29,110 bases of DNA. Source: a virus. The notes beneath the pieces are model-generated. The model saw only the letters and a list, made by a program, of their open reading frames with translations, had not been told where the DNA came from and ran no database searches. The position numbers were made by a program, and so were the translations under genes. Location: IMG/VR virus record IMGVR_UViG_3300050821_001117, positions 1 to 29,110 of that record; one strand, 5' to 3'. The stretch's first letter is position 1; each line of letters begins with the position of its first letter. Positions 1 to 29,110 of the stretch are shown here, piece after piece.

Positions 1-1834
1 CGGTGGCGACCGTTCCACTAGATGAATTATCATTGAATGTTGCAGCACGAGCATTCAATCCTATGCCATTTGTTCCCCAATAGGATTGGCTGATTGTCGT
101 CCCAGGATTAATGTCAACAAAAGAAGCATTCGAAGATGTCCCGATACTAACAGCTCCCTGCACAATCATCCCATTCGTCGGGGCTGCCGTAGCGCCAGCG
201 TAACTTGTGCCGATAGCTACGCCACCATAAACATCCAGTTCAGACATAGGATTTGCCGTGCCAATACCTACCGCTCCGCCGAGATAAGCAGCAGCGTTTA
301 TGGTAGACGCTCCAGTTGGAGCCGATACATATAACCCGTAACCATTTGTGGCTGTTATAGCTGTAGCGGGAACATAAATTGCCGCTTCATTTGTGCAAGT
401 TCCATTCGCCCCGCATGTTTTGGGGGTTACTTGAAGGGTTGCGCCAGTCGTAAGTGTGGAAGCTGCAGAGAAAGCATCAGCAGCGCCATATATCTGCCAA
501 TCTGTCTGCAATGCCTTTGCGCCAGACGTATTCGTCATAGTCTTTCCAGATACACCCAAAGACCCCACGACCACATTACCACCAGCAGTCAGATTATTAG
601 AGAATGTTGGGGAAACAGTAAATTTAACTGTAGAAGCCGTTGCTGTACTTAATGGGGTCATAGTAATCGCGGCACCAGAAGTCGTTTCCGTAATAATCAT
701 GGCGTTCCCATGCAATACAGAAAAACCATTGCTAGATACATTCTCGCGAATAGCTACTGCGCCCGTGCTTGAGGTTGTTCCGATATTCACGCCACCTGTG
801 CTTGTCTTTGCCAATGTGAGGACGCCGGATCCCTTGCCCTCAATATCAAGGCCTGTATTAGATCCACTATCTATTGCCTGCATAAGCACAGTGCCGCCTG
901 TTGCTGCGCCAACAATATCTACCCCCGCAACCGCCGACGCTGTCGATGCGTCCACATTAAATACAGGGTTCGTTGCTCCTGCTGTGCCTATGGCAAGTGC
1001 ATTAGCGGAAGTTGAGGTTCCCGTGATCGTGGATGAAAACGCGCCTGTCGTAAAAGACCCAGCCGCGCCAGTGATGTTGCCGGAGACGTTAATAGCCGTC
1101 TGATACCCAGGAGCCGCAGAACTACCTGTATTATTGCCCCAGACTGTATTTGCAGCGGCATTGGCAAGCGTCAGAGTAACCGCGCCCGTACTGGAAGAAT
1201 TCGAAACAAGCACACCATCACCAGAAACAGAGCTAACCCCTGATGTAATCGCATGACATCCAAAACCTGTATTCGTTGTCCATTCCAAGGCACTTGTTGC
1301 AGCGCTGCACGACGGCATGGCCAGACCAACCAAGGTTGTGCTTGTAGCCGCTCCCAATACCGTGTTCTGCGTTTGTGCCGCAAGGGATGCTGTGAGTGTA
1401 CCCGATGTTGTGACCGAGCTCGATGGGGTGGAAGATAATACGGTTCCGTCACCCGTGAAGGTGACGCTAGATACTGTGGCGTTCGATGTGTTGCAAGTCG
1501 CGCAAGTGATATTTCCTGTTGCCGAAGTAATAACTAGGGGACTTGAGGCCGTCACCACGGGGACACCGCTTGCGCTGCCTATTGTCCAGGTGGGAGTGTT
1601 GCTGTCGGATATGGTGATGCCGTTAACGGATGACGGAGTTATAGCACCAAGCGTGAATGTCAGTGCGGGGGTAGTGGTTGGGTTGGCTACTGTGCAAGAT
1701 ACGCCATTGGCTGTAGTGCATGAAACGGTTGTAACTGTGCCAGAGCCACCACCAGCCCCACTAGGGTTGTTAATGCCGCCTGCGATAACGTCTCGGCAGA
1801 GTAAAACAATCAATAATGGTAGCCATCTATACAT
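1..1834 (-). CDS. Long tail fibre-like protein, partial (3' end outside window)
   Basis: The leftward frame stays open from the ATG at 1834 to the window edge, about 611 codons. The ATG overlaps the stop of the upstream gene as TGATG, so translation is probably coupled. The protein is rich in Thr, Ser, Gly, Ala and Asn, with short beta-repeat-like units such as ANGVSCTVANPTTTPALT and ITPSSVNGITIS. This is typical of phage tail fibres or tail-tip proteins. The N-terminus is odd for a virion protein: MYRWLPLLIVLLCRDVIAGG reads like a Sec signal peptide (Arg, then about 9 hydrophobic residues, then VIA|GG). Several Cys pairs follow (CTTANGVSC, CATC, CGANGTC). Function is inferred from composition and from its place last in the structural cluster. 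The C-terminal, possibly receptor-binding, end is not visible. The long rightward open frames over the same bases are antisense shadows. Confidence 0.8.
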   Translation of the reverse strand, partial: MYRWLPLLIVLLCRDVIAGGINNPSGAGGGSGTVTTVSCTTANGVSCTVANPTTTPALTFTLGAITPSSVNGITISDSNTPTWTIGSASGVPVVTASSPLVITSATGNITCATCNTSNATVSSVTFTGDGTVLSSTPSSSVTTSGTLTASLAAQTQNTVLGAATSTTLVGLAMPSCSAATSALEWTTNTGFGCHAITSGVSSVSGDGVLVSNSSSTGAVTLTLANAAANTVWGNNTGSSAAPGYQTAINVSGNITGAAGSFTTGAFSSTITGTSTSANALAIGTAGATNPVFNVDASTASAVAGVDIVGAATGGTVLMQAIDSGSNTGLDIEGKGSGVLTLAKTSTGGVNIGTTSSTGAVAIRENVSSNGFSVLHGNAMIITETTSGAAITMTPLSTATASTVKFTVSPTFSNNLTAGGNVVVGSLGVSGKTMTNTSGAKALQTDWQIYGAADAFSAASTLTTGATLQVTPKTCGANGTCTNEAAIYVPATAITATNGYGLYVSAPTGASTINAAAYLGGAVGIGTANPMSELDVYGGVAIGTSYAGATAAPTNGMIVQGAVSIGTSSNASFVDINPGTTISQSYWGTNGIGLNARAATFNDNSSSGTVAT

Positions 1835-2379
1835 CACGCACTCGCAGCTAAAGCGTTTCTCAAATCTGCGATACGCTTGGCTTTGGCGTCCAAATCCACT
1901 TCTCTTGCATTCTGGGCATCGTTCTGTGCTGCAAGAGCTTGCGTATCAGATTCAAGCTTAGCTTGGGCAACAGTCAAAGCGGCAATCTGCACATCCACAG
2001 ACGCTTGCTGATCGGCAACATGCTGCATTTTGTTTTCATAATCAGCTTCTTTAGATGCTGCGTAATCATTCAGGGCTTGTTGAGCAGCGGCTTGTTGAGC
2101 TGTAAAAGCTTGCTGTTTAGCAATAAGATCAGCGGTATCTTGCGCCGCCTGTGCAATCGAAGCTTGTGCAGACAACGCTTCCGTCACTAAAGCATCATGT
2201 TTAGCCTGCATGTCAGTCGATATGGCATAAGCCTGCGCCGCTTGCGTTCCCAATTGCTGCAAAAGTTGCGGATTAGCCATAAAGCTCTGCAAAAGCGTTA
2301 ACATCTCGATGAATTTCATCGTTGTTTGCAGCTTTGCCTGATCGAGTGTTTCAACGGGAGTCGGATTGGTAATGGCCAT
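1834..2379 (-). CDS. Coiled-coil virion-associated protein (181 aa), unknown function
   Basis: The start is supported by AAGGAA eight bases upstream of the ATG. Residues 1-50 are helical (TLDQAKLQTTMKFIEMLTLL). From about residue 60 to the end the protein is an Ala/Gln/Asp-rich continuous helix without Pro or Cys, predicted by eye to be a long coiled coil. It sits between a small structural gene and the long fibre and is translationally coupled to the fibre (TGATG). A rod, fibre-connecting or assembly-chaperone role would fit. I do not recognise a family, and function is inferred from location and composition only. Confidence 0.72.
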   Translation of the reverse strand: MAITNPTPVETLDQAKLQTTMKFIEMLTLLQSFMANPQLLQQLGTQAAQAYAISTDMQAKHDALVTEALSAQASIAQAAQDTADLIAKQQAFTAQQAAAQQALNDYAASKEADYENKMQHVADQQASVDVQIAALTVAQAKLESDTQALAAQNDAQNAREVDLDAKAKRIADLRNALAASA

Positions 2380-2395
2380 GATATATTCCTTATGA

Positions 2396-2677
2396 TTATG
2401 GGTTTCCCCAGATAATTGTCACGGCCTGACTAGCCACGCTGGATATAGCCTTGATAGAGCCAGACCAAACTGTTCCGCCTGGCTGATCGCGTGTGTCAGT
2501 TCCCAAAGCAGCGAGTGTTATGCCGTTACCATTGATAACGGGGGTACTACCGTCGAAGGTATACGCAATAGTGGCGGTGGCGTGTGGATTGTGAATCTGC
2601 AAATAAGATGCGCTACCGGGCAATCCAGTAACGACCGCCGCGCTATTCGTCACCGTCGCATTAACTTGTTGAAGCAT
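2396..2677 (-). CDS. Small beta-rich virion protein (93 aa), unknown
   Basis: A strong ribosome site (GGGGG, 6 bases before the ATG) supports this start. The sequence alternates short hydrophobic strands with Gly/Asn/Thr turns (for example SASYLQIHNPHATATIAYTF and ending AVTIIWGNP). It has no Cys and no charged helical segments, which suggests a small beta-sandwich. Small proteins of this look are common among podovirus tail genes, where they often form decorations or fibre adaptors. No specific family is recognised. The 83 bases upstream (2678-2760) are AT-rich and non-coding. Confidence 0.65.
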   Translation of the reverse strand: MLQQVNATVTNSAAVVTGLPGSASYLQIHNPHATATIAYTFDGSTPVINGNGITLAALGTDTRDQPGGTVWSGSIKAISSVASQAVTIIWGNP

Positions 2678-2760
2678 TTGATCCCCCGTTGTTACACGGC
2701 TGAATTTACCAAATAGTTTTTCAAGTTTAGAGAGTTAGATTTTGAACTATAAAGTGTCAT

Positions 2761-3645
2761 TTAATACCATTCCGTCCAGTAGTTAAGTGTCGCAGCTCCG
2801 GCAGGAACAACCTCATAGTAATTATTGTTGAGAACAGCAAAAGACATAGAAGCTTGAGTGGTATTCGACACGCCCACACTAGTGACGACTGTTGTAGGTG
2901 TGGCGGAGCTATCAGTTTTGACCGCCATATTCTGATTAGCATTAGCAGTGACCGAAACCGTCACAAACATCGTCTTGCCAGTTGTATTTTGATATACGGT
3001 AGTTAGGGCGCGAGCAGGCGCATTTTGTGATTTGTAGCCGTTATTAACAAGCGTGGTGGCGTTGCCAACACTTGTTACGTCTCCCGTGAGATTGGCGTTA
3101 GTAGTGACATTCCCAGCCGTCAGCCCTGAGGCTGTTCCTGTGCAGTTAGTCAACACGCCAGATACGGGAGTTCCAAGGGCAGCATTAGTACCAAGAAGTC
3201 CAGCCTGTTGGCTCAAAAGTTGGAATTGGGTTCCGTCATAACAAGCCGAAACAACATCCCCCGACTGAATCTCCCCGCCCACAAGCGCGATAACGCCAGC
3301 CGCGCCGCGTTTGTATAGGTTTTTTGCTCCCAATGAGTTCACATTCAGCGTTGCCGCGCCTGTGTTGGCGAAGTTTGCCTTGAATGTGTAGACCTCGCCG
3401 CTTACATAAGCGGTTGGGTAACTCACATTTGATGGCGTATAGACATAGGCATTTGCGCTGCCGGTCGCTGTGACTGTGCCGTTTATTCTGTCCCAGAAGC
3501 GTTTGATCGCGCCCATTGTAGAGCGTCCGATAGGTTCTACCTGATTGGGGTAAGTGCCTGAAGGCCAACCATCCGGGCTTGCGCTAGTGTTTGAAGCGTC
3601 TGTCTCGCTCCATTGTCCGGTGCTGGAATTATTGAGTTCTGCCAT
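2761..3645 (-). CDS. Short tail fibre / collar-like protein (294 aa)
   Basis: The N-terminal about 55 residues (DGWPSGTYPNQVEPIGRSTM then GAIKRFWDRING) resemble the conserved head of a phage fibre group in which a PNQVEPIGRxxMGAIKR-like stretch precedes beta-repeats. The middle has PTAYVSGEVYTFKANFANTG and TLNVNSLGAKNLYKRG, typical of fibre shafts. The C-terminal half is Thr/Ala/Val/Asn-rich and could be a jelly-roll tip (MAVKTDSSATPTTVV, YWTEWY end). AAGGACA upstream supports the start. It lies three bases after the stop of the 512-aa gene and is probably in the same transcript. Its role as a virion fibre rests on composition and position. Receptor specificity cannot be read from it. Confidence 0.7.
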   Translation of the reverse strand: MAELNNSSTGQWSETDASNTSASPDGWPSGTYPNQVEPIGRSTMGAIKRFWDRINGTVTATGSANAYVYTPSNVSYPTAYVSGEVYTFKANFANTGAATLNVNSLGAKNLYKRGAAGVIALVGGEIQSGDVVSACYDGTQFQLLSQQAGLLGTNAALGTPVSGVLTNCTGTASGLTAGNVTTNANLTGDVTSVGNATTLVNNGYKSQNAPARALTTVYQNTTGKTMFVTVSVTANANQNMAVKTDSSATPTTVVTSVGVSNTTQASMSFAVLNNNYYEVVPAGAATLNYWTEWY

Positions 3646-3648
3646 GAT

Positions 3649-5187
3649 CTATTGTCCTTGTGTCTGTGGCGATATTGAAAATGGTATTGCTGCCCCGCGA
3701 ACCCCTCTGCCAAATCCTGCTCCATATGGGTTTGACCAATCGAGCGGCGTAATTGGGGTATTCATCGTCCTATTGAAAATTGCTCCGAATGGGGTTGCGG
3801 CATAGGCGGCAAATTGTCCGGCCTCTGCTGGCATCTTATGCTGTCCCATAGTGTATTTATCGGAGTTCCTTTGCGCTTGTTTTAGTAATTGCGCTCCCTG
3901 AGCAAGCTGAGGAAGAGTATTGGGATCGTTGTATATGGTATCTGGATAAATCTTACTGACACCGGACAACAAAGCTTGTGGTGCTGCGTTGCCAGTACCA
4001 AGACCTTGCTTTGTTGCAGATTCAAGAGCCAGCATTGCCCTATATTGGGAATTTAATTGTTGGAATGGTGCCCATTGATCTGGAGGTAGGGAGTTCTGCA
4101 TTGCATTGGAAGAGGCTTCACGAATAGATTTATAACCACTCGCCAATTCAGGATCATCGGTATTTCTTAATGCCTCTCCGGCGTCTTTAAATACATTGTG
4201 CCACGCCGTTCCATCCATTGATAAATCGCCATTCATTCTTGGCATAACCTTATTATCGACGAACCAATTCAAGCGCCTAGCATTATCGGCAGACATGCCG
4301 CCCCAATCATTTTGAGCAGTTCCTATTTCAGACAACATCGACGAGCCAGCTTGGGGAGTGACATTATTATTTTTGGCAAAATCCTGATATCCTTGTCCCA
4401 ATCTATCAGCAGTTGCCCCCATTACAGGAGGACTAAGAACACCTCCTCTGGCTCCCATAGATTTTACTGCTGCTGCATTTAGCGCGGTCTGTTGTTCTGC
4501 TCCTCGACCTACTTTTCCTGAAAGTGGAGTGCTATTAAGAAATTGGAGAATGCCAGCCAACGGCCCCTGAGTAGCAACATCTGTAGGATATACAGGAACA
4601 CCTTGATCCATATTTATCTTTGCAAGTCTGCCAGCCTCAGAGTTTTTGATGTCGTTCATCATGAACGGTTTGGGGCTTAATGCTCCTTGGGACGCCATTC
4701 CGGCAACAGTCGCGCCTATATCAGATGGCGAAATCCCAATATCTCTACCATCAACATTGATATTCTGCTGACCATATGGCTGAGAATAAATACCCCCTGC
4801 TGCCATACCGCCGACGACTCCTGCTGGCCCGAACACGGCGTTACGCGCACCAGAAGAAAGAATTTGCTCTCCGGTATTTTGCGGTGTTGGCAGGACTTTA
4901 TCTAATTGTGATTGAACCGCTTGATTAATGCTGGGGGGATAATCAATCGGCTCAGCCCAAGAAGGGCGCAGCGTGTTATATGCCCAAGTAGGAACACGAG
5001 CTGTAGTATCAACGATGCCAGCGGCAGCATTAACAGGGCTGCGTAAAAGATCGCCGCCCAGCATAGCAAGAGTATGAGAATTGCTTGGATCATTTGGTGC
5101 CTGCGCTACATATCCCTCTGGAAGTTGAGTAGGATCAACTTGTGGGGATTGTACCACATATCCATCCGGCAAGTCATCTATTGCCAT
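3649..5187 (-). CDS. Large virion protein, possible ejection/internal protein (512 aa)
   Basis: The ATG at 5187 lies inside the end of the upstream gene (10-base overlap) behind a GGGGTGG ribosome site. The N-terminus has two near-copies of a short motif, LPDGYVVQSPQ and LPEGYVAQAPN, seen in phage internal or structural proteins of alphaproteobacterial and related podoviruses. A stretch rich in Gly/Ala (residues about 115-165) could be membrane-active. The rest is helical, with conserved-looking Trp/Asn/Asp patches (NARRLNWFVDNKVMPRMNGD). By synteny, the two large genes after the GNAT-like and fibre-chaperone genes in a podovirus often encode internal ejection proteins. I cannot confirm that from sequence alone. 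Confidence 0.7.
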   Translation of the reverse strand: MAIDDLPDGYVVQSPQVDPTQLPEGYVAQAPNDPSNSHTLAMLGGDLLRSPVNAAAGIVDTTARVPTWAYNTLRPSWAEPIDYPPSINQAVQSQLDKVLPTPQNTGEQILSSGARNAVFGPAGVVGGMAAGGIYSQPYGQQNINVDGRDIGISPSDIGATVAGMASQGALSPKPFMMNDIKNSEAGRLAKINMDQGVPVYPTDVATQGPLAGILQFLNSTPLSGKVGRGAEQQTALNAAAVKSMGARGGVLSPPVMGATADRLGQGYQDFAKNNNVTPQAGSSMLSEIGTAQNDWGGMSADNARRLNWFVDNKVMPRMNGDLSMDGTAWHNVFKDAGEALRNTDDPELASGYKSIREASSNAMQNSLPPDQWAPFQQLNSQYRAMLALESATKQGLGTGNAAPQALLSGVSKIYPDTIYNDPNTLPQLAQGAQLLKQAQRNSDKYTMGQHKMPAEAGQFAAYAATPFGAIFNRTMNTPITPLDWSNPYGAGFGRGVRGAAIPFSISPQTQGQ

Positions 5188-6785
5188 TTTCCACCCCTAA
5201 AGGTTAACGTATGGTTAGTGGATGGATTAACGGCGGTCTGTCCCTCATGATATTTTGCTGGCATACCAGCAAATTGAGGCATATTTTTCTTAGCTTGGGC
5301 TATATAATCATCAATATCATGGGCAGTCGAGAAGCGTGCCTGAAAATCTTGAGCAAGCATACTATCGCCATTATTTAGACTATTCCCCAAACCGCCCTTA
5401 GCTTGCCATGATTTCAACATATCTTGATTGTAGTTTCCCAGCCCCTCACCTATCGCCAAAATATCATGAATAGCTTGCGGTTGCTGTCTTGGGTCTGCCA
5501 TTTTCTCGGCGGCCCCCTGCACTTCGGCCCTCATCAGTTTTCCACCACCGGGGCCGCTATTTGTCATTTTTAGCTGGTTAATAACCTCCATCATCTGATC
5601 CGAGCTAAAACGCTGGATTTGAGCTAAATCATTAGTCAGTTTACCATTTGTAATTAGACCCGCCGCAACAGCTTTCTGGGCAAGTTCAGGGTCTTGTGCA
5701 ATTAGGGTGCCCATTTGACCATTTTGAGCTGCATTCGCCATATCATGCAAACGAGCAAGCATTTGAGCGGTCTGTTGGCCTGTGGCACTTAATTCTGTAT
5801 TTTGCTCAATGGCCGTATCCCTTAATTTATTATGATCGGCTACCCCACTCGTTGTATTTGGGGTTGTAAAATGCGGCTGTCCGAACGGACTCGGCGGCGC
5901 ATTATCAGAAACACCAGGTAAAATTGGTTTGCCATCCATTGGGACAAATTCTGTCTTTGGCGGCTGCACAGGAGCGGGCTGTTGAGGTTGGGGCGGCATA
6001 AATGCAGCCGTCCTAGGAATAGCCGCCTGCGCAGCCTGAGTAGCTGCCGTAGCCATTGCGGGAGTAGTTGATGCAGGAATAGTTGGTTGGCTAGGGAAAG
6101 CCGTCGCTGGCGGGGGAGATGGCGTCGTCGCCACTCCAGCGCCTTGCGGAGCGGGAGAGCCAAAAGCACCGCCGCCAAGTTGATATGTTCCATCAGGCAT
6201 TTGTTTGGGATCACTACCCTCTTGTGCAGCCTTAACGGCACCCGCCAATTGGGGGTTATGCTCATAAAGACTTAAATATGCCGTAGATATTTGTTTCTGA
6301 TCTTTTGAAGCGTAGGCAGCCATAAGCGCCCTTGCGCCCAACTGGTCAGCCATCGTTAAAGCCCCACCAGTACCAGAACCTGGAACTGCCCCATTTCCAG
6401 CCCCTATCCCGCCCATAGAGCCCGGAACGGAAGTCCCATCACCATACATGCTTTTAAGCAAAGCAAGCTGTCCAGGCTGCATGGCTTGAGATTGCTCAAG
6501 CCCCATCTGCGCCTGTTGCTGCTGGATCGGATTCATCACCTGCGCTTGCTGATTAGTCAATTGATTAGCTTGGTATTGCTGCGCTCCTTTCGCACCCTCT
6601 ACAGCACCGCCCATACCTGCCGCAGCTAGAGTTGTCAGCGCATTGCCAAGACTGCCACCGGAAATGCCGCGCCCAGCAGGATCATAGCGAGGTTGTGAGC
6701 CAGCGGCGAGGACGCTGGATAACGCACCCCATGCAGCCATTGAATTTGGGTCGGCAAAATCTGGAAGATAATCGCTTAATGGCAT
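5178..6785 (-). CDS. Large Ala/Gln/Pro-rich virion protein (535 aa), possible ejection protein
   Basis: The start MPLSDYLPDFADPNSMAAWG is followed by a Gly/Ala-rich helical segment (residues 25-70). A Gln-rich coiled region comes next (about 70-105), then a long disordered Pro/Gln/Ala/Thr linker (about 205-320). The C-terminal domain is helical (KMTNSGPGGGKLMRAEVQGA, then LGNYNQDMLKSWQAKGG) and ends in TLTFRGGKWQ. There is no recognisable enzymatic motif. The mixed disordered and helical architecture and the position next to the 512-aa protein suit an internal or ejected virion protein or a tail assembly factor. This is inference only. Confidence 0.7.
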   Translation of the reverse strand: MPLSDYLPDFADPNSMAAWGALSSVLAAGSQPRYDPAGRGISGGSLGNALTTLAAAGMGGAVEGAKGAQQYQANQLTNQQAQVMNPIQQQQAQMGLEQSQAMQPGQLALLKSMYGDGTSVPGSMGGIGAGNGAVPGSGTGGALTMADQLGARALMAAYASKDQKQISTAYLSLYEHNPQLAGAVKAAQEGSDPKQMPDGTYQLGGGAFGSPAPQGAGVATTPSPPPATAFPSQPTIPASTTPAMATAATQAAQAAIPRTAAFMPPQPQQPAPVQPPKTEFVPMDGKPILPGVSDNAPPSPFGQPHFTTPNTTSGVADHNKLRDTAIEQNTELSATGQQTAQMLARLHDMANAAQNGQMGTLIAQDPELAQKAVAAGLITNGKLTNDLAQIQRFSSDQMMEVINQLKMTNSGPGGGKLMRAEVQGAAEKMADPRQQPQAIHDILAIGEGLGNYNQDMLKSWQAKGGLGNSLNNGDSMLAQDFQARFSTAHDIDDYIAQAKKNMPQFAGMPAKYHEGQTAVNPSTNHTLTFRGGKWQ

Positions 6786-6786
6786 A

Positions 6787-7800
6787 TCAAGCTCCCACTA
6801 GGTCGTAATCGACCGTTTTAAATCCGAACAAATTCCCGATAGCTTCTGGCATGAAGTTTTCCACTTCATCGGCCATATAACCGACATGCTCGTTAGTTGC
6901 GTCCCAAATATACTTGAATGAATAACGCGCCAAGCCTTTTGCGTTAGTTCCGATGCGCTTAATGTCTTTCTTAAGACGACGATCTGAGAACAACACGCTA
7001 AACAAGTTCTGCGCCGGAGCAGTATTTGTCTGCGTTGCGGCTTGGCCGTATTGTCCATTGACCGTATTCGCATACTGATTGAGTTGCTGATACGGCAACT
7101 GTTGCTGGTAATTGAACATGCTAACTTGGTTCTGCAACTGGTTCTGGGCTTGTGTTTGCGCGGCTTGACCAGCAGTAAGAGCTGCGTTTTGTCCGGCAAG
7201 TGTCCCAGATTGAAGCCCAGGAGCCTGACCAGCCGCATTATTCTGGTTTGCAAGGTTCTGGTTATACTGGTTGAACATCAACCCGCCAACTGCGCTATTA
7301 GCCCCCTGAGAAACCGCGTAAGCAGCCGCAGGACTGTTCATTGCGTTACCTTGCGCGAATTGGCTTTCTAGTCCAGGAACCGTTGATGCAAGCGTATTTT
7401 GCACCATCTGGGACATATAGGGATTACTTGTGGGGTTTGCATTCAATTCATTCGTCATCGCGCCATTAGCGGCATTCATGGAAGAAGTGCCGTTCAATCC
7501 GGTATTGCCAATATCACTGATCGCGCTGTTTTCCGTGGCGTTCATAGGAGCAACAGTAGATTGACCGGAAATGTCTTGACCGTTTAATGTCGTGCCAGCC
7601 GCCCCATAGTATTGTGGCGTGTAATTCTGATATTGATTTTGAGCTGCACTAAATACATTCGATAGATATGGTTGCTGCCCAGCCCAAGGCGAGGAATTTT
7701 GAGTTGTGGTGCTACCGCCAGACCCCGCACCACCGCCAAAGCCAAGCCGTTTGCGGTTATGCTGCATCCTTCTAGCTATGGATTTTTCAAATTTCAGCAT
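6787..7800 (-). CDS. Asn/Gln-rich virion protein with C-terminal S74-type intramolecular chaperone domain (337 aa)
   Basis: The C-terminus carries a tail-fibre/S74 motif: SDRRLKKDIKRIG at about residues 271-283, then YSFKYIW, VGYMADEVENFMPEAIG and a final GFKTVDYDLVGA. This domain normally assists trimerisation of fibres and in some phages cleaves itself off. The N-terminal 270 residues are Asn/Gln/Ala/Gly-rich, low in charge and repetitive (QNQLQNQVSMFNYQQQLPYQ). They look like a trimeric stalk or a disordered virion segment rather than a classical beta-helix. A GGAG ribosome site lies 6 bases upstream of the ATG. It follows the inserted HNH gene. A role in virion fibre or ejection-protein assembly is inferred. 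Confidence 0.78.
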   Translation of the reverse strand: MLKFEKSIARRMQHNRKRLGFGGGAGSGGSTTTQNSSPWAGQQPYLSNVFSAAQNQYQNYTPQYYGAAGTTLNGQDISGQSTVAPMNATENSAISDIGNTGLNGTSSMNAANGAMTNELNANPTSNPYMSQMVQNTLASTVPGLESQFAQGNAMNSPAAAYAVSQGANSAVGGLMFNQYNQNLANQNNAAGQAPGLQSGTLAGQNAALTAGQAAQTQAQNQLQNQVSMFNYQQQLPYQQLNQYANTVNGQYGQAATQTNTAPAQNLFSVLFSDRRLKKDIKRIGTNAKGLARYSFKYIWDATNEHVGYMADEVENFMPEAIGNLFGFKTVDYDLVGA

Positions 7801-7812
7801 GATAGCTCCACG

Positions 7813-8262
7813 TTATACCACATGTTTCCACGTTCTGCCGCCCCTGATGCAAGATATAGCACTTGCGGAAACCGCATATTTTCTTCCTACCTCTGGATTT
7901 GATGCGGTTTCTTTTCTTATTTCTTTCACTAGAGATTCATTCAATTTTACATTTCCTGCGCCACAACCTTTTGCAGTTCTTTGCTTTTTATCTCTATCTT
8001 TCAGATTATCTTGCATGGTTCCAAGCCATAAATGTTTTGGATTTACACAAGATGGGTTGTCGCATTTATGACAAACAAAAAGATTTGACGTTATCTCTCC
8101 ATTGAACAAAATATAGGATAATCTGTGCGCCCTTATTGTCCTCCCTTTTGTGTTAGAATAACCGTATCCTGCCCTATCCTTGCATGCACACCACACCCAA
8201 CAATCAGTTGTTGGGTCAATTGCTATATTGGAAAGTATTCTATCTTTATCATTGCGATACAT
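7813..8262 (-). CDS. HNH homing endonuclease (HNH_3 type) with C-terminal DNA-binding helix (149 aa)
   Basis: Residues 41-95 match the HNH_3 pattern closely: RAHRLSYILFNG, then CHKCDNPSCVNPKHLWLGT, then DNLKDRDKK. The metal/catalytic set would be H46, C64-H65, C67, C72, N74 and H77. Residues 103-149 (KLNESLVKEIRK, EVGRKYAVSASAISCIRGGR, WKHV) form a helix-turn-helix of the type that gives target specificity in free-standing homing endonucleases. The start has AAGGAG 7 bases upstream and overlaps the preceding gene by 14 bases. The neighbours are ordinary virion genes, so this is probably a mobile intruder that spreads by cutting intron- or HNH-less sister phages. No intron is evident. Confidence 0.9.
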   Translation of the reverse strand: MYRNDKDRILSNIAIDPTTDCWVWCACKDRAGYGYSNTKGRTIRAHRLSYILFNGEITSNLFVCHKCDNPSCVNPKHLWLGTMQDNLKDRDKKQRTAKGCGAGNVKLNESLVKEIRKETASNPEVGRKYAVSASAISCIRGGRTWKHVV

Positions 8263-8674
8263 GATCTAACTCCTTATTCATTATAATATGCGATTTTTCA
8301 TATCCATAAGGCTTTAAAAGCCTCTCCCAACCCGGACGACACTCAGCTTGAAATGATTTACAGCCCTTGGAAACCGCCCAAGCTTCTATATCTTTTATCA
8401 ACGGCATCCATTCGCTTAGATTTTCTCCCGTAGCGCATAGAAACCGACACATTTTAACCCTTGGATAATCGACAATTTCAGTTATCGCTATGCCGTTTAT
8501 CTTTTCTCCCTCAACCGCGCCCCAAAGCTGAAACTTTCCGTCAATTATCAGCTTTAGAATATCTTTTCCTTCATATTTCCCCACGCTGTATTCAGCCGCC
8601 GACTCGATCATGGGATAAACAATTCCTATGATTGCTGGGAGCAGATGCGGAGGAATGGCGAACAAAGAACTCAT
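8249..8674 (-). CDS. GNAT-like virion-cluster protein (141 aa)
   Basis: The pattern of strands and helices resembles a small GNAT fold: FQLWGAVEGEKINGIAITEI (beta strands), then CRFLCATGENLSEWMPLIKD, IEAWAVSKGCKSFQAECRPG and WERLLKPYGYEKSHIIMNKE. Many podoviruses carry a GNAT-like protein in the tail/internal-protein cluster (T7 gp13 is the usual comparison), and catalytic acetyltransferase activity is generally unproven. The start overlaps the previous stop as ATGA, which indicates coupling. I cannot see a clean acetyl-CoA loop (Q/RxxGxG/A), so an enzymatic role is uncertain and a structural one is equally likely. Confidence 0.72.
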   Translation of the reverse strand: MSSLFAIPPHLLPAIIGIVYPMIESAAEYSVGKYEGKDILKLIIDGKFQLWGAVEGEKINGIAITEIVDYPRVKMCRFLCATGENLSEWMPLIKDIEAWAVSKGCKSFQAECRPGWERLLKPYGYEKSHIIMNKELDHVSQ

Positions 8675-9423
8675 AACATCTCTAACAAACTAGATAACCA
8701 TTCCGGCATACTTGATGATCCCGCAGTTCCAGCAGCCGCATTACCCCCAGCAGCAGACCCCCCAACACCTAGCCCAGTTGAACCACCGCCCATTCCCAAA
8801 GCGCCTGCCGCATAATCGCCGCCGCTTGCTCCAGTTAATCCCGTTGCGCCTGTTGAGCCAAACATGCCGCCTGCGCCAGTTGCTCCATTCGCACCCATTC
8901 CGCTTGCGCCACCGCCACCAAATAGACCGCCGCCAGATGCACCAGCCCCCATGCCATTTGCTGCACCACTGCCGTATCCGAAGTAACCCGCAGACGGGGG
9001 CATTGCACCTTGAGAACCGTACATCAGACCCGAAGGGGAGCTTGTCGTCGGCCCCATAGCCGCTGTGTTGTTCATCATGCCCGATTGAGGCGATGCGCCC
9101 GTAAATGTCGCGCCCGGAGCCGCAGCACCACCCGGAGCATTTGACCCCATCATGCCGTTTAGGGCGTTATAGCCTTGATTGCCCCATTGATATAACTGCC
9201 CAATGTTCTTACCAGAGTTAACCGCCTGTTGAACGGCACCGCCTGGTTGCTGTTGTTGCTGTTGTGGTTGCGGCATAGGCATTTGTTGAGGGCCACTACG
9301 CTGTCCACCCTGAGCGATATTCAACTGAGGTGCGTTGTTCTGCATTTGGGGCATTCCGCCACCCTGCTGCTGCATCATCTGCATAAACAACGGGAGCATT
9401 GATTGGTTCATTGGCATCGCCAT
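8671..9423 (-). CDS. Gly/Gln/Met-rich low-complexity virion protein (250 aa)
   Basis: Residues 1-75 are Met/Gln/Pro-rich (MQMMQQQGGGMPQMQNN and a run of Gln). Residues 110-235 are almost entirely Gly, Ala, Ser and Met in short glycine loops (GAGASGGGLFGGGGASGMGA). A short hydrophobic helix closes the protein (SMPEWLSSLLEML). The ribosome site is GGGTGATG just before the ATG. The composition implies intrinsic disorder or an elastic linker. It is preserved in frame between a small virion gene and the GNAT-like gene, with ATGA coupling downstream. Similar Gly/Gln-rich proteins occur in podovirus tail clusters without assigned function. Confidence 0.68.
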   Translation of the reverse strand: MAMPMNQSMLPLFMQMMQQQGGGMPQMQNNAPQLNIAQGGQRSGPQQMPMPQPQQQQQQPGGAVQQAVNSGKNIGQLYQWGNQGYNALNGMMGSNAPGGAAAPGATFTGASPQSGMMNNTAAMGPTTSSPSGLMYGSQGAMPPSAGYFGYGSGAANGMGAGASGGGLFGGGGASGMGANGATGAGGMFGSTGATGLTGASGGDYAAGALGMGGGSTGLGVGGSAAGGNAAAGTAGSSSMPEWLSSLLEML

Positions 9424-9427
9424 AACA

Positions 9428-9781
9428 TCACCCTATGATTAAAAAACGTATTTTCTGATCGGTAGCCGCATTACTCGCATGGTGAACTGTCGCACTCGCA
9501 TTCGTAGTGCCTACCGGAGGCAAAACCGTATCAACGTAAATCCCCGCAGCTATCGCTGTTGCCCCGTTAGCCGTCATTGCCATTGCTGGGCTAATCGCGC
9601 TATCAATGCTCAAACGTGGATCGCTGATAACCGTGGTTGTCGCATTGGCATTAAGCGTCACATCAAATGTCACGTTGATCTTGCCCTTTTTAGTAAAATT
9701 CAGCGCACGAGCAATTTGACGGCGATGTTCTTTTTCATCAGCTAGAAATTCCGGTACTGCCTGTGAGCCTAAAGTTGCCAT
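9428..9781 (-). CDS. Small virion/decoration-like protein (117 aa)
   Basis: I place the start at the ATG at 9781, which sits inside the last codons of the upstream gene (13-base overlap) behind a GTGAGGG ribosome site, rather than 12 codons further up. The N-terminus is charged and helical (EFLADEKEHRRQIARALNFT). The remainder is beta-rich (INVTFDVTLNANATTTVISD) and ends in KIRFLIIG. A helix followed by a beta domain would suit a head-decoration or tail-spike-base protein. The family is not recognised. Confidence 0.65.
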   Translation of the reverse strand: MATLGSQAVPEFLADEKEHRRQIARALNFTKKGKINVTFDVTLNANATTTVISDPRLSIDSAISPAMAMTANGATAIAAGIYVDTVLPPVGTTNASATVHHASNAATDQKIRFLIIG

Positions 9782-11391
9782 AATTCGGCCCTCACTTTGT
9801 CGATCACATCGCCCCAATGATAAGCGTCTGCCTGACGGAATATCTTCAGAGAGTCATACCAAACGCTATCTTCTCGGTCTAAAAGCCAACGCCAACAGCT
9901 AGAGTACTTGTTCAGCAAATATGTTGGCTTGCCCATAGCCGCAGCCATGTGAAGAACGGATGTATCGACGCTGATGACTAAATCGAGATGATGGATTATT
10001 GCCGCCGTATCAGACCATGATTGGCAATCTTTCATCGCGTCAATCATACGGCTATCGTCAATTTCTTGAGCGGCAAGTCCGGTTTGCAGGGAATAGAATG
10101 TGCAGTCGATCACATCTAGTAGGGGGCGAACAACGGGAAAACTGACGGAGCGCATTGCGTCCATCGCCACCAGATTCTTGTCATTCACACGCTTTCCGCC
10201 AGCCCAGCAGAGGCCAATCTTGCGGCCCTTGGCTTCGCCGACCCATTTCCATTTCTCGATATATTCAGGTTCGGCATTGAGATAGCCTTCACTGTACGGA
10301 ACGGTATCGATAGACGTTCCCAGCGCATAAGGCATTGAGCCTAGCGGGATACGATAATCAACCTCCGGCAATCCTGAAACGCCTGGATAATCGGTTGCCA
10401 TTGGCACGACTTCCGCATTCGGGAAATTATGCTTGAACAGGCTAACCATTGATTTATCAACCTCAAACAATGGAGATTCCATGTCTTTTACAAAGCGGCA
10501 ATACTGTAAAGCATCACCGAAACCCTGCTCGTGATAGATATGAACTCGGCCTTTATCGCCAAGCTTCCATTGCGGTTTATCAAAACGCTTTTCAGCGAGT
10601 TCATTTCCATATTCCTGCCGCATAAAGACAAATCGAACTTCATGATCGGCAAAGCCTTGTTCGTATTCGCCAAGGATAAGATGAGCTAAAGCCTTAGACC
10701 ATTGCGAAGCGTGACCGCTAATTTGGCTGTCCATGCCCTTGATGATATGCGGCATAGCCTTGCGGTATTCTAACTTTTCAGTCAGACAAACCGAATAACC
10801 ATAATTTGCGTCAGCGTGATCCGGTGACAGTTGAATAGCCTTATGATACCATTCCTCTGCTTCATCTTTCATGTTGGCAATGTAGAAACAGTTGGCGAGT
10901 TGGTAATATGCGTCTGGGTCTTTCGGGGCATTTTCCCCTGCTGCGCGGTAACATTCCGCCGCTTTTTCGACTTCACCATTCAATAGCCATGCTTGGGCTA
11001 GACTATGTTTGGATATGTGGGAGAGTGGATCAAGACCGTCGGCTTTTAAGGCTGTTTCCAAAGCTCTGGACTTCGCCCCTAAATGGCAACATGTTTGAGA
11101 TAAAAACGCCCAAAACATCCCCTTTGACGGGTCAAGCTTTGTTGCCTCATCCAACATGTCATGAGCAGTTCCATAGCGACCACGCCAAATTTCCACCATT
11201 CCAAGCTGATTAAGCACCTCTGCGCGCAAAAGCCTATGATCTGCGCCAGCTAAGGGATTAAGTAAGTCCAACGCCCGAAGTAATGAGGAAATGGAATCTA
11301 CGGTCTGATCAAGAAGCGCAAATTTCCTGCCGTCGCGGAATAGCTTCGCAGCTAATAAAAGCGCATCATCAAATTTAGGCTTAGTTTCCAT
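9769..11391 (-). CDS. TPR-repeat glycosyltransferase (540 aa)
   Basis: Residues 55-240 contain tandem TPR units (VLNQLGMVEIWRGRYGTAHD, PDAYYQLANCFYIANMKDEA, HADANYGYSVCLTEKLEYRK). Residues 280-535 match the catalytic half of bacterial TPR-glycosyltransferases with a GT-B fold: HIYHEQGFGDALQYCRFV (residues 284-301), KIGLCWAGGK (391-400), TFYSLQTG (431-438), then DLVISVDTSVLHMAAAMGKP (470-489) and WRWLLDREDSVWYDSLKIFR (500-519). The last blocks are usually involved in nucleotide-sugar binding. The likely role is sugar transfer to a protein, either a phage structural protein or a host surface component. It lies between the hub gene and small virion genes, so it is expressed late with the virion. 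The acceptor is unknown. It was probably acquired from a bacterial host. Confidence 0.88.
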   Translation of the reverse strand: METKPKFDDALLLAAKLFRDGRKFALLDQTVDSISSLLRALDLLNPLAGADHRLLRAEVLNQLGMVEIWRGRYGTAHDMLDEATKLDPSKGMFWAFLSQTCCHLGAKSRALETALKADGLDPLSHISKHSLAQAWLLNGEVEKAAECYRAAGENAPKDPDAYYQLANCFYIANMKDEAEEWYHKAIQLSPDHADANYGYSVCLTEKLEYRKAMPHIIKGMDSQISGHASQWSKALAHLILGEYEQGFADHEVRFVFMRQEYGNELAEKRFDKPQWKLGDKGRVHIYHEQGFGDALQYCRFVKDMESPLFEVDKSMVSLFKHNFPNAEVVPMATDYPGVSGLPEVDYRIPLGSMPYALGTSIDTVPYSEGYLNAEPEYIEKWKWVGEAKGRKIGLCWAGGKRVNDKNLVAMDAMRSVSFPVVRPLLDVIDCTFYSLQTGLAAQEIDDSRMIDAMKDCQSWSDTAAIIHHLDLVISVDTSVLHMAAAMGKPTYLLNKYSSCWRWLLDREDSVWYDSLKIFRQADAYHWGDVIDKVRAELWQL

Positions 11392-11393
11392 TA

Positions 11394-13142
11394 TTAAACC
11401 CCGTTAGGTCTTGCATCAATCTCAATCCCTTGAAAATGCGTCCAAGAAGAAGCTGCCGGAATAGTGACTTTGGCCTTTATGTATCTGCCATTTGCCGTCA
11501 GTGGGCATGTGCCAAGAGAATTTATGCTAACTGCGCTTCCGTAAGATGATGAATCAATCAGCCTGTTACGTGCCGCTACGCTTACAGACGGAACGCCGCC
11601 ATCAATCAGTGGTCTTGTATTGTTTACGAATGAAATTTTGCTGTCAAACGGTGCGGCTTCGGACGTTTCGATTGTCGCTGCGAGATTTGTTCCGTTAAAA
11701 TATGAAAGATTATGGCTGCTGTCGAAACCAGCAAGAATGACGTTGCCGCCTGTCCATGCGCGGCTGTCGACTGAGAGCGTGAGAGTGTCTAAAGGCCCTG
11801 GCATCGTATCCAGCGTATATCCAAAAGTAATCGCCCTGAATATCGTTTCTGCCGTTACGGAGGCAAAAGACCATTTTTGGAGTTGCCAATTATAAATCAG
11901 CAATGAATCTGGAATGCCATTGCTTGCCGAAGTGCTTGGGTATATCCAGTAAACGATCTTGTTGAGCGGATCGGCAGCCCCTATAACCCTATCTAGATAA
12001 TTTTGGTCAAATGAGGCGAAAAAGGTTTTATCGACCTTGTTAACCCCAATTGGCTGCGAGCTTGTGCCATCAAATACATAGAACCCATCTTCACCTAGGT
12101 AATAAACCAATGGGCCAAGATGGATTAGAGAATTAGGACAGTGTGTGCCTCTTACACCTTCCGCAGGGAACCAATCAAATATAACGGGAGGGCCAGCATA
12201 AACACCGCGCCAGACCTCACGCTCAAGGAAAACCGCCACATCCGCAGTCCCAAGATTACCAACAATCCCAGTAATCCAACCGCCATTACCCAGAAGGTCA
12301 TTATAAGAAGATTGGTAAGTAGCCGCATTTGCAGTTCCAGGTATCGGCCAATTTGTCGGGTCATTCAATGCGCTCCACCAGACGCGCTGGGGTTGGTTGC
12401 CATAAGTAGGGTCGAATGTATTGCCGCAGATAAGGAAATTCTTAGCCACATCGGCATAACGAGCTTGAGGGGCTATTGTTTGAATGGTTGGTGTTATAGA
12501 ACCGCCGCTACCGCCAGCAGCCCCCGCAGGAATTCCTATAGTGGCTGTTTGCGGATAGAGTTTGCCGACATTGGTAATGGCATAGCTCGTGAGAACCCCG
12601 CCACTTACTGTGACAGTCCCAGCAAATGAGGAACCACCACCTGCTCCAGTAACCGAAAGCGCAAATGTGCCGTTTGAATACCCAGAGCCGCCGACAAGCG
12701 TTAATGACGTAATGTTTCCATTTGCTAAATCTGCGAACTTAGTACTGCTTCCCAATATGAAAGACTGCATAGGGTCGGTGAAATCTGTCGCCACTACCCG
12801 TTGCCCGAACAATAAGAATTTCCAAAAACCATCCGTCGAGCATGTGTAGGGGCTGCTGGATTTGCTTATGGTCGATGGTGAAGTGCTAGCCGAGGTATAA
12901 TCGTACAAATCAGCCGCATCCCCACAAAAGACATAATTGTTTCCCCCACTATCTGAACATGAGAAAGCACCCTGACATCGCTTCGTTATGTTAGTTCCAA
13001 ATGTTGCAAGAGCCGCAAAAGGCCCGTAACTCGTGGGCGTTCTCGGAATGCAATTGAGAATGTTTGAACTGCCTGGATTATTAAATTCAGGCATATCTGG
13101 GCTATACTCAGCGGCCACCAATGGTTGGGTGAGCCACGCCAT
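11394..13142 (-). CDS. Tail hub / DNA-stabilisation protein, P22 gp10-like, with inserted domain (582 aa)
   Basis: The core pattern is that of podovirus hub proteins: an N-terminal stretch describing the protein start (EFNNPGSSNILNCIPRTPTS), then RVWWSALNDPTNWP, GNLGTADVAVFLEREVWRGV, IFDWFPAEGVRGTHCPNSLI, VYYLGEDGFYVFDGTSSQPI and GVNKVDKTFF. In P22 the equivalent plugs the tail after packaging. Residues about 142-225 (starting NITSLTLVGGSGYSNGTF, with GGGSSFAGTVTVSGG) look like a Gly-rich beta module inserted between FADLA and PQARYADV. Its start overlaps the previous stop by one base (TGATG) after the adaptor gene, as expected for gp4-gp10 order. Assignment is by motif and synteny. Confidence 0.8.
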   Translation of the reverse strand: MAWLTQPLVAAEYSPDMPEFNNPGSSNILNCIPRTPTSYGPFAALATFGTNITKRCQGAFSCSDSGGNNYVFCGDAADLYDYTSASTSPSTISKSSSPYTCSTDGFWKFLLFGQRVVATDFTDPMQSFILGSSTKFADLANGNITSLTLVGGSGYSNGTFALSVTGAGGGSSFAGTVTVSGGVLTSYAITNVGKLYPQTATIGIPAGAAGGSGGSITPTIQTIAPQARYADVAKNFLICGNTFDPTYGNQPQRVWWSALNDPTNWPIPGTANAATYQSSYNDLLGNGGWITGIVGNLGTADVAVFLEREVWRGVYAGPPVIFDWFPAEGVRGTHCPNSLIHLGPLVYYLGEDGFYVFDGTSSQPIGVNKVDKTFFASFDQNYLDRVIGAADPLNKIVYWIYPSTSASNGIPDSLLIYNWQLQKWSFASVTAETIFRAITFGYTLDTMPGPLDTLTLSVDSRAWTGGNVILAGFDSSHNLSYFNGTNLAATIETSEAAPFDSKISFVNNTRPLIDGGVPSVSVAARNRLIDSSSYGSAVSINSLGTCPLTANGRYIKAKVTIPAASSWTHFQGIEIDARPNGV

Positions 13143-13822
13143 CAGAAGTACGTAGCGCGTACCTTAGGTACGGCTTGCCTCTTGAATGTTTCGCCTTGGA
13201 TGGCAGAAAGATAGCCCACAGTGTGAGGATCAGATGGATCACCGTAGATTTGTACTTTCATCGCAGCAGCTTGTTCGTCGTCCTTAAGGACATTGAGATA
13301 TAAATCAAGTTTGGCCTCACATCTGATTAAGGCCTCTGCATCCTGCGTCCATGCGTTACTGTCGCCAGAAGACGCCAACGCGGTTAAACGCTTTGTGCCG
13401 CTGATCGTGATGGGATAAACACCATCAGGAATAGGATAGAAACGCAATGTCTCGGCATAATAGGAATAATCGCTTATTCCAGTAGGGGGGGCTTGTACGC
13501 TTGGATTTACCGCATAATCCTCTATATACTGCCAAGTGCGCGGTTCGAGCGTGTATCGGTTATTGCTCACAAGTGCGTGGATTTTGTCGATATGAACGAT
13601 TGTGCCGATCAAGGCATAATCAGCCGCGCTATAGAACTCCTTCCCTGCCGTTGTGGAAAAGCCATTCGTGTCATTCAATTCATTGAAATAAAAACGGGTG
13701 CGTTCCCATTTTGCTATGGCGGTCTGAATAGCGTTCTGAATTTGGGTGGTTAGATCACTCCTCCCACCCAATTCATAAGCTATCGTCGTTTGCATAGCTC
13801 CATATGTGGTGGAGACAGACAT
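13142..13822 (-). CDS. Head-tail adaptor / tail accessory factor, P22 gp4-like (226 aa)
   Basis: The protein is helical at both ends with a beta core. The N-terminal MQTTIAYELGGRSDLTTQIQ and NAIQTAIAKWERTRFYFNEL are characteristic of podovirus adaptor proteins. DYSYYAETLRFYPIPDGVYP and ITISGTKRLTAL follow. The C-terminal helix WTQDAEALIRCEAKLDLYLN may contact the portal. Size and order (adaptor directly before the hub gene, after the capsid gene) fit P22 gp4 or the analogous ring protein. The start has AGGTGGCGG upstream. Enzymatic activity known for some gp4 homologues (a muramidase) is not evident here. Confidence 0.75.
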   Translation of the reverse strand: MSVSTTYGAMQTTIAYELGGRSDLTTQIQNAIQTAIAKWERTRFYFNELNDTNGFSTTAGKEFYSAADYALIGTIVHIDKIHALVSNNRYTLEPRTWQYIEDYAVNPSVQAPPTGISDYSYYAETLRFYPIPDGVYPITISGTKRLTALASSGDSNAWTQDAEALIRCEAKLDLYLNVLKDDEQAAAMKVQIYGDPSDPHTVGYLSAIQGETFKRQAVPKVRATYF

Positions 13823-13840
13823 TCCGCCACCTATTGAACA

Positions 13841-14053
13841 CTATTCTTGGTTATAAGATTTCATGCCCTTTGCTTTGAAATCTGACTTGCCAGAACCACT
13901 ATCAACGCCTTCGGATTCTTTGTTGAGTTTGGTTTTCATAGCGGCCTTTCCGGGCCCCATTCCAATCGTCAACTCGCCAGCACCCGCAACCTTGCCGCCA
14001 TGATGCGCCATGTTGCTTGCTGCCAGCGTACCGCTAAAATGACCTTTTGCCAT
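13841..14053 (-). CDS. Small Gly/Lys-rich protein (70 aa), unknown
   Basis: A strong AAGGAG ribosome site precedes the ATG. The protein is small, basic and Gly-rich (NMAHHGGKVAGAGELTIGMG, then Lys-rich KSDFKAKGMKSYNQE), with no strong fold signal and no Cys. It is positioned between the decoration-like protein and the adaptor. It might be a minor head component or a disordered nucleic-acid-contacting peptide. No family is recognised. Confidence 0.6.
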   Translation of the reverse strand: MAKGHFSGTLAASNMAHHGGKVAGAGELTIGMGPGKAAMKTKLNKESEGVDSGSGKSDFKAKGMKSYNQE

Positions 14054-14064
14054 GTAATCGCTCC

Positions 14065-14565
14065 TTATGGGTCAATCGTGAAGCCGACCAGCAAACGAAT
14101 GTTGCCAGCCAATGCCGTAGCCGCAGAAGTCACAACCTTGACCTGAATCAGATAAGTCTGCAACGAAGGCGTCGTATAAGTGGCAAACGTAGGCGTTGCG
14201 AATGGCTGGTACCCCAAAGCATTCGTCTTGGTTGCGCCAACACGGCCACCTGCGCTGCTTTGACCAATCGTTGAGGTAGCGATGTAACGGGTCGAAGAAC
14301 CGCTATCACCGACACTCATCGAAAGGGTTGTGCCAGCATCAACGCCGTCACAGCCAAGATCGACACCCAAGATGGTCGGGCCACCCGTTGAGCTTCCGTC
14401 ACCGCTCGTCAGAGAGGCATCGGACGACAGTTTGACCATGTTATAAACATCCGTGGTGCCGAGAGCCGCCGAAGCCGCCGCCGTCGCCAAGATGGATTGG
14501 TTATAACCAAGAGGAAGCAACTTGATGATACCAGACGAGATTTTATCTGAACTGATTGTAGCCAT
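14065..14565 (-). CDS. Putative head decoration protein (166 aa)
   Basis: The gene lies 12 bases after the capsid-protein stop, the classic place for a decoration or stabilising protein. The sequence is beta-rich and small-residue-rich (TSGDGSSTGGPTILGVDLGC, then LQTYLIQVKVVTSAATALAG and NIRLLVGFTIDP). It has no catalytic signature. AGGGGGAA upstream supports the start. A homotrimeric capsid decoration role is an inference from location and composition. A major tail role is less likely in a podovirus. Confidence 0.65.
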   Translation of the reverse strand: MATISSDKISSGIIKLLPLGYNQSILATAAASAALGTTDVYNMVKLSSDASLTSGDGSSTGGPTILGVDLGCDGVDAGTTLSMSVGDSGSSTRYIATSTIGQSSAGGRVGATKTNALGYQPFATPTFATYTTPSLQTYLIQVKVVTSAATALAGNIRLLVGFTIDP

Positions 14566-14577
14566 TTGTTCCCCCTA

Positions 14578-15660
14578 TTAGTGAGCAGCAGCGTAAGACG
14601 ATGTAACCACAGTCGCAAAATCGGCGCTGTTGAATACAGTCTTTTTCAGGGCGAAGATCAAACCAGCGGAAACGCCGAGTTGATTTTCGTAATCAAAGAG
14701 TTCTTCAACCCAAGTGTACTTTTCAGCCCCGTTATCACGGCCATAAGCCATCATACAAGCCTGCGCCCCGGCGATCACTCCACGGCGAACTGTGCTGATA
14801 GCAACCGTAGGCGTGGCGACTGCCGCACCCGTGGTAACACGGAAATCTTCGTGAAGAATGACGCCGTTGTAGATACCAAGTGCGCCGTCCATGATGGGGT
14901 TGTCTTCAATTTCCCCACCCGTCAGGCAAGCCTTCTCAATATCAAACCACTGGCCAGTTGCCGTGTTGGTACGCATATCCGTAACTTGGTATGGATGCAG
15001 GAAGCCAACATAGTAATCCTTGCCGTCGATCTTGGTCGGACGGATTGCTGGAGTAAGAGTACGAGCCGCTTCACGCGCACGGTCAAGAACCGTGATCGAG
15101 AATGTGTTGGTCGAAACCAACGAGCCGTCATCCGTACCGCCAGTAACGTCCTTACGATGGGCCGCGTCAGGAGCAATAGGAGCCATCAGGCCAGTATTTT
15201 GCGTACCGCTATTGGCAACATAGTTTGCTTCAGCAGAATTACCGCAAATCTGGTTGAAGAACGATTTGTCGATCTTGTCGCTCCACCAATCCTTAAGTCC
15301 CGAAAGGGCTTCGTCACGGACATTGAACGGAACGCGCTGTTGCGACATGCGCCCAGCCGAACGAACCGCATGACGAAGCTGGTTGATAACAACCGCGTCG
15401 GCATAGGTCGTGAGGCTTTCTTCGTTACCAGCCAGAGTGCCATCACCGATGATGCCAAGACCGGACAACTGCATGCGAAGGCCATAAGTGACTTTATCAC
15501 CAGCGCCCTTCTTGAGTTCGTCCTTGATCTGAATGATGTTGGACGATTCCTCGCCCATGAATTTATAAGCCCAAGTCTGTTTCAAGACTTCAACTGCTAG
15601 AGCTTTGCTCCAGGTTTTAACTGCGAGGGGATCGTTGGTTCCGTATGAAACTACTGCCAT
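14578..15660 (-). CDS. Major capsid protein, N4-gp56 family (360 aa)
   Basis: The N-terminus matches the N4-gp56-type major capsid family: YGTNDPLAVKTWSKALAVEV, then IQIKDELKKGAGDKVTYGLR, MQLSGLGIIGDGTLAGNEES, VVINQLRHAVRSAGRMSQQR and VPFNVRDEALSGLKDWWSDK. Later strands (YYVGFLHPYQVTDMRT, IMDGALGIYNGVILHEDFRV, DNGAEKYTWVEELFDYENQL) fit an HK97-like fold. The ribosome site CAGGAGCC is strong. A 186-nt non-coding leader upstream suggests separate expression control of this abundant protein. The long rightward frame on the other strand here is antisense shadow. Identification is confident at family level. Confidence 0.92.
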   Translation of the reverse strand: MAVVSYGTNDPLAVKTWSKALAVEVLKQTWAYKFMGEESSNIIQIKDELKKGAGDKVTYGLRMQLSGLGIIGDGTLAGNEESLTTYADAVVINQLRHAVRSAGRMSQQRVPFNVRDEALSGLKDWWSDKIDKSFFNQICGNSAEANYVANSGTQNTGLMAPIAPDAAHRKDVTGGTDDGSLVSTNTFSITVLDRAREAARTLTPAIRPTKIDGKDYYVGFLHPYQVTDMRTNTATGQWFDIEKACLTGGEIEDNPIMDGALGIYNGVILHEDFRVTTGAAVATPTVAISTVRRGVIAGAQACMMAYGRDNGAEKYTWVEELFDYENQLGVSAGLIFALKKTVFNSADFATVVTSSYAAAH

Positions 15661-15846
15661 GATTGGCTCCTGTGAATGGTTAAATGGTTTGCTTTTCTAA
15701 TCTCGTAACGCTGAGATTAAGCGAACCGTTCCATTACGCAGGAGCGTGGGCGATACATCGAGAAGCTGCCCCGATGAAACATTCTAAGATGACGGACTTA
15801 GAGCCGATGTTTGTAGGTTAGTGGTATTTTTTTTAAATTCAAAAAG
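15661..15846 (-). promoter_or_regulatory. Capsid-gene leader with stem-loop
   Basis: This is the longest non-coding gap in the structural cluster. It contains an inverted repeat with 7-bp arms, TAATCTC (15698-15704) and GAGATTA (15713-15719), with an 8-base spacer. An AT-rich stretch (TTTAAAAAAAAT on the coding strand) lies near 15820-15840. The hairpin is not followed by a U run, so it is not an obvious intrinsic terminator. It could be an mRNA-stabilising or processing element, or mark a late promoter. I see no clear -35/-10 pair and no convincing small gene (only a 21-codon frame). Confidence 0.35.
15698..15719 (-). repeat. Inverted repeat (7-bp arms) upstream of the capsid gene
   Basis: TAATCTC and GAGATTA are exact reverse complements separated by GTAACGCT. 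The element ends 38 bases before the capsid ATG. No poly-U follows. Function is unknown, with RNA stability or processing most plausible. Confidence 0.45.
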
Positions 15847-15987
15847 CTATTTGGTTGTCCACGTCTTTACTTTACCAGTCCGTTGCTTGGCGGTATGTCC
15901 CATTTTATTTTCAGACTTCGCAACTACCTTTTCCTTGGGCGATGTGGAAACCTTACTCTTAGGAGCCATTTTACATGTTTTAGCCAT
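15847..15987 (-). CDS. Small Lys-rich basic protein (46 aa)
   Basis: I choose the ATG at 15987 (MAKTCKMAPKSKV), which has GAGGATGAA upstream and begins just after the stop of the 106-aa gene. The longer frame up to 16041 would overlap that gene. About a quarter of the residues are Lys (SPKEKVVAKSENKMGH and GKVKTWTTK). The composition suggests a small nucleic-acid-associated or disordered head protein. It lies between scaffold and capsid genes. No family is recognised. Confidence 0.5.
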   Translation of the reverse strand: MAKTCKMAPKSKVSTSPKEKVVAKSENKMGHTAKQRTGKVKTWTTK

Positions 15988-15994
15988 TTCATCC

Positions 15995-16315
15995 TCACGC
16001 TGGATTCTGGGTAATGGGAGTGATCGGCACCAACAACTCATTAGCCGAATAAATCAAATCCTTAACCGGCATCTTTCTATTACCGGAGGCTTTTACTTCC
16101 CCGCCACCGATAACCTTTCCATGAATGTTGCACACATTCTTGTGTAAGGTCAGAAACCAATGCGTATCTGTGATATCAATCTTAACACCACGTTTTTCAT
16201 AAGGTTGCATAGCCTCAAGAATCTGTTCTTCCGTCAGGAAGTTTGTATCAGGCACAACCACAGGCGTCGGAGATTCATTGACTTGTAGAACCGCTACTTT
16301 TCTAGGTCTTGCCAT
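15995..16315 (-). CDS. Unknown protein (106 aa) between scaffold and capsid genes
   Basis: The ATG is preceded by GGGGAAC. The N-terminus is MARPRKVAVL, followed by LTEEQILEAMQPYEKRGVKI and DITDTHWFLTLHKNVCNIHG, suggesting a mixed alpha/beta small domain. The C-terminus ends in LIYSANELLVPITPIT. No catalytic motif is visible. It is encoded in the head assembly segment immediately after scaffold (one-base gap), so a head assembly role is plausible. Family unrecognised. Confidence 0.65.
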   Translation of the reverse strand: MARPRKVAVLQVNESPTPVVVPDTNFLTEEQILEAMQPYEKRGVKIDITDTHWFLTLHKNVCNIHGKVIGGGEVKASGNRKMPVKDLIYSANELLVPITPITQNPA

Positions 16316-16316
16316 G

Positions 16317-17225
16317 TTAGTTCCCCATTAATGCGGCACGTTCGCCGCGTGAAAGTTTGTTGTAAAGCACTGCAAATTGCTCATCCGACATATTCGCCAG
16401 CGTCTTGCTGTCCATCTTAGCACCAGATGATATTTGTGCGCCAAGAGCTTGTCCAATCGATTTAGACGCTGCTTGACCAGCCGCCACACGTTCGATCTGT
16501 GCTGCCGGGGTTTCCGCAGGCTTCGGAGCCACTACCGCATAACCACGCGCTTTGGCAATCGCATAAACAATCTGCGCTGGGTTGTTGCCGTTCTGGATAG
16601 CCTGTTGAGCCAATGCCAGTGTTTCCTGCTGAATGACTTGCTGGACTTGATGGGGCTGATACATCCCGCTTGCCATCAGCTCATCATGGCGCGACTTGAG
16701 CAGGAATTGCGATGCCGCACCATAATCAGGCGTTGATGCCACAAATTCGCTTTCAAGCTGCTGGGCGCGGTTCATGACCTGTTGGTTTTGCAAATCTCCG
16801 GCCTGTTTCGCCTCATTGCGCTTCTTATAGTCCATCAATTCTTGCAATTGCTGCTGGTTCATCTTCAGCGTACCCATTGCATCCTTTTCAGGATCGGGGA
16901 TAACCACCTCAGCAGGCTTTGCAGCATCGGGTTGACGCGTCAATACTTCAGTTAACAAACGCAGCCGTTCATCAGTCTTGCGTTGGTTTTCCGCATTAAG
17001 ACGCTTTTCTTCTTTCAGAGCTTCGCGGGTTTCTTGCAATGCCGCCAAGGGAACGGTCTTTGGTTCTGGGGTTTCTTTAACTTCAGCTTCCGGTACAGCT
17101 TCAACAACTACAGGTGCTTCCTCAACTACCGGCGCGGCTTCCACTTCCACAATCGGTGTTTCATTTCTCATCGCATCCAATGCGCTGGAGGTTTCAGAGT
17201 CAAGCTTTAGTTCATTACGCGCCAT
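16317..17225 (-). CDS. Capsid scaffolding protein (302 aa)
   Basis: The features are typical of scaffolds: a Glu/Val/Pro-rich acidic N-terminus (residues 20-60), an extended charged coiled coil (LAALQETREALKEEKRLNAE through about residue 150), Gln-rich helices (QPHQVQQVIQQETLALAQQA), and a short C-terminal helical tail (SDEQFAVLYNKLSRGERAAL). Gene order portal-scaffold-(small genes)-capsid matches known podovirus heads. The start overlaps the end of the portal gene by 11 bases behind CAGGGAGC. Scaffold sequences diverge fast, so the call rests on composition, size and position. Confidence 0.8.
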   Translation of the reverse strand: MARNELKLDSETSSALDAMRNETPIVEVEAAPVVEEAPVVVEAVPEAEVKETPEPKTVPLAALQETREALKEEKRLNAENQRKTDERLRLLTEVLTRQPDAAKPAEVVIPDPEKDAMGTLKMNQQQLQELMDYKKRNEAKQAGDLQNQQVMNRAQQLESEFVASTPDYGAASQFLLKSRHDELMASGMYQPHQVQQVIQQETLALAQQAIQNGNNPAQIVYAIAKARGYAVVAPKPAETPAAQIERVAAGQAASKSIGQALGAQISSGAKMDSKTLANMSDEQFAVLYNKLSRGERAALMGN

Positions 17226-19380
17226 TTGTAGCTCCCTGTTGTTGTAGTTGCTTTTCGGCTAGTTGAGTTTGTTTAACCTTGGTTGCCGCATCAATAACGG
17301 TCGATACGTGGTCGAGCGCCCCTTGATGCTGGGCTTGTCTTTCAGCCAGTTGCGTCTGCTTTATTTTAGTAGCGGCATCGACGATGGTTGATAGATGATC
17401 GAGAGTGCCTTGATGCTGAATCTGATCGGCCTTTGCGATGTCGAGAATGGAAGCTGATTTGTTCTTCATAGTCTCTGACTGTATTTTTTGGCTATCGAGC
17501 TGCGTTTGCTGAAGCTGCGCTTGAACCTTTGCCATATCGACTTGCGCTCTTTGTTGCGCGTCTTGGGATTCCATTTGCTGAACTTGTAAAGCCATTTGCG
17601 CGGCCTGAACTTTAGGATCAGGCTGTTTGGGCTGTGCGGCTTCTTTCTGCAATGCAGTCGTAATGTCGGCCACCAAACTATCTGGTAATGGGCTGTATTT
17701 GAGTACCGAAATCCATACATCCAACGGAATAGGCATCTTGGAAAGCATCGGCATAAGACCGCCGATAGCCGCCCAAGCCTGCTCCTTCAGATTGACGCTG
17801 TTAGGCGTATCATCGACGATAACGTCATATTTAACAGTGTCAGATTGACGAACCAAAGGCACATATTTAGCCGATTGTGGCCCCGCAATCTTTACCAGCC
17901 TACCGTCAGACAAATAATCCGTGATGTAATAAAGCAATAGCTTGCCTTGTTCCTTGCAATAACGCCGTTTGCTGTCAAACATCCCAGCAAGAATAGTCAT
18001 CGCAGCCTGTTTGCGCTGATGTTCAAGGATTCCAGGTTGATCACGGTCGGCTTGTCCAATCATTTCTAAGTTTATGCCCGAAGCATCCCGAATAGACTGA
18101 ATGGCGAACTGCATCATATTCTCTAAACCAGTAGGCCACGGCGTTTGCGGCTTAGGTATGATCTTTTGTCCGCTAATTGCCCCGTTTTTTACCAATGTGA
18201 CGGCGGCGGGATCAGCCCATTGGTCAATAGCCTCTTGAGGATTTGAGAACGCGCCTTCTTCAGCAATAATGCCGCCCTTGGCATTCGTATTGACGATATT
18301 CATGACCTGAGAAAGCCACTTATTCGCCCACTTCTGAGGGTCGATCATGGCGCGGACTAATCCGTAGAAAATACCCTTGTTGCGGTCACGCTTGCCGGTC
18401 ATAGCCTTAAGCGTAAAGCCACCCTCTTTCGGGCCGTCCTTCTTTTCCAATACTTTATTGCCAATCCACGCCTTGTAATACTTCTTGCGCTTTTGCTTGA
18501 CCGATGGAAACGGGGGGAAATCAGCAAGCCCCATACCTTCCGTCATCATGTGAAGGCGTTCTTGAAGCTTGGAATGTTCCTGCATCGTTAGAACTTGCTC
18601 GGCCTTTGTCATCGGATCGATAATCCGCATGACATCCTCATGCTCCCACCATTGAACTTCGACAATCCGGCAAAGGACGCGATTTTTGTCGATTAAATCA
18701 GTCTGATCTTCCGTGTAATAAACCGCCTGAATAGCATCATGAGGTGAACTCGCATCCGCACCCGTATCCATTGCCCATGAAGCGTGTAGATCGCTTTCAT
18801 CGGCATCAGGGAACATCTCATGACAAACCGACATCGGCAAATCACGAATGCGGGTAATGCGACGACCATCGGCAAAGTTCTTCTTCTTAGCCGCGCAATC
18901 GGGAACCATCTCCATTGGATCAACACGCTCAATCATGAGCTTGCCGTCTGGATCTTCATCGTAATCTAGGCGGGTTTCAGTATAGCCTATGCCGCAAATG
19001 ATCTGGTCACGGAAAGCATCGGACTCCTCATCCTCTGCATTACACTCATCCCGACACCACTTTGCAGCCCCCGTGAGCATCTCATCAACGCCAGCATCAC
19101 CAACATGGCGGGGAAAGTATCTAACCTCTTGGCGGTTGTTTATTTCAAGACCTGTTACGCTATCTACAACAGGATCAACGCGGTTGAATGTGATGATCGG
19201 ACGATTTTGTAGCTTGAGCATCGAACGATCTTCTTCTGACCATTGACATCCAGCCACAAAATCAAAATCCTCCCGCGCTTCTTGACGCCATTCTTTCCAA
19301 TGATTCTGATCTCGCCGAACGCCTTCTTTCAGGCGTTCAAACTCGGTCAAATCGCCGTCAATATCTGGCGTTTCGGGCAT
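17215..19380 (-). CDS. Portal protein, P22-like family (721 aa)
   Basis: The N-terminal pattern RRDQNHWKEWRQEAREDFDF, VAGCQWSEEDRSMLKLQNRP, IITFNRVDPVVDSVTGLEIN and NRQEVRYFPR is diagnostic of the P22-type portal group. IERVDPMEMVPD, GIFYGLVRAMIDPQKWANKW, INLEMIGQADRDQPGILEHQ and VIVDDTPNSVNLKEQ further support it. The length is close to the family norm (about 700). The C-terminal 120 residues are a Gln-rich helical barrel or coiled coil that ends in two tandem 29-residue units. It forms the dodecameric DNA entry ring. AAGGATTTG precedes the ATG. It begins 9 bases after the stop of the fibre-like gene. Confidence 0.92.
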   Translation of the reverse strand: MPETPDIDGDLTEFERLKEGVRRDQNHWKEWRQEAREDFDFVAGCQWSEEDRSMLKLQNRPIITFNRVDPVVDSVTGLEINNRQEVRYFPRHVGDAGVDEMLTGAAKWCRDECNAEDEESDAFRDQIICGIGYTETRLDYDEDPDGKLMIERVDPMEMVPDCAAKKKNFADGRRITRIRDLPMSVCHEMFPDADESDLHASWAMDTGADASSPHDAIQAVYYTEDQTDLIDKNRVLCRIVEVQWWEHEDVMRIIDPMTKAEQVLTMQEHSKLQERLHMMTEGMGLADFPPFPSVKQKRKKYYKAWIGNKVLEKKDGPKEGGFTLKAMTGKRDRNKGIFYGLVRAMIDPQKWANKWLSQVMNIVNTNAKGGIIAEEGAFSNPQEAIDQWADPAAVTLVKNGAISGQKIIPKPQTPWPTGLENMMQFAIQSIRDASGINLEMIGQADRDQPGILEHQRKQAAMTILAGMFDSKRRYCKEQGKLLLYYITDYLSDGRLVKIAGPQSAKYVPLVRQSDTVKYDVIVDDTPNSVNLKEQAWAAIGGLMPMLSKMPIPLDVWISVLKYSPLPDSLVADITTALQKEAAQPKQPDPKVQAAQMALQVQQMESQDAQQRAQVDMAKVQAQLQQTQLDSQKIQSETMKNKSASILDIAKADQIQHQGTLDHLSTIVDAATKIKQTQLAERQAQHQGALDHVSTVIDAATKVKQTQLAEKQLQQQGATNGA
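17228..17401 (-). repeat. Tandem 29-residue (87-bp) repeat at the portal C-terminus
   Basis: The end of the portal gene encodes two adjacent 29-residue units beginning HQGTLDHLSTIVDAATK and HQGALDHVSTVIDAATK, each followed by (I/V)KQTQLAE(R/K)Q. The amino acids are nearly identical while many third codon positions differ. This indicates an old duplication kept under protein-level selection. The units probably extend the helical barrel. Confidence 0.7.
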
Positions 19381-19388
19381 TCAAATCC

Positions 19389-20444
19389 TTACGAGATACG
19401 ATCAAATTCCATTGATGCGCCAACCAATGTGATGCTGTTAGAAGCATTGGATGCACTCTGCGCCATCTGAAGCTGAATAGTGCCTCCAGTGCCAACAACC
19501 ATTGTGCCTTCGATGATGGTCATGATAACCACAGCAGCCTGGCTGAAGAGATCGGCCACGTCGGTGGTTGTGGTCGTGTGCTGAACAGCAACAGCAGATG
19601 CGGTATAGCCAATACCGGTTGCTTCGAGCGTGGAAACAGCAGTTGTGACATAATGGAAGGCGTACTTGATGCCGCCTGATCCGCTTGCCACGGTGCTTGG
19701 CAATACGCAACGGAATCGATAGGTGCCAGCTACAACAGTCTGGAGAAGGCCGGTAACGCTGGCATATGTCGTGTTGGCATTGGCCGTTTGTGCAGACGTA
19801 CAGCGGGAAATATCATTTCCATAGATCGCCCCGTTGATAGCTGGAGCCGTCAAGGTTTTGTTGGTAAGGGTATCGGTCGAAGCGCGACCCACGAGTGTGT
19901 CAGTTGCAGCCGGAGATGTGAAAGTCTGGGCAGAACCGGCAAGCGTTAAAGTGCTCGTACCCGCAGTAATCGTATTGCCATTCAAGGTGGTGACAACAAC
20001 AGCCGCAGCCGTGAATCCCGCACCCGCAATCGTCCCCGTGATATTAGGGGCGACCATCGTCTGAACACCCGTAAAGGTGTTTGCCGCGTCAGTCCTCGCT
20101 AGCGTGGCGGTCGTGGTAGGCAATGTATAAGTTTGCCCTGCCGTCGCCGTAATCGTGGCACCAGCCGCCGCCGTAATAGCAACACCATTGATGGAAGTAG
20201 CCGTTGCAGCACCTAGAACGGGGGCGGTTAAAGTCTTATTCGTCAACGTGTCTGTGGTCGCTTTGCCCACCAGCGTATCAGTCGCAGCCGGAAGCGTCAG
20301 AGTACCAGAGGCAACCGCACTAGCCACAAGTGTGGTTGTGCCGGATGTGGAACCAGTTAAACCCAAGCCAGCACTCGGAACTGCATCTTCATTGACTGTT
20401 GCTAGAAGCGTTGTTGTATCTGGGGGTGCGCCTAAATTGGCCAT
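19389..20444 (-). CDS. Fibre/decoration-like protein with TNKTLTAP repeats (351 aa)
   Basis: I choose the ATG at 20444 (MANLGAPPDTTTL), with CCGGAGAT seven bases upstream, over an earlier ATG inside the upstream gene. Two units reading DTLVG(K/R)A(T/S)TDTLTNKTL, each followed by TAP, recur at about residues 56-75 and 182-201, a motif widespread in phage fibres. The C-terminal 110 residues (GTYRFRCVLPSTV, IGYTASAVAVQHTTTTTDVA, TIQLQMAQSASNASNSITLV) look like a jelly-roll tip domain. It lies between small post-terminase genes and the portal, so it may be a capsid fibre rather than a tail fibre. The function is inferred. Confidence 0.72.
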   Translation of the reverse strand: MANLGAPPDTTTLLATVNEDAVPSAGLGLTGSTSGTTTLVASAVASGTLTLPAATDTLVGKATTDTLTNKTLTAPVLGAATATSINGVAITAAAGATITATAGQTYTLPTTTATLARTDAANTFTGVQTMVAPNITGTIAGAGFTAAAVVVTTLNGNTITAGTSTLTLAGSAQTFTSPAATDTLVGRASTDTLTNKTLTAPAINGAIYGNDISRCTSAQTANANTTYASVTGLLQTVVAGTYRFRCVLPSTVASGSGGIKYAFHYVTTAVSTLEATGIGYTASAVAVQHTTTTTDVADLFSQAAVVIMTIIEGTMVVGTGGTIQLQMAQSASNASNSITLVGASMEFDRIS

Positions 20445-20458
20445 GTTTGAATCTCCGG

Positions 20459-20758
20459 TTATGAGGCGCTCATTGACTGAACGCATTGATCGCAAATATC
20501 CGCCACAACAGCGGGGTCAGCCAAAATTAGTTCATTATTTTTCAACTCAACATAAAATTCTACATTGCCCTGCCAAGGTTTTGAATTTCGATAGCCGGAG
20601 AACGTCACCCTGATTTGACCGCTCATTAACATTTGAACGTAATGGGGAGCGCAGCCGTAAAAAGTTACTCTCCGTTTCTTCAGGCATTCGAGAACATCAT
20701 CAGTAAATTCGTTCCTATTCTTGCCATCAGTATATGACCGCCAAGCACGAATAATCAC
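20459..20758 (-). CDS. Unknown protein (99 aa), GTG start
   Basis: The start is GTG at 20758, overlapping the upstream stop as GTGA, so translation is probably coupled. Visible elements are IIRAWRSYTDGKNRNEFTDD at the N-terminus, then a mixed region with YGCAPHYVQMLMSGQIRVTF. A C-terminal helix with a Cys pair follows (ADICDQCVQS). It has no recognisable domain. It belongs to the small-gene string between terminase and portal. Confidence 0.65.
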   Translation of the reverse strand: MIIRAWRSYTDGKNRNEFTDDVLECLKKRRVTFYGCAPHYVQMLMSGQIRVTFSGYRNSKPWQGNVEFYVELKNNELILADPAVVADICDQCVQSMSAS

Positions 20759-21138
20759 AGGTGCGCCCTCAGATTAATATCTTGATTATCGCGGAAGAAG
20801 TTGGCCGGAAGCTTGTTATTCTTTTTGCCCCTCTTCCGGTCAACCAACTCGTTGTAAAGTCTGTCCACAAGATTCATTAAGTCCTTGTGCCGCATCATCA
20901 TATTGAAATCGTCCTCAATGATAATGGCAACTTCGTGGATAAGTTGGCAGACCAAAACAAGCTGATAACGGTGATTGGCTTTGTCCTTCTCCACCAAATC
21001 AATCTTTTTAACCTCTGGCAAACGCTTGGTAATGGCGTTGACAATGGTTTTCTTGTCCATTGGAGTGAGGACAGGTACGTATTCGTCAATCTCGTCCAGA
21101 GTTGGAACTTGGATTGCGGGAATTGGCTTATCAGTCAT
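20755..21138 (-). CDS. Unknown helical protein (127 aa)
   Basis: ATGA overlap with the upstream gene and CGGAGAT support this start. The protein is mostly helical and highly charged (MDKKTIVNAITKRLPEVKKI, then DFNMMMRHKDLMNLVDRLYN). A basic segment DRKRGKKNNK is followed by FFRDNQDINLRAHL. The pattern could suit a small DNA- or protein-binding packaging accessory, but no family is recognised. It lies within the terminase-portal gap with GTGA coupling downstream. Confidence 0.68.
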   Translation of the reverse strand: MTDKPIPAIQVPTLDEIDEYVPVLTPMDKKTIVNAITKRLPEVKKIDLVEKDKANHRYQLVLVCQLIHEVAIIIEDDFNMMMRHKDLMNLVDRLYNELVDRKRGKKNNKLPANFFRDNQDINLRAHL

Positions 21139-21347
21139 TTGTATCTCCGTTTTGTTTTAATGAAGTTGATGCCACTAAACTTACCAACCACAATATTAGG
21201 GTTTTCTTCCGCCATTTTAGCGAAGGCGCAGTTTATCTCTTCTGCCGTAGCCATACGTGGCTGAATTACTGCCATGAAATCACCATTTTCTGTCGTGTAT
21301 GACAGCATTTCGGTATCGCCATCTAATGTGCGCGTTACCTTGGTCAT
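21135..21347 (-). CDS. Unknown small protein (70 aa)
   Basis: The ATG at 21347 (MTKVTRTLDGDTEML) overlaps the previous stop as ATGA, which I prefer. An upstream ATG at 21392 would overlap the neighbour by 49 bases and lacks a clear ribosome site. The protein has a beta hairpin-like start (EMLSYTTENGDFMAVIQPR), then a helix (ATAEEINCAFAKMAEENPNI) and a basic end (FIKTKRRYK). Function is unknown. Confidence 0.6.
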   Translation of the reverse strand: MTKVTRTLDGDTEMLSYTTENGDFMAVIQPRMATAEEINCAFAKMAEENPNIVVGKFSGINFIKTKRRYK

Positions 21348-21562
21348 GATGTTGCCAAATTGTGGGCGTGTCTTTTCGGGATTAGCCGACATGCTATTTG
21401 CATAGCCTGTTCTTCCGTTACATGGCCTTCAAACACTATAAAATGGTTCCTCCGTTCACCGCCTGGATGATTGAACGAATAGCCGCGCATAAAAGTACCG
21501 TCTTCATCATGCGGCCATGAAGCTCTAATTTTTATATCCCAGTCACCTATGCCGTCATCCAT
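21344..21562 (-). CDS. Unknown small protein (72 aa)
   Basis: The start lies inside the last codons of the terminase gene (16-base overlap) with a strong AAGGAGA ribosome site. The sequence starts MDDGIGDWDIKIRASWPHDE and includes GGERRNHFIVFEGHVTEEQA. It looks like a compact alpha/beta protein without Cys clusters. It is translated with the terminase and coupled (ATGA) to the 70-aa gene. Family unrecognised. Confidence 0.62.
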   Translation of the reverse strand: MDDGIGDWDIKIRASWPHDEDGTFMRGYSFNHPGGERRNHFIVFEGHVTEEQAMQIACRLIPKRHAHNLATS

Positions 21563-22815
21563 GATCCGCTCTCCTTCGTTTTGCGTTTATAAGCTCTCGC
21601 TCCATCAGGAATAGCCATTGCTAGTCCGCGCATTGCATCGGCGGCGTGGCTCGTCCAATCGTGGCGCGGTCTATTCTTGAACGTTCTGAGCTTATCATCC
21701 CATTCGCGCTGATACTGCCTTAGGCATTCAAGACCCTGTCGTGTTTTATGTGAATCAAACCAGCAGCGCGGCAACATCAGGCGCGTGGCGTTAATGCCAT
21801 CTTCAACAGATTGTGCCTCGCAAACAGTCACAGCCAGTCCAAGGCTCTCCAATGTCTCAACACGGCTTCGTCCTGTGCCAAGTTCTCTCACACGCGCATC
21901 GTGGGGTAGATAATGTTCCTTATAGATATAAGGCTTATCTTTCAGAATCTTAACGTAATGATCTAACCCACACCCGCTATTCTCGTAATAATCAATCAGC
22001 CTTATTTCCGTCGCGGCAAGCTGGGCAAACCAAATGGATGTGCTGTCATCCATTCCCAAATCCCATGCGGTATAAACGGGCAATGATTTATCGTAACTAA
22101 CTGTCGTTATGCGCTTTTCGCTTTCTAAATCCGCAATCTCTCGGCTGTAATAAGCGCCCACTAGAGCAGCTTGGAACGAGCACTCAAATTCCTGAGCATA
22201 TTGTTCAACACTCATATATTTTGCGGCTTCATCAAGCTCGACTTTTGATATTATGCCCGTTTCACTGGCTTTATAGAGCGCAGCATACCAACTTGGGTCG
22301 TTAACCGCCGCGTCATATATTTCCCAGAACTGATTGCGCCCTTTAGGCGTACCAATAAATGTCGCGCTACCGCCACGATCCGCCAGCGCAGGACGTATTG
22401 CCTCAGACCACACGCGAGGCGACATGTCTGCGTATTCGTCCAATATAACATCGTCGTGATAAAGCCCACGAAGCCGATCAGGATTATCAGCCCCATACAA
22501 ACTAATACGAGCGCTATTAGGTAAATCCACCCTAAGCTCTGCCTCATTGTTTTTAGCTCCAGGAATAGATGATGTATAATACTTCAGATAATCCCATGCG
22601 ACGGTCTTAGCCTGTGCGAATAGGGGAGCTAGATACGAGCATCTTGGATTTGGTAATTCACATGTCAGTGCTGATTTCACAAGCTTATTGACAGCCAACA
22701 CCGTCTTACCGAACCGCCTATGACAAACCAGAACATTGAACCGCTTGAGGTTGTTGTGTATCTCAAGCTGTAATTTTCTAGGCTGGTATGGAATGACTAT
22801 GTGAACTTCTTTCAC
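21547..22815 (-). CDS. terL: Terminase large subunit (422 aa), GTG start
   Basis: ATPase motifs: Walker A CHRRFGKT at residues 31-38, Walker B VILDEYAD at 123-130 with the catalytic acidic pair D126-E127, and coupling motif ATFIGTPKG at 151-159. The nuclease half has the expected acidic residues in WDLGMDDSTS (D252), LPHDAR (D306) and SHAADAMRG (D393). It therefore should power packaging and cut concatemers. The length of about 420 aa is on the short side but normal for this class. The start is a GTG overlapping the small-subunit stop (GTGA), with translational coupling. This is among the most certain calls in the window. Confidence 0.94.
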   Translation of the reverse strand: MKEVHIVIPYQPRKLQLEIHNNLKRFNVLVCHRRFGKTVLAVNKLVKSALTCELPNPRCSYLAPLFAQAKTVAWDYLKYYTSSIPGAKNNEAELRVDLPNSARISLYGADNPDRLRGLYHDDVILDEYADMSPRVWSEAIRPALADRGGSATFIGTPKGRNQFWEIYDAAVNDPSWYAALYKASETGIISKVELDEAAKYMSVEQYAQEFECSFQAALVGAYYSREIADLESEKRITTVSYDKSLPVYTAWDLGMDDSTSIWFAQLAATEIRLIDYYENSGCGLDHYVKILKDKPYIYKEHYLPHDARVRELGTGRSRVETLESLGLAVTVCEAQSVEDGINATRLMLPRCWFDSHKTRQGLECLRQYQREWDDKLRTFKNRPRHDWTSHAADAMRGLAMAIPDGARAYKRKTKESGSWMTA

Positions 22816-23084
22816 TTCGGCGGTTCCCAGCTAAATGTATGTTTAACCGGCCCACCATCTGCTCCAGTTTGTTCCTGACGGGCTAATTTGGGAATGTTGT
22901 ATTCGACCACTGACATGAACGCCGAGAACGCATCCTTCGGGCTATCTACTGCTATTTGATCTAGCCATGATGTCAATCTGTCGGCATTTCCGTCAACGAA
23001 TGCAGCAATAGCTTCTCTTGCGTTAGTTGTAGCCTTGTTACTAACGCCTTTTTGTCTACCGCCGAATTTCTGTCCTTTAGGCAT
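22812..23084 (-). CDS. terS: Putative terminase small subunit (90 aa)
   Basis: The N-terminus KGQKFGGRQKGVSNKATTNA followed by REAIAAFVDGNADRLTSWLD has the look of a short phage packaging protein found directly before the large subunit (GGRQKGxxNKAT then a helical segment). It is basic at the N-terminus, helical in the middle and has a flexible Pro/Gly end. The last codon overlaps the large-subunit GTG. It is shorter than classic small subunits (about 140-180 aa), so it could be the DNA-recognition part only. Moderately supported by position and pattern. Confidence 0.75.
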   Translation of the reverse strand: MPKGQKFGGRQKGVSNKATTNAREAIAAFVDGNADRLTSWLDQIAVDSPKDAFSAFMSVVEYNIPKLARQEQTGADGGPVKHTFSWEPPK

Positions 23085-23102
23085 TAACTATTTCCGTCTA
23101 CT

Positions 23103-23480
23103 TCAGTTGTGCGCGTGATATGATCTCTGCATTCCAGTTGAATAATTCATCCCGAACTCATCTGTATTCCTGCATCTGTCACAACGAAATAAATATTTAG
23201 TCTGCGGTATGAAATTTCCCCTACAACACAAGCACTTACGGAAATTATTAGTTCTCTCAACTCCTTGCAAAACTTTGCAATACAAAATTGGATTTACACC
23301 CTTAACTTTCTCAATGCGTTCAGCGTATCCGGTTTTCACATGCCCACTCGCCACCAACTCTCTCAACCTTGTCGTCATCGTCGCTGAACAATACGGTGGA
23401 TTTATCAAATGAAACAAATCCATCATCGTGCGCCAAGAGTCTGACGGTATTTTATCTAGCAGATTGAAGTCTCTCTTCAT
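23103..23480 (-). CDS. Winged-helix/zinc-ribbon DNA-binding protein (125 aa)
   Basis: I choose the ATG at 23480 (MKRDFNLLDKIPSDSW) because it follows CTGGAGATAAA. The longer frame to 23777 would overlap two other genes. Residues 15-70 look like a winged helix (WRTMMDLFHLINPPYCSATM then TTRLRELVASGHVKTGYAER). Residues 83-103 contain a zinc-binding set C83-x-C85-C86 and C100-x2-C103. Immediately upstream of the terminase genes, it could act as a late-gene transcription factor or in packaging-site recognition. No family name can be given with confidence. Confidence 0.7.
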   Translation of the reverse strand: MKRDFNLLDKIPSDSWRTMMDLFHLINPPYCSATMTTRLRELVASGHVKTGYAERIEKVKGVNPILYCKVLQGVERTNNFRKCLCCRGNFIPQTKYLFRCDRCRNTDEFGMNYSTGMQRSYHAHN

Positions 23481-23503
23481 TTTATCTCCAGATATTTTAA
23501 GTT

Positions 23504-23653
23504 CTAAGCTATTTCGTTCAGTTTTTTCCGTTCGATGAACTCTTTGAGGGCTTGGCGGATCACATATGAAATAGACTTGTTTTCTGGGATGAGGGGCAAG
23601 AGACTTTTGTACATCGGCTTCTTTATATCGGTGTAAATGCGGTAGCTGGTCAT
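23504..23653 (-). CDS. Ribbon-helix-helix-like small protein (49 aa)
   Basis: This short gene starts at an ATG that overlaps the preceding stop as ATGA, so it is translationally coupled. Its 49 residues start MTSYRIYTDIKKPMYKSLLP, followed by LIPENKSISYVIRQALKEFI and a final basic segment ERKKLNEIA. A short beta strand, then two helices with the pattern SISYVIRQALKEFIE, fits the RHH (Arc/CopG/MetJ) class. Such proteins usually dimerise and bind operators. It lies between an HNH nuclease and a winged-helix protein in the block before the terminase. A role in switching late genes is plausible but unproven. Confidence 0.72.
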   Translation of the reverse strand: MTSYRIYTDIKKPMYKSLLPLIPENKSISYVIRQALKEFIERKKLNEIA

Positions 23654-23943
23654 GAAACGACCACATTCCCTGATTCAAATAACCAACCAATGCTTGATCT
23701 ATGTGCTTGCTCCCATTGATCCCGCTTGATTTGCTTCGCTTGCATTCCGCAATCAATCGCGTGGTGACAACGCGCACAAAGATAAGCTATGCGAAAGTCA
23801 GCAGCTTTAATTCCTGTGCCCTTACCGTCACGAACCTGATTGGAATGTGCCGCAACCACAGTTCCATCGTTGTGGTTTAGGCACATGAAGCAATGCGGGG
23901 CTTGTTGGGCGAGTTTCAGGAGTTTGGGATTGCGATATGTCAT
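23650..23943 (-). CDS. HNH-type nuclease, DUF1364-like (97 aa)
   Basis: The ATG at 23943 (MTYRNPKLLKLAQQAPHCFM) overlaps the previous stop as ATGA and is preferred over an ATG 8 codons upstream. It has a Cys/His pattern: C18 and C21, H33 in VVAAHSNQVRDGKGTGIKA, then C56, C59, H60-H61 in YLCARCHHAIDCG. This pattern, with AAH...RDGKG and LCxxCHHxID, is seen in DUF1364-type phage nucleases of early operons. It may process DNA during replication or recombination. It is downstream of the helicase-loader-like gene. Activity is inferred from family. Confidence 0.78.
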   Translation of the reverse strand: MTYRNPKLLKLAQQAPHCFMCLNHNDGTVVAAHSNQVRDGKGTGIKAADFRIAYLCARCHHAIDCGMQAKQIKRDQWEQAHRSSIGWLFESGNVVVS

Positions 23944-24650
23944 CCGGCACTCAGGTTCTTTAGGCATTGCGCGACTAGCTCGGAAACTTTTGCTTTATCG
24001 GCATCCGTTGGGTTTACATAATCAGGCTGCGATTTCTTGAACTCGATGAACTTTTGCTCTTTTGAAGCCGTGAGAATGGCATTGCGTGGTTTTAAAAGCT
24101 TTTCACATCCATCAATAAGCTCTTTAAGAACTGGGAAAAATACGTTGTTTCTCGCCCATTCACGGCAAACAGTTTGAACGATATCTATCGGATATTCCCT
24201 CAATTCCTCAGTGATTGCACCGAGTGATAGTTCCATATCAAACTCACCCTCTTTGCGCTTGGCGGTAAGGCATCTCAGCCGCGCAACCTCAATGACTACT
24301 TTTTCTTCCAAAGCGGGTTTTGTGTAATGTTCTAAAGCTTTTATCCAACGATCAGAAAGGCACGCTTTCAGGCTCACCTTGTAGCCCGTTACCTCGTAAT
24401 CTTTGTTCGTCGTTTCTTCGACCACGATCTGCGAGCCTAAGTCCGACTTCAACGATTGAAGCAGTTGTTTGTTGACTGTTTCCGCGTCCGGTTTTGTTTC
24501 CGCCAAACTTCGGAGCGTTACCAATCCAGGTGAAGAAACCTCTGTCCCAATCGACGTATTCGACGCCTTTTGCGAGGCGATCATTGACGAATTGCTCACC
24601 AAGTTCGCTTGCGTTGAGTCCGAGGGATTGGCATTTTGCTCTGTGTTCAT
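23940..24650 (-). CDS. Helicase-loader-like replication protein (236 aa)
   Basis: The ATG at 24650 has a good ribosome site (TTGGAGTCCAAACG). Residues 1-90 are Ser/Asn/Thr-rich and probably disordered. From residue 95 the protein is helical with ARLRCLTAKRKEGEFDMELS, LGAITEELREYPIDIVQTVC and REWARNNVFFPVLKELIDGC, a layout seen in alphaproteobacterial phage replication accessory proteins. There, a YPxDxV...W...FxPxLxEL helical unit follows the initiator gene. The first 299 bases lie inside the 3' part of the initiator gene in another frame. A possible GTG (residue 92, V of VSLKAC) would remove most of the overlap but has a poorly spaced ribosome site. Confidence 0.75.
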   Translation of the reverse strand: MNTEQNANPSDSTQANLVSNSSMIASQKASNTSIGTEVSSPGLVTLRSLAETKPDAETVNKQLLQSLKSDLGSQIVVEETTNKDYEVTGYKVSLKACLSDRWIKALEHYTKPALEEKVVIEVARLRCLTAKRKEGEFDMELSLGAITEELREYPIDIVQTVCREWARNNVFFPVLKELIDGCEKLLKPRNAILTASKEQKFIEFKKSQPDYVNPTDADKAKVSELVAQCLKNLSAG

Positions 24651-25149
24651 CGTTTGGACTCCAATTTGCTGGCAACGGGATTTGTTTTGGTTTGGTTTTC
24701 TTCGCAGCCAGCGCGTTGGGGGCTTGCGTATCTATATTTTCTTCTTTCCTTTCCTCTATATTCCCTTCCCTTCCCTTAGAGAGCGAGGATTCGCGAGGAT
24801 TCGCGAGAACATCCGAGGCATCAACGAGCGCGATAGCAGGGATCGTTGATTTTGTTGGATGATCTATTTTCTGGTGTTTGGTGAAACCCTTGATGTGGAG
24901 ATATTTTTCGCCACACACGGAATACTCAACCAAAACACCTTGGTTGATAAGTTCCATAACTAGACATTCTGCATCGACGTTATCCGAAGGCAGAATTTGC
25001 ATTTTCAGTTTCTTGGAACTCCTCGCGAGGTTTCCGCTATCATCGGCGAAATTCCACATCCCTATGAAAAACAATCGAGCGGTCGGAGAGCATTCGACAA
25101 GCTTCTCGTCTGTCCAGAAATCCGGTTTAATTGTGCGTATTCTAGCCAT
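24352..25149 (-). CDS. Phage replication initiator-like protein (265 aa)
   Basis: I choose the ATG at 25149 (MARIRTIKPDFWTDEKLVEC). The longer frame to 25317 lies in the preceding gene. Residues 1-95 match the phage N-terminal replication domain RIRTIKPDFWTDEKLVECSP, then LFFIGMWNFADDSGNLARSS, KKLKMQILPSDN and YLHIKGFTKHQKIDHPTKS, probably a winged helix. Residues 110-160 are a charged, low-complexity linker (RESSLSKGREGNIEERKEEN). Residues 160-218 form a second domain ending VDWDRGFFTWIGNAPKFGGN, then a 45-residue tail that overlaps the next gene. Linker DNA holds direct repeats and AT-rich sequence, a candidate origin. Confidence 0.82.
   Translation of the reverse strand: MARIRTIKPDFWTDEKLVECSPTARLFFIGMWNFADDSGNLARSSKKLKMQILPSDNVDAECLVMELINQGVLVEYSVCGEKYLHIKGFTKHQKIDHPTKSTIPAIALVDASDVLANPRESSLSKGREGNIEERKEENIDTQAPNALAAKKTKPKQIPLPANWSPNDEHRAKCQSLGLNASELGEQFVNDRLAKGVEYVDWDRGFFTWIGNAPKFGGNKTGRGNSQQTTASIVEVGLRLADRGRRNDEQRLRGNGLQGEPESVPF
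24731..24818. other. Candidate replication origin: iterated repeats and AT-rich tract inside the initiator gene
   Basis: Within the initiator linker, GCGAGGATTC occurs twice in direct tandem (24783-24792, 24793-24802) with a third partial copy (24803-24807). It is followed on the left by (CCCTT)-type repeats near 24762-24777 and an AT-rich, polypyrimidine tract containing TCTATATT twice (24731-24738, 24755-24762). The pattern of iterons beside an AT-rich region inside the initiator linker is like lambda O/ori. The GCGAGGATTC copies each contain GATTC, a GANTC (CcrM-type) site. Origin function is an inference only. Confidence 0.4.
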
Positions 25150-25351
25150 TCGCCGTACCACCATTAAACAGAGATAACTGCATCCCGACGATAAACGGCA
25201 CGACAAACCGCTTCTTTGGCTTCTCGTAGGCGATGCCGCAATGATGTGGACAATATGAATATCCAATAGCCTTTGGCTCACCACAGAAGTAAAAGTCATT
25301 CGTCTGGGGGTCACCACTTGGGAACTGGCAACCTTCTGGAAAATCGATCAT
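25142..25351 (-). CDS. GcrA C-terminal-domain-like mini-protein (69 aa)
   Basis: I choose the ATG at 25351, with GGAGGG seven bases upstream, overlapping the previous stop as ATGA. The start region MIDFPEGCQFPSGDPQTNDF, followed by YFCGEPKAIGYSYCPHHCGI and AYEKPKKR, closely matches the conserved zinc-knuckle motif at the GcrA C-terminus: CxWPxGDP...FxFCG...PxxxYCxxHxxxAY. In Caulobacter this part contacts sigma-70 while the N-terminal HTH finds methylated GANTC sites. Here no HTH is present; only this domain plus a 20-residue hydrophobic tail remains. It may modulate host RNA polymerase or compete with host GcrA. It lies in the early replication operon. Confidence 0.8.
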   Translation of the reverse strand: MIDFPEGCQFPSGDPQTNDFYFCGEPKAIGYSYCPHHCGIAYEKPKKRFVVPFIVGMQLSLFNGGTANG

Positions 25352-25695
25352 TGCATCCCTCCAATAGGGTTGTATTGCCATAGTCTTTGAATGCCTGAAT
25401 GACGCGAAAGCCTTTGGCTCTCCGTTGTGCGTCCGGTGTATTTCAGCTTTGGTGACTTCATGACGCTGCCCCAGCTTTTAGGTGTTAGGGCTTCCAGAAC
25501 ATCCGGCAAACGTTCAGCTAGGTATTCATGAACATGGTCGGCGCATACCGTGCCGTTGCGCTTGGCAAGCATTATGGCAATGTTGCGTGCGCGATTAACT
25601 GGCTCATCAAATGGATATGTTGCAGCCTTAGCCATTCCAACATCGCGCAGACGATTGGATTCCGCAGCATCGAATATGGTTGCCTGAATAGTCAT
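25348..25695 (-). CDS. Unknown early protein, possible winged helix (115 aa)
   Basis: The ATG at 25695 begins MTIQATIFDAAESNRLRDVG. Residues 33-110 (VNRARNIAIMLAKRNGTVCA, DHVHEYLAERLPDVLEALTP, KSWGSVMKSPKLKYTGR, SQRLSRHSGIQRLWQ) resemble the small helical/winged domain of a phage early protein group in which IAxxLAxxxGxVxxDxV...W...F..xG...SxRxxxHxxxxxxW recurs. It could bind DNA. It is followed by the GcrA-like gene with ATGA coupling. In this frame the sequence stays open about 24 codons upstream (to the RusA stop) without an ATG, GTG or TTG, so the chosen start is favoured. Confidence 0.7.
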   Translation of the reverse strand: MTIQATIFDAAESNRLRDVGMAKAATYPFDEPVNRARNIAIMLAKRNGTVCADHVHEYLAERLPDVLEALTPKSWGSVMKSPKLKYTGRTTESQRLSRHSGIQRLWQYNPIGGMQ

Positions 25696-25768
25696 TTCGC
25701 ACCCGAAACATGCGATTGCAATCTCATCTGGGCGTGCGAAGTTGTCTGGGGGAAGGATTCCAGCATGG

Positions 25769-26131
25769 CTATGCGACTCCTATCGTGACATCTACGCGGG
25801 GATTTTTTGCATCAGGCTCACCAATGTCTAAGGTGATAGGCCTGAATTGCTTGTCGTTAATACCCAGTCCGGTTGCCACGCCATCCAGCGCGTACTTACT
25901 GCGGGATAGGAGTCCGTCTAAATCGAAGCATCTGCGATCAGCAGGAACAAATAGCAACGACAGAGAAACGTATTCTTGACCTAATTTCCCACGAAATGGA
26001 TAGGCAAGATAATGTCCGGCTTCCTTTTGAGCTTTGCGTTTTTCTTCCTTCTGCGCCCAATGCAGACGAGCGTTAGGAGCAAGTTCTTTAGGAGGAAATG
26101 GAAGTGTGAATGTGATTTCAGCGTTTGGCAT
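25769..26131 (-). CDS. rusA: RusA-type Holliday junction resolvase (120 aa)
   Basis: I choose the ATG at 26131 (MPNAEITFTLPFPPKELAPN), overlapping the preceding gene by 14 bases. An upstream ATG 8 codons away is less likely. The family pattern is present: LPFPPKELAPNARLHW at residues 9-25, then DRRCFDLDGLLSRSKYALDG at 65-84 and VATGLGINDKQFRPITLDIG. Catalytic acidic residues would be D70 and D72 (in DLDG, where the family usually has DLDN), D83 and D93, with K79 as the probable catalytic lysine. The protein has the usual length of about 120. It resolves branched DNA during replication or recombination. Confidence 0.9.
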   Translation of the reverse strand: MPNAEITFTLPFPPKELAPNARLHWAQKEEKRKAQKEAGHYLAYPFRGKLGQEYVSLSLLFVPADRRCFDLDGLLSRSKYALDGVATGLGINDKQFRPITLDIGEPDAKNPRVDVTIGVA

Positions 26132-26441
26132 TTTTAGCCCGTTTCCCTTTCGCAACTTTTTTAGTTGCGCCAGGTAATGGGGCGTTAATGCGCCGTTCGA
26201 GATTTAAAATAGATGCTCGCAATATAGCGATCTCTTTATTATCTTCGTTAGATAGTCTTGTAATTTGCTTATCGTGGTCACCGATTAAATTACGGTGTTC
26301 AACAATGCGTTTCTCAATGTCTGTATGTTCACGGTCGTAAACATCGAATGACTTATCCGTTTTGATATTGGCCCCACATGCTTCTTTCAAAGCAACAGCA
26401 GCAACAAGCAGCGACATTCCGGCAACAAGGTATTCAATCAT
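26118..26441 (-). CDS. Membrane-anchored coiled-coil protein (107 aa)
   Basis: An N-terminal hydrophobic segment (residues 4-19, YLVAGMSLLVAAVALK) should be a membrane anchor or uncleaved signal. Residues 35-90 are highly charged and helical with heptad-like spacing (DREHTDIEKRIVEHRNLIGD, KEIAILRASILNLERRINAP), probably a coiled coil. The C-terminus is very basic (KKVAKGKRAKNAKR). The topology is like an inner-membrane anchor with a nucleic-acid- or phospholipid-touching tail. GAGGTG precedes the ATG. It lies in the early operon and could tether replication to the membrane or be a small spanin-like protein; neither is proven. Confidence 0.65.
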   Translation of the reverse strand: MIEYLVAGMSLLVAAVALKEACGANIKTDKSFDVYDREHTDIEKRIVEHRNLIGDHDKQITRLSNEDNKEIAILRASILNLERRINAPLPGATKKVAKGKRAKNAKR

Positions 26442-26515
26442 GCGAACACCTCATTGACCGGACGCCGATTCTCACCACAGATAGAGCTACCAACAACTAA
26501 CAATGGAGAGAAAAG

Positions 26516-26689
26516 ATGATTAGTGACGCCGACAAAATTATCGCAGCCATTCTTGCCAATGCAAAAATACAAAACAGTAAGAACGTAGGCGGTGAGTACG
26601 CTACGTCCGTTTACAGGGAGTTTCTCGGAATTGTACAACAGATCAGTGAAGAACTTGAACATTCTGAGCCTACACAGAAGAAGCGTTGA
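26516..26689 (+). CDS. Small rightward protein (57 aa) inverted within the leftward early block
   Basis: The rightward frame starts at ATG 26516 behind a good ribosome site (TGGAGAGAAAAG). It reads MISDADKIIAAILANAKIQN, then a helical region with SVYREFLGIVQQISEELEHS and a final basic EPTQKKR. It is far more protein-like than the competing leftward frame at 26438-26701. Its 3' end overlaps by 20 bases the 3' end of the leftward 61-aa gene, so the two are convergent. Small helical proteins of this pattern (DxIIAAILxxAxIQ..) occur in phage early regions. Function is unknown, and the promoter is not clear. Confidence 0.65.
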   Translation: MISDADKIIAAILANAKIQNSKNVGGEYATSVYREFLGIVQQISEELEHSEPTQKKR

Positions 26690-26855
26690 TCTTTTTTGCA
26701 AGGGACTGAGCGGCAGCGATTATTTCGCTGTCGTTCGTTCCTAGGACGAAATCAGCATATGCGCGTGCGCTGGAGACAATATCTTCCCGACTAGGAGTGA
26801 AGTGGGCATAGGAAGCAACCGCCAATTTCAGACATTCGAGTTTGTAATCTTTCAT
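26670..26855 (-). CDS. Small early helical protein (61 aa)
   Basis: The start is supported by AAGGATAAATC and by ATGA coupling to the 28-aa membrane peptide upstream. The sequence begins MKDYKLECLKLAVASYAHFT and includes DIVSSARAYADFVLGTNDSE. It resembles small phage proteins with an LECLKLAV...IVxxAxxYADFV pattern common in alphaproteobacterial phages. It is helical, with no catalytic motif. Function is unknown. Confidence 0.68.
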   Translation of the reverse strand: MKDYKLECLKLAVASYAHFTPSREDIVSSARAYADFVLGTNDSEIIAAAQSLAKKINASSV

Positions 26856-26938
26856 GATTTATCCTTGTTGTTGGGAAGCATTGCGTAGACGAGGGAAATG
26901 AAGAAAAGGGCGATACAGGCGATGCCGAATAGTTTCAT
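26852..26938 (-). CDS. Single-pass membrane peptide (28 aa)
   Basis: A short frame starting MKLFGIACIALFFISLVYAM and ending LPNNKDKS, preceded by GTGGGGCATGAC. It overlaps the next gene as ATGA. Residues 3-20 are strongly hydrophobic, giving one membrane span. The small size and coupled start make it credible though unproven. Such peptides may act in exclusion, membrane tethering or lysis control. Confidence 0.55.
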   Translation of the reverse strand: MKLFGIACIALFFISLVYAMLPNNKDKS

Positions 26939-27001
26939 GTCATGCCCCACAATGCGGTTTTGCATGTTCGCATATGCACAATTGGGCAAAAAAATTTGAG
27001 G

Positions 27002-27205
27002 TCATGGGCGCAACATCCTTCTCGGTGCAGACATGAAGCTTTCAATCCTTCCTATTGTGCGAAGGGACGGACATCTTTTAACTTTCCGCATATCCCCAAC
27101 AAAATTAGGGTCGCCCAAGCAATCCTTTCCGAATGCTGCAGCAGACATTCCTGTTTTCTTCAGGAATGCCTCAATCTTTGAGAGAATTTGTGCTTGCGTA
27201 ATCAT
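27002..27205 (-). CDS. Cro-like HTH regulator (67 aa)
   Basis: The gene is small, basic and divergent from the repressor gene. Residues 8-40 (LSKIEAFLKKTGMSAAAFGK, DCLGDPNFVGDMRK) have the look of a short helix-turn-helix seen in alphaproteobacterial phage/prophage regulators (IEAFLxxTGMxxxxFGxxxxGDPNxVxDxR). The start at 27205 lies about 7 bases after the likely -10, so the mRNA may be leaderless. It is the first gene of the leftward early operon and should be the antagonist of the S24 repressor. The assignment is by position and HTH pattern. Confidence 0.75.
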   Translation of the reverse strand: MITQAQILSKIEAFLKKTGMSAAAFGKDCLGDPNFVGDMRKVKRCPSLRTIGRIESFMSAPRRMLRP

Positions 27206-27240
27206 AAATCCTATAATATAGGACTATTCCTATTAGTCAA
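27205..27240 (-). promoter_or_regulatory. Leftward early promoter (P-left) of the cro-like operon
   Basis: Reading leftward, a -35 of TTGACT (complement of 27235-27240) is followed after 16 bases by TATTAT (complement of 27213-27218), which ends 7 bases before the cro-like ATG at 27205. The operator ATAGGAATAGTCCTAT (leftward strand) lies in the spacer and overlaps the start of the -10, so a bound repressor would block this promoter. The -35 and the operator match the right promoter. Confidence 0.72.
27217..27234. promoter_or_regulatory. Repressor operator (left copy): ATAGGA-N4-TCCTAT
   Basis: ATAGGA (27218-27223), CTAT, TCCTAT (27228-27233) is a perfect inverted repeat with a 4-base centre. 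Its leftward reading ATAGGAATAGTCCTAT is identical to a copy at 28198-28213. It lies inside P-left. Further half-sites (TCCTAT at 27209-27214 and ATAGGT at 27240-27245) lie on both sides. Confidence 0.78.
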
Positions 27241-27282
27241 TAGGTATTTTTTGATGATGATTTTTATAAGGAATTTTCATAT

Positions 27283-28005
27283 GTGGATTGTATGCAGAAC
27301 GACTCAATCAGAGCCTTAGTGGCGCGTAAAATCGCTGAACTGGGCAAAAACATGAAAAGCACCTCATTAGAAATGGGTGCTAACGAAACTTATATTCAGC
27401 AGTACTTGAAAAGGGGTATTCCTGATTATCTTCCAGAAGATATGAGGGCGGCATTGGCGAAGGTATTGGGAATAAAAGAAACTGTCTTAAAACCAGGCCA
27501 CCAGAAAGAAGATGCTGCCATAACTCAAGGCAATTTTCAATCACCCCATCAAGTTATTGACTCCGCAAAAGAGAATGCCCTAAAGAACCCGCATACGGAT
27601 GTACGTCTTACTTTCGATGATCCGTATACTTCTGAGTATATCCCGATTTTGGGCAATGCGAATGGTTCTAAGGAAGCGGTAATGTTAAATTTTAGTGATC
27701 CTATTGGAAAAGTTAAAAGATATAGTAGCCAAGAAAATGTGAAAGGTGCTTTTGCTCTATATGCGCGAGGAACCAGCATGTATCCGCGATACAAGGGTGG
27801 AGAACTCGTCTTTTTGGTGCCTAATAGAGAGGTCACGATAGGCAATGATTGCGTTGTTGAGCTAAACAACGGTGAGGCATATCTAAAAGAATTTGTCAAA
27901 AGGACAGACAAAGAGATTATATGCAGGCAGTTCAACCCCGCTAAAGAATGGAAGCGTCCACTATCCGAAATTAAGGCAATTCATGCTGTGGTTGGAAGAG
28001 GATGA
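27283..28005 (+). CDS. S24-family phage repressor (CI/C2-like), 240 aa
   Basis: The N-terminal 65 residues form an HTH (RALVARKIAELGKNMKSTSL then EMGANETYIQQYLKRGIPDY). The C-terminal half has the S24 fold: ALYARGTSMYPRYKGGELVF with catalytic Ser165 in GTSMYPRY, and YLKEF with Lys202. A linker of about 50 residues joins them. No clear Ala-Gly cleavage site is seen between them (GNANG at 124-128 is the nearest), so self-cleavage is uncertain. The start is either GTG 27283 (AAGGAA upstream) or ATG 27292. It is the master lysogeny regulator, lies between the two operator regions and is transcribed rightward. The downstream small gene overlaps as ATGA. Confidence 0.88.
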   Translation: MDCMQNDSIRALVARKIAELGKNMKSTSLEMGANETYIQQYLKRGIPDYLPEDMRAALAKVLGIKETVLKPGHQKEDAAITQGNFQSPHQVIDSAKENALKNPHTDVRLTFDDPYTSEYIPILGNANGSKEAVMLNFSDPIGKVKRYSSQENVKGAFALYARGTSMYPRYKGGELVFLVPNREVTIGNDCVVELNNGEAYLKEFVKRTDKEIICRQFNPAKEWKRPLSEIKAIHAVVGRG

Positions 28006-28118
28006 TGAAACGATGCGCTCTCCTCATACTTTTAGGCCTTAATGTCGTTCTGATCGGGGCGTTATTATGCCCACACGATACCCTCAAACGTATCGTATTG
28101 GTAAGCAGCATACTCTAA
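28002..28118 (+). CDS. Small membrane protein coupled to the repressor (38 aa)
   Basis: The frame starts at an ATG overlapping the repressor stop as ATGA, with GGAAGAGG directly upstream. The product MMKRCALLILLGLNVVLIGA continues with LLCPHDTLKRIVLVSSIL: a single membrane span with basic flanks. Coupling to the repressor implies expression in the lysogen. A superinfection-exclusion or membrane-associated immunity function is possible but unproven. It is too short for family recognition. Confidence 0.5.
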   Translation: MMKRCALLILLGLNVVLIGALLCPHDTLKRIVLVSSIL

Positions 28119-28170
28119 TCCATATTTTTTGGGCAGGTAATTTTATTGCTAAATTGAAATTTGCCCTAAT

Positions 28171-28188
28171 AATAGGAATTCTCCTATT
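28171..28188. promoter_or_regulatory. Repressor operator (right copy 1): AATAGGA-N4-TCCTATT
   Basis: AATAGGA (28171-28177), ATTC, TCCTATT (28182-28188) is a perfect inverted repeat with 7-bp arms. It ends in the -35 of P-right, so a bound repressor would overlap RNA polymerase. The arm sequence matches the other operators. Confidence 0.78.
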
Positions 28189-28216
28189 GACTATCCTATA
28201 GGAATAGTCCTATTCT
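28187..28216 (+). promoter_or_regulatory. Rightward early promoter (P-right)
   Basis: A -35 of TTGACT (28187-28192) and a -10-like TATTCT (28211-28216) are separated by 18 bases. The leader then has GAGGG before the ATG at 28244. Both right operators touch this promoter. Its architecture mirrors P-left, which uses the same TTGACT. Confidence 0.65.
28197..28214. promoter_or_regulatory. Repressor operator (right copy 2): ATAGGAATAGTCCTAT
   Basis: ATAGGA (28198-28203), ATAG, TCCTAT (28208-28213) repeats the left operator core exactly. It lies between the -35 and the -10 of P-right, 26 bp centre-to-centre from right copy 1. A partial overlapping palindrome TCCTATAGGA (28194-28203) adds another half-site. 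Confidence 0.78.
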
Positions 28217-28243
28217 CTCCCTCACTGACCAACGAGGGACGAA

Positions 28244-28450
28244 ATGCCATACACACACAACCTACACCACGCAATGCCGGACGTTATTAACGCGCTGAAG
28301 ATCGCGCAGCGTTTGGCTAAGGACGTTGGGACGGACGGCGACATTCAGCGTATCGACTACGCGCTTCGGATGATCGCGCATGAGGAGGTGCATTTCACGC
28401 CGTTGAGCGAGTCGGCGCATGAGGAACTCGCACGATGGGGGAACGACTAA
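28244..28450 (+). CDS. Unknown small protein (68 aa), first gene of the rightward operon
   Basis: The ATG has GAGGGACGAA upstream and follows P-right. The sequence starts MPYTHNLHHAMPDVINALKI, then AQRLAKDVGTDGDIQRIDYA, and ends SAHEELARWGND. It is helical and charged, with no recognised family. The coding DNA is clearly more GC-rich than the AT-rich repressor region, which may point to a separate origin. It should be repressed in a lysogen and made early after induction. The downstream gene starts by TAATG overlap. Confidence 0.65.
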   Translation: MPYTHNLHHAMPDVINALKIAQRLAKDVGTDGDIQRIDYALRMIAHEEVHFTPLSESAHEELARWGND

Positions 28451-28632
28451 TGCTCCATCTCGCCAAGCAGTTCGGCCTATGCGCTCTAGGAATTTTGATC
28501 CTCTGCGCGGCTCTAGAGCTTTCACATTCCATCGGAGCTTTCACGGAAGCCCTTCACGACAACACCGTGAAGGTGGCGGCTATGGACTCTTGCCGGATGG
28601 AGTTATCGCAACTCATGCCAAGGGGTAAATGA
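28450..28632 (+). CDS. Small membrane protein (60 aa)
   Basis: I choose the ATG at 28450, which overlaps the upstream stop as TAATG and follows a GGGGGAA ribosome site, over an ATG 5 codons upstream. Residues 1-22 (MLHLAKQFGLCALGILILCA) form a membrane segment. The remainder is charged and helical (SIGAFTEALHDNTVKVAAMD). A signal anchor with a short outside domain is likely. Function is unknown, with exclusion or host-takeover roles possible. The downstream gene overlaps as ATGA. Confidence 0.6.
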   Translation: MLHLAKQFGLCALGILILCAALELSHSIGAFTEALHDNTVKVAAMDSCRMELSQLMPRGK

Positions 28633-28736
28633 TGAAATACATCGGTGAGACAATCGCAGCCGCAGCAATCATGGGGATGCCGATTTATTCGGCTTGGATT
28701 TACTACGCAATCACGGGAAAGTTTTTACAGTTTTAG
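28629..28736 (+). CDS. Short membrane peptide (35 aa)
   Basis: The ATG overlaps the upstream stop as ATGA. The peptide reads MMKYIGETIAAAAIMGMPIY then SAWIYYAITGKFLQF: a single hydrophobic span with aromatic interface residues. It ends 9 bases before the next ATG. Expression is credible because of coupling. Function is unknown. Confidence 0.5.
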   Translation: MMKYIGETIAAAAIMGMPIYSAWIYYAITGKFLQF

Positions 28737-28745
28737 GGGGATAAA

Positions 28746-29110
28746 ATGAACGCAATAACAACACAACCAGAAGACACGGCGCAATTGCCGGCACAAGTAC
28801 ATGTCGCCACAAGTGAAGAAGGTACTTTGATGAACCTGATCGCCAAGATGGCGACAGACCCACAAGCTGATGTGCCAAAACTGGAACGCCTCATTAAGCT
28901 TCGTAATGACGAAATCGCCGCACGCGCTAAGCGTGAATACGATGAAGCATTCGTTCAGATGAAGCCGCATCTGCCAAAGATTATCAGCACGCACGACAAC
29001 ACTCAGACAAAATCCAAATATGCGAAGATGGAAGATATTAACGTCAAGATTGATCCAGTACTCTCACGCTTCGGGTTTGGCACAGCATCGAAGGTTATAA
29101 GCCAAACAGC
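28746..29110 (+). CDS. erf: ERF-type single-strand annealing protein, partial (3' end outside window)
   Basis: The ATG at 28746 is preceded by AGGGGGATAAA. The 121 codons in the window contain a variable N-terminus with EEGTLMNLIAKMATDPQADV, then KLRNDEIAARAKREYDEAFV and QMKPHLPKIISTHDN. The signature KSKYAKMEDINVKIDPVLSR and FGFGTASKV follows, diagnostic of the ERF superfamily of phage recombinases (P22 Erf). The protein anneals complementary single strands for recombination and circularisation. The C-terminal half is not in the window. It is part of the rightward early operon. Confidence 0.9.
   Translation, partial: MNAITTQPEDTAQLPAQVHVATSEEGTLMNLIAKMATDPQADVPKLERLIKLRNDEIAARAKREYDEAFVQMKPHLPKIISTHDNTQTKSKYAKMEDINVKIDPVLSRFGFGTASKVISQT

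Follow-up and report, generated by a model that had tools for sequence, protein, structure and literature searches.

A viral record from IMG/VR, analysed over its full 29,110 nucleotides and called the window here, contains an open reading frame whose 69-residue product, MIDFPEGCQFPSGDPQTNDFYFCGEPKAIGYSYCPHHCGIAYEKPKKRFVVPFIVGMQLSLFNGGTANG, is supported by sequence profiles and a structural model as a protein that folds like the zinc knuckle of the GcrA sigma-interacting domain (SID). Unrelated phage records (G047–G053) also encode SID-only proteins. Full-length GcrA was already known from phiCbK-like phages (PMC3556154), and the new observation is that SID-only GcrA proteins are recurrent in phages, a form for which no report was found in the open-access literature.

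The stand-alone SID and its gene

The 69-residue protein matches the Pfam family PF07750 (GcrA) with 39.3 bits and E=1.1e-9 (cut-off 26.9), so that the GcrA similarity proposed in an earlier note on this DNA passes a profile search. The match spans only positions 110–149 of the 155 in the profile. The NCBIfam GcrA equivalog NF050816 aligns over positions 116–155 of 173 only and, at 27.6 bits, stays below its cut-off of 280, which indicates that the protein is not a full GcrA. A phmmer search of the PDB retrieves 5yix_B, the GcrA-SID bound to sigma70 (4.8e-5), and 7ye1_G (1.8e-4). The AlphaFold2 model, based on a 60-row alignment, has a pLDDT of 95–96 over residues 11–40 and gives the 69 residues alone a GcrA-SID fold, so that the reading in the earlier note also passes structure prediction. 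The top three Foldseek matches of this model in the PDB are all GcrA structures (5yix_B, 7ye2_G and 7ye1_G), with an rmsd of 1.0 Å over 37 residues for 5yix_B. Their E-values are modest (0.017–0.1) because the protein is tiny; their probability is 0.99–1.00, and the next match reaches 0.20. No Pfam, PHROGs or NCBIfam match links the protein to AsiA, gp39 or P7, and no Pfam or NCBIfam match links it to Crl or RbpA; the confident PDB fold matches are to GcrA only.

The segments previously read as the C-terminal knuckle of GcrA (CQFPSGDP, FYFCG and YCPHHCGIAY) are all present in the product. Four putative zinc ligands, C8, C23, C34 and H37, are invariant in an alignment of 60 diverse phage SIDs. 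The pattern that gathered these SIDs specified C8 and C23 and made no demand on C34 and H37, so the invariance of the latter two is independent evidence for a CCCH site, and we infer that this knuckle binds zinc. The family signature CKWPIGDP is altered to CQFPSGDP in the 69-residue protein; the F occurs in other family members and the Q is rare. This change could weaken the contact with sigma. It also speaks for a relic, or for a zinc knuckle that has taken on another partner after the loss of sigma binding, and viral contigs contain no near relatives of this exact protein with which selection on the gene itself could be gauged. Such a decayed or diverted function is nevertheless improbable, because the protein retains its fold core and the complete set of four ligands, the reading frame is clean, with a strong Shine-Dalgarno sequence and coupling, and purifying selection acts on SID-only relatives in other records.

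The tight coupling to early genes that the earlier note described from ATGA and GGAGGG can be read directly in the sequence (Table 1). The SID start shares the ATGA at 25348–25351 with the upstream 115-residue frame, and a further overlap, at 25152, joins the SID stop to the ATG of the replication gene. Initiation at an alternative in-frame codon, at 25381, would give 79 residues; by eye, this longer version lacks a Shine-Dalgarno sequence as strong as the GGAGGG of the ATG at 25351. From the gene order, the 69-residue protein would be made early, together with the replication genes. The related phage RHph_Y1_10, whose portal is 44% identical to that of the window, carries a 168-residue GcrA-like protein with both helix-turn-helix (HTH) and SID in the equivalent module, which lies between RusA/replication and terminase. 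Among the structural genes of the window, a 540-residue protein (9769–11391, minus strand) appears by eye to be TPR-repeat-like.

Table 1. Position of the SID gene, its features and its neighbours in the window.
Feature	Position	Strand	Basis or remark
Portal protein	17215..19380	-	best named-phage relatives infect Paracoccus, Rhizobium
Terminase large subunit, downstream of early genes	21547..22815	-	phrog_2 1.5e-37
Phage replication initiation protein, start overlaps SID stop	24352..25152	-	phrog_1408 E=1.5e-39
Stand-alone GcrA SID (predicted)	25142..25351	-	Pfam, PDB, AlphaFold2 and Foldseek; stop codon 25142-25144
Putative zinc-knuckle ligands C8 (25328-25330), C23 (25283-25285), C34 (25250-25252), H37 (25241-25243)	25241..25330	-	alignment
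115-residue frame upstream of SID, no family match	25348..25695	-	profile searches
GGAGGG Shine-Dalgarno, 5 nt ahead of ATG 25351	25357..25362	-	direct reading
RusA-like Holliday junction resolvase	25769..26131	-	phrog_34 E=9.9e-15
CI-like S24 repressor, divergent from early operon	27283..28005	+	Peptidase_S24 2.9e-8; phrog_4 1.9e-21

Absence of the DNA-reading half and recurrence in phages

The N-terminal HTH of GcrA is the reader of methylated GANTC. The claim that the phage protein has no HTH stood up: the profile of the GcrA DNA-binding domain (DBD) has zero matches in the six frames of the whole 29,110-nt window, and PF07750 matches at one single place in the record. A frameshifted or split full-length GcrA was considered and rejected, since none of the frames of the window, of the SID-only loci or of larger stretches of their records contains a DBD. 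The SID gene of the window is therefore not frameshifted, and its product, which has no DNA-binding domain, has no means of being recruited to promoters with methylated GANTC.

A scan of IMG/VR with an SID pattern matched at least 120 stretches, and full-length GcrA-like proteins are the majority among the matches listed. At least seven further stretches from uncultivated phages (L012, L074, L062, L081, L086, L079 and L138) encode an SID that lacks the GcrA DBD, and in six of the proteins Pfam confirms the SID. Over the whole SID-only records (G047–G053), no PF07750 match starts before profile position 66. The dN/dS values of three SID-only pairs are 0.33, 0.29 and 0.20 (dS is close to saturation for L081/L086), which argues that the form is maintained by purifying selection. 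The homologues in named phages and plasmids with checked coordinates are all full-length, at about 168–313 residues, and no SID was found in the stretches examined of IMG/VR terminase relatives (L142 onwards). The recurrence suggests a reused phage tool to take over or block host transcription.

Two candidates were discarded. L027, which resembled an SID-only case, is a full-length GcrA cut at the end of the locus, and the lone genome-contig match, L222, is a chance TSSDPQTNDFY match within a large protein; its phylum gave 0 of 46 matches, which serves as a negative control only. A divergent marine SID-only family on short contigs (L018–L021) scores 19.8–24.1 bits in Pfam, under the cut-off; its members have lost the GDP motif and kept the Cys/His ligands, and their neighbours include, by eye, a lysozyme-like protein and a DnaA-domain-like protein. 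The SID-only protein of L079 (4112–4573) bears a long Lys/Ala/Pro-rich histone-like tail that could give non-specific DNA binding.

In five further stretches (L057, L087, L110, L132 and L136), the GcrA SID is preceded by an HTH-like N-terminus that goes unrecognised by the GcrA-DBD profile, an architecture that suggests that the SID is a mobile sigma-docking module. Since these proteins join the SID to other HTH-like domains, the window might encode a split version of them, with the work of an activator shared between two proteins, the SID and a separate phage DNA-binding protein that targets the promoters. The 115-residue product, whose gene overlaps the SID by the ATGA, is one candidate for the second protein. 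It has no family match, and its single-sequence AlphaFold2 model is helical and of low confidence with no significant PDB fold match, so that neither family search, model nor fold search supports it as the DNA-binding partner. The SID-only stretches L012, L081 and L138, moreover, have no common partner among the neighbours listed, and we regard a two-protein activator as very unlikely.

GANTC avoidance, probable host and proposed mode of action

GANTC, the CcrM site, occurs 49 times in the window against 99 expected (0.49). In a comparison of 16 similar sites, six of the seven SID-only records tested avoid GANTC more than any other. Two alphaproteobacterial phage relatives contain 3 against 135 and 56 against 183 expected sites; the avoidance is extreme in Paracoccus phage vB_PmaP_KLEP18-1 (L223; 3 against about 135). 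Two betaproteobacterial phages with related terminases have 0.86–1.02 of the expectation. Genomes bearing CcrM themselves have few GANTC sites (PMC3973325). From the portal relatives and these GANTC data, the host of the window virus is probably an alphaproteobacterium, and the avoidance in SID-only carriers points to GANTC-methylating alphaproteobacteria as their hosts. It may reflect just alphaproteobacterial hosts or restriction and not GcrA biology. A Pelagibacter phage without an annotated GcrA has 0.58 of the expected GANTC, and GGNCC (21 against 88) and CCNGG (32 against 92) are both avoided more than GANTC in the window, perhaps as host restriction sites. GANTC is absent from the intergenic region between CI and the early genes. 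With such GANTC-poor DNA, phage transcription is unlikely to depend on methyl-GANTC.

Records labelled as cyanophages (L002, L004 and L235; Synechococcus phages Ssp-JY42, Yong-M4-211) carry full-length GcrA, and GANTC is strongly avoided in Ssp-JY42 (48 against 143). Both features suggest that these phages may in fact infect an alphaproteobacterium that was present in a non-axenic culture.

The 69-residue gene probably descended from a phage GcrA that shed its DNA-reading half. By homology, the free SID would bind the primary sigma factor of the host at its region 2 and, with no DNA-binding domain, would exert no promoter choice. We tentatively propose, at slightly short of an even chance, that the detached SID occupies the GcrA site on the holoenzyme and keeps host GcrA off. 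The displacement of host GcrA would turn down the GcrA/CcrM programme and free polymerase for phage promoters. This competition is preferred, not strongly, because the DBD has been lost from a GcrA-like arrangement and the phage DNA is GANTC-poor.

The SID of GcrA belongs to an activator that speeds open-complex formation, and the free SID might therefore activate rather than block. Acting on sigma2 independently of methylation, it would stabilise open complexes for phage, perhaps all, promoters. Direct activation is a close rival of GcrA blocking, if in itself a rather unlikely one: the sigma2/NCR surfaces bound by GcrA, Crl and RbpA overlap, and each of the three proteins promotes open-complex formation (PMC7403470), and the phage has kept the SID and discarded the methyl-DNA reader, but the specificity of GcrA stems from its DNA-binding half. 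If competition with GcrA holds more widely, SID-only proteins could form a recurrent, previously undescribed class of phage effectors that take up the site of GcrA on sigma70. Phages of GANTC-methylating alphaproteobacteria would then have evolved an anti-GcrA strategy several times, one that uncouples the methylation-driven cell cycle of the host from infection; we consider this broader proposal possible rather than probable.

Comparison with known regulators

Phage GcrA homologues have so far been interpreted as enhancing the host S-phase programme, which phiCbK GcrA was proposed to promote (PMC3556154), and an alteration of the host cell state by phiCbK-like phages with GcrA has been raised as a possibility (PMC9437464). 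If it binds sigma70, the SID-only form would be a natural separation-of-function tool with which to ask whether sigma docking alone activates or competes with GcrA, and it would reveal a phage attack on an epigenetic cell-cycle circuit at the point where the circuit contacts polymerase.

Compared with GcrA of Caulobacter crescentus (173 residues; PF07750; 5yix, 7ye1 and 7ye2), the phage protein shares the SID sequence, the pattern of CCCH ligands and the predicted fold. It has 69 residues rather than 173 and lacks both the linker and the methyl-GANTC-reading HTH of the N-terminus. The homologues in alphaproteobacterial phages, namely phiCbK gp222 and its relatives and those of RHph_X2_24, vB_BgoS-Bajun and RHph_Y1_10, likewise provide a phage-encoded SID; these proteins are full-length (about 168–235 residues), whereas the 69-residue protein cannot read methylated DNA. 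Crl and RbpA are similarly small and act via sigma region 2, as is expected for the SID, and their sequences are unrelated to it. The functional analogy extends to AsiA, gp39 and P7, which are likewise small phage proteins of the early phase that act on the sigma factor or RNA polymerase of the host. These three proteins target sigma4 or the beta-flap, in contrast to sigma2, the expected target of the SID.
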